From NCBI RefSeq assembly GCF_013306565.1, contig NZ_PZPO01000002.1, positions 12,501 through 76,500 on the forward strand: a DNA stretch of 64,000 nucleotides, written 5' to 3'. Position 1 is the stretch's first letter, and each line of letters begins with the position of its first letter. The notes under the pieces were generated by a model. That model was not told the DNA's origin and did not search any database. It was given only the letters and a program-made list of their open reading frames with translations. This DNA comes from Hyphomicrobium sulfonivorans (GTDB taxonomy: Bacteria > Pseudomonadota > Alphaproteobacteria > Rhizobiales > Hyphomicrobiaceae). Both the position numbers and the translations under genes were made by a program. Shown in pieces: positions 1 to 64,000 of the stretch.

Positions 1-1176
<1,176 letters not shown>

Positions 1177-1324
1177 CTCTCATTATGCAATGCTCATCGA
1201 ATATGCTGTTGAAAGCGCGCAGGTAACTGCGCTGCGCAAGATTGCATGACGACGCTCGCGTCGTCTTCGATGGGCGTAGGAACACAGGCAAGACCAGAAC
1301 AGAAGTCATCTCACTTTTCCGCCG

Positions 1325-1440
1325 ACCTGGTGATTATGGCGGAGTGGCTGCACCCGATCCCATCCCGAACTCGGCCGTGAAACGCTCCAGCGCCAATGGT
1401 ACTGCGTCTTAAGACGTGGGAGAGTAGGTCGTCGCCAGGT
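1325..1440 (+). rRNA. 5S ribosomal RNA
   Basis: About 116 nt with the alphaproteobacterial 5S core CACCCGATCCCATCCCGAAC. The ends ACCTGG and CCAGGT pair to close helix I. It sits about 150 bp after the 23S gene in the same orientation, the usual rrn operon order. No tRNA-fMet follows it, although many rhizobial rrn operons carry one there. Confidence 0.95.
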
Positions 1441-1501
1441 CTGCAGAAAAGTGAGACGCTTCAACAAAAGTCATCAGATCCCCTCTTACGTGTTTTATAA
1501 A

Positions 1502-1533
1502 AACGCCCCAGCCCACAAAGCTGGGGCGTTTTT
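1502..1533 (+). terminator. rrn operon intrinsic terminator
   Basis: An 11-bp stem (AACGCCCCAGC paired with GCTGGGGCGTT), a 7-nt loop and a T run directly after it. It lies about 60 bp past the 5S gene and ends the rrn operon. Confidence 0.9.
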
Positions 1534-1758
1534 GCGTTCAACCCGCCGTCTCCAATGCAGAGAAAATGCCCAACGGGAAAGACCGCCGGTGTGGGCCGCC
1601 CCAGATGCGTGTGGTTGAGGCGCGCGGTGAATGCCGTGGAGGGTGCTGGCGCGCTGGCGCCAACCGAACCGACAGGGCCACAACGGCCAGCGCAACGCCG
1701 CACACCAGATCCGATGCAGGCGGCCGCAAAACTCAGAAGGCATGGTTCGATGTCAGGA

Positions 1759-1895
1759 TCACCGGGCCTTCTCGTGGTGCCGGGCGACGATCTGGAAGAA
1801 CAGGTTGACCCGCTCGTACACACTGAGCGGATGCTGATAGCCGATGATCGTTTTGCAAGCGAAGGGTTGCGAACTTCGCCGTGCGTAGCGTATGG
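1759..1895 (-). pseudogene. 3' remnant of a small ORF split by the IS element
   Basis: On the minus strand an open frame with G/C-rich third positions ends at 1759 and reads ...KTIIGYQHPLSVYERV. If the IS and one copy of its CCAG target duplication are removed, this segment joins in frame to minus-strand sequence at 3144-3102 and gives a 59-codon ORF starting ATG CCG CAA at 3144. I do not recognise the protein. The exact in-frame junction is what is seen; that it was a real gene is inference. The rest of 1534-1899 shows no convincing gene. Confidence 0.3.
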
Positions 1896-1925
1896 CCAGT
1901 GACCTTGCCCCCGGAAGGTACTCGC

Positions 1926-2775
1926 TCATAACTGGAGTCCGTTCTGGTTATGGTCCGACGCGGACCTGCTTGCAAACTCGTTCGGTGTAAGCCCGTCGAG
2001 GCTCGTGTGGGGCCGTTCTCCGTTGTAGTCCTCCCGCCAGCCGGCAAGCACCTCGCGGGCATGCCCCAAGCCGCGGAAGATGGTCTCGTTCAGCAACTCG
2101 TCGCGGAGGCGCCCATTGAAGCTCTCGACGAAACCGTTCTGCATCGGCTTGCCCGGAGCAATGTAGTGCCAGGCGATGCCGGTTTCCTGTTGCCAGCGCA
2201 GGATCGCCATCGACGTGAGCTCGGTGCCGTTGTCGCTGACGACCATTGCCGGCCTGCCGCGCCGAGCGATCACTTCATCCAGCTCGCGGGCAACTCGATG
2301 ACCTGACAGCGAGGTGTCGGCCACCAGGGCTAGACATTCGCGCGTGAAGTCGTCGACGATGGTTTGCATGCGGAAGCGGCGCCCGTCCGCGAATGTGTCC
2401 GAGACGAAGTCCAGCGACCAGCGCTGGTTCCGGCCTTGAGGCACAGCTGCCGGTGCCCGCGTCCCGAGCGCACGCTTGCGGCCGCCCCGCTTGCGCACGA
2501 CGAGCCTTTCCTCGCGGTAGATGCGGAAGAGCTTCTTGTGGTTCACGGTGAAGCCCTCGCGGCGCAATAGTAGGTGCAGACGCCGGTAGCCGAAGCGGCG
2601 GCGTTGAGCCGCCAAGGCTTTCAAGCGCGTGCGCAGCACACCGTCATCACTTCGTCGCCGAGTGCCGATAGACCTTCGGCGCGAGCCCTATCAGGGTGCA
2701 CGCACGGCGTTGCGAGTAGTCTTTCTCTTTGATCGCCCAGCTCACGGCGGCTCTCCTCGCGGTGGGCGTCAGAAG
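1926..2775 (-). pseudogene. IS3-family transposase orfB, frameshifted
   Basis: The C-terminal 237 codons (2639-1926) encode a typical rve/DDE integrase core. [10 protein letters not shown] carries the first Asp, SDNGTELTS the second, and [12 protein letters not shown] the Glu. The N-terminal part lies in another frame. After a -1 slip at the A6-C site (2775-2781) the frame reads LLTPTARRAAVSWAIKEKDY and on to [12 protein letters not shown], then hits two stops near 2651. The downstream frame picks up as [17 protein letters not shown]. Family members run straight through this point, so a one-base indel near 2650-2670 probably breaks orfB. A sequencing error is the alternative. Confidence 0.8.
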
Positions 2776-3038
2776 TTTTTTGTCATCAGCTCTTTAAGGG
2801 TAGCGTTGTCGAGCATCTGCTCGGCCAACAGCTTCTTCAGCTTGCGATTCTCGTCCTCAAGCGTCTTCAGGCGCTTCGCCTCCGACACCTCGAGCCCGCC
2901 GTACTTCGACTTCCAGGCGTAGAACGTCGCCGACGATATCCCGTGCCGGCGGCACACCTCGGCAGTGGTCATGCCCGCTTCCTGCTCGCGCAGGATGGCG
3001 ATGATCTGCTCTTGCGAAAACCTGCCCTTACGCATCAT
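2769..3038 (-). CDS. IS3-family transposase orfA
   Basis: An 89-aa protein with the helix-turn-helix of IS3-family OrfA: FSQEQIIAILREQEAG, then TTAEVCRRHGISSATFYAWK. A C-terminal leucine-zipper-like segment follows (RLKTLEDENRKLKKLLAEQM). It recognises the IS ends and, fused to OrfB by -1 frameshifting at the A6-C run, normally gives the active transposase. Its reading frame is intact, but the fusion product would stop early because orfB is broken. Confidence 0.92.
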   Translation of the reverse strand: MMRKGRFSQEQIIAILREQEAGMTTAEVCRRHGISSATFYAWKSKYGGLEVSEAKRLKTLEDENRKLKKLLAEQMLDNATLKELMTKNF

Positions 3039-3192
3039 CCGTCTCCTTCTCGGATCGACGGACTCTAGCTCAGATCGGGTACCCCTGCGGGGGCAAGGTC
3101 ACCAGTCGCCCTTGGCCAGTGGTGGCGGCACGACGTTGCGGCATATCCGCTTTTTACATCCCGCTCCGGGAAGATGAAACGCACTGCCGTTG

Positions 3193-3215
3193 ATGACAGC
3201 CGTGACGGCCGTCAT
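3193..3215. promoter_or_regulatory. 23-bp palindrome upstream of the Fae-like gene
   Basis: A near-perfect palindrome. ATGAC and GCCGT on the left mirror ACGGC and GTCAT on the right around a central G, with only the spacer bases unmatched. It lies about 40 bp before the ATG at 3256, in the likely promoter or leader. It could be a repressor or activator operator, or a hairpin in the mRNA. No factor is identified. Confidence 0.45.
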
Positions 3216-3255
3216 AGTCCGCGCTGCAAACAGCAACGTGAGGACTTACACGGAA

Positions 3256-3807
3256 ATGAGCAGCGAACGCATCGTCTTGAGAGTGGGTGAAAGTCTTGTG
3301 GCCGGTGGCCCGCCAGGCACGGCCGCTGAGCCGGAAGTTGCAATCGGCGAACTCGATGGACCACTTGGAACGGCCTTCGCGAACCTGCTGGGCAATCAGG
3401 TTGTCGGGCATTCGCGCGTTCTTGCGCTGCTCAATACCGACGTGATGATCCGGCCCGCTACAATCTGCGTAAGCAAAGTGACGGTGACCGACGAGCGTTA
3501 TACCAACATTCTGATGGGCACCGTGCAGTACGCAACTGCGATGGGCGTGCTCGACAGTGTTCGTGCCGGCGACATTCCGAAGGACAAGGCCAACGACCTT
3601 GGCATCATCGTGTCGCTGTGGCTGAATCCCGGCATCGTCGACGTAAAGGATCTGGATCACAAGATCCTATTTGATATTCATCGCAAAGCAACTGCGCAGG
3701 CGATCCACAAGGCGATGAACAATCAGCCGTCGATCGATTGGCTGCTCGAGAACCAGGACAAGATCGTTCACAAGTATTTCGAGCGCGGCCTGAAGGGCGA
3801 GATCTGA
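3256..3807 (+). CDS. Formaldehyde-activating enzyme (Fae) family paralogue
   Basis: A 183-aa protein of the Fae family. True Fae condenses formaldehyde with tetrahydromethanopterin to methylene-H4MPT in the cytoplasm. Family landmarks are VGESLVAGG at the N-terminus, GPLGTAFANLL, the PATICVSKVTV strand and PKDKANDLGIIVSLW. Where characterised Fae proteins have the motif E-V-A-H-I-D with the catalytic His, this protein reads A-E-P-E-V-A, so the His is absent. It is therefore better called a Fae-like paralogue than an established enzyme. The ATG at 3256 is preferred: it matches family length and has GTGAGGA 11 bp upstream. The frame is open back to 3190. It lies 154 bp from the IS end with no other C1 genes beside it. 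Confidence 0.85.
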   Translation: MSSERIVLRVGESLVAGGPPGTAAEPEVAIGELDGPLGTAFANLLGNQVVGHSRVLALLNTDVMIRPATICVSKVTVTDERYTNILMGTVQYATAMGVLDSVRAGDIPKDKANDLGIIVSLWLNPGIVDVKDLDHKILFDIHRKATAQAIHKAMNNQPSIDWLLENQDKIVHKYFERGLKGEI

Positions 3808-4169
3808 TTTTGCCGTTCGGGCCAGAATGACGGGCAACGTGTTTGGGCTACAGTTCTGTGCTCGATGAGCGGTGAACATCTCAAGGTGAATTGGCAGCGC
3901 GGAACTCGGTTGAAGCCGGGGTTCGCGCTGCTCGCGTTATGGCCAGCCAATATTTTATTTCATCGCACGTTGGCGCTGCAGTGAGCGCTGCTGAAGCGGT
4001 TTGGCGTTGCCTAGTTTCCCCAACAAGACATGCGCTGCTGGTATCCCCAGGAGTTAGCTGTAGATAACGCTGTACGCGCAATAGTGGTGCGTTGGAAAAA
4101 TACCCGCGACACGCTACTCGAAAATTGGTTCCTACCCTGAGGGTTTATCAATTCGAGAGCGAGGGTCAC

Positions 4170-4907
4170 GTGCAGCACTCCATGGGAATGTCAGCACCTA
4201 CACTCGGGCAGAAAGCGATCATAGAATTTTCGCGCCGACTTGGCTTCGGAAACGGCGCAATCAGGAAATACGGCGGGCGTCTTGTGCGGCGCCTCGGCGG
4301 GGAAAAAGTCGTCTACCGCTACCACGGCCTCAATCTGATACTCGATCCGTTGACCGGATCATCGCGCATCATGCTGATGACGCCATATTGGTACGACGCC
4401 AAAGAGCGCGACTTCATTCGGCAGCGACTGTCGAACGGCGGCGTGTTTGTGGATATCGGCGCGAACTCGGGCTTCTACTCATTCTTCGTCGCAGCGCACT
4501 GCCGGGCGGCGCGCATTTTTGCGTTCGAACCGATGCCGCATCACGCCGCTTTGCTGCGGGAGAACGTGGCGCTGAACGATTTGGAGGACCGTGTCACCGT
4601 GATGGAGATGGGGCTTTGCGAACGCGAGGGCGTGACGGATATCGACGGACACGCGGTTGCCTGCAACACGCTTCTCAATGCGGTGCAGCAGCAGAAACTG
4701 ACGAGCATTGAATGTCTCAAGATTGATATCGAAGGTATGGAAGACAGCGTGCTGTTGCCGTTCTTCCGCGACGCACCGCGTTCGCTCTGGCCGAAGGCTA
4801 TAGTTGGCGAGCACATTTTCACCGATCAATGGCGCGATCTGTGTCTGTCGCTTGGCTATAGCCAGCACCTGCGTACGCAATACAACATTGCGTTGACGCT
4901 GGATTGA
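4170..4907 (+). CDS. FkbM-family methyltransferase
   Basis: A SAM-dependent methyltransferase of the FkbM family, enzymes that O-methylate sugars or other small substrates, often in surface polysaccharides. The SAM-binding motif I is VFVDIGANSGFYSFF. The family-typical acidic stretch IFAFEPMPHHAALLRENV follows, then CLKIDIEGMEDSVL, which is characteristic of FkbM. The start is uncertain. GTG at 4170 has GAGGG four bases upstream, ATGs at 4182 and 4188 are alternatives, and the frame stays open to a TTG at 4092. The neighbouring glycosyltransferases, on the opposite strand, support a role in a surface glycan, but the substrate cannot be read from sequence. Confidence 0.85.
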   Translation: MQHSMGMSAPTLGQKAIIEFSRRLGFGNGAIRKYGGRLVRRLGGEKVVYRYHGLNLILDPLTGSSRIMLMTPYWYDAKERDFIRQRLSNGGVFVDIGANSGFYSFFVAAHCRAARIFAFEPMPHHAALLRENVALNDLEDRVTVMEMGLCEREGVTDIDGHAVACNTLLNAVQQQKLTSIECLKIDIEGMEDSVLLPFFRDAPRSLWPKAIVGEHIFTDQWRDLCLSLGYSQHLRTQYNIALTLD

Positions 4908-4985
4908 GCTTGCGACCGCATGCACAAGGCGTTGCTCGCGCCGGATGCCAGTGGCGCAAGTCCGCCTTCGTAACGTGAGTGGGAC

Positions 4986-5765
4986 TTATCGCGGGCTGCG
5001 AGCGATTTTCAAAAGGCGACGCGTGCGGGCGCGCGCGATCTCGTGGGTGATGCGCAGGCCGGTGATACCGCCGGTGACATTGCTGCGCAGAATGTAATAG
5101 CGGAAGAACAGTACGGGATATTCAAACGGCAGCCGCGCGTAGGCATACCAGCGCGGCTTCTTCAGCTCTTTCGCTTGCAGATCGGTGTAGCGCTCCAGCT
5201 TGTCGCGAACATGCTTCAGGCTGCGCCACGAATAATGCAGCGCAATGCCTTTCAGCTGGCCGACCGGATGCGAGCCGGCATCGACGGTGTCGTGCACGAG
5301 GCTATTGCGGAAGCGCACTTTGCTGCGGTCGTAAAGCCGGATGTAGTTGTGATAATCAGCCCACAGACGCGGGCGTTCCTTGCCCGGGTAGACTGTTACC
5401 TGACGGAATCTGTATGCGGGCAGACGATCGGACTCCGGCGTGCGCATCAACGCGGTGATTTCAGCCGCGAGCTCCGGCGTTACGATCTCATCGGCATCCA
5501 GATTGAGGATCCAGTCGTGCTGGGCGCAATCCTCCGCGAAACGTTTCTGCGGACCGTATCCCACCCAATCGTTATGGAAGATGCGCGCGCCCATTGCTTC
5601 AGCCTTGGCGAGCGTGTCGTCAGTCGATCCGGAATCGACGATGACAACTTCATCGACAATGCCGCGAACGGCTTCGATGCAGCGTTCGATGCGATCGGCT
5701 TCGTTGTGGGTGATGATGCAGCAGCTCAAGCCCGTGGCCATACCGTCAGCCCGACTATTGGTCAT
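4986..5765 (-). CDS. Family 2 glycosyltransferase (WaaE/KdtX-like)
   Basis: A 259-aa GT-A fold glycosyltransferase related to lipopolysaccharide-core beta-glucosyltransferases of the WaaE/KdtX type. Seen are the nucleotide-sugar-binding start LSCCIITHNEADRIERC, IVDSGSTDDT, the DXD-type motif NLDADEIVTPE and the family segment HYSWRSLKHVRDKLERY. It probably acts on the cytoplasmic face of the inner membrane on LPS core or another glycolipid. The chosen ATG overlaps the end of the upstream gene by 11 bp, suggesting translational coupling. A second ATG at 5741 (MATGLSCC) is an alternative start. Confidence 0.88.
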   Translation of the reverse strand: MTNSRADGMATGLSCCIITHNEADRIERCIEAVRGIVDEVVIVDSGSTDDTLAKAEAMGARIFHNDWVGYGPQKRFAEDCAQHDWILNLDADEIVTPELAAEITALMRTPESDRLPAYRFRQVTVYPGKERPRLWADYHNYIRLYDRSKVRFRNSLVHDTVDAGSHPVGQLKGIALHYSWRSLKHVRDKLERYTDLQAKELKKPRWYAYARLPFEYPVLFFRYYILRSNVTGGITGLRITHEIARARTRRLLKIARSPR

Positions 5766-6489
5766 TGCGTTTGAACGGCAGGCGCTTGGCAATCGAGCGC
5801 TGCAAGCGGGCAAGAAATGTCTTGGCACGCTTGGGCTGGAATGGATCGTGCGCGTGGCGGTCGTCGCCGATGTGATCGGCGATGCCGGGCACGACCATCG
5901 CGATGCGCATGCCGCGCTGCTTCAGGAACAGGCTGAGGTTTTCTTCTGTCACGAACTTGGCGAACGGGCCGACTTCGCGCCACAGCGACATCCGCGCGAC
6001 CGATGGATTGAACGAATAGGAAAACCACTTCGGATGCGCGTCGGTATCCCAGACCAAGTAGTCGATGCCTTCGAAGGATTCCTGCCGCGCGCCCTTGGAA
6101 AAGCGTGGGTCATAAATGCGGTGAGCAATGCAGACGACGGCGATGTCCGGCCGCGCTTCCAGAAAACGCGTGACGGCGTCGAGGTCGATGCTGCGGGTGA
6201 AGCCCCAGTCGTCTTCGAGGTGCACGACGTAGGGCGTCGATAGCGTTGCGTAATGGGCATCGATGGAGCGCATCTGGCCGAGCTTCGGCAGATTTACGCG
6301 GACATCGGCCACCGGATAAGCCTGCGCAAATTGCGCGGCGGCAGCGCTGTCTTCGGAATCTTCCGCAACGAGAATGCGATCAACTTCGAAGTGGCGCTGG
6401 AACGAGGTGATTGTTTCGCCGAGCAGATCGAACCGACCGCAACTGGTGAGGAAGGTCGAGAATTTTGCCGGATCGATCTTGTATTTCAT
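5755..6489 (-). CDS. Glycosyltransferase-like protein
   Basis: A 244-aa protein resembling the GT-A nucleotide-diphospho-sugar transferase fold. It starts FLTSCGRFDLLGETITSF, has ILVAEDSEDS, and carries the acidic metal-binding-type motif VHLEDDWGF. It probably transfers a sugar in the same surface-glycan pathway as the downstream glycosyltransferase, with which it overlaps by 11 bp. ATG at 6489 is chosen over the GTG at 6510, which lacks a ribosome-binding site. The acceptor and donor are unknown. Confidence 0.72.
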   Translation of the reverse strand: MKYKIDPAKFSTFLTSCGRFDLLGETITSFQRHFEVDRILVAEDSEDSAAAAQFAQAYPVADVRVNLPKLGQMRSIDAHYATLSTPYVVHLEDDWGFTRSIDLDAVTRFLEARPDIAVVCIAHRIYDPRFSKGARQESFEGIDYLVWDTDAHPKWFSYSFNPSVARMSLWREVGPFAKFVTEENLSLFLKQRGMRIAMVVPGIADHIGDDRHAHDPFQPKRAKTFLARLQRSIAKRLPFKRNDQ

Positions 6490-6552
6490 GGGGCCTGTCG
6501 CTGTCTGCACCCGCAGCGGCCAAGTCTGCGGCCGCTGTTATCGCCTCCAGCG

Positions 6553-8139
6553 TTAGTGGCTGAGCTGGCCGATGGCAAGCGCGGCGAGGCTGATGGCACC
6601 GATCCACAATGCCAGGCGTGACCAACGGTTGCGGCGCGCTTCCTCGGCCGCGAGTGCGCTGACGGTATCAGTGGCAAGCCGCAGGCCATCGCGCGTCATG
6701 TCGGCCAGTGCCAGCGCGGTCTGCTGGCCCTGCGTGAGCAGATCTGGCAGGTCGGCCAATATGTTGCCGATGACGGATGCACCCTCGCCAGCTTCGCGCA
6801 GCCGGCCCATGGCGCCGAGGTTGCTTTCGATCCACTCCTTGGCCACCGGCTCGGCCGCGACCCACATGTTGAGCTCCGGATCGAGGCCGCGCGCGACGCC
6901 CTCCACAACCACCATGGTTTTCTGCAGCAGGATCAGCTCCGGCCGCGTCTGCATGTCGAACACTTCAGTGTAGGCGAACAGCTGCCCGAGCAGGTCCGCC
7001 ATCGATATGTCGCTGGCGGTGCGGCCATGGATTGGCTCGCCGATTGCGCGCAGCGCCTGGGCGAAGACTTCGACCGGATAGTGCGAGGGCACGTAACCGG
7101 CCCAGAAATGTACGGCAGCGGCGCGTCTGTAGTCGCGGGTGATGAGGCCGTAGAGGATCTCGGCGAGGAAGCGGCGTTCTTTGGTGCCGAGCCGGCCCAT
7201 GATGCCGAAATCGACGGCAACCAGGCGACCGCGATCATCGACGAACAGATTGCCCTGATGCATGTCGGCGTGGAAGAAGCCGTCGCGCATCGCGTGCTTC
7301 AGGAACGAGCGCATTACCGTGAGGCCGAGCGCCTTGCGGTCGATGTCGGACGCGGCGATGGCTTTGTGATCGGATAGCTTGATGCCGTCGATCCATTCGA
7401 CGGTGAGCACGCGGCGCGTGGTGCGCTGCCAGTCAACCTGCGGCACGCGGAAGTCGTGATCGTTGGCGGTGTTTTCCGCCATCTCCGAAATGGCCGCCGC
7501 CTCAAGCCGCAAATCCATCTCAAGCTCTGTCGAGCTCTTGAGCATATCGACCACGGCAACCGGCTTCAGCCGTCGCGACGGTGCGTGCCAGCGCTCGATC
7601 TGGCTGGCGGCGAAATAGAAGGTTTCAAGGTCGCGCTTGAAGCGGCGCTCGATGCCGGGCCGCAGAATTTTGACGGCCACTTCACGGGGCTGGCCGTTGG
7701 CGTCGATGACGGCGGCTTTGTGCACCTGCGCGATGGAGGCGGCGGCGACCGGGGGCCCGAATTCGGCGAAATGTTCTTCAACCCGACCGCCGAGGGATTC
7801 CTCGATGGCGCGGCGCGCTTCGGCCATGGAAAACGGCGGCAGGTTGTCCTGCAGGCCGGCAAGCTCGCCGGCGAGTTCGGGGCCGATGACATCGGCGCGG
7901 GTGGCCAGGAACTGGCCAAGCTTGATGTAGCTGGGGCCGAGGCTGGTCAGGGCGCTTGCAAGGCGCTTCTCGCGCGGCAGGCGGGGGGCAGCCAGCCATC
8001 CGATCGGAGCGGTGAGCGCGCTGGCAAGGCGCAGCGGCAGCGGCACAGGCACGCCAGCGGGCACAAAGCGCACCCCGTGCTGGGCCAGCACCAGACCGGC
8101 GCGGGCCAGTCGCAAACTGTTCTTGATCGATCCGGCCAT
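6553..8139 (-). CDS. ubiB: UbiB/ABC1-family atypical kinase
   Basis: A 528-aa member of the ABC1/ADCK/UbiB family, membrane-associated ATPases needed for ubiquinone synthesis. The signature KxGQ stretch is SLGPSYIKLGQFLATR near residue 76, followed by ASIAQVHKA and AVKILRPG. The catalytic-type loop is FHADMHQGNLFVDD with VDFGIMG as the metal-binding motif. Two features fit UbiB: the N-terminal KxGQ extension and a C-terminal membrane segment (LALWIGAISLAALAIG). In many alphaproteobacteria it follows ubiE, but here it is alone on the strand. Confidence 0.92.
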   Translation of the reverse strand: MAGSIKNSLRLARAGLVLAQHGVRFVPAGVPVPLPLRLASALTAPIGWLAAPRLPREKRLASALTSLGPSYIKLGQFLATRADVIGPELAGELAGLQDNLPPFSMAEARRAIEESLGGRVEEHFAEFGPPVAAASIAQVHKAAVIDANGQPREVAVKILRPGIERRFKRDLETFYFAASQIERWHAPSRRLKPVAVVDMLKSSTELEMDLRLEAAAISEMAENTANDHDFRVPQVDWQRTTRRVLTVEWIDGIKLSDHKAIAASDIDRKALGLTVMRSFLKHAMRDGFFHADMHQGNLFVDDRGRLVAVDFGIMGRLGTKERRFLAEILYGLITRDYRRAAAVHFWAGYVPSHYPVEVFAQALRAIGEPIHGRTASDISMADLLGQLFAYTEVFDMQTRPELILLQKTMVVVEGVARGLDPELNMWVAAEPVAKEWIESNLGAMGRLREAGEGASVIGNILADLPDLLTQGQQTALALADMTRDGLRLATDTVSALAAEEARRNRWSRLALWIGAISLAALAIGQLSH

Positions 8140-8478
8140 CGGCGCGGCTCAGTCCTTCTGCATGGCTTTGGGCCGTTTACGGCACGGAGTTGGGCGCAGA
8201 TTGCCCCTATCGCGTGCCCGGTCAAGTGGCGCCGGCCGGTGAGCGGTGTCCGCGGCCAGTAACCACGCCGCACCTTACAGGAGAGGGAGTTTCGATCCGG
8301 CAACCGCAGCGATGGGGCAATGCAACTTAAGGAGCAGGCAAAGGGGGTGGCCTAAAGCCGGTGCAGTGCTATTTTTTGAAACGATTTACACTGCGCGCGT
8401 CGCATTGCGGATTGTTGGGGGGAGCCTCGCGATAATTCGCCACCTGCGGCCTCAACGCGGCCATCCAGGAGCCTACCC

Positions 8479-9141
8479 GTGCCGACCAACATTCTCATCG
8501 TCGATGACCACCCGCTGTTCGTCGAAGCGCTGGAACTGGTGATCCAGAACGCATTTTCAGACGCGGCGATTTCGAAGGCCGTTTCTATCGAAACAGCCCG
8601 CGCGGTGCTGGATGAGGAAAGCGGTTTCGATCTGGTGCTGCTGGATCTGTCGATGCCGGATACGCGCGGGCTTGAAGGGGTGATTGAACTGCGCACCCGC
8701 TATCCCAAGGTTCCAATCGTTGTGGTGTCGGCGCTGGAAGATGCGCGCATCATTCACGAGGTGCTTCAGTGCGGCGTGGCGGGCTTCATTTCCAAGTCGA
8801 CCCGCGGCGGTGATCTGGCGCGAGCGCTGCAGGATGTGATGGACGGTTCGGTTGTCGTGCCGAAGGGCTATCAGCCGCCCGCCGCTGCCGGATCGGACGC
8901 CAGCGAACTGGCCACGCGCATCGCAACGCTGACGCCGCAACAGGTGCGCGTGCTGCACATGCTGCGGCAGGGGCTGCTCAACAAGCAGATCGCCTATGAC
9001 CTGGGCGTCGGCGAAACGACGGTGAAGGCGCATGTCTCGGAAATATTGCGCAAGCTGAAAGTGTCGTCGCGCACGCAGGCGGTGATCGAAGCATCGAAGA
9101 TCGATTTCGATTCCATTCTTGGCAGTGCGCGCGACGAGTGA
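8479..9141 (+). CDS. NarL/LuxR-type response regulator
   Basis: A 220-aa two-component regulator. The receiver domain (residues 1-120) has IVDDHPLF, the phosphoacceptor Asp56 in LVLLDLSMPD, and the conserved Lys in FISKSTRGG. A LuxR helix-turn-helix (about 148-210) has LTPQQVRVLHMLRQG and GVGETTVKAHVSEILRKL. GTG at 8479 is supported by AGGAG seven bases upstream. It is tail-to-tail with the hybrid kinase, 12 bp apart, which suggests they form one phosphorelay. That pairing is an inference from position. Confidence 0.93.
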   Translation: MPTNILIVDDHPLFVEALELVIQNAFSDAAISKAVSIETARAVLDEESGFDLVLLDLSMPDTRGLEGVIELRTRYPKVPIVVVSALEDARIIHEVLQCGVAGFISKSTRGGDLARALQDVMDGSVVVPKGYQPPAAAGSDASELATRIATLTPQQVRVLHMLRQGLLNKQIAYDLGVGETTVKAHVSEILRKLKVSSRTQAVIEASKIDFDSILGSARDE

Positions 9142-9153
9142 GCTGCTGTCAGC

Positions 9154-10560
9154 TCAGCTGATGTTGAAGTGGGATGCGCCTGACAGCAGGTGCACCATCA
9201 GCGCGCGCAGCTTGGCGGGTTTGGCCGGCTTCAGCATCAGCTCGCAATTGAAGCTGCGCGCCGCGTTGGCGATGCCCTCGGTGTGATCAGCAGTGATGAC
9301 AATGGCCGGGATCTCGCGCCCCGATGCAGCCCGCAGTGCGCGCACGGCATCAAGACCGGTGCGCTGATCGTCGAGATGGTAGTCGGCGAGGATGATGTCG
9401 TGGCGGTGCGGCGCCGATGCTTTTTGCAGTTCGACAAGGCTGCGCGCCGAAATCACCTCACAGCCCCACCGCTCGACCAACGCATGCATGGCTTCCAGCA
9501 CGCCGGGATCGTTGTCGATGACCGCAACCTTGGCGCCAGCCAGTTCAGCACCACCGATAGCAACGGCCGCGTTGGAAGTGTTGAGAGCAGCGGACGACGA
9601 ATGCGCGGCCAGCATCGGCCGGTTCACGTATGGCGCGGAAACGGAAAAGCGCGTGCCATGGCCAACGCGTGAGCACAGCTCAAGCTGATGGCCAAGCGCT
9701 TCGGCCATGCGCTGCACGATCGACAGCCCAAGGCCAAAGCCGCCAATCGACGGCCGATCGGTGGCGGAGCCGCGCTGAAATTCTTCAAAGATGGTTTTGC
9801 GATCGGCTTCGCCGATACCGGGTCCGGTGTCCCACACCTCAATGCGCACCTGTCCACCGCGGCGGCGGGCCAGCAGGCGCACGCGTCCCTTGGCGGTGTA
9901 CTGAACGGCATTGGCGGTGAGATTTTGCACGATGCGCCGAAGCATGAGCGGATCGGACACAACGTTGAGATCGCAGGGGCGATAGGAAAGCGACAGCCCC
10001 TTGGCCTTTGCTTGCGGATCGAGATCGACGCAAAGCGCTGCGAACACGTCATCCAGCGCGACCGGCCGCAGCGCCGGCGTGATGACGCCCGCTTCCAGCT
10101 TGGAAATATCCAGGATCGATTTCAGCAACTGCTCGATGGTTGTCAGCGCGTGCTCGATGCGCTCGGCGATGACACGCTGTGCGGGCGAACTTTCCGCTTC
10201 CGCAAGTGCGCTGGCCGAAAGGCGCGCAGCGTGCAGTGGCTGCAGCAGGTCGTGGCCGACTGCGGTGAAAAAGCGGGTCTTGAAACGGTTCGCCTGTTCG
10301 GATGCGTCGCGCGCCGCGCTCAGTTCATCGTTCGTGCGCTCCAGCCGCGCGAGCGTGCTGGTCAATTCTTCAGTGCGCAGCCGAACCTGACTTTCCAGCG
10401 CGATAGCGGTCTGGAAAAGCGAATAGGCGCTGCCCTGCTGATCCATCGAACGCTCAACGCGCTCGATGAGCGCGGCGTTGATTTTCTGCAGTTTGACAAT
10501 GCGGCGTTCGAGGTCATGAGGATTCGATCCATGCGGATCGTTCTCAAAAAGAGAAGCCAT
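9154..10560 (-). CDS. Hybrid sensor histidine kinase, NahK-like
   Basis: A 468-aa cytoplasmic hybrid kinase without transmembrane segments. It has an N-terminal coiled coil (residues 15-95), an H-box with His103 in VGHDLLQPLHAARL, an HATPase domain (LRRIVQNLTANAVQYT; GGFGLGLSIVQRM) and a C-terminal receiver with acceptor Asp in IILADYHLDDQ. The H-box and architecture resemble NahK/ErcS'-type kinases of Pseudomonas, which take their signal from a separate sensor protein. The ATG lies 3 bp after the end of the upstream FIST gene, and GGAGG sits inside that gene, so the two are co-transcribed. The NosP-type neighbour fits a nitric-oxide-responsive pair. Confidence 0.9.
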   Translation of the reverse strand: MASLFENDPHGSNPHDLERRIVKLQKINAALIERVERSMDQQGSAYSLFQTAIALESQVRLRTEELTSTLARLERTNDELSAARDASEQANRFKTRFFTAVGHDLLQPLHAARLSASALAEAESSPAQRVIAERIEHALTTIEQLLKSILDISKLEAGVITPALRPVALDDVFAALCVDLDPQAKAKGLSLSYRPCDLNVVSDPLMLRRIVQNLTANAVQYTAKGRVRLLARRRGGQVRIEVWDTGPGIGEADRKTIFEEFQRGSATDRPSIGGFGLGLSIVQRMAEALGHQLELCSRVGHGTRFSVSAPYVNRPMLAAHSSSAALNTSNAAVAIGGAELAGAKVAVIDNDPGVLEAMHALVERWGCEVISARSLVELQKASAPHRHDIILADYHLDDQRTGLDAVRALRAASGREIPAIVITADHTEGIANAARSFNCELMLKPAKPAKLRALMVHLLSGASHFNIS

Positions 10561-10563
10561 CTA

Positions 10564-11748
10564 TCAGGCCTCCGAGGGGACCACGCGCTGCCCGAACGCA
10601 ATGCCGGTCAACGTTTGATTGAGATGCATGGCGTTGAACTGCTCACCATAGGTATGGAAACCGGTAACACCATACTTCCTGTACAATGCATCCATCTGAT
10701 GTCGGATCTGCCGGGATTCAGCGTCAAGTCGGCGCAGGATGCAGTCGAAACCGACAACCAGATCGACACCACCGAGCGCCTGATCGAGCTCACTCAACGC
10801 CGCTTCGGTAGCACTGAGAATGTCGCGCGGCCGGGCGACCGTGAATACTAGACCTTCGTCGATAGCGCAGAAGAACGACAGGCTGCCGTCCGGATTCATG
10901 TTGCGTATCGAGCGGCAGTAATAGTCGCCGCCAACCTTTACGACGAGCGGGTGCGAGGCAAAACTGAACGGGCCGAGGTCGTCAGTGCGGATGCCGATCG
11001 CAGCGGCATATTCACGCGCGGCGGGTTCGGCATTCAACTCATGTACAATGCGGTTCTCGCTGTCGGCGCCGGTGACGACCAGCTTCGTGCCGGTAGGCTC
11101 GAAGTTCTGCGTCTTGAATACGCGGAAGGGATAGTCGGTCTCGACAAGCATCAGCACCGCGGAGCGTTGTTCAACGCGGCCATTGTGGATCAGCGCGGTG
11201 CGATGGAAGCAGATGCCGTCGCCCGCAGAGCCGCCGATCAGCTCGACATCATCCAGCGCCCAGTTGATGGCAGCGACGATGTTTTCCTCGGCGTTGGAAA
11301 GTCCGTCGACCAGCAGCAGCGCGAACGTGGTGTCGCGCGACAGGCGTTCTGTGCCGGGCGAGAAGCGCGATTTGATCTCGCGCACCGCCTGGGTTGCACG
11401 CTCGACACCGAAGTGTGCGATGTCGGTGAGGAGCTCGCTATGGATGCGAAAGCCCTTATGCGGAAATGCGATCAGTATCAGCGCGCCCTGCATCATGCCG
11501 CTGGGGCCGATTTCGCCTGCGGTTGAACAGCCGCAAACCGAGACGCCGGGAAAAGCTGCGGTGAGTGACTGCGACAGCGCCTCGGCATCATGGTCGATGC
11601 CGAAGAATGCGATGATGTGCTGATAGTCGCCGGGCCCGAGCGCTTCGCGCGCTTCAAGCACGGCATCACGCGTTGACGGCAAGGCGCTTGCCGCAACCCG
11701 CACCCCGCAGGTGCTTTGCGTGACGTTTGTCAAAGCCGGGTCGATCAT
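10564..11748 (-). CDS. FIST-domain sensor protein, NosP-like
   Basis: A 394-aa protein with FIST_N (about residues 30-230, including FFGIDHDAEALS and VSVCGCSTAGEIG) and FIST_C (about 245-385, including GFDCILRRLDAESRQ and GFHTYGEQFNAMHLNQTLTG). NosP proteins of this architecture bind haem, sense NO and modulate a hybrid kinase encoded next to them. Here the kinase follows by 3 bp. Haem binding is inferred from the family and context; the ligand His was not assigned. The start at 11748 is supported by GGAGGAAA just upstream; an upstream in-frame extension to 11820 has no comparable site. Confidence 0.85.
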   Translation of the reverse strand: MIDPALTNVTQSTCGVRVAASALPSTRDAVLEAREALGPGDYQHIIAFFGIDHDAEALSQSLTAAFPGVSVCGCSTAGEIGPSGMMQGALILIAFPHKGFRIHSELLTDIAHFGVERATQAVREIKSRFSPGTERLSRDTTFALLLVDGLSNAEENIVAAINWALDDVELIGGSAGDGICFHRTALIHNGRVEQRSAVLMLVETDYPFRVFKTQNFEPTGTKLVVTGADSENRIVHELNAEPAAREYAAAIGIRTDDLGPFSFASHPLVVKVGGDYYCRSIRNMNPDGSLSFFCAIDEGLVFTVARPRDILSATEAALSELDQALGGVDLVVGFDCILRRLDAESRQIRHQMDALYRKYGVTGFHTYGEQFNAMHLNQTLTGIAFGQRVVPSEA

Positions 11749-11852
11749 TTTCCTCCGCCGCGCCTTCTTTGTTGGGCGCTGCTTGCGACAGAAAGTGCCA
11801 CAGTGCGGAGGGCGCGGCAAATTCTTCGGCTGGCGTGGCGGTGGTAAGTGGC

Positions 11853-12728
11853 TCAGCCGGACAGAAGCGGATCATTCGGCAGCAGGGGGCGCGAGAAGCG
11901 AATACCGGCTGAACTGCCGCTGCACCAGGCTACGGAGCCAGTGAAACGCCGGCCGCTGGGCAGCTCGATTTGTACTATAGTCGTAGGGATGAGCTGCGGT
12001 ACGCGCTCGAGGCCGAAGCCGCCGGGCGAGACGTCGCGCACGAACGCCTGACTTTGCTGGCGGTTGTACGTCAGCGTGCAGGGCTGGCACACGGTTCGAC
12101 GAGCCGACTGACGGCGCTGGGGCAGTTCGGGCAGTGCGATAGCGCCACGGGCATCGAGGCACGGCGAGCCGCCCATGATCGCATCCTGCAGCAGATTGTT
12201 CAGCAGCTTCGAGTTGCTGGTGTACTGCGCAGGCAGACGGTGAATGTCGGATTGCAGCTGCCGGACGGCCAGCAGAGCATCCTGGCACGAACGCCGCCAA
12301 CTGGTGGAGAGTGTCAGCAGATTAAGCGTGACGGCCCGTTCCGCGCCAATGGTGTTGGCCTCGGAGAAATAGTGCTCAAGCGCCAGACGTGCTGGTGTGA
12401 GATCGTCAAAGAGCTGAATGACGAGACGGACGGTGTCGGCGTTGAGGTCTGTCTCCAGCATGCCGTTTCGCAACACCGAAACGATTGCCGGCTCGCCCGG
12501 AATATAGGGCCGCAGCTCAGCCTCACCGAGACCGCCGTGGGTGCGCTTCATAGCGTTGATGGCACTGGCGATAGTTGCCGTCAGCAGCGCGGAGGAATGC
12601 ACCTCGCACACCAGCGCCTCAAGCATGGGCATGCTTGCATCCGGGTAATCGTGAATGCGCTCCCGACTGTGCAGACCTTCAGGCGCCGAGGCGAAGGCCG
12701 GCCGGGGAAGTTTGCTGAATATCGGCAC
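11853..12728 (-). CDS. PilZ-domain protein
   Basis: A 291-aa cytoplasmic protein with a helical N-terminal region of unknown function and a C-terminal PilZ domain. The c-di-GMP binding motifs are visible: an Arg-rich RRQSARR patch near residue 210 and DVSPGGFGL about 30 residues later, followed by the typical VQIELPSGRRFTGSVAW strands. It lies 104 bp upstream of the nosP-like gene on the same strand and may share its transcript. NO sensing by NosP/NahK is tied to biofilm and c-di-GMP control in other bacteria, which makes the neighbourhood meaningful. The GTG start at 12728 is weakly supported. Confidence 0.82.
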   Translation of the reverse strand: MPIFSKLPRPAFASAPEGLHSRERIHDYPDASMPMLEALVCEVHSSALLTATIASAINAMKRTHGGLGEAELRPYIPGEPAIVSVLRNGMLETDLNADTVRLVIQLFDDLTPARLALEHYFSEANTIGAERAVTLNLLTLSTSWRRSCQDALLAVRQLQSDIHRLPAQYTSNSKLLNNLLQDAIMGGSPCLDARGAIALPELPQRRQSARRTVCQPCTLTYNRQQSQAFVRDVSPGGFGLERVPQLIPTTIVQIELPSGRRFTGSVAWCSGSSAGIRFSRPLLPNDPLLSG

Positions 12729-12950
12729 AGCATAAACCCAAGGCTGCTTTTTGGTTGGTTGGAGGGTAAGCGGCCAAGGGCTAACGTCGCGTTAGCCGAG
12801 AACTGTCGAGTGGAAGGGCTGCGGTAACCAAATCAGTTGGCTGGTTTTTAATGGGGTCGACTGTTGCCGCGGCCGCGCAAATGACAGCGGCAAGCTGCGC
12901 GCCGCTGGAAAACGGCGCACGGCTTCGGCCTCAGGCCTTGGCAAGTGCGA

Positions 12951-14738
12951 TTAACGGGTCAGCACGATGAAATCGGTGTACTCGCCCATTTCGTAGCTGC
13001 GCGGGTGATCGGACACGATCAGCGATCCGCCGGTCCAGAGCAGTTCACCGATCAGCTCCCTGGCGCCTTCGGGCATTTCGATGCGATCGAGCGCGCCGGT
13101 TGCGGTCTCGGGCGTCAATGATGCCGATGGCGCGCTTGCTTCCGCCATGGCACCCTTGCTGCCGCGACGGGCGGGAGTCGCCTTGGCGTTTTCCGGCGGC
13201 ATGGAGATGGCGGTCCAGTGAACCTTCGAGCCATCCGTTTCGACATCGACAGCGGTATAGATGTGGGTGCCGAGAGGACGCTCCGGATCGCGGATCGTGA
13301 CCGGCGCTTCCCAGACAGCCTTCCAATCCTGACGAACGAAAATCTTGCCTTCCTTCTTTGAAACAAACACCGAGACCTGCTTCCGGCGCCGCTCGGCCTC
13401 TGCAACCCGCTCCGCCGCAGCTTTTGCCGCTTCGTCGGCGCGTTTGTAAACTTCGACAGCCTCGAAGGCGGCCTGAGATTTCTGCGCGTCGAAGGTGCGC
13501 GTCTGATCCAGCGCCTCGCGAGCCTTGTCCACATCGGCCACAAGCTCAGGGTCCGGCACTGTTGCTGCGCCTGTGGAAGCGGTGGTTTCTGGCGCGTTGG
13601 CCCTGTCCTCCTGCGAAGCGGCAGCGAGCTTTTCTTCTGCCCGCTTCAGCGCTGCCTCGGCGTCTGACACAGCCTCCGTAGCTGCCCGCGCTTCTGCGCC
13701 GGTTTTCTGTGCGATCTCCAGCGCTGCCTTGCTGGTTGCGTCGGCCGCCAATCTTTCAGTCTCGGCCTGCTTCTTCAGCGCGACGGCATAGGCAATCGGG
13801 TTGAGCAACGCAGGCTGCTGACTGGCTTCGCCGCCGGGCGTCAAATCTGGCTCGCCGGCAGCGGCCGTTGCTTTAGCTGCGTCAGAGGCATCGGAGCTGG
13901 CAAGCTCAACGGCAGCCTTTTCCGGTGCTGCGGCCTGTTGGGCAGCGGTGGGAGCGAGCTGCATCTTTGGTGTCGGCAGTATCGTGTGCGTGATCGTCTC
14001 GGGCTTGACGTCGCCCGGGCTCACGATGATGCGCGCGCCCATGTCGGTGAGCGAATACAACTTTGGCGCAAACGCGTTCGGCAACCGGATGCAGCCGTGC
14101 GAAGCGGGATAACCTGGGATGACGCCAGCGTGCAGGGCAATGCCCGACCATGTGATGCGCTGCATCCAGGGCATCGGCGCGCCGGAATAAAGGTTGGAGC
14201 GGTGGAAGCGCTTTTTGCCGATGACGCTGAACACGCCCGTTGGCGTACGCTTGCCGGCCTTGCCGCTTGAAATGCGCGACTGGGCGATGCGGCCGGTGGC
14301 GTCATACACGGTGATGTGCTGATCGGGCAGCGAGACGACGGCGTAAACGGTGCCCTTGGTTTCGTTGGCCGGCTTGCTGGCTTCTGCCGGAGCCGCCTGC
14401 GAAGCCGCAGGGGCGCGCTTCTTGCGGGCGGCGGGCTTCTTTGCGGGCTGGTTATAGCTGAAAAGACTGCCGAACCCTTGCTGGGCGGCTGCCGGCTGCG
14501 GGGCGCCTGTCACCAAGGAGACTGCAGCTATCGACAACCCTGCTAGAACGAGCTTTGGCAGCCGGGGTGACTTCGATGGCGCTGAGCTGAGGAGTGATCT
14601 GGCGGCAGGGGTGCGAAAATGGCTGGCGAGCACGGTAGCGAAGCTCCGAATCTTTTTAGATTGCAACGGTGAAAGTATAACTCGCGAAGATCCTTCGTGC
14701 GCGGATCTTTTTAGTTGGCGTTGGCTAATGTGAAGCAT
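12951..14738 (-). CDS. L,D-transpeptidase (YkuD family)
   Basis: A 595-aa envelope protein. A hydrophobic segment near residues 66-85 (LAGLSIAAVSLVTGAPQPAAA) looks like a signal sequence preceded by a long N-terminal tail, so the true start may lie downstream of the ATG used. The YkuD domain has HAGVIPGYPASHGCIRLP, whose His and Cys are catalytic. L,D-transpeptidases make 3-3 peptidoglycan cross-links or attach proteins to peptidoglycan in the periplasm. A long Ala/Glu-rich coiled coil (about residues 330-460) and a C-terminal domain without a clear family follow. It is about twice the length of a minimal YkuD protein. Confidence 0.88.
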   Translation of the reverse strand: MLHISQRQLKRSAHEGSSRVILSPLQSKKIRSFATVLASHFRTPAARSLLSSAPSKSPRLPKLVLAGLSIAAVSLVTGAPQPAAAQQGFGSLFSYNQPAKKPAARKKRAPAASQAAPAEASKPANETKGTVYAVVSLPDQHITVYDATGRIAQSRISSGKAGKRTPTGVFSVIGKKRFHRSNLYSGAPMPWMQRITWSGIALHAGVIPGYPASHGCIRLPNAFAPKLYSLTDMGARIIVSPGDVKPETITHTILPTPKMQLAPTAAQQAAAPEKAAVELASSDASDAAKATAAAGEPDLTPGGEASQQPALLNPIAYAVALKKQAETERLAADATSKAALEIAQKTGAEARAATEAVSDAEAALKRAEEKLAAASQEDRANAPETTASTGAATVPDPELVADVDKAREALDQTRTFDAQKSQAAFEAVEVYKRADEAAKAAAERVAEAERRRKQVSVFVSKKEGKIFVRQDWKAVWEAPVTIRDPERPLGTHIYTAVDVETDGSKVHWTAISMPPENAKATPARRGSKGAMAEASAPSASLTPETATGALDRIEMPEGARELIGELLWTGGSLIVSDHPRSYEMGEYTDFIVLTR

Positions 14739-14990
14739 CTGTTGCAGCTCGGTTGCCCATTTATTGGGCTTTTATGTCGGCCAAGCCTAAATGGTTAATT
14801 GGGCCAACTTGGAGACTGCATTTAGCGCACCATATAGGGCGGGATATCGACGCGAATGGACGATATGCAATCTGGCTGAAGAAGCGGCCGGATAAGCCAT
14901 GGCCTTGCAGGCGAGCCATGGCCTGAGTTCATGCCTTGGTGATCTGTCCAGGATCGCTGCAGAACCACAAAAAACGAAAGCAGTCTTTTG

Positions 14991-16256
14991 ATGAAGCCGC
15001 TTAAGTCCGCTCCCCCAGCTTCAGCCACAGCCACCGACAACCCTGATAAGCTTGGCGCAACTGCAAGCGGCGGAATTTCTGTCGGCGAATTTATCGCTCT
15101 GATCGCGGTGATGATGTCGCTGACGGCGATGGCGGTGGATGTGATGCTGCCGGCCTTGCCGCAGATCGGCGACGCGCTGGGGGTTACGGATCCAAACACG
15201 CGGCAGGATATCGTCATCATCTACATGCTGGGGTTTGCTGTTGGCCAGCTTGTGTATGGCCGCCTGTCTGACCGCTATGGCCGCAAGCCTGTGCTGATGG
15301 TGGGCATGGGCATTTTCGTAGTGGGGTCGTTAGCCGCCTCGTTCGCGTCCGGTTTCACGCTGCTGCTGCTGGCGCGTCTGGTTCAGGGGGTGGGTGCTGC
15401 CGCGCCGCGTGTGCTTGCAATCGCTATCGTGCGTGATCGGTTTTCCGGTCGTGAGATGGCGCGCGTCATGTCGTTCGCGATGGCTTTGTTCATCATAATT
15501 CCGGTGCTCGCGCCGGGGATGGGTCAAGGTGTTCTGACCATCGGTTCGTGGCGTAATATTTTCGACCTGCTGTTAGCTTCGGGTGCTGCTGTTGCGTTGT
15601 GGGCCGCGCTGAGGTTGCCAGAAACGGCGCCGCTGACGGAAGAACCTGTGCCGTTCGGCCGTTCGATCCGGATGGTGTTGGAAGATTGGCAAACCTTCGG
15701 ATACGCGCTCGCCAGCGGGCTCATTTTCGGCTGCGTTCTGGCGTACGTTGCTTCGGCGCAGCAGGTGTTCGTTGACATCTACCAACTCGGCGCAGCATTT
15801 CCGCTGGCGTTCGGCGCTATCGCATTGGCAATCGGCACGGCATCGCTTGTAAACGCCAGATGGGTCGAGCGCCTTGGTATGCGCCGTGTTTCGCACGCGG
15901 CGCTCATCGGCTTCACGTTGCTGGCGCTTGTGCTGCTTGCCTTGGCGAAGCTTGGCGTCGCCGACATCGTGGTGTTCGCGGTGATGATGGCGGCGCTGTT
16001 CTTTTTGTTCGGGCTGGTGGCGCCAAACTTCAATGCATTGGCAATGGAACCGCAGGGCGACAACGCCGGTATGGCATCGTCCATCGTTGGCTTTCTGTCG
16101 ACTGCGGCAGGAGCGGCAGCGGGCGCGGTGATCGGCCATGCCTTCGACGGATCGATAGTTCCGCTGGCAACAGGCTTCGTCGCGCTGGGCGCCATGGCGC
16201 TTATTCTTGTTGTCTGGGTGGAAGGCGTGCGCGGCCTGTTCCGGCACGGCGGCTGA
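14991..16256 (+). CDS. MFS drug-resistance exporter, Bcr/CflA type
   Basis: A 421-aa major facilitator of the DHA1 (Bcr/CflA) group with twelve predicted membrane spans. The signature loop between helices 2 and 3 is GQLVYGRLSDRYGRKPVL. The DHA1 motif in helix 5 region reads AMALFIIIPVLAPGMGQ, with WRNIFDLL after it. The first periplasmic-side motif DVMLPALPQIG fits the subfamily, which exports drugs or small metabolites by proton antiport. The ATG at 14991 follows a TTG. It is divergent from the L,D-transpeptidase gene and convergent with the outer-membrane protein gene. Confidence 0.9.
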   Translation: MKPLKSAPPASATATDNPDKLGATASGGISVGEFIALIAVMMSLTAMAVDVMLPALPQIGDALGVTDPNTRQDIVIIYMLGFAVGQLVYGRLSDRYGRKPVLMVGMGIFVVGSLAASFASGFTLLLLARLVQGVGAAAPRVLAIAIVRDRFSGREMARVMSFAMALFIIIPVLAPGMGQGVLTIGSWRNIFDLLLASGAAVALWAALRLPETAPLTEEPVPFGRSIRMVLEDWQTFGYALASGLIFGCVLAYVASAQQVFVDIYQLGAAFPLAFGAIALAIGTASLVNARWVERLGMRRVSHAALIGFTLLALVLLALAKLGVADIVVFAVMMAALFFLFGLVAPNFNALAMEPQGDNAGMASSIVGFLSTAAGAAAGAVIGHAFDGSIVPLATGFVALGAMALILVVWVEGVRGLFRHGG

Positions 16257-16277
16257 GCGCTGTTCGCTTTGAGCAAT

Positions 16278-16306
16278 AAAAAAGGGGAACCCTGTGAAGG
16301 CTCCCC
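16278..16306 (-). terminator. Intrinsic terminator between convergent genes
   Basis: On the minus strand GGGGAGCC pairs with GGTTCCCC (one G-U) around a 7-nt loop, and six Ts follow. It ends the outer-membrane protein gene at 16337 and may also act on the MFS transcript. Confidence 0.8.
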
Positions 16307-16336
16307 GATTTGCTTGCTGGTTCGTTGAGCGATCGA

Positions 16337-17074
16337 TCAGCGTCCCCAGTCGAACTTGTAGACGATCTCGCTGGTAGCGGTGCCGACAACCGGATCGAAC
16401 TGCAATTCGAACACCGGGCTGATGCCCGTTTCCAGACGCGCCTTCTTGCCGTAATCGGCAAAGCGCGCTTCGGTGCGCCAGAACCAGCCGTCGCGCATCG
16501 CAACTTCCAATCCGCCACCGATGAACCAGCCGCCGGCGCTGTAGCCGTGCAATTGTGCGCCCGGCAGTTGATCGCCCGTGTAGCTGTTATGCAGCGGCGC
16601 GCCGTCGAAGTGAGTGTGCGTGTAACCAACGCTCAAGTAATTCAGGACGTCCGGCGTCATCAGCCAGCCAAGGCGCGCGCCGACGGCCCATGTTGAATCG
16701 TTGCTGGTTTTCGCGGTGGTGAATACCGCGTCGTTGGTTCGGCCCTGAATGTCGGAGAAGGCGTAGTTGACCAGCACGCCACCGACGATGCGGTTTGAGA
16801 GCTGATAATCGTATCCCAGGCCGACCTGCCCCAGCCAGCCTTTGCCGGAATGATCCGTCTTGGCGCACGATACGCAGCGACCGCCGTCGTGTGTCGTGGT
16901 CGATGCGCTCCACATGCCGTATCCGACGCCGGCGTTGGCGTAAAAGCCCGTCCATCGGGTGACTTCCACAAGTGCGGGCGCGCTGTCAGATGGCTGATAA
17001 CCGTCGGCACTGGCAACCTGGGAGGCAGCCATTGAGCTAGCCGCGATAACAACTAAAGCAAATTGCCGACGCAT
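16337..17074 (-). CDS. Outer-membrane beta-barrel protein
   Basis: A 245-aa protein with a cleavable signal peptide (MRRQFALVVIAASSMAASQVASA). It has alternating-residue beta strands typical of the small Omp25/RopB-like porin-fold family of rhizobia: WTGFYANAGVGYGMW, GWLGQVGLGYDYQL, IVGGVLVNYAF and a C-terminal strand ending in an aromatic-containing motif (IVYKFDWGR). It should sit in the outer membrane. One extracellular loop has two close Cys (CVSCAK). The ATG at 17074 has GGAG six bases upstream; the frame is open further to a TTG. Confidence 0.85.
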   Translation of the reverse strand: MRRQFALVVIAASSMAASQVASADGYQPSDSAPALVEVTRWTGFYANAGVGYGMWSASTTTHDGGRCVSCAKTDHSGKGWLGQVGLGYDYQLSNRIVGGVLVNYAFSDIQGRTNDAVFTTAKTSNDSTWAVGARLGWLMTPDVLNYLSVGYTHTHFDGAPLHNSYTGDQLPGAQLHGYSAGGWFIGGGLEVAMRDGWFWRTEARFADYGKKARLETGISPVFELQFDPVVGTATSEIVYKFDWGR

Positions 17075-17528
17075 CTGTGTCTCCAAAATTCATCCGCCAT
17101 TGGACGATGCCCAAACGCTGGCGATTCTCGATTGGAGTCGATGGGAGGGAGCAACCATAGTTGGGGGCTAAGTTTGCTCGGCAAGCGCCTTGGAAAAATT
17201 TGGTTTGAAAAGCAGAGCCTTCGTCCGAAGCGTAAAGGTGTGGATGCGGGCGACAAGCGGGCAAGATGCGGACCCGCCGCAGAACGCGCTGCCACCGAAA
17301 CTCCGCGCGCTTGATCCACGCGAATCGATCTCGCCTAGAAAGCGGAGAGATGGCATTAAATTGCGGACGGCATTTGTACCGGATCGCGATCCTGACCACG
17401 CTCGCGCTTCGCTGGCATTGCACGGTATCGCTGCTGACTGCCGCGTTCGTCTGGCGGGTGGGCAACATTCGCAATGTCGCGTAATTTCGAGCTCTGGCGT
17501 TTCAACGGTTAACTGACGAGGCAAGCGC
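17075..17528. other. Intergenic stretch between the OMP and photolyase genes
   Basis: Divergent promoter space of about 450 bp. A 44-codon frame at 17350-17484 exists, but GGAG lies only two bases from its ATG and I see no family, so I do not call it. No RNA gene or repeat recognised. Confidence 0.5.
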
Positions 17529-18998
17529 GTGGCGAGGGATCACGACGGCGGCGATTGTGTTGATCCGGTCATCGTCTGGTTTCGCGACGATCTTCGCCTC
17601 GCTGACAATCCTGCGCTTCACGCTGCGGCACAATCGGGGCGGCCTCTCATATGCCTGTTCGTTTATCAGACAGACGATGCCATCAGGCCGCTTGGCGGGG
17701 CCGCCCGCTGGTGGCTGCACGGTTCGTTGCTGGAACTTGACCGCGCCCTGCGCGCCATGGGCGGCGAGCTTCTTCTGTTTTCCGGATCCGCGGCCGAATT
17801 GATTCCTCATCTCGCCGGAGTCTTCCAGGCGCATTCCGTCTTCTGGAACCGAAGATACGGCGCAGCGGAGCGCAAAGTCGACGAAGGCATCAAGTCGAAG
17901 CTGAAGGCTTCAGGCATCGAGGCAAAAAGCTTCAACGGCCATCTGCTTTACGAGCCCTGGACAGTGGCCACTAAGAGCAACGCTCCTTTTCGCGTGTTCT
18001 CGGCATTCTGGCGCGCCGCGCTGGCTACCGGCGAGCCTGGCTCACCCTTGCCGACGCCGTCCCGACCGGACTTTTCCAGCGGCTTAAATGCAAGCGGTGT
18101 TGGAACAACCAAACTCACCGACCTCCGTCTCGAGCCGAGGGCGCCAGACTGGGCAAAGGGGCTGCGCGCTAACTGGCAGCATGGCGAAGCGGGCGCACAA
18201 AAACGCCTGGATGAATTTCTCGACGAAGGGTTCTCAAGCTACGCTGTTGCAAGGGATCGACCTGACCGGTCCGCCACATCCCGGCTTTCTCCCTATCTGC
18301 GCTTCGGCAACATCTCCGTTCGCCAGGTTTGGCACGCGGTTGCCGACCACGCGATACAATCGGGATCGGCCGGGCGCGCATTCGAGAAGTTTCAGTCCGA
18401 ACTCGGCTGGCGCGAATTTTCCTACCATCTTCTCTATCACAACCCGGATATGGCTGAGCGCAATCTCCAGCCCAAGTTCGATAACATGCCGTGGCGCGAC
18501 GACCGCGACGCGCTCAAGGCTTGGCAACGGGGCATGACCGGCTATCCGCTAGTGGATGCGGGAATGCGCGAACTATGGGCGACGGGCTGGATGCACAACC
18601 GTGTGCGCATGGTCGTGGCCTCGTTTCTGATCAAAGACCTTTTGATCGACTGGCGTAACGGCGAGGCCTGGTTCTGGGATACGCTCGTCGATGCCGATGC
18701 CGCAAACAATGCTGCAAGCTGGCAATGGGTCGCCGGATCGGGGGCCGACGCGGCACCTTTCTTCCGGATCTTCAACCCTGTGCTGCAAGGCGAAAAATTC
18801 GATCCGGACGGCGCCTACGTTCGCCGTTGGGTGCCGGAGCTGGCAAAGCTGCCGAATAGTATCATCCATCGCCCCTGGGAGGCGGCAAAGAAGGACTTGC
18901 TTGGAATGGATAGCCCCGGCGTCAACTACCCGGCGCGCATCGTCGATCACCGGTTGGCGCGCGAGCGGGCCCTTGCGGCATTTAGAAGTCTCGCGTGA
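17529..18998 (+). CDS. phrB: Deoxyribodipyrimidine photolyase
   Basis: A 489-aa class I photolyase, a flavoprotein that splits UV-induced cyclobutane pyrimidine dimers with blue light. The N-terminal antenna-binding domain starts VIVWFRDDLRLADNPAL. The FAD domain has TSRLSPYLRFGNISVRQVW, ELGWREFSYHLLYH, the DNA-binding motif MTGYPLVDAGMRELWATGWM and HNRVRMVVASFL. It continues with WRNGEAWFWDTLVDADAANN and GSGADAAPFFRIFNP. Length is normal for the family. GTG at 17529 has GAGG nine bases upstream. Confidence 0.95.
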   Translation: MARDHDGGDCVDPVIVWFRDDLRLADNPALHAAAQSGRPLICLFVYQTDDAIRPLGGAARWWLHGSLLELDRALRAMGGELLLFSGSAAELIPHLAGVFQAHSVFWNRRYGAAERKVDEGIKSKLKASGIEAKSFNGHLLYEPWTVATKSNAPFRVFSAFWRAALATGEPGSPLPTPSRPDFSSGLNASGVGTTKLTDLRLEPRAPDWAKGLRANWQHGEAGAQKRLDEFLDEGFSSYAVARDRPDRSATSRLSPYLRFGNISVRQVWHAVADHAIQSGSAGRAFEKFQSELGWREFSYHLLYHNPDMAERNLQPKFDNMPWRDDRDALKAWQRGMTGYPLVDAGMRELWATGWMHNRVRMVVASFLIKDLLIDWRNGEAWFWDTLVDADAANNAASWQWVAGSGADAAPFFRIFNPVLQGEKFDPDGAYVRRWVPELAKLPNSIIHRPWEAAKKDLLGMDSPGVNYPARIVDHRLARERALAAFRSLA

Positions 18999-19056
18999 CG
19001 ACTGCTAACTAGTCGCGTGGCGACGAGTTGAAGGACGGCGGTGCTTGCTTCAGATA

Positions 19057-19512
19057 TCAAAACTCAAGAAGCATGTCCCAGCGATCCAAACCTGGCCCGT
19101 AACCGTCTTTCACCACTGCTTCGGCGCGAAACCCGAAACGAGCGTAAAAGTCCCTCGTGTGTTGACTTGTGTCCAGCTTCACCCGTTTTACGCCGCCTTC
19201 CGCTCTGACAGCGTTCAACCGTGCTTCCGTCAACAACCGGCCGATGCCGTTTCCTTGAAGGTTGTGATCGACCATGCCCCAACAAAGGGCTGCCGTTTCT
19301 CCCCCGGTCTCGACCATGTGTCCTCCGCAGGCGACCACGATGTGATCGCGCTCGACGACCAAGTATGTTTTTCCCGGGAGCCGCTCAAGGAAAGCTGCAA
19401 AATCTTGGCGCTCCGAAGCTGCGAAGAAGCGTGGGACATTGCCATCGAACAAGCGCAAGCAAGCAGCCATGTCAGAGCCGGCGTAAGGTCGAATAATGTT
19501 CATGTGAAGCAT
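19057..19512 (-). CDS. GNAT-family N-acetyltransferase
   Basis: A 151-aa acetyltransferase of the GNAT fold. The acetyl-CoA-binding motif A region reads LCWGMVDHNLQGNGIGRLL, with the Q/R-x-x-G-x-G pattern as QGNGIG. The C-terminal strand pair ends in the F-Y-x-R-F-G-F motif (TRDFYARFGFRAE). The substrate, a protein N-terminus or a small amine, cannot be told. An internal ATG at 19503 is an equally good start. Confidence 0.85.
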   Translation of the reverse strand: MLHMNIIRPYAGSDMAACLRLFDGNVPRFFAASERQDFAAFLERLPGKTYLVVERDHIVVACGGHMVETGGETAALCWGMVDHNLQGNGIGRLLTEARLNAVRAEGGVKRVKLDTSQHTRDFYARFGFRAEAVVKDGYGPGLDRWDMLLEF

Positions 19513-19692
19513 CTAGTGCGGCCTTCGTTTTAGGAGTGGCCTATTTCGGTCCACGATCTGTTGGCTAGGCGTATTCGCCGAGCTGGAAGCCACTTTGGCC
19601 GAGGATTCGCAAGCGTTTGAGTGGCAGGCCGAGCCGTGATTACAGACGGCTCTGGGAAGAAGCCGGGGTTAAAAAGCTGCCCACCTTCCTCA

Positions 19693-20100
19693 TCACACGG
19701 CGTTCGGGAAGTGCTCGACATGAGTCGCCGCCGTGCGCCCAAAATAGACCACACGGCGCCCGGAAAAGGAGACGATGTAGCCGGCGCAACCAGCGGCTTT
19801 CACCTTCTCGCAAAATCCCTTGTAGGTGTAACCGGCTGCCCCGCTCTGGGCCTCGAGGATCGCCGCCTTGACGGCCTCGCCAAGAAACTCGGCCGCCACC
19901 GTCTCATCATCGGGCGGCAAGGGGAGTTCGATGCTGTCGCCATTGGGAAGATAATAAGCGCATGCCTCGCGACGATAATCGACGGTGTATCCCTCAAAAC
20001 CTGCGGCGACCAGCGCTCCGACGACGGCAGGAAAATCCATCGTCGCATCGTATGCCGCGGCTAGGGATGCTTTGGCAGTTGTCGCCTGTTGCTCATTCAT
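19693..20100 (-). CDS. DUF1398-family protein
   Basis: A 135-aa protein resembling the DUF1398 (YbcV-like) family. It has a helical N-terminal half with AAGFEGYTVDYRREACAYY, then acidic PDDETVAAEFLGEAVKAAI, and a C-terminal repeat-like segment CAGYIVSFSGRRVVYFGRTA. Function is unknown. The ATG has a clear AAGGAGGAG site. It lies 33 bp downstream of the MarR gene on the same strand and is probably in its operon. Confidence 0.72.
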   Translation of the reverse strand: MNEQQATTAKASLAAAYDATMDFPAVVGALVAAGFEGYTVDYRREACAYYLPNGDSIELPLPPDDETVAAEFLGEAVKAAILEAQSGAAGYTYKGFCEKVKAAGCAGYIVSFSGRRVVYFGRTAATHVEHFPNAV

Positions 20101-20133
20101 AATCTCCTCCTTGGCTGGTCAGTGTCATTCCGA

Positions 20134-20595
20134 TCAATCGACCGGGGTATGATTCAGGCCATGGCGCTTGGCGATTTTTTCCAAAGCTCGCCGTAGCGCC
20201 GCCTGTTCTTCTGAGCTCAGCACGCCGAAAAACGATTCGTCGTTGGCGTCGGCCAATCTCGCCAGTTTGGGAACAAGCGCTCTTCCTTTCCCGGACAGCC
20301 GGAGCGTATGAGCCCTGCCATCGTCGAGGTTGTCGCTCCTCTCAATCAGGCGCTTGGCCAGCAATCGGTCGGAGAGCTTGCTGATCGCTCCGCGCGTCAT
20401 ACCCATGACGGTCGCGAGCTTGCTGGGAGCAAGTTCATCAACATCGAAAAGCGCCCGCAAAAAAAACCACTCCGCAACCGTCACCTCTTCCGCCTCCAGC
20501 CTGCGCGCGAACGCAGTCGAGACATTGTTTGAGACCAGTCTCAGCCAATAGCCGAGGTGATCGGTCAGTTCGGACACGGAAGTCTTTCGAGCCAT
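20134..20595 (-). CDS. MarR-family transcriptional regulator
   Basis: A 153-aa winged-helix repressor. Seen are the dimerisation helices at both ends and the DNA-binding core WFFLRALFDVDELAPSKLATVMGMTRGAISKLSDRL, with the wing ending in RLSGKGRALVPKL. MarR proteins usually repress their own operon and release DNA on binding small phenolic ligands. The likely targets are itself and the DUF1398 gene that follows. GAGGA precedes the ATG by two bases plus spacer. Confidence 0.9.
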   Translation of the reverse strand: MARKTSVSELTDHLGYWLRLVSNNVSTAFARRLEAEEVTVAEWFFLRALFDVDELAPSKLATVMGMTRGAISKLSDRLLAKRLIERSDNLDDGRAHTLRLSGKGRALVPKLARLADANDESFFGVLSSEEQAALRRALEKIAKRHGLNHTPVD

Positions 20596-20742
20596 CGTTC
20601 CTCACGTAAGTTTACATGGAAACTATATCGCCAAACAACTTTCCTTGTCAACTACATCGGCGACACGCCTGCGGCGAGGCAAAGGCCGACTTCCGCCCGG
20701 ATCACGATTTGATTGATGCTATGCTGCGGTCAAATGGCCGTG

Positions 20743-20819
20743 TGGCGCACCCGATAGGATTCGAACCTATGACCTCTGCCTTCGGAGGGCAGCACTCTAT
20801 CCAGCTGAGCTACGGGTGC
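20743..20819 (-). tRNA. tRNA-Arg (CCG)
   Basis: A 77-nt cloverleaf on the minus strand. The acceptor stem is GCACCCG with CGGGTGC, the anticodon loop CTCCGAA gives anticodon CCG between CTGCC and GGCAG, and the T-loop is GGTTCGAATCC. The terminal CCA is encoded. Confidence 0.97.
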
Positions 20820-21143
20820 TTACACCGCGTTTGATAGCGCATTCGCGGGGTGCGGGCAAACCCGCAGACGCCCCGGTCCGACCGTTTTGCGTGCGCTTCT
20901 TCGTCTCCGTTTCAGCACCGGAACTCGCCGCGGAAGGCCTGCACGGGCCGCAGTAAAGACGGCACCGGGCAGATATTGCGCATGTTTTGCAATGGCTTCG
21001 CGCGTCAGGAAGCCAGTGCGACATGGCGTTGCGGGCGCGGATCTCGGCCTATGCCATCCCCATATGAGTGGTGCGCGCGGGCTGACCCGGCGGGACCGGG
21101 GCCCTATAGTTGGCGCTTGAAGCCGGGGCTCAAGATCAGATCC

Positions 21144-24100
21144 ATGACCGAACCGCAAAACAACGCCGCCAAGGCCGCAGTATGCAGCGTGCCTGCGGGC
21201 GAGCCGACGCCGATCATCAAGGGTAGCCATGTCTACCTCGTCGATGGCTCCGGCTATATTTTCCGGGCTTTCCACGCCCTGCCGCCGCTGACGCGTCCAT
21301 CGGATGGGCTGCCGGTCGGCGCGGTGCATGGCTTCTGCGCCATGCTGTGGAAGCTGCTGCGCGAGTCCAAGGCTGCCGAAGCGCCGACCCATATGGCGGT
21401 GATCTTCGACGCTTCGCGCGATAACTATCGTAACGAGATATATCAGGCGTATAAGGCGAACCGCCCGCCGGCGCCGGAAGAGCTGGTGCCGCAGTTTCCG
21501 CTGATCCGCGATGCGGTGCGCGCGTTCAATGTCGCGTGTCTTGAGATGGAAGGCTTCGAGGCCGACGACCTGATCGCGACCTATACGCGGCAGGTGGTTG
21601 CGGCCGGTGGCGACGTGACGATTGTCTCATCCGACAAGGATCTGATGCAACTCATCCAGCCGGGCGTCGTGATGTTCGACGCTATGAAGAACAAGAAGCT
21701 GGGCCGCGATGAGGTGATCGAGAAGTTCGGTGTGCCGCCGGAGCTGGTGGTGGATGTGCAGTCGCTCGCGGGTGACTCGGTCGACAACGTTCCCGGTGTG
21801 CCAGGCATCGGCATCAAGACGGCGGCGGAACTCATCAACGAATACGGCGACCTCGATGCGTTGCTGGAGCGCGCGAGCGAGATCAAGCAGCCGAAGCGCC
21901 GCGAGCGGCTGACGGAATTTGCCGATCAGGCGCGTGTTTCGCGCGAGCTGGTGCGGCTGAAGGACGATGTGCCGGATCTCATTTCCGCCGACGCGCTGGG
22001 CGTGCAGGATCCTGATCCGGCGCCGCTACTCAATTTCCTGCGCGAGATGGAATTCAACACGCTGACGCGACGCATCGCCGATGCGCTGGGCACCGAGCCA
22101 CCGGCACCGGTCGCCGTTTCTGTTGGCAGCACGGTTGCGACGAAGCGGAAAGCCGGTGCGGTTTCGGATGGTGCTGATAGCGCTGCGGGCGATGCGGAAG
22201 CGCCGGTTGCGGAATCACCCGCTGCGGGCGCGGAGCTGCTTGCCGCGGCAGCGCGTGCTCCGTTCGATCGCTCCAAGTATAAAACGATCACGACGCGTGA
22301 AGATCTGGAAGCGTGGGTGACGCGCGCCTATGAAACCGGACGCGTTGCGTTCGATACCGAGACGACTTCGCTCGATCCGATGCAGGCAGAGCTTGTGGGA
22401 GTGTCGCTCGCGGTTGCGCCGGGCGAGGCGTGTTACATTCCGCTGGCCCATCGCGCCAGCGCCGACAGTTTCGATTTCGGCAGCCATGACGGTATCGAGC
22501 AGCTTTCAACCGTTGAAGCGTTGGCGCTGCTGAAGCCGCTGCTGGAAGATGCCTCGATCCTGAAGATCGGCCAGAACGTGAAATACGATCTGAACGTGCT
22601 GGCGCAGCATGGCATCGCGGTGACGCCGATCGACGACACGATGCTGATGTCGTACGCGCTGGATGCGGGCAAGGGTTCGCACGGCATGGACGACTTGGCG
22701 CTGCGCCATCTCGGCCATGTGTGCATGACGTTCGATCAGGTCGTTGCGACGCTGCCGGGAAAGAAAAAATCCGAACGCACGTTTGCGCAGGCACCGCTGG
22801 ATAGAGCGACGGAGTATGCGGCCGAAGATGCGGATGTGACGCTGCGTCTGTGGCTGGTGCTGAAGCCGCGCCTTGCGGCCGAGCGCGTCGCCACCGTGTA
22901 TGAAACGCTGGAGCGTCCGCTCATTTCCGTCATCGCGGGCATGGAGCGCGAAGGCATCCGCGTCGATGGCGGGATACTTTCGCGTCTGTCGTCCACGTTC
23001 GCGCAGGCAAGCGCGCGGCTTGAGGAAGAAGTGAACGGCCTCGTCGGCCACAAGTTCAATCTCGCTTCGCCGCGCCAGCTTGGCGAACTGCTGTTCGACC
23101 GGCTGCAACTGCCGGGCGGCAAGCGCACCAAGAGCGGCCAGTGGGAAACGCGCGCCGGGCTGCTGGACGATCTGGCGGCGAATGAAGATCTGCCGGACGA
23201 TGCGCGCCGGCTGATCAACACGATGCTGGAGTGGCGCCAGATGACCAAGCTGCGCTCGACCTACACCGACGCGCTGCCGGGCTATGTGCATATGCGCACC
23301 GAACGCATCCACACCAGCTATTCGTTGGCGGCGACGACGACGGGGCGGCTGGCTTCATCCGAGCCCAACCTGCAGAACATTCCGATCCGCACCCGCGAGG
23401 GCCGCGAGATCCGCACCGCGTTCATTGCCGAACCGGGCCGGCAGCTTATCTCTGCCGACTACAGCCAGATCGAGTTGCGCGTGCTGGCGCATGTTGCCGA
23501 CATCCCGCAGCTTCGCAAGGCGTTCGACGACGGCCTCGACATTCACGCGATGACGGCGTCGGAGATGTTCGGCGTGCCGGTGGAGGGAATGCCGAGCGAA
23601 GTGCGCCGCCGCGCGAAGGCGATCAACTTCGGCATCATCTACGGCATCTCTGCGTTCGGGCTCGCCAATCAGCTTGGCATCTCGCGCGAGGAAGCCGCGG
23701 CGTACATTAAAACGTACTTCGAGCGCTTCCCCGGCATCCGCGCCTACATGGACGAGACCAAGCGTGTTGCGCATGAGCGCGGGTTCGTGGAGACGATCTT
23801 CGGCCGCCGCATTCACTATCCGGAGATCAACACCAAGAACCCGTCGATGCGCGGTTTTCTGGAGCGCGCGGCGATCAATGCGCCGATCCAGGGCTCGGCT
23901 GCCGACATCATCCGCCGTGCAATGGCGCGCATGCCGACGGCGCTAGAAGAAGCGGGGCTGAAGACGGCGAAGATGCTGCTGCAGGTGCACGACGAACTGG
24001 TGTTCGAGGTGGCGGATGCGGAGGTTCCGGCGACACTGGCGACGGTGAAGCGCGTGATGGAAGGCGCGGCGCTGCCGGTGGTGAAGCTCGCTGTGCCGAT

Positions 24101-24146
24101 CCAGGTGGATGCCAAGGCGGCCGAAAACTGGGAAGCGGCGCATTAG
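21144..24146 (+). CDS. polA: DNA polymerase I
   Basis: A 1000-aa replication and repair polymerase. The N-terminal 5'-3' exonuclease (about residues 30-300) has VYLVDGSGYIFRAFHAL and FEADDLIATY. A degenerate or active 3'-5' exonuclease domain near 400-580 begins VAFDTETTSLDPM, with intact DxE. The polymerase domain has TTTGRLASSEPNLQNIPIR, SADYSQIELRVLAH (palm Asp), RRRAKAINFGIIYGIS and QVHDELVFEV. Residues 300-390 form an Ala-rich linker. ATG at 21144 fits family length; the frame extends upstream to 20850 without support. Confidence 0.97.
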   Translation: MTEPQNNAAKAAVCSVPAGEPTPIIKGSHVYLVDGSGYIFRAFHALPPLTRPSDGLPVGAVHGFCAMLWKLLRESKAAEAPTHMAVIFDASRDNYRNEIYQAYKANRPPAPEELVPQFPLIRDAVRAFNVACLEMEGFEADDLIATYTRQVVAAGGDVTIVSSDKDLMQLIQPGVVMFDAMKNKKLGRDEVIEKFGVPPELVVDVQSLAGDSVDNVPGVPGIGIKTAAELINEYGDLDALLERASEIKQPKRRERLTEFADQARVSRELVRLKDDVPDLISADALGVQDPDPAPLLNFLREMEFNTLTRRIADALGTEPPAPVAVSVGSTVATKRKAGAVSDGADSAAGDAEAPVAESPAAGAELLAAAARAPFDRSKYKTITTREDLEAWVTRAYETGRVAFDTETTSLDPMQAELVGVSLAVAPGEACYIPLAHRASADSFDFGSHDGIEQLSTVEALALLKPLLEDASILKIGQNVKYDLNVLAQHGIAVTPIDDTMLMSYALDAGKGSHGMDDLALRHLGHVCMTFDQVVATLPGKKKSERTFAQAPLDRATEYAAEDADVTLRLWLVLKPRLAAERVATVYETLERPLISVIAGMEREGIRVDGGILSRLSSTFAQASARLEEEVNGLVGHKFNLASPRQLGELLFDRLQLPGGKRTKSGQWETRAGLLDDLAANEDLPDDARRLINTMLEWRQMTKLRSTYTDALPGYVHMRTERIHTSYSLAATTTGRLASSEPNLQNIPIRTREGREIRTAFIAEPGRQLISADYSQIELRVLAHVADIPQLRKAFDDGLDIHAMTASEMFGVPVEGMPSEVRRRAKAINFGIIYGISAFGLANQLGISREEAAAYIKTYFERFPGIRAYMDETKRVAHERGFVETIFGRRIHYPEINTKNPSMRGFLERAAINAPIQGSAADIIRRAMARMPTALEEAGLKTAKMLLQVHDELVFEVADAEVPATLATVKRVMEGAALPVVKLAVPIQVDAKAAENWEAAH

Positions 24147-24163
24147 TGCGGGTTAGTGCCTCC

Positions 24164-24202
24164 GCACCGGCGGCCGGCTCCGCGCAGCGGAGTCGCCGGT
24201 GC
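24164..24202 (+). repeat. Dispersed palindromic repeat, copy A
   Basis: A 39-bp imperfect palindrome. GCACCGGCGGCCGGCTCC pairs with GGAGTCGCCGGTGC around CGCGCAGC-type loop bases. The same element recurs at 24214, in the 31661-31844 cluster and at 61005, always in the same orientation and just after a gene end. Confidence 0.75.
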
Positions 24203-24213
24203 GAAAGAACAAT

Positions 24214-24250
24214 CACGGCGGCCGGCTACCCGGAGGGGTGTCGCCGGTGC
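24214..24250 (+). repeat. Dispersed palindromic repeat, copy B
   Basis: A 37-bp copy of the same element (CACGGCGGCCGGCTACCCG with TCGCCGGTGC), 11 bp after copy A, forming a head-to-tail pair between polA and pqqA. Confidence 0.72.
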
Positions 24251-24385
24251 GGATAAAGCGATCAAATCGGCATCAGCCGCGCTTATGCGGCCTTCAACTA
24301 AAAGCGATTGGCGCTTATCCGTCTGATGGCTGCATAATCGGCGCAGTCGGGCGAATGGGCGCTCGACTCTAGTGGAGGAATACAC

Positions 24386-24475
24386 ATGAAAGTTTGGACC
24401 AAGCCCGCAGTTCGCGAGCAGGAAGTTGGCCTTGAGGTCACCTCGTACATGCCCGCAGAGATCGACATCATCTAA
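24386..24475 (+). CDS. pqqA: PQQ precursor peptide PqqA, copy 1
   Basis: A 29-codon gene for the ribosomally made precursor of the cofactor pyrroloquinoline quinone. The peptide starts MKVWTKPAV and ends REQEVGLEVTSYMPAEIDII. The cross-linked Glu17 and Tyr21 of the E-x-x-x-Y motif are present (EVTSY). GGAGGA lies seven bases before the ATG and a strong terminator follows. No pqqB, C, D or E gene lies beside it, so it must rely on enzymes encoded elsewhere. It is one of two copies in the window; compare 53934-54023. Confidence 0.93.
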   Translation: MKVWTKPAVREQEVGLEVTSYMPAEIDII

Positions 24476-24502
24476 TGTCGATTTCACCGTCATCTGACGG
24501 AG

Positions 24503-24535
24503 CAGACGGCGGCCCTTCGGGGCCGCCGTCTGTTT
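24503..24535 (+). terminator. Terminator after pqqA copy 1
   Basis: A perfect 13-bp stem (CAGACGGCGGCCC with GGGCCGCCGTCTG) and a TTCG tetraloop, followed by TTTA. It makes pqqA copy 1 a short monocistronic unit. Confidence 0.92.
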
Positions 24536-24641
24536 ATGGGCTTGAGTAACGTGAAATCTGCGAACCGGATTGGGCCAATGGCGCCGGCAGAAGGCCTGGC
24601 TGACAGCTGGGAGTGCGGCGCCGCGATGCTCCGTATCCGGA

Positions 24642-25007
24642 TCAGCGGTCGTCGGTGACGTCGCCGATACCGGGATCGGACACGACATCTGCGCTGCGGA
24701 CATAAAGGACCGAGCCGTCCTCGCGCTCCGCTTTCATGTATTTGTTGAAGCCTAACCCAAATTCCGGCTGCTCCAGCAGGCGTTCGCCGGAAAACAGGAC
24801 GATGCAACCTTTCGGCGCCTGATCTTCGCGCCGTATGTCTGCGGGCGCTTCGTCGACATCAATCAGCGTCTGACGTTCATAGCACGCGAGCACGTTGCCG
24901 GACTTCACCATCCAGACGCTGTTGGCGTGGGCCGCGGCAGTGAGCGTGCAAAGAGCGAGCGGGATGATGGCCGCTCGCACAAGGTTTGTGTGTTTCAGGC
25001 GCTGCAT
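24642..25007 (-). CDS. Hypothetical exported protein
   Basis: A 121-aa protein with a signal peptide (VRAAIIPLALCTLTAAAHA, cleaved before NSVW). The mature part is small, has two Cys (LACYERQ and GCIVLF) that could form a disulphide, and shows no family I recognise. It starts 10 bp after phaZ ends and is probably the last gene of a phaZ operon. The frame is open upstream into phaZ; ATG at 25007 is chosen because it directly precedes the signal peptide. Confidence 0.7.
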   Translation of the reverse strand: MQRLKHTNLVRAAIIPLALCTLTAAAHANSVWMVKSGNVLACYERQTLIDVDEAPADIRREDQAPKGCIVLFSGERLLEQPEFGLGFNKYMKAEREDGSVLYVRSADVVSDPGIGDVTDDR

Positions 25008-25017
25008 GGCTGGCCAA

Positions 25018-26325
25018 TCAGACCGGAGAGACTGCAAGCGCCGGATGGTGCACGCGGCGGGCCGTGCGCTCCGTTGGCGTTGAACCGCGCTCATATTCAA
25101 CCGTGCGGATGAACTCGCGAATGCGCGGCTGAATTTCGGTGCGCCAGCGCGTGCCGTTGAACACGCCGTAGTGGCCGACACCCTCCTGCATGTAATGCAG
25201 CTTCATGTCGGCAGGGATATTCTCGCACAGGTCATGCGCGGCCTGCGTCTGGCCGATGCCGGTAATGTCGTCGCGCTCGCCCTCGATAGTCATCAGCGCG
25301 GTGTCGCGGATCTCCGAACAGTCGACCCGCATATCCCGATGCATCATCGTGCCTTGCGGCAGGGCGTGATCCTGGAACACCGTCTTCACGGTCTGCAGAT
25401 AGAACTCCGCCGTCAGATCCATCACCGAGAGATATTCGTCGTAGAAGGTCTGGTGCTGCTTGACGCTGTCGCAGTCGCCCTGAACGAGATTCTTGAACAG
25501 ATCGACGTGCGCATTCATGTGGCGCTCAAGGTTCATTGTCATGAACCCGGTGAGCTGCATGAAGCCCGGATACACGGGGCGCATGAAGCCCGCATGCGGG
25601 AATGGCACCGTCGAGATAACGTTCTTCTCGAACCACTCAATCGAGCGATCTTCAGCCAGCTTATTGACCGCAGTCGGATTGCGCCGCGTGTCGATGGGGC
25701 CGCCCATCAGGATCATCGATGCGGGCTGGCACGGATCGTCCGTTGCCGCCATGTGGGCAACGGCGGCCAGTGTCGGCACCGCGGGCTGACACACGCCCAT
25801 GATGTGCGTATCGGGGCCGATCACGCGCATAAACGACACCAGATGGTCGATGAAATCGTCGAGATCGAAGCGGCCCATCGCCAGCGGGATGTCGCGGCAA
25901 TCGATCCAGTCGGTGATGTAGACCTCGTGCTCGGGCAGCATCGCCTGTACGGTGCCGCGCAGCAGCGTTGCATAGTGGCCGGACATCGGCGCCACGATCA
26001 GCACCTTCGGGTCGTAGCGGCGGCCGGTGAGCGCGTTCTCCTCACGCTCGAAGTGCAGCAGGTTGCAAAACGGCGTCGATGCCACAACATGCTCCCGCAC
26101 GGACACCTCAACACCGCCGACGTGCGTTGTCTTGAGGCCGAAAGCGGGCTTGCCGTAGCGTCGCGTGATGTTCTCGAACACTTCGCAGGCGGCTGAGAGA
26201 TGCTTGCCGTACGGCGTGGCGGCGAACGGGTTGAACGGCCAGTCGAGCGCACTGCGCAGTCCGCTTACGCCGAAGCGCATCGGAGAAAGGACAGCGTGGG
26301 CTAGCTCATAGGCGTAGTAGTGCAT
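25018..26325 (-). CDS. phaZ: Intracellular polyhydroxyalkanoate depolymerase
   Basis: A 435-aa cytoplasmic enzyme that hydrolyses stored poly-3-hydroxybutyrate granules. It matches intracellular PhaZ proteins end to end. KVLIVAPMSGHYATLLRGTV precedes the nucleophile elbow IMGVCQPAVP, where Cys179 replaces the usual Ser as in Ralstonia-type PhaZ. Further on are ALMTIEGERDDITGIGQTQAAH, which carries the acid residue, and VGHYGVFNGTRWR with the catalytic His. There is no signal peptide, as expected. AGGAGG lies seven bases before the ATG, next to a possible PhaR operator. Confidence 0.95.
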   Translation of the reverse strand: MHYYAYELAHAVLSPMRFGVSGLRSALDWPFNPFAATPYGKHLSAACEVFENITRRYGKPAFGLKTTHVGGVEVSVREHVVASTPFCNLLHFEREENALTGRRYDPKVLIVAPMSGHYATLLRGTVQAMLPEHEVYITDWIDCRDIPLAMGRFDLDDFIDHLVSFMRVIGPDTHIMGVCQPAVPTLAAVAHMAATDDPCQPASMILMGGPIDTRRNPTAVNKLAEDRSIEWFEKNVISTVPFPHAGFMRPVYPGFMQLTGFMTMNLERHMNAHVDLFKNLVQGDCDSVKQHQTFYDEYLSVMDLTAEFYLQTVKTVFQDHALPQGTMMHRDMRVDCSEIRDTALMTIEGERDDITGIGQTQAAHDLCENIPADMKLHYMQEGVGHYGVFNGTRWRTEIQPRIREFIRTVEYERGSTPTERTARRVHHPALAVSPV

Positions 26326-26339
26326 CGCCGGGCCTCCTG

Positions 26340-26350
26340 CTGCAGTGCAG
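26340..26350. promoter_or_regulatory. Possible PhaR operator upstream of phaZ
   Basis: CTGC-AGT-GCAG, which fits the CTGC-N3-4-GCAG pattern described for the PHB-responsive repressor PhaR of Paracoccus. It lies 15 bp before the phaZ start, just behind the ribosome-binding site. An 11-bp match can occur by chance. Confidence 0.35.
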
Positions 26351-26643
26351 CGTCATTTCAGAGCTCCGCATGTCTCACGACATGGAATATGCATTTTAGA
26401 AAAGCATCACACTGGAGCTACTGCCAAGCGAAAATCATATAAGTTTTTTGTAGCCATGCTGTTTCTTTTCAGACACTTCCCGCAGCGCGGTGATATGGCG
26501 CTGGTACAACCGAGGGTGATGGGCGCCAGCGTCGCACCGCGCGGCCGCATCCCAAAAGTGCCGTTTAATTGTGGTTTTGTGCGCTGCCCGATCGGATTGC
26601 TGCGTTCGCTGCATCCGCTTTCGACAAGCCAACAGAGGCCAAT

Positions 26644-29019
26644 ATGACGAACACCAGGCCGCCCGGCAGGGGCTCCCCGCAACATCCGCAGCGACCGGTT
26701 TATCCGGCTAATCCGCGTGGACAACAGGCCTACGGTGCGAACCTGCCCCATGGTTTTGCGGGTGAGCGGCGCCCGATACAGCCTCCGCCGCCCCGTCGCG
26801 GCTCGCCGATTCGCTCGCTGGTGATCTTCGGCGGCCTGGCTTTGGTGGTGGTTGGCGGAGGCGCGGCGGCGTTTCTAGCCATGTCGCCCCCGACGGATCT
26901 GCTGCAGCGGGAGATCATCGCGGCCGTGAAGCGCGAGACCGGCCGCGATCTGGTGATCGGCGGCGGCGCTTCCTTCACCCTGTTCCCCTCGGCCGGCGTG
27001 CGCCTTAACGATGTCAGCCTGTCGCCGCCTCCCGGTATGGAGGGCGAGCCGCTGGTGCGGATGACGAGTTTTGACGTCGGCGTGCGCCTTCTGCCGTTGC
27101 TCAGCCAGCAGGTGGTGGTGGATCGGGTCGAGCTGAACAATCCGGTTTTCGTGTTGCGCGTTGATGCCGATGGGCGCCGTAGCTGGGATATGGCGGCCGT
27201 TTCCGGGCATGACGTACCCGCGTTGCCGGGCTCGGAAGGGCGGCGGCTGCGGTTCGGCGGCCCTCTGATGCGCAGCGGCGGCCTGATGGATCTGATTGTC
27301 AGCCCGGCGCACGCGGCTGCCCCCGGCCCAGCGGCGATATCGCTGAACGAGATCGTTATTCATAATGGTGCCCTGCGCTATCAGGACGACCGCAACGGCG
27401 CCTGGGGTCGGTTCGATGGGCTGAACGCGCACTTCTCGATGCCGGCCATGGATGCGCCGCTTACCGGTTCCGGCCTGCTGATGGCCGACGGCGAGAAGTT
27501 TTCATTCAAGTCGCAGTTGACCACTCCGGCTGATCTGGCGGCCCAGAAGCCGGCCAAGCTGGCGCTTTCGATTTCCGGCACGCCGCTCAGCCTTACTTAT
27601 GATGGCACGGTTGGCGGTGAGCAGGGTGCGGGCAGCATCGTCGCCAGTTCGCCTTCACTGTCGGCCTTTGCCAACTGGTGGAGCAACGGCAACGCTAAGC
27701 TACCGCCGCAGCTGGCATCCGGCGAAGTAACCTTCAGCGCCAACATGAATGCCAATCCGCGAGGCGTGGCGTTCTCAGCGATTGATTTTAAGGCCGGCCC
27801 GGCGACCGCCAAGGGGTCGGCGAGCTTTGCTGATCGCGCAGGCGAGCGGCCGTTGATTAACGCCGATCTGGCGGTTTCCGGGCTGGACTTCGCAGTGCTC
27901 TCCCTCGCAGCGGATCTGCGCCAGACTGGCAGCGGTGCAGCTCGCGCCGCCGCGCCACGGCCGACACCGCTAAGCTTTGATGACTTGCTTGGGCCGGGCG
28001 AGAAAGCCGGCGAAGAGCAGGGCTCGCCGCAGTCCATTGAGGAACTGCTTAATGCGCCGCATCCGGGGCCCCGCGTGCAAGGCTATACGCGCCGGGCAGG
28101 CTGGAGCGACGAGCCGATCGATATTAAGGCGCTGGGGCTTGCGGACGCGAATGTGCGGCTGGCGCTGGCGAACGTCACTTATAAGGAGACACGCATCGAC
28201 CGTGCCCAGGTAAACATATCGGTCCGCGATATGGTGGCGAAGGTTAATCTGGCCGACGCACAGCTCTATGGCGGCACGGGTAAGGGCGTGATCACGCTGG
28301 ATGCCTCATCTCCGAAGCCGGCGTTTTCATCCAATATCGATCTGGCGGGTGTCGATGCCGGTCCGATGCTGCGCGATGCGGCGGAAGTGGATTGGGTGAG
28401 CGGCCGGGCGAATGTGGCCTGGAATGTTTCGGGCACCGGCAACACCGAGGCGGCGCTGGTGGCCTCGCTCAACGGAACTTCGCAGGCTTCGATCCGTGAC
28501 GGCGCGGTGGCCGGCTTCGACATCGGTAGCGCCCTGGGAGCGCTGGCCAACGGCAGTGTGCCCAATCTTGAGCGCGATCCATCGCGGCGGACACCGTTCC
28601 GCTCGCTGACCGGCACGTTCACCATCAGCAATGGCGTCGCCAGCAACAACGATCTGCAACTCGACAGCCCGCACGTTCATGCCAGCGGCGATGGCACGGT
28701 GAACCTGTCGCAGCGAACGCTCGACTACACGCTGCGCCCGAAGCTGGTGGCGAATCTGGGTGGCGATGGCGGCGAACGCAATGCGCTGGGCATTGAGGTT
28801 CCGGTGCGCATTACCGGCCCGCTGGATGAGCCGCGATTCGCCCCCGATATCGCCGGCGCGCTGAACAGTCAGGGCACTGTCGACGCGGTAAAGGAGATCG
28901 GCCGCCAGCTCAAAGGAAAGAACGCCGGCGAAGTGGTGAAGGACCTGTTCGGCAAGGAAGAGGGCGGGGGTCCGTCTAAGGCCGAAAAACTGCTCGAAGG
29001 GCTCTTTGGCAAGAAGTGA
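26644..29019 (+). CDS. AsmA-family inner-membrane protein
   Basis: A 791-aa protein of the AsmA family, long proteins anchored in the inner membrane with a large periplasmic beta-rich part, implicated in lipid transport and outer-membrane biogenesis. It has a Pro/Arg-rich cytoplasmic start (residues 1-57), one membrane anchor (SLVIFGGLALVVVGGGAAAF) and the AsmA N-terminal pattern GASFTLFPSAGVRLNDVSLS. The C-terminal AsmA_2 region includes SLNGTSQASIRDGAVAGFD and LDYTLRPKLVANLGG. ATG at 26644 is preferred over upstream in-frame starts because AGAGG precedes it. Confidence 0.88.
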   Translation: MTNTRPPGRGSPQHPQRPVYPANPRGQQAYGANLPHGFAGERRPIQPPPPRRGSPIRSLVIFGGLALVVVGGGAAAFLAMSPPTDLLQREIIAAVKRETGRDLVIGGGASFTLFPSAGVRLNDVSLSPPPGMEGEPLVRMTSFDVGVRLLPLLSQQVVVDRVELNNPVFVLRVDADGRRSWDMAAVSGHDVPALPGSEGRRLRFGGPLMRSGGLMDLIVSPAHAAAPGPAAISLNEIVIHNGALRYQDDRNGAWGRFDGLNAHFSMPAMDAPLTGSGLLMADGEKFSFKSQLTTPADLAAQKPAKLALSISGTPLSLTYDGTVGGEQGAGSIVASSPSLSAFANWWSNGNAKLPPQLASGEVTFSANMNANPRGVAFSAIDFKAGPATAKGSASFADRAGERPLINADLAVSGLDFAVLSLAADLRQTGSGAARAAAPRPTPLSFDDLLGPGEKAGEEQGSPQSIEELLNAPHPGPRVQGYTRRAGWSDEPIDIKALGLADANVRLALANVTYKETRIDRAQVNISVRDMVAKVNLADAQLYGGTGKGVITLDASSPKPAFSSNIDLAGVDAGPMLRDAAEVDWVSGRANVAWNVSGTGNTEAALVASLNGTSQASIRDGAVAGFDIGSALGALANGSVPNLERDPSRRTPFRSLTGTFTISNGVASNNDLQLDSPHVHASGDGTVNLSQRTLDYTLRPKLVANLGGDGGERNALGIEVPVRITGPLDEPRFAPDIAGALNSQGTVDAVKEIGRQLKGKNAGEVVKDLFGKEEGGGPSKAEKLLEGLFGKK

Positions 29020-29029
29020 GCCTCTCATG

Positions 29030-29078
29030 AGCCATATGGGTGGAAAGGGCCTAAAACAGGCCTCTAAATGGCTTTTTT
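29030..29078 (+). terminator. Terminator after the asmA-like gene
   Basis: An outer stem AGCCAT with ATGGCT encloses a second hairpin (GGCCT with AGGCC) and is followed by six Ts. It separates the asmA-like gene from speD. Confidence 0.75.
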
Positions 29079-29164
29079 GACCACTGAGCTTTACAGGCGA
29101 AACTGCGACATAGAATTTTTCGATTAGAGGCAAAATTTCGCTTGCGTAGGGGGGGGGTTGGCCT

Positions 29165-29276
29165 CATATGACCCCTCTCCGTTCGTCCACCTGCCCCTAA
29201 GGTCGAGGTTTTCCAGAACCCCCAAGGTAAGGAGCGGACGGGTCACCTCTATCTGCTGGTTGGGGAGGGTCATATG
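29165..29276 (+). promoter_or_regulatory. Self-complementary speD leader with short upstream ORF
   Basis: CATATGACCCCTCTCC at 29165-29180 is complementary, with one bulge and one G-U, to GGGGAGGGTCATATG at 29262-29276. The second arm contains the speD ribosome-binding site and start codon, so pairing would hide both. The first arm also contains an ATG opening a 10-codon frame (29168-29200, MTPLRSSTCP) preceded by a run of nine Gs. Translating that frame would open the stem. The design suggests translational control of speD, possibly by polyamines or SAM. The RNA does not match a riboswitch class I can identify. Confidence 0.55.
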
Positions 29277-29837
29277 GCCTTTAATGACACCCTCTTCCAA
29301 TTGGGGATGGACTTGACTCGTTCAAGCACCGCCCAAGAGGAAGATCATCGTGTGCCTGCGCCTGTTGTAGCGCACGACGATAGGAAAGACTATTTCATCG
29401 AGCGTGACGGTATCCGCTACGCAGGAACTCACCTTCTGGTGGACCTGTTCGGTGGTCGTCGTTTCGATGACATCGAGCACATTGCAAGCACGCTCAAGCG
29501 TTGCGCGGACGCAGCGGGGGCAACCCTTCTGCACACGCATCTGCACCACTTCTCGCCGCAGGGCGGAGTGGCGGGTGTTGCCGTTCTGGCGGAGAGCCAC
29601 ATCTCCATTCACAGCTGGCCCGAGGCTGATTATGCAGCCCTCGACGTCTTCATGTGTGGGAATGCTCAGCCGGAAAAGTGCATCGAGATCCTGCGCGAAG
29701 CCTTCAGCGTCCGTGAAGTCGTGGTGAAAACCCACCATCGCGGCACTGAGCTGGAAGACCGTAAGTGGCAGGCTGTCCGGCCCAAGCTGGCTCCTGTACA
29801 GATGAAGAGCGCGAGGCGATCGAAGCGCGCAGCCTGA
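29274..29837 (+). CDS. speD: S-adenosylmethionine decarboxylase proenzyme
   Basis: A 187-aa proenzyme that makes decarboxylated SAM for spermidine synthesis. It self-cleaves to create a pyruvoyl cofactor. The processing site is LAESHISIHSWPE, with Ser108 becoming the pyruvoyl group. The active-site regions AGTHLLVDLFGG and the Cys of VFMCGN are present. It is longer than minimal bacterial SpeD (about 120-140 aa) because of a 40-residue N-terminal extension and a basic C-terminal tail. No speE follows. The start codon lies inside the leader inverted repeat. Confidence 0.94.
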   Translation: MAFNDTLFQLGMDLTRSSTAQEEDHRVPAPVVAHDDRKDYFIERDGIRYAGTHLLVDLFGGRRFDDIEHIASTLKRCADAAGATLLHTHLHHFSPQGGVAGVAVLAESHISIHSWPEADYAALDVFMCGNAQPEKCIEILREAFSVREVVVKTHHRGTELEDRKWQAVRPKLAPVQMKSARRSKRAA

Positions 29838-29965
29838 CGGCTGTCTGCTCGGATTGGCCCTCCCCGCTCTTCCGGCCTTGTTTCTGCCTTGTCCTTGGGC
29901 GACGCAGCGGTGAAAATACCGCTGTGTCGCCTTGGATTCGGGTGGGTGGCCAAGCGCAGGGGACG

Positions 29966-31330
29966 ATGGTCGTGATTCGCGCTCTCCTTATCGCCGTATT
30001 GTGCGCGCTGTTCAGCGCGCCTGTTCTGCTGCGCGTGCCTGTTGCTTCAGCGCAGGAACCGGGGCTCGGCGGCAGCTTCATCACGCCGTTCCCAAGCAAT
30101 GATATTTATCAGGTCCAGGTTGTGGGCGACTGGCTGGCCGAAGGTCTGCTGGGCGGTCTCACGGGCACGTTCAACGGTGGCCCGGGCGTTTCGATCTCGC
30201 GCCGCCGCTACCCGTTGATGGGGCTGATGAGCCGTGGCGCCGCCTCTGAGCTGGCGTCGCTTGAGCAGACCTTTTCCAGCGATCCCAGCCATATCGCCAT
30301 TGTTATGCTGGGCGTGCAGGATCGCTACAGCCTCAATCGCACCCGCAGCACCGCCGGGCTCGAGGAATGGCGTGCCAGCTATGGTGGCCAGGTCGACCGG
30401 CTGATGAAAATGCTGAAGCGCAGCAATCGCGCGGTTTATTGGGTCGGACTGCCGAATATGCGCCGCTGGCAGGACAACGAGCGGGCGCAGCGCATCAACG
30501 ACGTGATCCGCGAGCGCGCCTATATCAACGGCGTCCGCTACATCGATGCGTATGCCAGCTTCCTGGATGAAGGCGGCGGCTATAGCGATTGGGGTCCGGA
30601 TATCACCGGCAAAAGCGGCCGTCTGCGCGACCGGGACGGCGTACATTTCACCCAGGCGGGCTATCTCAAGCTGGCGCACTTTGTTGAGCGCGAACTTAAG
30701 CGCGACGTGGCGCAGGCACGGAACGAGCGCGCCATTCCGCTGGCGGGCGATGAGGCGGAGCAGTCCAGGGTCAACCCGGACAAGGCTCGTCTGCAGGCGG
30801 AAAGCGCCAAGGCTGAGGCGCGGGCGAAGTTGGCAAAGGGCGGTGCAAGCGGCAGTCAGCTGCTGGCAGCCGCCGCTGACGATGGCGCGCGCGATCAGAA
30901 GCAGGAGACAGGCAAGGTCGATCTCCGGGTGACAGGTTCGGACGGCACCGAGCAGGTGGTGACGGTTGAGATCATCCGACCGGCCATTTCGGCCTCGGTG
31001 ATTGCTCTGGTCACCCGCAAGCGCAGTGACGACAAGGCCACGCATATGGGCGACGTACTGGTGGATCAGATCCCCGGCGGTCTGACCGTAATGAGCTCCA
31101 TCGTTCCGCCGCGTGGAATGGATGGCACGCGCCGTCGTCTGTCTCCGACGCAGAGCCCTTATTTCCGCGTGCTGGAGCGCGGCGAGCGGTTGCAGGCCAA
31201 GCCCGGACGGGCTGATGAATTTGTCTGGCCGCGCCCACAGTTCACCGCCGAATTGCGCGGCATTGGCGATGAACCGCCGCCGATGGCTGTTGTGCCAGGC
31301 GACGGCGCCACCGGCAGCGCTGGGCGCTGA
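29966..31330 (+). CDS. DUF459 SGNH-hydrolase-fold exported protein
   Basis: A 454-aa exported protein with an N-terminal signal sequence (MVVIRALLIAVLCALFSAPVL region). Its SGNH-type esterase domain belongs to the DUF459 group. VVGDWLAEGL corresponds to block I, IVMLGVQDRY to a later block, and RDGVHFTQAGYLKL carries the catalytic D-x-x-H. The C-terminal 150 residues after the domain are Ala/Lys-rich and then unassigned. DUF459 proteins may act on acyl groups of cell-wall polymers; the substrate here is unknown. ATG at 29966 has AGGGGA just upstream. Confidence 0.8.
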   Translation: MVVIRALLIAVLCALFSAPVLLRVPVASAQEPGLGGSFITPFPSNDIYQVQVVGDWLAEGLLGGLTGTFNGGPGVSISRRRYPLMGLMSRGAASELASLEQTFSSDPSHIAIVMLGVQDRYSLNRTRSTAGLEEWRASYGGQVDRLMKMLKRSNRAVYWVGLPNMRRWQDNERAQRINDVIRERAYINGVRYIDAYASFLDEGGGYSDWGPDITGKSGRLRDRDGVHFTQAGYLKLAHFVERELKRDVAQARNERAIPLAGDEAEQSRVNPDKARLQAESAKAEARAKLAKGGASGSQLLAAAADDGARDQKQETGKVDLRVTGSDGTEQVVTVEIIRPAISASVIALVTRKRSDDKATHMGDVLVDQIPGGLTVMSSIVPPRGMDGTRRRLSPTQSPYFRVLERGERLQAKPGRADEFVWPRPQFTAELRGIGDEPPPMAVVPGDGATGSAGR

Positions 31331-31399
31331 TCCGATAAAATTGCCTAGCTCCTCCTGCTGCCTTTAAACTGCCCGAAGCGGAGCCGCCTGCGAGCAAGC

Positions 31400-31436
31400 T
31401 GCGTTTTCCCGGCGTAGGCCGAGATCCACGTAAGCG
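31400..31436. repeat. REP-like element
   Basis: The stretch TTTTCCCGGCGTAGGCCGAG followed by ATCCACG resembles the common extragenic element whose translation reads WISAYAGKT. It lies just after the DUF459 gene. The match is from memory of the pattern only. Confidence 0.35.
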
Positions 31437-31596
31437 CCCGGAAGGACGCGGCTGGCAAGATATCCAGACCATAGACGCGCACCACTTCAGCCGACTCGAG
31501 GGTTGAAGCTGGCGAGGGTGCCGATGAATGTAACCGCCAAGCGTGCCGCGCCGCCCATTCTTCTGTACCCGAAGCGCATGCGCAGAATGGCGTCGA

Positions 31597-31614
31597 TCCC
31601 GACCAATGTCGGGA
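31597..31614. repeat. Short extragenic palindrome
   Basis: TCCCGAC and GTCGGGA form a perfect 7-bp stem with a CAAT loop. It lies in the gene-free stretch 31331-32092 and resembles other extragenic REP-type hairpins. No T run follows, so it is not an obvious terminator. Confidence 0.4.
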
Positions 31615-31660
31615 TGAGGGTAGGGGAACTTGAGCGGGTGAGGGATCAGCGCACAACAAT

Positions 31661-31844
31661 CAGCGCTGGCGGCCGGCTGTGCGGAGCATTGTCGGCAGCT
31701 CTACAAGAAAGCGCCAGCGGCCGGCTCCGCTGCGGTGACGCCGGTACGAGAGTTCTATTATGCACCGGCGGCCGGCTCTCCGAAGGAGAGACGCCAGCGC
31801 ATCAAACAACCACGGCCGGCTCCCCGGACGGGAGTCGCCGGTGC
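31661..31844 (+). repeat. Cluster of four dispersed palindromic repeats
   Basis: Four head-to-tail copies of the element also found at 24164 and 61005: a degenerate one near 31661-31699, then 31711-31746, 31762-31800 and 31810-31844. Each has GGCCGGCT near its left arm and a GCCGGTGC or GCCAGCGC right arm. The copies differ in the loop and in compensating arm positions. The surrounding 31331-32092 holds no convincing gene. Confidence 0.7.
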
Positions 31845-32092
31845 AAAAGAGAGAAAACAATGGCGGCACACAGGCAGACTGCCCCCGCAGTTGTAACATT
31901 GCCTGCGGCCGCCACTGTCTCCGCGGCCCTGCCGGTGGCCGGACCGCGAAGCTGAACCGTTGCCGTGTCGCGCGGGCGAATTTCCCGCCGCGTTTCGTTG
32001 GCCCTAACGGCCAGCAGCATCCATCCACGGGGCCGCATGGATGGCGGCGGCAGCCGGAGCGAAACATCGTCCCGGCGCCGTGTGCCATCGCC

Positions 32093-33538
32093 TCAGCGCG
32101 GCAGCGTGCTCGTGCCCATCAGGAACGTGTCGATCGACTGCGCTGCCTGACGTCCCTCGCGGATCGCCCACACCACCAGCGACTGGCCGCGCCGGATGTC
32201 GCCGGCTGCGAACACCTTCGGCTGGCCGGGCACGCGGTAGTCGCGCTCGTTGGCGTCGATGCCCTTGAAGCGGCCGCGCGGAATGATCGGCAGGCTGAGG
32301 TCGCTGACAACGTCATCTTCCAGCGGGCCGGAGAAGCCCATTGCGAACAGCACGAGGTCGGCGGGCAGTTCGGCTTCGGTGCCGGGAATGGGCTGCATGC
32401 GCGTATCAACTTGCACGTAATGCAGCTTCGTCACCTTGCCGTTCTCGCCCGAGAAGCCGGTGGTCGATACGGAGTATTCAACCGCAGCGCCTTCCGCCTG
32501 ACTGGTGGAGATACGCAGCTTCAACGGCCAGTTCGGCCACGACAGCGCCTTGTCTTCGCGTACGGGCGGCTTGGGCATGATCTCAAGCTGCGTGACCGAC
32601 TTCGCGCCCTGACGCAGCGACGTGCCGATGCAGTCCGATCCTGTGTCGCCACCACCGATGACGATGACGTGCTTGTCCGTGGCGAGGATGTCGCTCGGGT
32701 CGGTGATTGCAGGCGGGATCTCGCCGGAGACGCGGCGGTTCTGTTGCGGCAGGAAATCCATCGCGAAGTGCAGGCCCGCAAGCTCGCGCCCCGGCGTGCT
32801 GACGAAGAAATCGAACGGCCGTTCTGAACCGCCGGCCAGCAGCAGCGCGTCGTGCGTGTCGGCCAGCTCCTGCGTGGTGACGGTTTTGCCGACGTGCACG
32901 TTGCAATGGAACGTGACGCCTTCCGATTCCATCTGGCGCACGCGGCGGTCGATGACATCCTTCTCCATCTTGAAGTCGGGGATGCCATAGCGCAGCAAGC
33001 CGCCCGGTTTGGCGTGCTTTTCGTAGACGTGCACCTCGTGGCCGACGCGCGCGAGTTGCTGCGCAGCTGCCATGCCAGCGGGGCCAGAACCGACGATGGC
33101 GATGCGCTTGCCGGTGCGGCGCGCGGGCAGGTCTGGCGTCGTCCAGCCTTCCTCAAACGCACGGTCGGCGATGGCGCATTCGATGGTCTTGATAGCCACC
33201 GGAGAGTCGTCAATGTTCAGCGTGCACGCGGCCTCGCACGGCGCCGGACAGATGCGACCGGTGATCTCCGGGAAGTTGTTCGTGGAATGCAGGTTCAGCG
33301 CCGCCTGCTTCCAGTCGCCGTGGAAGACAAGGTCGTTCCAGTCGGGGATCTGGTTATTGACCGGGCAGCCGGTATGGCAATACGGCACGCCGCAATCCAT
33401 GCAGCGCGCGGCCTGCGTCTTGGTTGCGCTTTCGCCCAACGGCTCGACGAATTCACCCCAATGCTTCAGCCGTTCGGCGACCGGCGCATACTTGCGCTCC
33501 ATGCGCTCGAATTCGAGGAAGCCCGTTACCTTACCCAT
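32093..33538 (-). CDS. gltD: Glutamate synthase (NADPH) small subunit
   Basis: A 481-aa beta subunit of glutamate synthase. It takes electrons from NADPH through FAD and iron-sulphur clusters to GltB. Two Cys-rich 4Fe-4S motifs lie at the N-terminus ([15 protein letters not shown] and [14 protein letters not shown]). The FAD-binding dinucleotide fold is [17 protein letters not shown] and the NADPH site is [13 protein letters not shown]-like ([14 protein letters not shown]). The C-terminal FAD-contacting motif is [18 protein letters not shown]. It follows gltB by 101 bp on the same strand. AAGGAG precedes the ATG. Confidence 0.97.
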
Positions 33539-33639
33539 GATCCCGCTCCTTTGTGCGGTGCCGAGCCCTTCGGGCTTCAGGCAGCGATGCCGGGCTCTGC
33601 GCCCGATTGTTGTTAGCGCGTGTGCTTGCCGAGCCGGCT

Positions 33640-36600
33640 TCAGGCCTTGGGAGCCTTGAAGCCGATCTCGATTGTCTCAAGTCCATCCGCGTCTGCGGCC
33701 TGTGCCTTCGCCATCTCCGCCAGCGCCTTGCGATATTCCACCGGCATTACCTTGCGGAACTTCGGCAGGTATTCGCGCCAGTTGGCGAGAATGGCCTGCG
33801 CCTTCGACGAGTTGGTGTAGCGGGCATGGCGCGAGATGAGCGCATGCAGGCGCTCGGCGTCGTTGCGAGTCATGTCACGCATCACTTCAACGAGGCCGTG
33901 GCTTTCAAGGTCGCCCTGCTGACCCATCAGCCGCTCCATGATCTCTTCTTCAGCCTCGATTGGCTCAAGCTCGACCATCGCCATGTTGCACTTGGTTTCG
34001 AAGTCGCCCGCTTCATCCAGCACGTAGGCGATGCCGCCCGACATGCCCGCAGCGAAGTTGCGGCCGGTATTGCCGAGCACGACGATGCAGCCGCCGGTCA
34101 TGTATTCGCAGCCGTGATCGCCGGTGCCTTCAACGACAGCGGATGCGCCGGAGTTGCGAACCGCGAAGCGCTCACCCGCAACGCCGCGGAAGTAGCACTC
34201 GCCGGTGATGGCGCCGTACAGCACCGTGTTGCCGACGATGATGCTGCTTTCTGGCTTGATGCCGGAGTTGGGATCGGGCCGCACGATGATCTTGCCGCCG
34301 GAAAGGCCCTTGCCGACATAGTCGTTGCCTTCGCCGACCAGATCGAGCGTTACGCCCTGTGCGGTCCAGGCGCCGAAGCTCTGGCCGGCGGTGCCCTTCA
34401 GCGTCAGCCAGATCGTATCCTCCGGCAGCCCCGCATAGCCGAAGCGCGTGGCAACTTCGCCCGAGAGCATTGCGCCGGCGCTGCGGTTGACGTTGGTGAT
34501 CGCAACATCGTGCTTCACCGGCTTGCGCGTTTCCAGCGCCGGACGGCAAAGCTCGATCAGCTTCCGGTCCAGCACCTTCTCAAGCCCGTGGTCCTGACGC
34601 TCGGTGTGATAGATGCCGACGTCATCGGGCATGTGCGGACGATAGAAGATCTTCGAAAAGTCGAGCCCCTTCGCCTTCCAGTGCGCGATGGCGTTCTCCT
34701 TATCGAGCACTTCGGTCTGGCCGATCATCTCGTCGAAGTTGCGGAAGCCGAGCGCCGCCATGTACTCGCGCACTTCTTCAGCAATGAAGAAGAAGTAGTT
34801 GATGACGTGCTCGGGCTTGCCCTGGAACTTCGCACGCAGGACTGGGTCTTGCGTTGCGACGCCGACGGGGCAGGTGTTGAGGTGACACTTGCGCATCATG
34901 ATGCAGCCGGCGGCGATCAGCGGCGCGGTGGAGAAGCCGAACTCGTCGGCACCCAGCAGCGCGCCGACGATGACATCGCGACCGGTGCGCAGGCCGCCGT
35001 CAACCTGCACCGCGATGCGGCTGCGCAGGCGGTTCAGCACCAGCGTCTGATGCGTTTCAGCAAGGCCGATCTCCCACGGCGAACCCGCATGCTTGATGGA
35101 GGTGAGCGGCGAAGCGCCCGTGCCGCCTTCAAAGCCGGAGATCGTGACGTGGTCGGCGCGCGCCTTGGCGACACCCGTTGCAACCGTGCCGACGCCAACT
35201 TCCGAGACGAGCTTCACCGACACGTCGCTCTTCGGGTTGACGTTCTTCAGATCGTAGATGAGCTGCGCCAGATCCTCGATGGAATAGATGTCGTGGTGCG
35301 GCGGCGGCGAGATGAGGCCGACGCCGGGCGTAGAGTGGCGCACCTTCGCGATCACCTGATCGACCTTGTGACCGGGCAACTGTCCGCCCTCGCCGGGCTT
35401 GGCGCCCTGGGCCATCTTGATCTGGATCATGTCGGCGTTGACGAGATATTCCGTCGTCACACCGAAGCGGCCGGAAGCGACCTGCTTGATGGCGGAGCGC
35501 ATGGAATCGCCGTTATCCATCGGCTTGAAGCGATCCACTTCCTCGCCGCCTTCACCGGTGTTCGACTTGCCGCCGATCCGGTTCATGGCGATGGCCAGCG
35601 TGGTGTGCGCTTCGCGGCTGATGGAGCCGTAGCTCATCGCGCCGGTAGCGAAGCGCTTCACGATGTCGACGGCGGGCTCCACTTCATCCAGCGGCACCGG
35701 CGTGCGGCCAAGCTCCTCGGCGGAGCGGATGCGGAACAGCCCGCGCATGGTCATGAGTTGCTCGGCCTGATCGTTCACCTGCTTGGCGAACGCGCGATAC
35801 TTGTCCGGCAGATTGCCGCGCACGGCATGCTGCAGATCGGCCACGACGCCCGCACGCCAGACATGCGCTTCGCCGCGCACGCGGAATGCATATTCGCCGC
35901 CAACTTCCAGCGCGTTTTCCAGCACCTGACTGTCGCCAAAAGCTGCCTTGTGGCGATCAACGGTTTCCTGAGCGATCTCGCGCAGGCCGATGCCTTCAAT
36001 CTGCGTATGCGTGCCAGTGAAGTAGCGCTTCACGAACGACGACCGCAGGCCGATGGCGTCGAAAATCTGCGCGCCGCAATAGGACTGGTAAGTCGAGATG
36101 CCCATCTTCGCCATCACCTTCATGATGGCCTTGCCGATAGCCTTGATGTAGCGCTGCTTCAGCTCATCCGCGGTCACGCCATCGGCGAACTCCGGCAGCA
36201 ACTGCTCCAGCGTCTCGAACGCGAGATAGGGATTGATCGCTTCGGCGCCATAGCCCGCGAGCGTGCAGAACTGATGCACTTCGTTGGCTTCGCCGGTTTC
36301 GACAACCAGACCAACCGAAGTGCGCAGGCCCTGCTTGATCAGGTGATGGTGCACGGCGGACGTCGCCAGCAGCGAAGGAATGGGAATGCGGTCCGGCCCG
36401 ACAGCGCGGTCGGACAGGATGATGATGTTGTATTCCTTCGAGCGAACGGCTTCTTCAGCTTCCGCGCACACGCAGTCCAGCGCCGGCGCCATGCCCGCTG
36501 CGCCCTGATCGGCCGGATAGGTGATGTCGAGCGTGATGGACGAGAACTCGTTGTCCTTCACCTCGCCGATCTGGCGCACGCGCTCCAGATCCTCGTTCGT

Positions 36601-38361
36601 TAGGATGGGCTGATAGACCTCAAGCCGCTTCTGCCGCGACGTGCCCTCAAGATCGAGGATGTTCGGGCGTGGGCCGATGAACGACACCAGGCTCATGACA
36701 AGCTCTTCGCGGATCGGATCGATCGGCGGGTTCGTCACCTGCGCGAAGTTCTGCTTGAAGTAGGTGTGCAGCAGCTTCGACTTGGAAGACAGCGCCGAAA
36801 TGGGCGTGTCCGTACCCATGGAGCCGATAGCTTCCTGGCCGGTCTGCGCCATCGGCAGCATCAGCACCTTGATGCTTTCCTGCGTGTAGCCAAACGCCTG
36901 CTGGCGATCGAGCAGGCTGACATTGGGCTTCGACGCTGCGGCGCGTGGCGCTGGCAACGGCAGATCGGAAACATGGATCTGCGTACGCTTCAGCCACTTC
37001 TCATAGGGGTTCGAAGCCGCAATCTCGGCCTTCAGTTCCTCGTCGGAAACGATGCGGCCCTTTTCGAGATCGATCAGCAGCATCTTGCCCGGCTGCAGGC
37101 GCCACTTCTGTACGATGGATTCTTCCGGCATCGGCAGCACGCCCGATTCCGACGCCATCACGACCAGATCGTCCTTGGTGACGAAATAGCGTGCAGGACG
37201 CAGGCCGTTGCGGTCCAGCGTGGCGCCGATCTGGCGACCGTCCGAGAAGCACATGGCGGCCGGACCGTCCCACGGTTCCATGAGACAGGCGTGGTATTCG
37301 TAGAAGGCGCGGCGCTTGCGATCCATCGTCGGATTGCCGGCCCATGCCTCGGGGATGAGCATCATCGCCGCGTGCGGCAGCGAATATCCACCCATCACGA
37401 GAAATTCGAGCGCGTTGTCGAAGCAGGCGGTGTCCGATTGTCCCTCGTAGGAAATCGGCCATAGCTGCGAGATGTTGTTGCCGTACAGCGGGGACGACAC
37501 CGAAGCTTCGCGTGCCGCCATCCAGTTGACGTTGCCGCGCAGCGTGTTGATCTCGCCGTTGTGCGCAACCATGCGATAAGGATGCGCCAGCTTCCATGAC
37601 GGGAACGTGTTGGTCGAAAAGCGCTGATGCACCAGCGCCATCGCCGAGATGACACGCGGGTCGGAGAGGTCGGTGTAGTACGCCTTCACCTGATATGAGA
37701 GGAACATCCCCTTGTAGACCAGCGTGCGCGACGACAACGACACCGTGTAATGGCCGATGTCGCGGTGCTTGTAGGCATCTTGAATGGCGTTCGAGACGAT
37801 CTTGCGCGCAAGATAAAGTCGGCGCTCAAAATCGTCCTGATCGAGGATCGACGAAGGCCGTCCGATGAACACCTGACGGTGCACCGGCTCGGTCTCGCGC
37901 ACCATGTCCGACAGCGATGAATTGTCGATCGGAACGGAGCGCCAGCCGAGTAGCGAAAGCCCCATTTCCTTGACGATACGCGTCCACACACGCTCGCAGT
38001 GCGCGCGCAGACGTGCCTCGCGCGGCATGAAGATGTGGCCGACCGCATACTGACCCGCAGGTGGCAGCGTGAAGCCAAGCTTGCGGCATTCATCCTTCAG
38101 AAAATCGTGCGGGATCTGAATGAGTATGCCGGCGCCATCGCCAGCGAGCGGGTCGGCACCAACGGCGCCGCGATGCTCAAGATTTGCTAGAATTTTCAGC
38201 GCATCTGATACGATGTTGTGCGACTTGCGCCCCTTGAGATCGGCGATGAAGCCAACGCCGCAAGCATCGTGCTCATGCGCGGGATCATACAGCCCCTGCG
38301 CTTCAGGCATGCCATTGGCGGAAACGGACACATTACGGCTGTTTTGGTGACTCTGCGTCAT
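33640..38361 (-). CDS. gltB: Glutamate synthase (NADPH) large subunit
   Basis: A 1573-aa alpha subunit that makes two glutamates from glutamine and 2-oxoglutarate. Residues 1-33 are a propeptide; Cys34 in [14 protein letters not shown] becomes the N-terminal nucleophile of the amidotransferase domain. The FMN/2-oxoglutarate synthase domain has [17 protein letters not shown] and [14 protein letters not shown]. The 3Fe-4S cluster motif is [15 protein letters not shown] (C-x5-C-x4-C). The C-terminal GXGXG beta-helix domain runs to the end ([23 protein letters not shown]). Length is normal. Several long antisense frames over it are codon-bias artefacts. Confidence 0.98.
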
Positions 38362-38762
38362 TGCAGCGACCTTTCAAGGTTCGCAGCAGCTAAACACTGC
38401 TCGATCAGACGGAAGTTATCGGAGCCGCGTCAATCGCGATTTTAGCGAGGCGGCGTATTCAGCGTCAGATTTTAAACGAGCTGATCCGGCGGCTTGCTTG
38501 TGAGCAGCGGCCGTTTGAAACCCAGCGATTTCGCGGATTCAAACCGCATTCTCGTTAAACCTCGCTCGTTCCCATCGGGACGGCGATCTGAGCCGAGCGT
38601 TTGCGCTCAACCCAGAGCAAGATAGAAAGGACAGCAGCACTGACCTTTCGATCGACATTGACAGATTTCTAATCGCTGCACAAGCACCAATGAACATGCG
38701 CACATTGTCCTGCCTGCAATTTAGGCAGTACGCCGAAAAACTGATCAATACGCGCATAAAAG
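38362..38762. other. Intergenic stretch upstream of gltB
   Basis: About 400 bp between the gltB start and the hsp20 terminator, presumably holding the gltB promoter. I see no gene, repeat or recognisable RNA here. Confidence 0.5.
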
Positions 38763-38790
38763 AGCGGCCGCGGTGGGAGCCGCGGCCGCT
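38757..38790 (-). terminator. Terminator of the hsp20 gene
   Basis: A perfect 11-bp stem (AGCGGCCGCGG with CCGCGGCCGCT) and a 6-nt loop. On the minus strand it is followed by CTTTTAT. It lies about 60 bp past the hsp20 stop. Confidence 0.85.
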
Positions 38791-38851
38791 AAGTTTAGGG
38801 GAGGGAAGTGTACGCAAAGGCTAGTGTCGTATCGCTTGTCGTGTGTCGGGC

Positions 38852-39301
38852 TTAGACGGAAGTCGAAGCCTCAATCTGCTTAGGCGATGAGCCGATGGAT
38901 ACTGTACGCGGCTTCATACGCTCGGGGAGATTGCGAACGAGATCGATGTGCAGCAGTCCGTCAGCGAAGTCGGCGCCTTCGACTTCAACGTGATCGGCAA
39001 GCTGGAAGCGACGCTCGAACGAGCGAGCAGCAATGCCCCGGTGCAGGAACACGCGCTCTTTCTCATCCGGCTTCTTGGTGCCGGAAACCACGAGCATCTG
39101 CTCTTTCACTTCAATCTTGAATTCATCTTTGTTGAAGCCGGCGACGGCCATGGTGATGCGATACTGGTTATCGCCAAGTCGTTCGATATTGTATGGCGGA
39201 TAGGCATCACCCTCGAATCCGCTGGCGCTATCCAGCATCTGGGCCAGTCGATCGAAACCGACGGTTGAACGGAAGAGGGGAGCAAAATCATACTGTCGCA
39301 T
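38852..39301 (-). CDS. Small heat-shock protein, Hsp20 class A
   Basis: A 149-aa alpha-crystallin-type chaperone that binds unfolding proteins. The N-terminus (MRQYDFAPLFRSTVGFDRL) matches rhizobial class A HspA/IbpA proteins. The alpha-crystallin domain covers about residues 38-130, including YRITMAVAGFNKDEF and RGIAARSFERRFQL, and ends with GLLHIDLVR. ATG at 39301 is chosen because it matches the family N-terminus and has AGAGGA upstream; the frame stays open to 39634. The leader has a ROSE-like RNA thermometer motif, suggesting heat induction at translation. Confidence 0.95.
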   Translation of the reverse strand: MRQYDFAPLFRSTVGFDRLAQMLDSASGFEGDAYPPYNIERLGDNQYRITMAVAGFNKDEFKIEVKEQMLVVSGTKKPDEKERVFLHRGIAARSFERRFQLADHVEVEGADFADGLLHIDLVRNLPERMKPRTVSIGSSPKQIEASTSV

Positions 39302-39400
39302 AGAACATATCCTCTGAATGATTGAGCGACATGCGTTGCACCTGCCGGGTTGGCCAGATGACAACCAAGTAACTGTCGTGCGCACCCCAATCGGGCATGC
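39302..39400 (-). promoter_or_regulatory. ROSE-like RNA thermometer in the hsp20 leader
   Basis: On the minus strand UCGCU (39329-39325) can pair with the AGGA of the Shine-Dalgarno sequence (39313-39310), leaving the G of UCGCU facing a G, exactly the core of rhizobial ROSE elements. Further self-complementary stretches lie upstream. ROSE elements block translation of small heat-shock genes until heat melts the hairpin. The core hairpin is seen; the upstream limit of the leader is a guess. Confidence 0.6.
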
Positions 39401-39683
39401 GTCACAAATTTTATTTAGGTGGCTGCCCGGCGTGTTCAAGGGCGCGCAAAACCTCTCGCCGCTACCCTGACAGAAATGTGAAGAGGGTATCCCGGTTACG
39501 TAGACATGACAGGGCGAGGCATGCCGGTCAGCGGCGAGAGCAGATGGGCGGTCGCCGCGGGGCTCATATGACTGTTGCGCCGTAACAGATCGTGACAGCC
39601 GTTTCATGTGCGGTTCATCCGCAGTTCGCCACATTCGCTCCGTTGTGTCTTCCCCCTTCGCCCCGGACTCTTAAGGAGCTTCC

Positions 39684-40136
39684 ATGCTTGCGTGCGCCCG
39701 TTCAGTAGCGGCATCGGCGCTTGCCGCCACGTTTGCGATTGCTGCGCTCCCCGCATCGGTCAGTGCGGCTGACCTTTATCCCTATGAAGCTTATGGCGGC
39801 GGCAGGCCGTATGAGCGTTACAGTCAGTATGATGACGACGGGCTCTATGATCCGCCTGCTTACGGTCGCGGTGGATGCATCCCGCGTGAAGTCGCTCGCG
39901 ACCGGCTGCGCGATGCCGGCTGGCGTGGCTTCCATGCGATTGAGCCGCGCGGTGGTGTCGTGCTGGTGAAGGCGCGCCGCCCAGACGGACGCATGTACGA
40001 TCTCACCATCGACCGCTGCTCCGGCGAGGTGGTGGAAGCCAAGCCCCTCTATGGTCGCCGGGCCGCGGGTTATGGCTGGGGACCGCCGCCCCGCCCCGAG
40101 CCGTGGGGGCGCGCCTATTGGGGCCCGCGTTATTGA
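39684..40136 (+). CDS. Hypothetical exported protein
   Basis: A 150-aa protein with a signal peptide (residues 1-29, cut after SVSAA). A Tyr/Gly/Asp-rich linker follows, then a small domain (RGGCIPREVARDRLRDAGWRG, later GRMYDLTIDRCSGEVVEAKP) resembling short PepSY-like alpha/beta modules common in rhizobial periplasmic proteins. The C-terminus is Pro/Arg/Trp-rich. Two Cys could pair. TTAAGGAGC precedes the ATG. Function is unknown. Confidence 0.8.
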   Translation: MLACARSVAASALAATFAIAALPASVSAADLYPYEAYGGGRPYERYSQYDDDGLYDPPAYGRGGCIPREVARDRLRDAGWRGFHAIEPRGGVVLVKARRPDGRMYDLTIDRCSGEVVEAKPLYGRRAAGYGWGPPPRPEPWGRAYWGPRY

Positions 40137-40326
40137 CCGGTTGCTGAAGTGCTCCCCTGTGCGGCGCAGTGGTTAGATTGCTGCTTGCGTGGTCGGCGCG
40201 TCGCGGCGCCTGTATGGTGAACATTGCAGAATCAATGTCGTCATACGGCGTTGCAGGCGCCGTCCCCGCAGGGCTGCGCCGCGTCGGCGCATCCCGGCGG
40301 TCGCTTGCGAGGAGCACAGGGCTGAC

Positions 40327-41286
40327 ATGGAACTCGTATCACTGGCCAAGAATCCGCTTCCCAGCGGAGGCATCGTTGGCACGTTCAGCGGTTATGACGG
40401 CGCTGAGCTGCGTTTTGCGCGCTGGGATGCAACGCGCCAGCCACGTCGCGGCACCGTGTGTCTGTTCCCCGGCCGGGCCGAGTTTATCGAAAAGTATTTC
40501 GAGGTGATCGCCGACCTGCGTCGTCGCGGGTTTGCTGTTGCAACGCTGGACTGGCGCGGGCAGGGCGGATCGCAGCGCATGCTGGCAAATCCGCGCAAGG
40601 GCCACGTGCGCGGCTTCTGGGAATACGACCGCGACCTCGTTCGCTTCATGAAGGACGTGGTGCTGCCTGATTGTCCGCCGCCGTTCATCGGCCTTGGTCA
40701 TTCGATGGGCGGCAACATCCTGTTGCGCAACGCCACGATGCCGGGGCTTTGGTTCGAGCGGATCATCCTGACGGCGCCGATGATCGCCATATCCGAGGCA
40801 ACGTTAGGCACCACCACTGCCAAGGCGCGCATTTATGCCGAGATCGCATCCCAGCTCGGCATGTTCACGGCCTACGTGCCGGGCGGGTCGGACGAGCTCT
40901 ATTCGACGCAGAAGTTTGACGGCAACGTGCTGACCTCCGATCACGAGCGCTGGCTGCGCACCAAGGCCGTGCTGGAGCAGGCGCCTGCGCTGGGCCTTGG
41001 GTCGCCTACGGTTGGCTGGCTGCGCAGTGCGTTGCGGTCGTGCCGCATGCTTTGCGGGCACGACTATGCCGGTCGGATCAATGTGCCCCTGCTGCTGTTT
41101 GCCTCCGGCAACGACAAGCTGGTTTCCACGCGCGCCATCGAGGACTTTGCTGTGCGGGCCAAGCTGTCATCGTGCATTTTGATGCCCGGTGCGCAGCACG
41201 AGATCCTGCAGGAGAATGACACGGTGCGGCTGCGCTTCTGGGCGGCCTTCGACGCCTACATGGGCGTCGAGGAGCCAGGGGCCTGA
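40327..41286 (+). CDS. Alpha/beta hydrolase, lysophospholipase-like
   Basis: A 319-aa serine hydrolase of the PldB/monoacylglycerol-lipase group. Motifs in order are GTVCLFPGRAEFIEKYFEV, the oxyanion-hole region TLDWRGQGGSQR, the nucleophile elbow GLGHSMGGNILL with catalytic Ser, LLLFASGNDKLVS with the acid residue, and PGAQHEILQE with the His. There is no signal peptide. ATG at 40327 fits homologues; the frame continues upstream to 40189 with no homology. The likely substrates are lysophospholipids or monoacylglycerols. Confidence 0.88.
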   Translation: MELVSLAKNPLPSGGIVGTFSGYDGAELRFARWDATRQPRRGTVCLFPGRAEFIEKYFEVIADLRRRGFAVATLDWRGQGGSQRMLANPRKGHVRGFWEYDRDLVRFMKDVVLPDCPPPFIGLGHSMGGNILLRNATMPGLWFERIILTAPMIAISEATLGTTTAKARIYAEIASQLGMFTAYVPGGSDELYSTQKFDGNVLTSDHERWLRTKAVLEQAPALGLGSPTVGWLRSALRSCRMLCGHDYAGRINVPLLLFASGNDKLVSTRAIEDFAVRAKLSSCILMPGAQHEILQENDTVRLRFWAAFDAYMGVEEPGA

Positions 41287-41395
41287 AGTGGCCTGAGGTG
41301 TCCGGCCGGTTGAACGGGGCGGCCATCCGTTAGCGCGCCGCCCACGTAGGTCGGAGACGGCTATCTGCAACTTTGCTGTTCTCAGTTGCGGGCCA

Positions 41396-42202
41396 TCAGC
41401 CCGCAGCGAGAACCGCCATGGCCTTGGCGTGTAATTCCGGATCGCCTGCCGCGAGAATGCGCCCGCCTTCGGTGGCCGGGCGGCCGTCCCAGGTGGTGAT
41501 GACGCCGCCAGCGCCTTCGATGATCGGTATCAGCGCAACGATGTCGTACGGCTTCAGTCCGGCTTCGACGACAAGATCAACATGCCCCGCCGCCAGCATG
41601 CAGTAGCCGTAGCAGTCGCCGCTGTAGCGGGTCATGCGAACGCGGGGGCGCAGGGCGGCAAAGCCTGTCGTTTCCTCGCCCGCTGCAAAGAGCTCCGGAT
41701 GGGTGGAGGTGAGAATGGCCTGATCGAGGTCGGTGCAGGTGCGGGTGTGGAGCTGTCGCTCGCCGTCCGGTGAACGGCAGAAGCTGCCACCTTCGTCAGA
41801 CCAGAACCGTTCGCGGGTGAATGGCTGGTCCATCATGCCAAGCACGGGCGTGTTGCCATCCATCAGTCCGATCAGGGTGCCCCAGAGCGGCCAGCCCATA
41901 ATAAAGGCCCGGGTGCCGTCGATCGGATCGACCACCCAACGCAGGCGCGCATCTGGATTGCGCGTGCCGTGCTCCTCGCCGACGAAGCCATGCTCCGGCC
42001 AGTGGGCGGCAACGAGATCGCTGATCACCTTTTCGGCGCCGCGGTCGGCTGCAGTCACAGGGTCGAATGTGCCGTCGCCGCCCTTGTCAGCAACGCCGAT
42101 GGGGGTGCGGAAGTATGGGCGGATGGCCGCACCGGATGCGTCCGCCAGACTATGCGCAAAATCGACATAACGGCGAAGAGGGGTTTGAGATGAGCTTGTC
42201 AC
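41396..42202 (-). CDS. hisN: Histidinol-phosphatase, inositol-monophosphatase type
   Basis: A 268-aa Mg-dependent phosphatase. In alphaproteobacteria and actinobacteria this IMPase-fold HisN removes phosphate from histidinol phosphate, the eighth step of histidine synthesis. Metal ligands appear as FVGEEHG and VVDPIDGTRAFI, and later YSGDCYGYCMLAAGHVDLVVE with GLKPYDIVALIPIIEGAGG. These match HisN better than SuhB or CysQ. The GTG start at 42202 has AGGAG about 12 bases upstream. Confidence 0.88.
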   Translation of the reverse strand: MTSSSQTPLRRYVDFAHSLADASGAAIRPYFRTPIGVADKGGDGTFDPVTAADRGAEKVISDLVAAHWPEHGFVGEEHGTRNPDARLRWVVDPIDGTRAFIMGWPLWGTLIGLMDGNTPVLGMMDQPFTRERFWSDEGGSFCRSPDGERQLHTRTCTDLDQAILTSTHPELFAAGEETTGFAALRPRVRMTRYSGDCYGYCMLAAGHVDLVVEAGLKPYDIVALIPIIEGAGGVITTWDGRPATEGGRILAAGDPELHAKAMAVLAAG

Positions 42203-42439
42203 AGTATTAGCTGCGCTCCTGGGCAGTCATATTGCAGTAAAATTGGCATCCGCATGACGCTTAGACATACTGTGTAGTGCAGTTGTTTCGCGTTGTGGCC
42301 TGAATCCGCCAACTGTTGCGGCGTGGATACAGAGTAACTGTAATGCGCGACCAATTCGCCGTCGTTGGTTGATGGACAGGGCGAACCGGCTCATATCTCG
42401 ATAGCGCGGTGGCGTTGGTCGATCCAGGGCTACCGTTTT

Positions 42440-42497
42440 GCCCACTTGGGCGTTTCCTCCCTAGACTTGGGCCGTTCGCATGCGAACGGCCTTTTTT
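42440..42497 (+). ncRNA. Small-RNA-like module 1 with anti-SD motif and terminator
   Basis: A short hairpin (GCCC-ACTT-GGGC), an unpaired GTTTCCTCCCTAGACTT, then a perfect terminator palindrome (GGCCGTTCGCA with TGCGAACGGCC) and six Ts. CCTCCC at 42456-42461 is complementary to Shine-Dalgarno sequences. 34 bases from 42445 are identical to module 2 at 42869. No ORF leads into it, so it looks like the 3' end of a trans-acting sRNA. The 5' end and promoter are unknown. Confidence 0.6.
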
Positions 42498-42862
42498 CCT
42501 GCCCAAATGCTTTCATCGTTTTGTCACCCGTGCTGAGCCCCATTGTGACGCTCGCCGGTGGCATCATCTTCGCCGCTATCGCCATTCAAAAAGCAGTCGC
42601 ATTTGGCGGACGTAGCGAGCGTCTTGCAATTACAGCTTGTGTATTGGGCAGTGGAATTGAGTTTTCACTCGCTTTTCTGCGCATATCCCTTTGTTTGGGC
42701 TCGCCCTATTTACGGTTTTGGCACTTGCTGCTGTCATTATAGGCATACTGCTAATGCGATCTCTGATTTTGGTGGATCAGCCATGCAGAAAACGCAGTTG
42801 TCTTTGTTGCGGCGCACTAGTAGTTTTGCGATGCGACATGATGAGCTCTGCTCTCTGTCGTA

Positions 42863-42923
42863 GCCCTCCTTGGGCGTTTCCTCCCTAGACTTGGGCCGTT
42901 CGTGATCCGAACGGCCCTTTTTT
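42863..42923 (+). ncRNA. Small-RNA-like module 2 with anti-SD motif and terminator
   Basis: The same architecture as module 1: hairpin GCCC-TCCTT-GGGC, unpaired stretch with CCTCCC at 42880-42885, then terminator GGGCCGTTCG with CGAACGGCCC and six Ts. The loops differ from module 1 while both stems are kept, as expected for a conserved RNA. The 360 bp between the modules shows no gene; the 5' part of the RNA would lie there. Confidence 0.6.
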
Positions 42924-43224
42924 CTTGCCAATTTCACGATGCGGCACAATCGCCCAGCAAAAGTGACTGATTTGATGACGGTCATGTTGGGGTTGGTGAC
43001 ATGTCGCAAGTGACGGAATCGATCAATTGTCCGACCGCATCGATCATCAAAATATAAAATGGTGCGATGCAGTATGGTGCTTTTTGCATGGCTTCAATAA
43101 GCATTGCAGCAATCATGCATAAGGCGACGGTGGCCTGATACCGCCAGCGGTCCCATCGGCAAACCCTGCAATACCAGCACAAAAGCCATCGCGTTGAGAT
43201 CAGAGGGCGGAAAAGCTGCGAAAC

Positions 43225-44124
43225 CTATTCAGCCGCAGCGCGATATTCCAGCATCGCCGGCAATTCGCTTAATAGAGGCACCGCCAAAGTCTGCAAATCT
43301 CTTTGCAGAGTCGCGAAGCTCTTCTTGAGGCGCAAGGTGCGCTCATCAATGTACAGGCCGCGATTGATCTCGATTTGCACCGCGTGCACGTTACGGGCCG
43401 GGCGCCCATAATGCTCGGTGATGTAACCGCCGGCATAGGGGCGGTTCATGTGCACTTTGTAGCCGAGATTGGTGAGCGTATCGCGCAGGAAGCGCGAGAT
43501 TTTATTGTCGGCCGAAGCACCAAAGCGATCGCCCAGCACAATGTCCGGCCGCGGGCCGCCAAATGATGCCATCGAAGATGACGGCATCGAATGGCAGTCA
43601 ATCAGGATCGCATAGCCAAACCGCTGCCGCGTTGTTTCAACCAGCTCGCAAAGGGCGGCATGGAAGGGAATGTAAAGCTGCTGCACCCGTGCCAGTGCGT
43701 CTGCGAGTGAAATCTTGTGGCGGTAAATTTCTTCGCCGTCAGCCACAATGCGCGCGATGGTGCCGAGGCCGCCGGCGACACGGACCGATTGCGTATTGGC
43801 GTAGTCGGGCAGCGGCTCGTCAAAGATCTCGGGGTCGAACTCATAGGGTTCGCGGTTGACGTCCAGGAATGCACGCGGAAATCGCGCGGAGATAAGCGGC
43901 ACGCCGAGCTCCGCAACCGGAGCGATCAGTTCATCGACGAAGCAGTCTTCCGATTTACGCAGACATAATGGGGTCAAGCGCGACTGCGCGATGAAGCTCT
44001 GCGGGTAGATGCGGCCTGAATGGGGCGAGCAGAATACAAACGGCGCGACCTGACGCTCCGGCTCGGTGACCGTGTAAGGCGGCAGTAATTCCGCCGGGAT
44101 TATTGGGGCATCGCGGGCAGGCAT
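43225..44124 (-). CDS. N-formylglutamate amidohydrolase, paralogue 1
   Basis: A zinc-dependent amidohydrolase of the FGase family (299 aa from ATG 44124; the frame is open to 44178). Family motifs are FVFCSPHSGRIYP near the N-terminus with the zinc His, RFPRAFLDVNREPYE, ILIDCHSMPS, and HAVQIEINRGLYID. Members hydrolyse N-formyl-L-glutamate to formate and glutamate in histidine degradation or act on related formylated compounds. No other hut genes are nearby. A second, divergent paralogue lies at 48826-49707. Confidence 0.88.
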   Translation of the reverse strand: MPARDAPIIPAELLPPYTVTEPERQVAPFVFCSPHSGRIYPQSFIAQSRLTPLCLRKSEDCFVDELIAPVAELGVPLISARFPRAFLDVNREPYEFDPEIFDEPLPDYANTQSVRVAGGLGTIARIVADGEEIYRHKISLADALARVQQLYIPFHAALCELVETTRQRFGYAILIDCHSMPSSSMASFGGPRPDIVLGDRFGASADNKISRFLRDTLTNLGYKVHMNRPYAGGYITEHYGRPARNVHAVQIEINRGLYIDERTLRLKKSFATLQRDLQTLAVPLLSELPAMLEYRAAAE

Positions 44125-44436
44125 GCTTTTTGCGAGGTCTCTCTCCGAAGTGATCGGAAGCCTACAAGGGCCTAACACTGCCCGCCGGACCGCTTTCGTA
44201 TGCTCAAAAAACGCGCCGTCGGGACAATGCGTCCCAACTCTTATCGTCGGCCTTGCTCACTGTGCCAAGGTCGTCTCAATATGTCCACTGGGGGACACTA
44301 AGCTGGCGGTCTCGCTGGAGGGGGAAGGGTCTGTTTTGATGGGCCGAGTTCACCTCCCGTTTACCGTAGTAGAACCAAAGTCGCGCCGATGCAGACATTC
44401 GGCCGACGCGTCGAACCGATAGTTCCAGAGTAATCA

Positions 44437-44823
44437 ATGACCGCAAAGCCTTCCAGCGTAACGCTTTCCCGCATCCTTCTCGCCGAAGACGACGATTCGA
44501 TGCGCGGCTTCCTTGTCCGGGCTCTCAAAAAGGCCGGCTACGACGTTATCGCCTTCCCGAACGGCGAAGATGCCTTTGAGCGGCTCAAGACCGAGCCATT
44601 CACGCTTCTGCTCACCGATATCGTGATGCCGAAGATGGATGGCATCGAGCTGGCGCGCCGGGCCAGTGAACTCGATCCTGATCTCAAGATCATGTTCATC
44701 ACAGGCTTTGCTGCCGTTATTCTCAATAACGACGAGGCCGCGCCGAAGGATGCGCGGGTACTGTCAAAGCCGTTTCACCTCAAGGATCTCGTCCGCGAGG
44801 TCGACCGTCTGCTGGCGGCCTGA
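44437..44823 (+). CDS. cpdR: CpdR single-domain response regulator
   Basis: A 128-aa receiver-only protein. LLAEDDDSMRGFLVRALKKAG starts the domain, the phosphoacceptor is Asp61 (LLLTDIVMPKMDG), and the conserved Lys lies in RVLSKPFHLKDLVREVD. Length and the C-terminal SKPFHLKDL motif match CpdR, which when unphosphorylated primes ClpXP to degrade cell-cycle substrates in Caulobacter and rhizobia and is controlled by the CckA-ChpT relay. No output domain is present. Confidence 0.9.
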   Translation: MTAKPSSVTLSRILLAEDDDSMRGFLVRALKKAGYDVIAFPNGEDAFERLKTEPFTLLLTDIVMPKMDGIELARRASELDPDLKIMFITGFAAVILNNDEAAPKDARVLSKPFHLKDLVREVDRLLAA

Positions 44824-44994
44824 ACGCGACGTCGCGCCGCGTCCGGGAGCGTCTCCATCTGTCGGGAATAAGGTTTTCCGATCAAAAAATGTCTGGAGCC
44901 AATCCCAGCTCTCACAAAAAATGGATTGGCTCGAGGTAATCTTCTCAAACACTATTGACCTTGGCGGGGGCATCAGCCTAGAAACCCGCCTCTG

Positions 44995-45069
44995 GGGCAC
45001 TTAGCTCAGCGGTAGAGCACTACCTTGACATGGTAGGGGTCAGAGGTTCGATCCCTCTAGTGCCCACCA
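44995..45069 (+). tRNA. tRNA-Val (GAC)
   Basis: A 75-nt cloverleaf. The acceptor stem is GGGCACT with AGTGCCC, the anticodon loop TTGACAT gives GAC, and the T-arm is GAGGTTCGATCCCTC. The terminal CCA is encoded. Confidence 0.97.
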
Positions 45070-45091
45070 TTCACTTTTGATTGGTGTGGAA

Positions 45092-45217
45092 ATGAAAGTC
45101 CGGAACTCGTTGAAGTCACTGCGTACGCGTCATCGCGCCAACCGTCTGGTTCGTCGCAAGGGCAAGGTGTACATCATCAATAAGGTGCAGCGTCGTTTCA
45201 AGGCACGTCAGGGCTAA
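45092..45217 (+). CDS. rpmJ: 50S ribosomal protein L36
   Basis: A 41-aa zinc-free type L36, starting [20 protein letters not shown] and ending [11 protein letters not shown]. It is very basic, as expected. L36 binds 23S rRNA in the large subunit. The Cys ligands of the zinc-binding form are absent, as in many alphaproteobacteria. It starts 22 bp after tRNA-Val and may be co-transcribed with it. Confidence 0.95.
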
Positions 45218-45273
45218 GGCTTTTCCGCAAGTCACGCTTTGACGCTGCCTTTGTCGCATCCTATGTTGAAGGG

Positions 45274-46014
45274 ATGCGCAAGTTTCGATCCCTCGCCGCC
45301 GCCTCCGTTGTCGCCTTAGGTCTGCCGCTTATTGCCGGGCCTCTTGTAGCGCAGGATGGCATACCGTCACCTCACACAGGTGATGGAGCATTACCTGGCA
45401 TTGAGGGATTGAAGCCGCTTCCTGCACCTAGGAGCATTTTGCCATCGGCGCCGGATAATCCGGCCGCCGGCCTTCCGGCTGGAAAAATGCCGCCGCCGAC
45501 AGACGGCGTCGCACAGCCCATTCCTCAATCGCGTGAGGAATTGCTGGCCGAGCTGCTGGATCTCCTCGCCAAATCGCCAAATCCCACGGACGCTGCCCCC
45601 ATTGCTGAGGCGGTGGAAGGGCTCTGGCTGCAGAGCGAAAGCTATACCGTTTCGCTGCTGATGGGCCGCGCTGCAAAGGCCATCAACGACGAGAATAACG
45701 ATCTCGCGCTCAAGTTCCTCGATGCGGTCATTGAGATTTCGCCGGATTTCGCCGAGGGCTGGAACCGGCGCGCCTATGTCTATTTTCTCAACAACGACTA
45801 CGACAACGCGATGAACGATCTGCGCCGTACGCTGGCGCTGGAGCCGAAGCACTTCAAAGCCCTCGAAGGGCTGGCCCGCATCATGAATGAGACCGGGCAG
45901 AAAAAGGCTGCGCTGCAGGCCTATCGGGAAGTGCTGAAGATCAATCCCAACTACGACAAGGCCAAGAAGATGGTCGACGACCTCTCGGTTGAGGTTGAGG
46001 GTCGCGGCATCTGA
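45274..46014 (+). CDS. TPR-repeat exported protein
   Basis: A 246-aa protein with a signal peptide (residues 1-26, ending GPLVAQ), a Pro-rich linker (about 30-85), then tetratricopeptide repeats from about residue 95. The clearest repeats are PDFAEGWNRRAYVYFLNNDYDNAMNDLRRTLALEP-type units (about 148-190) and HFKALEGLARIMNETG with NPNYDKAKKM. TPRs mediate protein-protein contacts; a periplasmic scaffold role is likely. The partner is unknown. Confidence 0.85.
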   Translation: MRKFRSLAAASVVALGLPLIAGPLVAQDGIPSPHTGDGALPGIEGLKPLPAPRSILPSAPDNPAAGLPAGKMPPPTDGVAQPIPQSREELLAELLDLLAKSPNPTDAAPIAEAVEGLWLQSESYTVSLLMGRAAKAINDENNDLALKFLDAVIEISPDFAEGWNRRAYVYFLNNDYDNAMNDLRRTLALEPKHFKALEGLARIMNETGQKKAALQAYREVLKINPNYDKAKKMVDDLSVEVEGRGI

Positions 46015-46237
46015 GAACTAGCGCGGCTAGTCGTGTAGCGTGGCGGGCATGAAGTCTCTCTGCGCGATGGGCGGGCCTTTGCCTACCGATCTCGTTCCGA
46101 TGCCGGCAGCGTCGCTAGGGCAGGCAGCAATCTGCAATGAGATGACGTGCGAGCTGCTGGGTGTCGAACCATCAAGGCTCAGGATTTGCGCAGCATTACA
46201 GCCTGGAGCTTGCTGGCCTTGTGGCAGTCAACGCGCG

Positions 46238-46257
46238 TGGTGGCAGCGCTGCCACCA
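46238..46257. repeat. 20-bp perfect palindrome
   Basis: TGGTGGCAGCGCTGCCACCA is a perfect 10-bp dyad with no loop. It lies in the 470-bp gap between the TPR gene and pyk. It has no T run, so it is not a standard terminator. No protein-coding gene is visible in 46015-46488. Confidence 0.5.
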
Positions 46258-46415
46258 GATGGCTGACCTTTTCGCGTGGCGCCTAGTCATGTCAGAGCGG
46301 GGCGCGTTCCGGTCTAGTGGGCCGCCAGCCGGTTGCTTTCTGTGACAGCCCGTTGCCGCTGCCTGATCGTGAGAATGGCAAGCTTCGTCGACGCTCCGCG
46401 CACGCAGCCGCAAAT

Positions 46416-46455
46416 GAAAACGGCACCATCGCAGCGGTTTGCGATGATGCCGTTG
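46416..46455 (-). terminator. Terminator of pyk
   Basis: On the minus strand AACGGCATCATCGCA pairs with TGCGATGGTGCCGTT (one G-U) around a short loop, then TTTTCATTT. It lies about 35 bp after the pyk stop. Confidence 0.85.
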
Positions 46456-46488
46456 TGACTTCTCAGAACGACGGGTGACAACAACCGA

Positions 46489-47934
46489 TCAGCGGACTTC
46501 CGCGATGGGCGCGCCGTGTTCGTCCACGAACGCAATGCGGATCATGTTGGTGGCTCCGGGCGAGCCGAAAGGCACGCCAGCGGTAATCAGCACCCCGTTG
46601 TTGGGTTGCACGAAGCCCTCGTCGAAGGCGATGCGGCAGGCCTTGCTGACCATGTCCGTCAGCGTTGCCGGGTCAGCTGTCATCACCGATTGAATGCCCC
46701 AGACCAGCGAAAGACGCCGGGCAGTGGACTCGATCGGCGTCAGGCCCATGATCGGCAGGCCAGGACGCTCGCGGGTGACGCGCAGCGCTGTCGAGCCGGT
46801 GGCCGTGTAGCAGACGATGGCCGATAGCTTTACCGTGTCAGCGATGGCGTGGACAGCGGCCGCGATTGCGTCGGCACCCGTCGGCTGCGGCGCGGTGCGG
46901 GTCGCGTGAATTATCGCGTCGTAGCTGGGATCGGATTCCACCTCAATCGCGATGCGGTCCATCATCTGGATCGCCTCGGTCGGGAACTGACCGATTGCGG
47001 ATTCAGCCGAAAGCATCACGGCATCGGCGCCATCGAACACGGCGGTGGCAACGTCCGAAACTTCAGCGCGCGTCGGAACGGGCGACGAAATCATGCTTTC
47101 CAGCATCTGCGTGGCGACGACCACCGGCTTGCCGGCAGCGCGGGCCTTGCGGGTGATCTGCTTCTGCAACCCAGGCACGCGCTCGACCGGCATCTCGACG
47201 CCGAGATCGCCGCGCGCAACCATGATGCCGTCCGATGCAGCGATGATCGCGTCGAGATCGCTGATGGCGGATGGCTTCTCGATCTTGGACAGCAGCGCCG
47301 CGCGATCGCCCACGATCTCGCGCACTTGAAGTACGTCTTCGGCGCGCTGAATGAACGACAGCGCGATCCAGTCAACGCCGAGCTTCAGCACGTGCGCCAG
47401 GTCGGCGCGGTCCTTCTCGGTCAGCGGACCGATGGGAAGCAGCGTATCGGGCAGGCTGATACCCTTGCGGCTGCCAAGCGAGCCGCCGACAATCACTTCA
47501 GCGGTGATGACATCCTTGGTCTTTTCGGTAACGCGCATGCGCAGCTTGCCATCGTCGAGCAGCAGCATGTGGCCCGGCTCGACGCCAGCGAAGATCTGCG
47601 GATGCGGAAGATGCACCGACTCTGATGATCCGGGCTTTTCAGCGCGCTCGAAGCGGAACGTGGCGCCATCGTTGACGAAGGCGCGGCCGCCGGTAAATTC
47701 GCCGACGCGGAATTTCGGGCCTTGGATGTCGGCAAGTACGCCGATCGGATGCCGATGGCGTTTGGCAACCCAGCGGACGGAATTGAGCAGCGCACGCGCG
47801 GTGTCGTGCGATGAGTGGCTCATGTTGATGCGAAATACGTCGACGCCAGCCAGAAACAGGCGCTCGATGATTTCAGTTGCCGAGGTAGCCGGCCCTAGGG
47901 TCGCGACGACCTTGACCCTTCTTTGACGTCTCAT
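46489..47934 (-). CDS. pyk: Pyruvate kinase
   Basis: A 481-aa glycolytic enzyme making pyruvate and ATP from phosphoenolpyruvate and ADP. It starts RVKVVATLGPATS. The barrel has VFRINMSHSSHDTA, then ISDLDAIIAASDGIMVARGDLGVEMP, the signature with the metal-binding acidic residues, and KPVVVATQMLESMI. The C-terminal domain includes AIVCYTATGSTALRVTRERP. Its ATG overlaps the stop of the DUF1036 gene by 4 bp (ATGA), so the pair is one transcript. Confidence 0.97.
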   Translation of the reverse strand: MRRQRRVKVVATLGPATSATEIIERLFLAGVDVFRINMSHSSHDTARALLNSVRWVAKRHRHPIGVLADIQGPKFRVGEFTGGRAFVNDGATFRFERAEKPGSSESVHLPHPQIFAGVEPGHMLLLDDGKLRMRVTEKTKDVITAEVIVGGSLGSRKGISLPDTLLPIGPLTEKDRADLAHVLKLGVDWIALSFIQRAEDVLQVREIVGDRAALLSKIEKPSAISDLDAIIAASDGIMVARGDLGVEMPVERVPGLQKQITRKARAAGKPVVVATQMLESMISSPVPTRAEVSDVATAVFDGADAVMLSAESAIGQFPTEAIQMMDRIAIEVESDPSYDAIIHATRTAPQPTGADAIAAAVHAIADTVKLSAIVCYTATGSTALRVTRERPGLPIMGLTPIESTARRLSLVWGIQSVMTADPATLTDMVSKACRIAFDEGFVQPNNGVLITAGVPFGSPGATNMIRIAFVDEHGAPIAEVR

Positions 47935-48473
47935 TTTTCACTCGCCTCGGGGTCGGTGAGGCGGATGGTCCATTCCTGCGACTCGCCGGTGTCCACTTCA
48001 AAAAACCCAGTACGTTTGTGGCCGCGTTGCTGACAATCCTGCACGCCGCGGATGGCAAACGATTTGTCGTCGGTGCACATGAAATTGTCACCGGCCCACT
48101 CACCACCCCGGTCATAGTCTAGGGCGTGAATGTAAATAAAACGGCTGGGGACAGGACCCTTCAACAGCGTCTCACAGGTTTGCGAGGCGATGTTCCACCA
48201 GCCTTCAGTAGCCCACCCCGTGGCGTCTTGATAGCCAACGGCTACGCCGACGCGGCTTGAGGTGGAGTTGCACAGTTTGAGATCTGCATGTGCGGATGAA
48301 GAAAAGACGAGCATGCCGGGGATCAGCACCACACCGGCCAGAAGGCCGGCCCGCTGCAAAAATCCATCTCGGCCCCGTGATACCACGCCCGCCCGCTCCG
48401 CTCGGTTATGCAGTCCAAACCAGTTCCCCCGCTGCGGCGCCGGTAAAGGCGCCCCATCGCTTCGCCGTTGCAT
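47931..48473 (-). CDS. DUF1036-family exported protein
   Basis: A 180-aa protein with a membrane or signal segment near residues 40-63 (AGLLAGVVLIPGMLVFSSSAHA). The DUF1036 domain follows: LKLCNSTSSRVGVAVGYQDATGW, then WWNIASQTCETLL and YIHALDYDRGGEW. Such proteins are small periplasmic or membrane-associated alphaproteobacterial proteins of unknown function. The start is uncertain; ATG at 48473 is the first Met before the signal segment. Gene order DUF1036-pyk with 4-bp overlap implies translational coupling. Confidence 0.82.
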   Translation of the reverse strand: MQRRSDGAPLPAPQRGNWFGLHNRAERAGVVSRGRDGFLQRAGLLAGVVLIPGMLVFSSSAHADLKLCNSTSSRVGVAVGYQDATGWATEGWWNIASQTCETLLKGPVPSRFIYIHALDYDRGGEWAGDNFMCTDDKSFAIRGVQDCQQRGHKRTGFFEVDTGESQEWTIRLTDPEASEK

Positions 48474-48825
48474 CGGATGTGAGGCTTCCCAGAAAGGCAG
48501 GAGGGAAGTGCCGAGTGTCCGAAGCGGACAGGGACAGCACATATTTTGCACGAACTTGGCGGCATTGCGATGGTGTGGGGAAATAGGGCGTGGGAAATGA
48601 CAACACCTGGCACGCAGCGTTGGAACGAACCAGCCTGACACCTTTGATCGCCGGGCTCTGACGTGTGCCCGAAATCTCGGTACAGTCCGCCGAACCAGCG
48701 GTTACTGCCATTGAAATTCCCCATGCATATTCTCAGTGTTGGTTTGCTCAATCGGCTCGCCTGCGTCAAGCGGCGCACCGACGCGGGTAGTTTCGATTCA
48801 CCGCTTCAAAGGCTATATTGGAGAT

Positions 48826-49707
48826 ATGTTGCACCTCGATGGCTGCGAGCCATCTGCGCTCGCCGATTCACCCGATCCAGACAGCTACGAGCTGATCCCT
48901 GGCAGGCTTGATGCCGGTTTGATCGTGTTGTGCGATCACGCCACCAACATCATTCCCGAGGGCTATGGCTCGCTTGGCCTGCCCGCAGCCGAGCTGCGGC
49001 GCCACATCGCCTATGATATCGGTGCGGCCGCCGTGACGAAGCAACTGGCCGCGCGCCTTGGCGTGCCGGCCGTTCTGACGCGGTTTTCCAGGCTGCTGAT
49101 CGACCCCAACCGTGGGCTTGATGACCCGACGCTGGTGATGCGCATCTCCGATGGCGCGGTCATCGCTGGCAATCGCCACCTGGATGAGGCCGAACGCGAG
49201 AAGCGTGTGCGCCAGTATTATGAGCCCTACCATCGGCGCATCGACCAGTTGATCGAAAGCTGCGTGGCTGCCGGCGTGCCGCCGGTGCTGCTGTCGGTGC
49301 ACAGCTTCACCGATAACTGGAAAGGCGTCGCCCGGCCCTGGCATGCGGCCATTCTGTGGGACCGCGACTATCGCTTTGCCGTGCCGCTGCTGAATGCGCT
49401 GCGTACCGATTCGGACATCGTGGTAGGCGAAAATGAACCCTATGACGGAAAACTTGCGGGCGACAGCATGTGGCGGCATGGCACGCGCCGCGGGCTGGCC
49501 CACGCCATCATCGAGATCCGGCAGGATCTGATTACGCATCCGGATGGCCAGCAGGCCTGGGCGGAGCGGATTGCACAGGCCATCGAAAGCATTTTTGCCG
49601 AGGCGGAGCGCACCGAAGAATTGCATCAGGTGCGCTACTTCGGCTCCCATACCGATACGGATGAAGCGCCGCCCTACACCAGTCCAGCCGAAAGGAATGC
49701 TCGATGA
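48826..49707 (+). CDS. N-formylglutamate amidohydrolase family, paralogue 2
   Basis: A 293-aa FGase-family protein. Zinc-site and catalytic regions are IVLCDHATNIIPEGYGSLG, RFSRLLIDPNRGLDDP and VLLSVHSFTDNWKG, then GLAHAIIEIRQDLI. It is only distantly similar to paralogue 1 at 43225. ATG at 48826 has GGAG upstream. It overlaps the DUF1244 gene by 4 bp, a pairing I have seen as common in rhizobia. Its substrate may be a formylated or other N-acylated amino acid. Confidence 0.85.
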   Translation: MLHLDGCEPSALADSPDPDSYELIPGRLDAGLIVLCDHATNIIPEGYGSLGLPAAELRRHIAYDIGAAAVTKQLAARLGVPAVLTRFSRLLIDPNRGLDDPTLVMRISDGAVIAGNRHLDEAEREKRVRQYYEPYHRRIDQLIESCVAAGVPPVLLSVHSFTDNWKGVARPWHAAILWDRDYRFAVPLLNALRTDSDIVVGENEPYDGKLAGDSMWRHGTRRGLAHAIIEIRQDLITHPDGQQAWAERIAQAIESIFAEAERTEELHQVRYFGSHTDTDEAPPYTSPAERNAR

Positions 49708-50018
49708 CCGGCATCGACAGCGACACAACAACGAAAATCGAGGCGGCTGCGTTTCGGCGTCTGGTGCAGCATCTGCAGCAGCGTACCGACGTGCAGAACA
49801 TCGACCTGATGAATCTGGCGGGGTTCTGCCGCAACTGCCTGAGCAACTGGTATCAGGAAGCTGCCGCCGAACTGGGCACACCGCTCAGCAAGGATCAGGC
49901 GCGCGAGATCGTATGCGGCATGCCCTATGCCGAGTGGCGTGCGCGCCATCAGACCGAAGCATCGGCCGACGCACAGGCAAAGTTCGCGCAGTCAGAGGCG
50001 GCGCACGAAAAAGGCTGA
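49704..50018 (+). CDS. DUF1244-family protein
   Basis: A 104-aa cytoplasmic protein of the DUF1244 family. The family motif is MNLAGFCRNCLSNWYQEAA, with two Cys three residues apart, followed by AREIVCGMPYAEWRARHQ. The function is unknown. The ATG overlaps the upstream FGase stop (ATGA), so the two proteins are made together. Confidence 0.88.
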   Translation: MTGIDSDTTTKIEAAAFRRLVQHLQQRTDVQNIDLMNLAGFCRNCLSNWYQEAAAELGTPLSKDQAREIVCGMPYAEWRARHQTEASADAQAKFAQSEAAHEKG

Positions 50019-50212
50019 GGCCTGGACGCTTGCGCGCATGAACGTTCGACGCTGCAGCGGCGCTTTGGAGATGTCACCATTGGTGTGACGCCAGCGCCGC
50101 AGGGGACAAACCAAGATTTCTCTGGATGGTTCTGCCACTCGCCTTGAAGGGGCAAGACGGCATCGATAGCGTCAGTCTCTCAAGTTTCAGTATCGCGACG
50201 GGAGATAGAGGG

Positions 50213-50512
50213 ATGACGACGCTACAGGCCTCAGCGCAGGCGCAACTGCGCCAGCTCGTCGAGCAGATCGAGCGGCTAGAAGAAGAGAAGAAGGCGCTCG
50301 CCGGCGACATTCGCGACAAATATCTGGAAGCCAAGGGTATCGGCTTCGACGTGAAGGTGCTGCGCCAGGTGGTTCGCCTGCGCAAGAAGAGCACAACTGA
50401 GCGTCAGGAAGAGGACGCAGTGCTTGAGGTATACCTGCACGCGCTGGGCATGCTCGGCCCGTCCGATTCCGAGCACGACGCGATGGTCGATCAGATGATC
50501 GCTGCCGAGTAA
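50213..50512 (+). CDS. gapR: GapR-type nucleoid protein (DUF2312)
   Basis: A 99-aa protein of the DUF2312/UPF0335 family. The N-terminal coiled coil (LRQLVEQIERLEEEKKALAGDIRDKY) and the following KGIGFDVKVLRQVVRLRKKS match GapR, the alphaproteobacterial nucleoid protein. GapR clamps overtwisted DNA ahead of replication and transcription and stimulates topoisomerases. ATG at 50213 has GGAGATAGAGGG upstream; the extra 29 codons before it are not conserved. Confidence 0.9.
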   Translation: MTTLQASAQAQLRQLVEQIERLEEEKKALAGDIRDKYLEAKGIGFDVKVLRQVVRLRKKSTTERQEEDAVLEVYLHALGMLGPSDSEHDAMVDQMIAAE

Positions 50513-50654
50513 GCTGACGTAACGATGGCCCATCGCCTCTGAGCAGGTGACGGGCCTTTCGCGCACCCGCACAATCCGCAGGCGCTTGTCACACCGCCTC
50601 GACCGGCATCATTGCAACGGTCGAAGCGGTGCGTCTGAGTATATAACGCTGTGC

Positions 50655-51185
50655 TTATTGTGCGCTGACATCGGTGCGCGAGCGTTCGATCACTTCTGGA
50701 TCGAGCACCGGCATAAGCTCTGCACGGTCATTGCTGCGGCGGACGCGGCCGTCGAACTGAGCGCCTTCGTCAATTGCGAGGTTCTGGTGGGTCACGTCGC
50801 CGTCTACCTTGGCGGTTGCGTGCAGCTTCACCGTTACTGCACGAATGGCGCCGCGTACCCCGCCACGCACTTCGATTTCCTCAGCGCAGACTGTGCCCGT
50901 CACCGAGCCTTCTTCGGTGATCACAACCTGTTTGCCGTGCACGTTGCCGCGCACATCGCCATCAACCTGCAGACGGTTGGCGGAAATGATGGTGATCCGT
51001 TCGCCCAGAATGGTGAGGTCGGTTCCGATCACGGAGGTGCCGGTGCTGGCCGACGACGAGCGATCGAACGGCGACTGGCTTGGAGTAGGTGGGATCTGAC
51101 GCGGAGGCTGCAGACCGCCCGATGCGAGCGGCAGCGGGCCGGGCTTGGGTTGCAACAGTCCGTTCTTGCTATCCGAATTGAACAC
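50655..51185 (-). CDS. Bactofilin-family protein
   Basis: A 176-aa protein of the bactofilin (DUF583) family, which self-assembles into membrane-associated filaments that position cell-wall enzymes. A Pro-rich N-terminal tail (residues 1-50) precedes a right-handed beta-helix made of short repeats: GTDLTILGERITI, LQVDGDVRGNVHG, GSVTGTVCAEEIEVRGGV and KVDGDVTHQNLAIDEGAQFDG. The start is GTG at 51185 with AGGAGG seven bases upstream. The long frame past it is not real. Confidence 0.88.
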   Translation of the reverse strand: MFNSDSKNGLLQPKPGPLPLASGGLQPPRQIPPTPSQSPFDRSSSASTGTSVIGTDLTILGERITIISANRLQVDGDVRGNVHGKQVVITEEGSVTGTVCAEEIEVRGGVRGAIRAVTVKLHATAKVDGDVTHQNLAIDEGAQFDGRVRRSNDRAELMPVLDPEVIERSRTDVSAQ

Positions 51186-51433
51186 GCGATTACCTCCTGC
51201 GCGACCGGCGCGCCTTCCCACCACTAAAATGAATGTCCCACGGCAACGATGGAGGCCCACATACGCGGCTATTTTTTGTCGATATTGAGAAGGTGCGCCA
51301 TGAATCGGACTGGTCTGTTTTTTGCTGGGCTTACCGTTTGGCTTTCTGCCAAAACTTGGCGCCAGTGTTATGCAAGAGTGATCGGCGCAGCGCTTGCGAC
51401 CCCCCTCGCGCGAAGCCCCATGGAAAGGCAAGC

Positions 51434-51679
51434 ATGTACCCAAACGATCCGCGAACTCTGGTTGAGCAGACGATGGCTTCCATCCAGCGCATTGCGCTGA
51501 AGATTGCATCGCTGCCGGTGGAAGAGCGCGCAGCTGCGCTTCAGGATGCGCACAACGTGTATGCCGATGCGATGCATGATCTGGGCGAGAACGATGCTGC
51601 TGCCGCCGAATGGGTTGAGACCGTGATGGGTGCAATTCGCACGCTGGTGGATCGCATCGATGAGGATCGCGGCCGCTAG
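51434..51679 (+). CDS. Hypothetical small helical protein
   Basis: An 81-aa acidic, helix-rich protein with repeated VEERAAALQDAHNVYADA-like heptads and a C-terminal VETVMGAIRTLVDRIDEDRGR. No family is recognised. The ATG has GGAAAGG upstream. A RIME-like repeat overlaps its stop codon. It is divergent from the bactofilin gene. Confidence 0.65.
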   Translation: MYPNDPRTLVEQTMASIQRIALKIASLPVEERAAALQDAHNVYADAMHDLGENDAAAAEWVETVMGAIRTLVDRIDEDRGR

Positions 51680-51770
51680 AGTGCTTCCGGAACCGGTTTT
51701 CCGACAAGAAGCACGTAAAACAAACGGCTAGAATCTCTCGGCGGTTCAACAAAACGCTGACAGGCTCTAG
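51676..51770. repeat. RIME-like palindromic repeat
   Basis: A 95-bp element bounded by CTAGAG and CTCTAG. Its first arm folds as GTGCTTC with GAAGCAC around CCGGAACCGGTTTTCCG. The second half carries GGTTCAAC. This is the arrangement of the RIME-type extragenic palindromes of Rhizobiales. It overlaps the last codon of the upstream gene. Confidence 0.6.
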
Positions 51771-51840
51771 CAGCTTGCGAAATCGTTTTTCCTGAGCCGC
51801 ATCTACACTTCAAAAATATCGGCGCTGATGTCCGTTCAAT

Positions 51841-52296
51841 GTGTCTGGGAAGTTGAACAGTTGCTCATATGCGTTCACTATCGAAGGCGTAGCAAGCGCG
51901 AGCTATGCCATGCGTTCCGGGCATCGACAGAAGCTTTCCAGGAGGCCGGCGAATTCATTCGCTGAACTCGACAGGCTTGAGCTGGGCGCAGCGCTGCTTG
52001 AGCGCGATGCAATCAACAATCGCGCGTGGCTGACGGAGCTGGGCAAGCGCCCGCCGTATCACATTCCGCGTTGGGTCAGATTCTCGCGGCGCGGGCAAAA
52101 GCTCTGGATCGGTGCGCTGGAGCGCGCTGACTGGGCCGCTGAAACGGCCGTAACAATTTATAAAAATCGCAGGTTGCGCTGGGTGCTGCGAACGGGCTTT
52201 GCGTTCGTGCTGGATCTGGTGTGCGTGGTAGCGGCGCTGGGCTTTATTCTGGCCGCTGTCGCCTTTGCCTATGCGCTGTTCGTGCCGCCGATCTGA
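51841..52296 (+). CDS. Hypothetical membrane protein
   Basis: A 151-aa protein with a basic N-terminal half and one or two membrane segments at the C-terminus (RTGFAFVLDLVCVVAALGFILAAVAFAYALFV). No family recognised. The start is unclear: GTG at 51841 and ATG at 51910 both lack a good ribosome-binding site. GC-rich third positions and the clean membrane tail support it as real. Confidence 0.5.
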   Translation: MSGKLNSCSYAFTIEGVASASYAMRSGHRQKLSRRPANSFAELDRLELGAALLERDAINNRAWLTELGKRPPYHIPRWVRFSRRGQKLWIGALERADWAAETAVTIYKNRRLRWVLRTGFAFVLDLVCVVAALGFILAAVAFAYALFVPPI

Positions 52297-52356
52297 TCGG
52301 AGTTAGCGCCAAACAAAACCGCTGGCTGAAAAGTACTGAGAGGGCTGCGTCTATGC

Positions 52357-52884
52357 TCAGCCGCGCTCGTACACGGCCGCGCAGATGCGATCGTCTTCAA
52401 GCTTCTTTGCAAGGTCAGTTGCGCCGCCCGGTGCCCTTCCGGCCTGATGATCGATGTGGCGCTGTTCACACCAGCGCCAGCGCGGATCATCGCGCGAGGT
52501 AACAGGTTCGACGGCGGCGGGCTCTTCAGCGGGAAGCCGCGACTCCTGCTTGGGCACAACAATGCTGTCGCCGCTGTCGATAGCCTGCGCGCCATTTTCA
52601 GCGTCGGGTTTTTTGGCGTCGATCGAGCCGGTTTCAATGCGTGATGTTGGGCCTGAAGTCAAACCTGCGGTGGGAATGGCGACCGCTCTGTCGACGGATG
52701 CATTCTGTACGCGCGCGGGCTTGTGGCGGCGCGCCACCTTCTTGGTGTTGGTCTGGCGGTAGTGCTTGGTGCTGGATGGCGACGAGGACGTCATCATGAG
52801 GCCATCGGTGGTGGCGCATCCCGCGAGCAACGCAGACATGACAATGCAGCTAACGACCAATGCTCTGCGGCTTACCGACGACAT
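52357..52884 (-). CDS. Putative lipoprotein
   Basis: A 175-aa exported protein with a type II signal peptide and lipobox: VVSCIVMSALLAGCATTDG, with Cys23 the expected lipidation site. The mature part is low-complexity and basic at first (KKVARRHKPARVQ), then acidic, ending with a short conserved-looking RWRWCEQRHIDHQAG and DLAKKLEDDRICAAVYERG. Function unknown. LspA at 54802 would process it. Confidence 0.75.
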   Translation of the reverse strand: MSSVSRRALVVSCIVMSALLAGCATTDGLMMTSSSPSSTKHYRQTNTKKVARRHKPARVQNASVDRAVAIPTAGLTSGPTSRIETGSIDAKKPDAENGAQAIDSGDSIVVPKQESRLPAEEPAAVEPVTSRDDPRWRWCEQRHIDHQAGRAPGGATDLAKKLEDDRICAAVYERG

Positions 52885-53224
52885 GACCCCACCTCCAAGA
52901 ATCAGACGGAGCTAGTCCATCTGGAACTATCTATTCGGCTAGCTGACTCGCGGCGGGGGCAACAGGCTATGGTGGCGAAAGCCTGTTAAAGCGGCATCTT
53001 TGATGTGCAAATCGTTTGGAAGAATTGCGTCGGGCCGATAATTTTCCCCATCTGCATGCGATAGGCGCCCAATATTTCAGGCACTGTTGCTCGCCGCGCC
53101 CTTTGCCTGGAGCGCCTGATTCGGCGGCAAGCGCACAGTTTTCTGGTGCATAAGCAGGCAAATCAGAGAATTAATTGTTGCAGAGATTGCGTTCAGCGTG
53201 TTCGCCGGCAGGGAGGGATACGCC
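52885..53224. other. Intergenic stretch
   Basis: About 340 bp between the lipoprotein gene start and a small membrane-protein gene. I see no gene, repeat or recognisable RNA. Confidence 0.5.
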
Positions 53225-53347
53225 ATGCACAGCAGACGCACGCAGGCGCTCGAAGGCCTGACTGAAAGCGCGGTTCTCTGGTTTCTGATCGGGTTGGTGA
53301 TGATCGGTACGATTGCCTGCGTTCTCGGCCTCATCGTGCCAGACTGA
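53225..53347 (+). CDS. Small single-span membrane protein
   Basis: A 40-codon gene (MHSRRTQALEGLTESAVLWF then a hydrophobic span to the C-terminal IVPD). The basic N-terminus and one membrane helix suggest an inner-membrane microprotein. GGGAGGG lies about seven bases before the ATG and third positions are G/C-rich. No family recognised. Confidence 0.55.
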   Translation: MHSRRTQALEGLTESAVLWFLIGLVMIGTIACVLGLIVPD

Positions 53348-53504
53348 CAAGCCGGCTAACGGTTCGGCCAGACGTTTTCGCGGGTGCCACCGGGCCCGGC
53401 TGATCCATGCGAAGTAAATGCGATCGTCCGGCGGATTTTGACGAAATTGATAGCCGTGCCCGTTAGTCTCCCGTCGCGATGCAATATGGGATGCGGAGAC
53501 AACA

Positions 53505-53786
53505 ATGAGCCAAAACATCATCGTCGAGACGCGCAAGAAGCTCGATGAGCTGGAGCAGCGTATTCACGCGGCCCGGAACTCGATCGGCGCGTCCGGCAAC
53601 TTCAGCGCTGAGGCGCAGAAGGATTGGGACGACATGGTCGCCAAGCACAGCGATATTCGCCGCAAGCTGGACGCGCAGCCGGATCATCCGGTCGGCGTTG
53701 CCGAGGGCCTGCGCTATGACGTCGACACCCTGAGCGGCGCCTATGAGAAGTGGGTGGCCAAGATCGAAGGCAAGTTCAACGCTTGA
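53505..53786 (+). CDS. Hypothetical small coiled-coil protein
   Basis: A 93-aa soluble protein: a coiled coil at the start (IIVETRKKLDELEQRIHAAR), a second helix (AEAQKDWDDMVAKHSDIRRKL) and a C-terminal GLRYDVDTLSGAYEKWVAKIEGKF. The ATG has GGAGACAAC upstream. No family recognised. It is convergent with pqqA copy 2. Confidence 0.7.
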   Translation: MSQNIIVETRKKLDELEQRIHAARNSIGASGNFSAEAQKDWDDMVAKHSDIRRKLDAQPDHPVGVAEGLRYDVDTLSGAYEKWVAKIEGKFNA

Positions 53787-53871
53787 GACACGTGGCGGCC
53801 TGAAGGCAGCGTGCCCCTTGGCTCCAAGCCCCTCTGAGTTCCGGAGATTGGCGTACGCTCCGAATCCGTCC

Positions 53872-53908
53872 GGGCAAAAAAATACGGCGGTCGAAATTTC
53901 GACCGCCG
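53872..53908 (-). terminator. Terminator of pqqA copy 2
   Basis: A 24-bp perfect palindrome at 53885-53908 (CGGCGGTCGAAA with TTTCGACCGCCG). On the minus strand it is followed by TATTTTTTTG. It lies 26 bp past the pqqA stop. Confidence 0.9.
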
Positions 53909-53933
53909 CATCTCTACCGCAGTAGAACGACAA

Positions 53934-54023
53934 TCAGATGATGTCGATCTCGGCCGGCATATAGGAAGTGACTTCGAGGCCAACTTCCTGCTCACGCACC
54001 TGCGGCTTGTTCCAGGTCTTCAT
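53934..54023 (-). CDS. pqqA: PQQ precursor peptide PqqA, copy 2
   Basis: A 29-codon gene whose peptide starts MKTWNKPQV and ends REQEVGLEVTSYMPAEIDII, identical over the last 20 residues to copy 1. Over those 20 codons the DNA differs at eight synonymous third positions and at no amino acid, so purifying selection on the peptide is evident. Glu17 and Tyr21 are kept. AAGGAGGAAAC precedes the ATG; the frame upstream is open but not coding. No pqqBCDE genes adjoin. Residues 3, 5 and 8 differ between the copies (V/T, T/N, A/Q). Confidence 0.93.
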   Translation of the reverse strand: MKTWNKPQVREQEVGLEVTSYMPAEIDII

Positions 54024-54287
54024 GGGTAGTTTCCTCCTTGATGGGAGGACGTCGGCATGGGCCCGTCCCCCACCACCCGGTATAGGTTGACGCATGGGCC
54101 GCTGCAACTGGATTCTGCGATTTTTGGTTATGTCTTGAGGTAGTTGCGTGTCTTTTTGGATGCCGCAGCGCAGCAAAAAATTCATCCGTTGCCGGTTTTT
54201 TCCGCAATGGAGCGGACGCGCAAAAGTTAACCTGCGCCGACGTCCAGGTCAGGAAAATTCAGTAGTGAGCAGAAGCCGGAGTGAGCC

Positions 54288-54734
54288 TCACTCCTCGGCG
54301 TCGCCGCTGTTCCACTTCTGGATGGCGGTGAGGACGGACTTGCGGCACGGGCCAAGCGGGCCTTCGACATGGGCCACTTCATCGCCGCGGATGCCGGCAT
54401 CGCGATAGTGCTTATCGCAATAGGCCTGCTGCTGCGCCTGAAGCTCGGCCTGCGAGCGCTTTTTGGCGACGTCCGGATCGTTGATGGCGAGCTGCGGCTG
54501 CTCGGGCGCGGAACCGGGGGCGGGCAGGCGATCAAGCGTTGGCGGAACGACAAGCGGAGCACGCTCGGCGAGCTGCGGTTGCGCCGATTTCTGGCTCGCC
54601 GCGTTCAATCCGACCGCGTTGAAGATGCCGCCGTTAAACTCGACGTCGTCCATGGAGCAGCCAGCAACCGCAATAGCCGCACACAGCGGCAGCAGAGGCT
54701 TAAATGCTCGAACGGCAAAGGATTTCGGCGGCAT
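54288..54734 (-). CDS. Putative lipoprotein
   Basis: A 148-aa exported protein with a lipobox (LPLCAAIAVAGCSMDD, Cys26 lipidated). The mature part begins FNGGIFNAVGLNAAS, has a Pro-rich middle, and ends with a compact AYCDKHYRDAGIRGDEV and GPLGPCRKS region with two Cys. No function recognised. It lies 67 bp downstream of lspA on the same strand, and its N-terminal signal needs that enzyme. Confidence 0.78.
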   Translation of the reverse strand: MPPKSFAVRAFKPLLPLCAAIAVAGCSMDDVEFNGGIFNAVGLNAASQKSAQPQLAERAPLVVPPTLDRLPAPGSAPEQPQLAINDPDVAKKRSQAELQAQQQAYCDKHYRDAGIRGDEVAHVEGPLGPCRKSVLTAIQKWNSGDAEE

Positions 54735-54801
54735 GTTTTCCCCCGTGGCGTCCCTGCCAACATGACGATGGCTAGGTGCGGCGCAACGCTAATTTACTGC
54801 G

Positions 54802-55338
54802 CTACAACGGCTTTGCGGCGTCTTTGCGACTCGCCACGATCGAGTCATATAACAGCCCTATGACCCCTGCAACTATCGCTACATCTGCTATGTTGAAGAC
54901 ATACCAGTAGTATCCAAAGGCGTGCATAGAGAAGAAATCTGCAACGCCGCCAAGCACCAGCCGGTCAATGGCGTTGCCGATGGCGCCGCCCATGATCAGC
55001 CCCAGCGATACGGCCAACAGCTTGCTGCCTCCGCTGCGGGCCACCCACAGCCAGAGCGCCAGCGTGGCTATTGCAGCCATTGCCGCCAGCATGATCTGGC
55101 CGCTGTAGCTCTCCTGATCGAACAGGCTGTAGCTGATGCCGATGTTCTTCACATAGACGAGATCAAGGAACGGGTTGATGTACACCCGGCCCTTGTCGGC
55201 GATGCCGTAGATTTCCAGCATCCACCACTTGTGCGCCTGATCCAGCACCAGCGTGATCAGGAACACGATCAGCGCCAGGCGCGAGTAGGGCCCCCAGAAC
55301 CAGCTCCCGCGCGTGCCTGTTTCCGTTGTCTGGCTCAT
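54802..55338 (-). CDS. lspA: Lipoprotein signal peptidase
   Basis: A 178-aa inner-membrane aspartyl protease that cleaves lipoprotein signal peptides after lipidation. It has four membrane segments. The catalytic Asp motifs are [16 protein letters not shown] and [11 protein letters not shown]. Length is normal. Its ATG overlaps the ileS stop by 4 bp, the classic ileS-lspA arrangement. Confidence 0.96.
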
Positions 55339-58300
55339 GCGGCACCTTCTGCGCGGGCATCGAACTCACGTACGGCTTCGGCGTCGCGGGCTGACAGATC
55401 GGGGAATGCCGGATCGGCGCCAACGTCGGCCACAATGCGCCACGAACGGGCGCACTTTTTGCCTTCCGCCCGGGCCGGTACCACGCCGACGTTCGGCACG
55501 TCCGGCAGCGTGAACGCGCCTTCGGGCGGCGCCTTGGCGATCAGCCGGGCCTGACTGGTGATGGCGACTTCTTCCAGATCGACGCCTTCCAGCGCGCGCA
55601 GCAGCTTTTCATCGGCGACATAAACTTCCGGCGCAGCCTCAAGGCTGGAGCCGATGCGTTTGGCCGCGCGCTCAAGCTCTAGTGCGCCGTTGATGACGCG
55701 ACGCACTTCGCGCACCTCGTCCCACTTGGCGGCCAGTTCATCGTCGCGCCAGGCGGGGTCGATCTCGGCGAAACCTTCCAGATGGATCGAGCCTTCGCGA
55801 CCGGGCTGACGGGCGAGCCAGGCTTCCTCGGCGGTGAACGACAGGATCGGCGCCAGCCATGTGACAAGCGCGTTGAAGATCTCGTCGACGACGGTCAGGG
55901 CGGCGCGGCGGCGCATGCTGGAATAAGGATCGCAGTACAGCGCGTCCTTGCGGATGTCGAAGTAGAACGCCGACAGCTCGGTGTTCATGAACTGCGACAG
56001 CACCGCGACCACCTTGCGATAGTCATATTCGGCGTAGGCGGCGCGCACTTCCCGGTCGAGCTCGGTCAGCCGGTGCAGCATCAGCCGCTCCAGTTCGAAC
56101 TCGCGCATGTCGCGGAACTTGACGCGCTCATCATGATCAAGGTGCGCAAGTGCGCCCAGCATCCAGCGCAGCGTGTTGCGCAGCTTGCGATAGGATTCAG
56201 CCGCAGACTGCACGATCGCTGGCCCGAAGCGGATGTCGTTGGTGGTGTCGGCCGATGCAACCCAAAGCCGCAGGATGTCTGCGCCGGAGTTTTTCATCAC
56301 GTCCTGCGGCGACAGCACGTTGCCCTTCGACTTCGACATCTTCTCATCCCCCTTTTCGTCGAGGATGAAGCCGTGCGTCAGCACGATGTCGAACGGAGCG
56401 CGGCCGCGCGTGCCGCACGATTCCAGCAGCGAAGACTGGAACCAGCCGCGATGCTGGTCGGAGCCCTCAAGATACATCACGCGGTCGAACGGACCGTCTT
56501 CCGCGATCAGCTCGGGCGTGGCGCCCAGCGGCTCGCGCTTGATGCCCGCCAGCGTCGGGAAGTGCTTGGGGTCTTCCAGCGTGAACGCGTGCGTCGATCC
56601 GGAATCGAACCATACATCGAGGATGTCACGCACCTGTTCCCACTCGGCCGGGTTTTCGACCAGTCCGTTGAGGAAGCGCTCTTTCGCGCCTTCGTCGAAC
56701 CACACGTCGGCGCCCTTTTCAGCGAACGCGGCGGTGACGCGGCCGATGAGTTCCTTCGCCTTCGGGAACTTGGCTGACGGGATGACTTCGCCGGTTTCAG
56801 TGTTGCGGAACACGGTGATCGGTACGCCCCATGCGCGCTGGCGCGAGACCACCCAGTCCGGGCGGCCTTCGACCATGCTGCGGATGCGGTTCTCGCCCGT
56901 CTGCGGCACCCATTCGGTGTCGTCGATGGCTTTCACCGCAAGCTGGCGCAGGGTCTGGTTAGCCGCCTTGGGCACGCCCTTCACCGGCTTGTCCATGGCG
57001 ATGAACCACTGCGGCGTGTTGCGGAAGATCACCGGCTTCTTCGAGCGCCACGAGTGCGGATACTGATGCTTGATGCGGCTGCGCGCGATGATGTTGCCTG
57101 CCTCGGCCAGCGCGGAAATGACGGCATCGTTCGCGTCGCCGCGGTCGCCCTTTTCGGTGAGCACGCGGCGGCCTTCGAAGCCGGGGGCTTCGGCTGTCAG
57201 CACACCGCCGGCATCGACGGTGAACGGGATCGTGGTGTCGATGCCGCGCTCGTGCAGCGCCTTCTGGTTGGCAACCCAGATGATGTAGTCGTCGGCGCCG
57301 TGGCCGGGCGCGGTGTGCACGAAGCCGGTACCCGCGTCGTCGGTGACGTGGTCGCCGTTGAGCAGCGGCACGGTGAAATCGTAGCCGAGCGCGTGCAGCG
57401 GGTGCTGCGCTACGAGGGTCGCCAGAACGTCAGCGTCAACGCCCGCGCGGCGCTCGAACGCTTCGACCTTCGAAGCCTTCATCACATCGGCTGCAAGCTT
57501 GTCGGCAAGGACGAGCTTGTCGCCCACCTTGGCCCAGTTGCCTTCCGGTGCGGCGGTGATTTCATAAAGACCGTAGTCGATTTTCGACGAGAACGAGATC
57601 GCGCGGTTGCCGGGGATCGTCCACGGCGTCGTTGTCCAGATGACCACCGACGCTCCGGCCAGTTCGCCTGCATCGCCCGCCACAGGAAACTTCACCCAGA
57701 TCGCATCCGAGGTGTGCTCGTGGTACTCGACCTCGGCTTCAGCCAGCGCGGTCTTCTCAACCACGGACCACATCACCGGCTTGGAGCCGCGATACAGCGT
57801 ACCGTTCATGGCGAACTTCATCAGCTCGCCAGCGATGATCGCCTCGGCCGCGTAGTCCATCGTTTTGTAAGGATGGTCCCAGTCGCCGATGACGCCGAGG
57901 CGCTTGAACTCCTCGCGCTGCACGTCGATCCACTTGGCGGCGAACTCGCGGCACTCGGCGCGGAACTCGTTGATCGGCACAGCGTCCTTGTTGCGGCCCT
58001 TGGCGCGATAGGCTTCCTCGATCTTCCATTCGATCGGCAGGCCGTGGCAGTCCCAGCCGGGCACGTAGTTGGAATCGAAGCCCGCCATGCTCTGCGATTT
58101 GACGACGAGATCCTTGAGGATCTTGTTCAGCGCGTGGCCGATGTGGATGTTGCCGTTGGCGTATGGAGGGCCGTCGTGCAGCAGGAACTTTGGCCGGTTG
58201 CGGCCCTGTTCGCGCAGGCGGTCATAGAGGCCAAGCTCGGTCCAGCGTTCGAGCAGGCGCGGCTCCAGCGCGGGCAGTCCGGCGCGCATCGGGAATTCGG

Positions 58301-58424
58301 TCTGCGGCAGGAACAGCGTCTTGCCCCAGTCGCGGCCACCGTCGCCGCCTTCTGTCGCGTCGATTGCCGCTGCCCCCGTCGCATCCGCCTTGGGGTTGCC
58401 CTTGCTGCCGTTGTCCGTTGCCAT
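55335..58424 (-). CDS. ileS: Isoleucyl-tRNA synthetase
   Basis: A 1029-aa class I synthetase. The HIGH motif is in [14 protein letters not shown] and the KMSKS motif in [16 protein letters not shown]. The editing domain lies between them, with [12 protein letters not shown] and [15 protein letters not shown]-terminal anticodon-binding region follows, but the zinc-binding Cys cluster at the end is absent. The ATG at 58424 is preferred over an upstream GTG. It is followed by lspA with a 4-bp overlap. Confidence 0.97.
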
Positions 58425-58534
58425 GCTCTTGATCTTTCCAGTTTCGAGCCGGGGTTCTAGCAACATGCGGCCGCCATATCTAGGCGGTGGTCCGGCTCAC
58501 CAACATGGGTTCACGCTGTACGCGTTTGCTTTGC

Positions 58535-59467
58535 TCAGGCTGAGCCGGTTGCGAGGATGGCCTGAACGCGGGCGATGTCTTCCTGCATCTGCGCCACCAG
58601 CTCTTCGCTTGAATCGAATTTCCGGTCGGGGCGTATGAAGTCCACGAACTCCACTTCTATGGTGTGGCCATAGAGATCGCCGTCGAAGTGCAGCAGGAAA
58701 ACCTCAAGCACCGGCTTGCCGTTATCATAGGTGGGGCGGGTCCCCAGATAAGCCGCGCCGTCGTGCTGCGCGCCCTCGAAGTGGACGCGTACGGCGTAGA
58801 TGCCATGGCCAAGGGTGTTGCCCTTCGCCAGCGGGATGTTTGCGGTGGGGAAGCCCAATCCGGTGCCACGCTTGGCGCCGCCAACCACCTGACCGATGAC
58901 GCTCCAGTTGCGCCCCAGTCGGCGGGCCGCGCCCTTCACGTCGCCTTGAGTGATGCGCAGGCGGATGTTGCTGGAGGAGAAAACCTCACCATGTTCGGCC
59001 ACGGGCGAGATGACCGTGACGCCGAAGCCATAACGTTCGCCTGCCGCGCGCAGGGTTTCCGGGGTGCCGATGCGCCTGCAACCGAAGAAGAAGTTGTGGC
59101 CGACAATGACGTGGCGCACGCCGAGGCCGTCGACCAGCACCTGTTTGACGAAATCGTCGGCTGAAAGGTCGGCCATCGCCTGATCGAAGGCCAGCACGAC
59201 GGTGAGGTCGAGGCCGATCCGATTGAACAGCGCGATCTTGGCGGGCAGCGTCGTCAGCCGGAAGATCGGCTCTTTCGGCTCGAAGAATTCGCGCGGGTAA
59301 GGCTCGAAGATCAGCGCCCCGGCCGGAGCGCCGATTTCCTGTGCGATTTCAACCGCCTTGTGGAGCAGGGCCTGATGGCCCCGGTGCACGCCGTCGAAAT
59401 TGCCGATGGTCAGCACGGCACCGCGCGCGTTCGCGGGTACATCCTTATAGCCTTGAACGACCAGCAT
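58535..59467 (-). CDS. ribF: Bifunctional riboflavin kinase/FAD synthetase
   Basis: A 310-aa enzyme that makes FMN and then FAD from riboflavin. The N-terminal FAD synthetase half begins AVLTIGNFDGVHRGHQALL (nucleotidyl-transferase HxGH-type motif) and has VIVGHNFFFGCRRIGTPE. The C-terminal kinase half carries RGTGLGFPTANIPL and ends with HTIEVEFVDFIRPDRKF. It lies upstream of ileS on the same strand, the common ribF-ileS-lspA order. Confidence 0.95.
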   Translation of the reverse strand: MLVVQGYKDVPANARGAVLTIGNFDGVHRGHQALLHKAVEIAQEIGAPAGALIFEPYPREFFEPKEPIFRLTTLPAKIALFNRIGLDLTVVLAFDQAMADLSADDFVKQVLVDGLGVRHVIVGHNFFFGCRRIGTPETLRAAGERYGFGVTVISPVAEHGEVFSSSNIRLRITQGDVKGAARRLGRNWSVIGQVVGGAKRGTGLGFPTANIPLAKGNTLGHGIYAVRVHFEGAQHDGAAYLGTRPTYDNGKPVLEVFLLHFDGDLYGHTIEVEFVDFIRPDRKFDSSEELVAQMQEDIARVQAILATGSA

Positions 59468-59537
59468 CGTGTCTCCCCGGCCCGGTGCCGAATGTCGGCT
59501 GCTGCTGCGGCGCCTTAGTGCAAAGCGCCGGTTCAGG

Positions 59538-59972
59538 TCAGGCCGGACGCGAAGGTACCATCAGCACCGCTTCGCCCGTGACGACCGGTTTGCCATTGAT
59601 GGTGCACACGCAGTCGAACCGGGCGCGCTTCTTTTCCGGCACCAGTTCCGCCACCTTGACCGTGGTGACCACCTCGTCGCCGATTTTCACCGGCGCTTTG
59701 AAAGCCAGTGTCTGAGATATGTAAATGGCGCCGGGGCCGGGCAACTTCATGCCAAAGACCGCAGAAATATAGGCGGCGGAAAGCATGCCGTGGGCGATGC
59801 GCTCCTTGAAGATGGTGCCAGCGGCATAGTCGGCATCGACGTGCACAGGGTTATGATCGCCCGAAACATCCGCAAAAACCGAAATCACATCGGCGGTTAC
59901 GGTGTTGGAGGTGGATGCTTCCAGTCCGATGCTAAGGTCTTCAAAGTAAACGCTGTTCGGCGTATCGGCCAT
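59538..59972 (-). CDS. MaoC-family (R)-enoyl-CoA hydratase
   Basis: A 144-aa hot-dog-fold protein. The hydratase 2 motif is FADVSGDHNPVHVDADYA, with the catalytic Asp and His, and FKERIAHGMLSAAYIS follows. Single-domain MaoC hydratases such as PhaJ convert trans-enoyl-CoA to (R)-3-hydroxyacyl-CoA and feed PHA synthesis. Other family members act on mesaconyl- or other C4-C5-CoA esters of C1 pathways. The specific substrate is not assigned. Confidence 0.88.
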   Translation of the reverse strand: MADTPNSVYFEDLSIGLEASTSNTVTADVISVFADVSGDHNPVHVDADYAAGTIFKERIAHGMLSAAYISAVFGMKLPGPGAIYISQTLAFKAPVKIGDEVVTTVKVAELVPEKKRARFDCVCTINGKPVVTGEAVLMVPSRPA

Positions 59973-60244
59973 AGTGCTGTGGCTCCCGTCAATCTTTCCC
60001 GTCCGTGATTGGTCGCGACACTATCCGCGCCGCACCCCAGGGGCAACCGGGCCGGGTGGACGCAGGGGCGACGCAGCGACGGGGGAGAAGCCAGGGCGTT
60101 AACGGGCGTAGGGGTATGGTGGAATTCTCAACTGATTGGCTTGTTGCCGCCGAGCCTCTGCCAAGTTATAAGGCGCCATTCCCCAGTTGACTCTAGAATG
60201 CACTTGGCCCTGCTGACCGACGCAGGGAGCCGGAGGTTCCCCCT

Positions 60245-60991
60245 ATGAGCGACCGTAAGCCCCTTATGCCAAAGGCGACAGCCGTATGGCTCGTCGAAAA
60301 CACCTCCCTGACGTTCGATCAGATCGCGGCTTTCTGCGGTTTGCACGTGCTTGAGGTGAAGGGCATAGCCGACGGTGACGTCGCGCAGGGCATCAAGGGG
60401 CTGGACCCGGTCAGCTCCAGTCAGCTCACCCGCGAAGAAATTGAAGCTGGCGAGGAAAACCCCGGCCGCAAGCTCCGTCTTGCCGAGCCGAAGGTGACGA
60501 TCCCCGAGACGCCGACCCGCCGCGGGCCGCGCTACACGCCGGTGTCACGCCGTCACGACCGCCCCAACGCTGTGCTGTGGCTACTGCGGAACCATCCGGA
60601 ACTGAAAGACAGCCAGATCATGCGCCTCGTCGGCACCACCAAGCCGACCATTCTGCAGATCCGCGAACGCACGCACTGGAACTCGGCCAACCTGACGCCT
60701 CAGGACCCGGTGACCTTGGGCCTGTGCTCTCAGACGGACCTGGATGCCGAGGTAAAGAAGGGCGCCCGCCGCGTGGAGAAAGACCGCGCGGATATGCCGG
60801 ATCTGGAGCATGCCGGCACGTTGCTTCCGACCGAGGAGACAACCTCCGCTTCGGAAGACCGCAAGGTCGAGATCATGCAGCCGCGCCATAAGGAAGAGCG
60901 CGAGGAGTCCGAGCTGGAAGAGCAGGCCCGCGTATTCGCGAAGCTGAAAGAGCTTTCCGGCGGCGACCGTCCCGAAGAAGACGAGGACTGA
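60245..60991 (+). CDS. trcR: DUF1013 protein, TrcR-type RNA-polymerase-associated regulator
   Basis: A 248-aa protein of the alphaproteobacterial DUF1013 family, called TrcR in Caulobacter, where it tracks with RNA polymerase and affects the cell cycle. The domain covers about residues 10-170. It starts PKATAVWLVENTSLTFDQIAAFC and contains the helix-turn-helix-like LKDSQIMRLVGTTKPTILQIRERTHW. The C-terminus is acidic and coiled (EEREESELEEQARVFAKLKEL). GGAGG precedes the ATG by ten bases. A dispersed palindrome follows the stop. Confidence 0.85.
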   Translation: MSDRKPLMPKATAVWLVENTSLTFDQIAAFCGLHVLEVKGIADGDVAQGIKGLDPVSSSQLTREEIEAGEENPGRKLRLAEPKVTIPETPTRRGPRYTPVSRRHDRPNAVLWLLRNHPELKDSQIMRLVGTTKPTILQIRERTHWNSANLTPQDPVTLGLCSQTDLDAEVKKGARRVEKDRADMPDLEHAGTLLPTEETTSASEDRKVEIMQPRHKEEREESELEEQARVFAKLKELSGGDRPEEDED

Positions 60992-61004
60992 GCGCTGCTC
61001 TAGT

Positions 61005-61043
61005 GCACCGGCGGCCGGCTCCCCGCAGGGGTGTCGCCGGTGT
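61005..61043 (+). repeat. Dispersed palindromic repeat, single copy
   Basis: A single 39-bp copy of the element at 24164 and 31661: GCACCGGCGGCCGGCTCC on the left and GTCGCCGGTGTGC on the right around a GCAGGGGT loop. It lies 14 bp after the trcR stop, again in the same orientation. The rest of 60992-61387 shows no gene. Confidence 0.72.
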
Positions 61044-61387
61044 GCGAATGAGTTTCGTCATTCCGGTGCAGGCCGCATCTGCAATCTGGGCAAGTCGATC
61101 CCTGCGATGAGCTGCTGCCAGGGCGCCTCTAGCTGGCGACCGCGCGCCACCGCTTCAACCGATCAAGCGTAAATGTTGGCTGGATGCCTGCCTTCGTCGG
61201 CAAGGCGGATAAGGGCGTGATCCCCCTTCGGCGCCAACGAGACGCAGGGCGGGAAGGCCGCGGGCGCTTCAGGTGCATCGCGTACAAGCGCAACTTTTTT
61301 GCGCACCTGGCCGGCGCATTGTCAGGCACCGTGCCTCAGCGTCGGGCATGGATCGACATGCCGACTAAAGTCGCGAGGCCCGTGGCT

Positions 61388-61474
61388 TTACTCAACGGCC
61401 CACGGCACCCAGATCAGCAACATCATTAGTATCCAGAGCGCGATCGATTGCTGGGTAGACTGGCTCATGTTCAT
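61388..61474 (-). CDS. Small membrane protein
   Basis: A 28-codon frame (MNMSQSTQQS, then IALWILMMLLIWVPWAVE) with a single hydrophobic span at its C-terminus. AGAAGGGTG precedes the ATG, and a second ATG two codons on (61468) is better spaced. The longer frame to 61669 reads basic, non-hydrophobic sequence and is less likely. No family recognised. Confidence 0.45.
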   Translation of the reverse strand: MNMSQSTQQSIALWILMMLLIWVPWAVE

Positions 61475-61682
61475 CACCCTTCTGTGGAACATGCGACCAG
61501 TTGACATTAAACGTTTGCTGGTCTGTGCAGAAGTGTGGCCATGCGGTTTTCCCGACGGTTGATCGGCCACAGGTTCCGACTGATCGCGCGAAACCGCATT
61601 GCCCGCGCGCAGCGCTTTCGCTAGCGTTTTTGCAAATGCGCGGATATTCCGCTTGCACATCTTCACCAAGCGCCGGTCTCAC

Positions 61683-63311
61683 ATGCCATCCAAACCCTAC
61701 GACGACAATCTTGGTAAGAACCCAGCCAACTATCAGCCGCTAACGCCTCTGCAGTTTCTGCAGCGGGCGGCGCTTGCCTATCCCAATCACGTCGCGATCA
61801 TCCACGGCGATCAACGCTTCACCTATGGCGAGTTTTATGACCGCTGTCGGCGGCTGGCGTCGGCGCTTGCAGCGCACGGCATCGGGCCGGGTGATACCGT
61901 ATCGGTAATGCTGGCGAATACGCCGGCGATGCTCGAAGCGCACTACGGTGTGCCGATGGTCGGTGCGGTGCTGCACACGATCAACACGCGTCTGGATGCG
62001 CCGATCGTGGCATTTCAGTTCGATCACGCTGAAACCAAGCTGCTGATCACCGATCGCGAGTTCGCGCCGCTTTCCAAGGCTGCGCTTGAGTTGGCGAGCG
62101 CGAAGCCGATTGTGATCGATTATGACGATCCGGAATTTCCGCAAACGGGCGAGCGATTGTCCGCAGTCGAATATGAAGAATTTATCGCGGCGGGCGATCC
62201 GCAGTTCGCATGGCAGATGCCAGATGACGAGTGGAACGCCATTTCGCTGAACTACACTTCCGGCACCACCGGCAATCCGAAAGGCGTCGTCTATCACCAC
62301 CGTGGTGCGGCGCTGATGTGCTACGCCAACAATCTTGAAGCCGGCATGGGCGCGCACGCGGTGTATCTGTGGACACTGCCGATGTTCCACTGCAACGGCT
62401 GGTGCTTCCCGTGGTCCGTGACAGCGGTTGCAGGCACGCATGTTTGCCTGCGCTGGGTGCGCGCCAAGGCGATGTATGACGCGATCATCGAGCACCGTGT
62501 GACGAACCTTTCCGGCGCGCCGATCGTGATGGCAACGCTGCTCAACGCACCCGACGATGAGAAGCGCCCGATTGAGCACCGCGTGTCGGTGAACCATGCC
62601 GCAGCTCCGCCGCCGCAAGCTGTGATGGATGCGATGACTGAAGCCGGCTTCCACCTTACGCACCTTTACGGACTGACCGAGTCCTACGGTCCGGCGGTGG
62701 TGAACAAGTGGAACGTTGAATGGGATGCGCTCGACAGCGCTGGTCAGGCGTTCAAGCGAACGCGTCAGGGTGTACGCTATCTCGCGCTGGAAGGTCTGAC
62801 CGTGATGGACCCTGAGACGATGCAGACGGTTCCGGCGGACGGCGTGACGCTGGGCGAAGTCATGTTCCGCGGCAACATCGTAATGAAGGGCTACCTGAAA
62901 AATCCGGTCGCAACGGCGGAAGCATTTGCTGGCGGCTGGTTCCACTCCGGCGATCTCGGCGTGCTGCATCCCGATGGCTATATCCAGCTCAAGGATCGCT
63001 CGAAGGATGTCATCATTTCGGGCGGTGAGAACATCTCATCCATCGAGGTTGAGGATGTGATCTACAAGCATCCATCTGTTGCCTATTGCGCGGTGGTGGC
63101 CAAACCGGATGACCGCTGGGGCGAGACGCCGTGCGCGTTCGTGGAATTGCGCCCGGGCATGGACGCCTCGGTCGAGGAGCTGATCGGCTGGTGCCGGGAG
63201 CGGCTGGCGCACTACAAGTGCCCGCGCTACGTCGTGTTCGCGGAGGTGCCGCGCACATCGACCGGCAAGATCCAGAAGTTCAAGCTGCGCGAGATGGCGA
63301 AGAGCGCATGA
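61683..63311 (+). CDS. AMP-forming acyl-CoA synthetase
   Basis: A 542-aa ANL-superfamily enzyme that activates a carboxylic acid to its CoA thioester. The P-loop is SLNYTSGTTGNPKGVVYHH. The A5 motif is HLYGLTESYGP and the A7-A8 region GWFHSGDLGVLHPDGYI with KDRSKDVIISGGENISSIEVED. The C-terminal catalytic Lys is in TSTGKIQKFKLRE. The WCFPWSV and FHCNGW motifs place it with medium-chain acyl-CoA ligases of the AlkK type, but the substrate is inferred only. ATG at 61683 fits the family. Confidence 0.92.
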   Translation: MPSKPYDDNLGKNPANYQPLTPLQFLQRAALAYPNHVAIIHGDQRFTYGEFYDRCRRLASALAAHGIGPGDTVSVMLANTPAMLEAHYGVPMVGAVLHTINTRLDAPIVAFQFDHAETKLLITDREFAPLSKAALELASAKPIVIDYDDPEFPQTGERLSAVEYEEFIAAGDPQFAWQMPDDEWNAISLNYTSGTTGNPKGVVYHHRGAALMCYANNLEAGMGAHAVYLWTLPMFHCNGWCFPWSVTAVAGTHVCLRWVRAKAMYDAIIEHRVTNLSGAPIVMATLLNAPDDEKRPIEHRVSVNHAAAPPPQAVMDAMTEAGFHLTHLYGLTESYGPAVVNKWNVEWDALDSAGQAFKRTRQGVRYLALEGLTVMDPETMQTVPADGVTLGEVMFRGNIVMKGYLKNPVATAEAFAGGWFHSGDLGVLHPDGYIQLKDRSKDVIISGGENISSIEVEDVIYKHPSVAYCAVVAKPDDRWGETPCAFVELRPGMDASVEELIGWCRERLAHYKCPRYVVFAEVPRTSTGKIQKFKLREMAKSA

Positions 63312-63709
63312 CGCGTGTGCTGCGTTGCTCCGGGAACACTATTTTTCGACGGCGTCGGACGCAGATGTTCGCCCGCGTTCCGTCGCAAAGTCGGCAGCGT
63401 TCGCGACGCCAAAATTCAGCGGTCACGAAGCGTATAACCGAAAGCGTGAGTGGGCTGTCGTGTGGGGCGCTCTGCGGCTTGACCCGAAGCGCGCCCCGTT
63501 GCTGAACGGAGCATGCTCCGCGCTTGGGAGAGGCGGAGACATACTCCGAAGATGCGCGGCCGGATCAAGTCTGAGAACTGCGGCTGGCCTGCGAGCCATC
63601 GCGGCTATTCAGCCGAATGGCTGGTGCTCAGCAAAGCCGTGATCCCGATGATCCAGCCGGTGTCGATCCTGGCCGGAGATTGAGGGCCGAAGGCTCCTGG
63701 TTGGCAGCT
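63312..63709. other. Intergenic stretch with a possible small ORF
   Basis: About 400 bp. A 43-codon plus-strand frame at 63552-63683 (MRGRIKSENCGWPASHRG, ending PVSILAGD) has GGAG 12 bases upstream and G/C-rich third positions. I do not recognise it and leave it uncalled. No RNA or repeat seen. Confidence 0.4.
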
Positions 63710-63892
63710 TTAATGTCGTGTGCTGCCGTTCATGCTTAGTCGTGTGATTTGGTCTTTGAGTTTCAGCTTCCGTACTTTCAGTCGCTGAATTTCTTGCTCA
63801 TTCGCACCGGGGCGGGAGAGCTCCTCTTCAATCTTACGCTTAAGAAGCTTGTGCTTCTCGGATAGCTCTGCGAGGTGAGCTGAAAGCGCCAT
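63710..63892 (-). CDS. DUF465 (YdcH-family) protein
   Basis: A 60-aa (or 61 with the adjacent ATG at 63895) coiled-coil protein of the DUF465 family. The sequence is LSAHLAELSEKHKLLKRKI, then ELSRPGANEQEIQRLKVRKLKLKDQI. GGAGG lies six bases before the second ATG. DUF465 proteins are short cytoplasmic helices of unknown function, common in proteobacteria. Confidence 0.85.
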   Translation of the reverse strand: MALSAHLAELSEKHKLLKRKIEEELSRPGANEQEIQRLKVRKLKLKDQITRLSMNGSTRH

Positions 63893-64000
63893 CATGGTCC
63901 TCCATGTATATTGAAGACAACAGTAGCGTGACAGAAGCTCGGCGACTTGTCCAATGGCGTTATTGTGTCGGATCGCCTAATTTTTGATGCAAATCTGCTC

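Follow-up and report, generated by a model that had tools for sequence, protein, structure and literature searches.

The locus and its two RNA modules

The window, that is, the whole stretch of Hyphomicrobium sulfonivorans DNA that was analyzed (64,000 nucleotides), carries two similar modules between an inositol monophosphatase-family gene and a gene for N-formylglutamate amidohydrolase (FGase); a response regulator gene also belongs to the flanking set. The FGase protein is 98% identical to that of Hyphomicrobium sp. D-2. Positions 1-1440 of the window hold two rRNA genes, 23S (its end only) and 5S. The features of the two modules and their neighbors are as follows.

41396..42202, - strand: inositol monophosphatase-family (SuhB/HisN-like) gene, on the side away from FGase (PF00459, 3.5e-50)
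42404..42498, + strand: copy 1, predicted alpha-r8 (MmgR/SuhB) sRNA (RF00519, terminator; 5' end placed from promoter-like spacing)
42433-42506, + strand: RF00519 match of copy 1, 62.6 bits
42453..42462, + strand: copy 1 seed 10-mer UUUCCUCCCU, identical to the alpha-r8 10-mer of PMC12559287
42469..42498, + strand: copy 1 intrinsic terminator (fold and terminator scan)
42834..42924, + strand: copy 2, predicted alpha-r8 (MmgR/SuhB) sRNA (RF00519; 5' end predicted)
42856-42932, + strand: RF00519 match of copy 2, 74.4 bits
42877..42886, + strand: copy 2 seed 10-mer UUUCCUCCCU, identical to the same alpha-r8 10-mer of PMC12559287
42893..42923, + strand: copy 2 intrinsic terminator (fold and terminator scan; stem covaries across 53 relatives)
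43225..44178, - strand: FGase gene, a syntenic marker of alpha-r8 genes (PF05013, 1.1e-74)

An identical core, TTTCCTCCCT, begins at 42453 and again at 42877, a spacing of 424 bp, and the longest exact stretch common to both copies is CTTGGGCGTTTCCTCCCTAGACTTGGGCCGTTCG, 34 nt in length. The fold of each copy has a 4-bp GCCC/GGGC hairpin, followed by an unpaired CCUCCC and then by a 10-bp terminator stem, and six Ts close the strong terminator of each. The terminator scan placed the stems at 42469-42492 (copy 1) and 42893-42917 (copy 2), with T-runs after both. A Pfam search of the open reading frames overlapping the sRNA region gave no match, whereas the flanking genes do match. A sequence-only reading of this DNA had described the 34 identical bases, the 424-bp spacing, the GCCC/GGGC hairpin, the CCTCCC and the six-T terminators, and all of these were confirmed; its remark that no open reading frame feeds the terminators also holds, in that no Pfam-matching coding gene leads into either module.

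Family membership and conservation of the pair

Both modules are members of a known family, RF00519, which carries the Rfam name suhB, is now described as MmgR and is equivalent to alpha-r8. With its covariance model the two copies score as listed above against a gathering cut-off of 41, with full-length model matches and E-values of 1.6e-13 and 1.6e-10 across the 64-kb window, far beyond chance. The distinguishing traits of alpha-r8 are found in both copies. First, the 10-mer is present and, in the fold, single-stranded and 3' of a weak hairpin. Second, a Rho-independent terminator lies at the 3' end. Third, the genes are linked to the FGase gene, as is usual for alpha-r8 (PMC12559287), and relatives are arranged likewise. 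A new sRNA class is ruled out since both copies exceed the cut-off, and the novelty claimed by the sequence-only reading, which had itself named a known Rfam family as the refutation of that claim, is lost. Its description of a tandem pair of paralogous sRNA genes that expose an anti-Shine-Dalgarno (anti-SD) motif is supported.

Three weaker RF00519-like sites were also seen. One, at 38750-38822 (- strand, 35.2 bits), contains CCCUCCCC, ACUU and a strong GC-rich stem; it sits between an HSP20 gene and a glutamate synthase gene and is present in only one other member of the genus. The others, L004 (G000:C7:628328-628406, 32.8 bits) and L005 (G000:C6:1090215-1090297, 29.2 bits), lie in the same genome, have strong terminators and are possibly other anti-SD-type sRNAs. 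None of the three was counted as a further sibling, because they fall below the cut-off and do not possess the exact 10-mer.

Within the same GTDB family, 93 of 99 genomes have an RF00519 match above the cut-off; for the order the figure is 97 of 120. The tandem pair was present at the FGase locus in all the genus members read and at most of the other Hyphomicrobiaceae loci read; by an exact-core test, FGase loci from other Hyphomicrobiales mostly have one core or none. In the H. zavarzinii group/genus there are three tandem alpha-r8 cores (loci L006, L010, L013, L014, L016, L017, L028 and L032). Tandem alpha-r8 genes are already known in kind, because several copies, some of them adjacent, have been reported in many genera (PMC12559287). 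Within the genus each copy retains its own loop, terminator and upstream signatures, so that the divergence of the copies predates the genus radiation, with no homogenization. By this comparison, copy 1 is no younger than the genus.

Upstream regions, the 5' stem and the loop seed

The copies differ in the elements upstream of their cores.

42369..42397, + strand: putative copy 1 promoter, -35 TTGATG, 17-bp spacer, -10 CATATC, identified by eye in the alignment
42798-42803 and 42821-42826, + strand: putative copy 2 promoter, -35 TTGTCT and -10 TAGTTT respectively, with a 17-bp spacer, read by eye
42808..42816, + strand: PhaR/AniA operator core, box 1 (TGCGGCGCA), from the motif YGCRNYGCR (PMC12542648), between the putative copy 2 -35 and -10
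42827..42835, + strand: PhaR/AniA operator core, box 2 (TGCGATGCG), from motif and conservation, over the predicted copy 2 start
42833..42861, + strand: copy 2 5' stem-loop, outside the RF00519 model, from a covariation permutation test

The putative copy 1 promoter is largely conserved in the genus; a consensus promoter scan did not recover the hexamers read by eye for either copy. The operator core YGCRNYGCR was taken from PMC12542648, in which the S. meliloti MmgR promoter is bound by PhaR (AniA). This motif appears approximately 70 and 51 bases upstream of the copy 2 core in the window genus, as it does in three further genera; the H. zavarzinii group has a single occurrence, at about -53 from the core of its middle copy. 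In all of these there is none in the corresponding stretch before copy 1. Among 152 distinct copies, many of them related and hence non-independent, the motif lies 45-75 bases upstream of the core in 94 of the 105 single or later copies versus 7 of the 47 5'-most tandem copies. It ranks first of 576 same-composition permuted motifs, whose median count is 1. A PhaR operator core in the promoter, expected of an mmgR orthologue, is thus found for copy 2 only. Copy 2, the neighbor of the FGase gene, is read as the mmgR orthologue, and with two boxes over its predicted promoter it should be repressed by PhaR. Copy 1, which has a different conserved upstream region with neither PhaR boxes nor the loop seed described below, should be PhaR-independent and expressed under other conditions, with narrower, overlapping targets. 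The sequence-only reading had offered additive or condition-specific control, and it is the condition-specific part that gains support: the copies have distinct conserved upstream regions, and PhaR boxes precede copy 2 but not copy 1. No description of such a promoter split between siblings in Hyphomicrobiaceae was found in the literature examined; a 2016 phylogenetic study of alpha-r8, outside that literature, may contain part of it.

When the S. meliloti distance from PhaR site to transcription start is applied to box 1, the copy 2 start is predicted at 42835. This distance, the promoter-like spacing and a covarying 5' stem together were used to place the copy 2 5' end. In the test for this stem, PhaR box 2 served as the anchor for the left arm and the GCCC hairpin for the right. 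Among 61 distinct sequences, 367 of 488 cells were paired, versus 308.6 (sd 6.5, maximum 328) when the right arms were re-dealt, in a permutation that treats the sequences as unrelated and so ignores kinship. The same test revealed no excess of pairing in other registers. A MAFFT-based consensus fold had missed the stem because of gaps, and it was anchoring both arms that revealed it. The terminator stem of copy 2 covaries as well (53 relatives). A third, 5' stem-loop therefore probably exists in these RNAs, and it is probably known in kind, because a review gives MmgR three stem-loops (PMC7143759). We infer transcription and the start sites of both copies from these elements: the RNAs probably begin some 30-40 nt further upstream than the sequence-only reading had placed them, near 42404 and 42833-42835. 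That reading had also taken structural conservation from the two copies themselves, for which their identical stems are insufficient; covariation became visible only after relatives were aligned.

The copies differ also in the loop of the first hairpin, which is ACUU in copy 1 and UCCUU in copy 2, where it creates a second anti-SD motif, CCUCCUU. This motif is present in 50 of 54 later tandem copies, in 38 of 51 single copies and in 10 of 47 5'-most copies.

The siblings might be redundant, with the duplication serving simply to increase the amount of a single RNA and with only incidental differences between the promoters. The entire seed region is identical in both copies, and in Caulobacter the siblings can bind the same sponge (PMC12559287), as redundancy would suggest. 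However, each copy has a separate conserved upstream region within the genus, the PhaR boxes strongly favor one copy, and copy 2-type genes retain the CCUCCUU loop seed that most 5'-most copies lack, so we consider redundancy unlikely. It is far less probable that the FGase-proximal copy alone is active and that copy 1 is a decaying duplicate. The RF00519 score of copy 1 is indeed the lower of the two, but in 7/7 aligned genus members its core, its terminator and its promoter-like elements are all conserved, and the 5'-most copy has been retained in most genera of Hyphomicrobiaceae. Almost no weight can be given to the idea that the modules, because strong terminators end both, are not independent sRNAs but just terminators or leader regions belonging to the converging genes or to a longer mRNA: there is no recognizable + strand coding gene upstream, the conserved seed, covarying 5' stem and conserved upstream region would be left unexplained, and the homologues are discrete Hfq-bound RNAs (PMC12559287, PMC7143759).

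A sibling pair with one proposed PhaR-controlled copy, and its relation to known systems

As a whole, these results make us confident that this locus is best explained as tandem alpha-r8 sibling sRNA genes, of which copy 2 would be a PhaR-controlled mmgR orthologue and copy 1 differently controlled. The predicted product of each copy measures about 90 nt; a variable 5' stem-loop and a weak hairpin come first, then UUUCCUCCCU as the single-stranded seed, and last an intrinsic terminator. Both sRNAs would be Hfq-associated and trans-acting, as is the family. With Hfq, the seed would pair with the ribosome-binding sites (RBSs) of mRNAs and block their translation, as has been shown in Caulobacter, where SisA pairs via the 10-mer with a site upstream of the start codon of its target, proven by compensatory mutation (PMC12559287). 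The sequence-only reading's mechanism, in which CCUCCC blocks ribosome binding, has therefore been demonstrated for a homologue with the same 10-mer. PhaR senses the storage polymer PHB and would repress copy 2; copy 1, with one seed, would act in different conditions, on fewer targets that overlap those of copy 2. We lean modestly toward the more specific proposal that the Hyphomicrobiaceae pair places one regulatory seed under two separate inputs: copy 2, which carries two anti-SD seeds, would respond to PHB through repression by PhaR, copy 1, which carries one, would be PhaR-independent, and this division of labor would have been kept across genera of the family.

The genome encodes Hfq, PhaR, PhaC and four phasin-family genes, the partners expected of an MmgR circuit, in which losing the RNA is expected to increase both PHB and phasin protein. 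In a pairing check of the four phasin-family genes, phaC and phaR against the open reading frames of the window, the start regions of two phasin-family genes ranked near the top versus 49 background frames. Both have a purine-rich RBS that recurs in the eight genus members, (U)AGGGAG(GA) in one gene and, for the most part, AGGAGGA in the other. The first of these sites is complementary to the seed and conserved in 8/8 genus members (L164-L171), and its gene is a candidate target. PHB-granule phasins may thus be plausible targets, a prediction that is suggestive only and weak because any purine-rich RBS or Shine-Dalgarno sequence favors pairing with an anti-SD seed.

Because the pair belongs to an established and broadly conserved family, it does not represent a new class of sRNA. 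What is added here is that the pair is conserved across Hyphomicrobiaceae and that its copies differ in upstream control elements. The predicted promoter split bears on why alpha-r8 siblings are retained: duplicated sRNAs may be kept because their promoters diverge, so that PhaR, the regulator of carbon storage, would control just one of the two.

Among known systems, SorY (RF02651) resembles these modules in having CCUCCC ahead of a terminator, but it is ruled out by a score of 21.4 bits versus a cut-off of 111. AbcR1 and AbcR2 (alpha-r15) are also tandem alphaproteobacterial sRNAs with anti-SD motifs (PMC7143759). However, they belong to another family with different synteny, and in a permissive Rfam scan of the region RF00519 and the sub-threshold SorY match were the sole hits, with no AbcR/alpha-r15 model among them.

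SisA-D of Caulobacter crescentus are of the same family, with the identical 10-mer and with SisA linked to FGase. The extra siblings lie elsewhere on the Caulobacter chromosome, whereas the Hyphomicrobium copies are in tandem; the promoters of the Sis siblings are unrelated (PMC12559287). SisA-D are countered by the sponge RNA CrfA, which sequesters them (PMC12559287). In Hyphomicrobium a single complement scan, which covers near-exact complements (≤3 mismatches), yielded both genes themselves and three 3-mismatch sites versus two for a reversed control, and so no convincing match outside both genes and no sponge candidate.

A further close counterpart is MmgR (SmelC689) of S. meliloti, which restrains PHB accumulation and is Hfq-dependent (PMC7143759, PMC8401924). 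It shares with the present locus the sequence and structure of the whole model, the FGase synteny of the family, the CCUCCC seed, the terminator and, for copy 2, the PhaR box in the promoter. MmgR is single-copy with one listed PhaR site, whereas Hyphomicrobium has two copies, of which copy 2 is preceded by two boxes and copy 1 by none.
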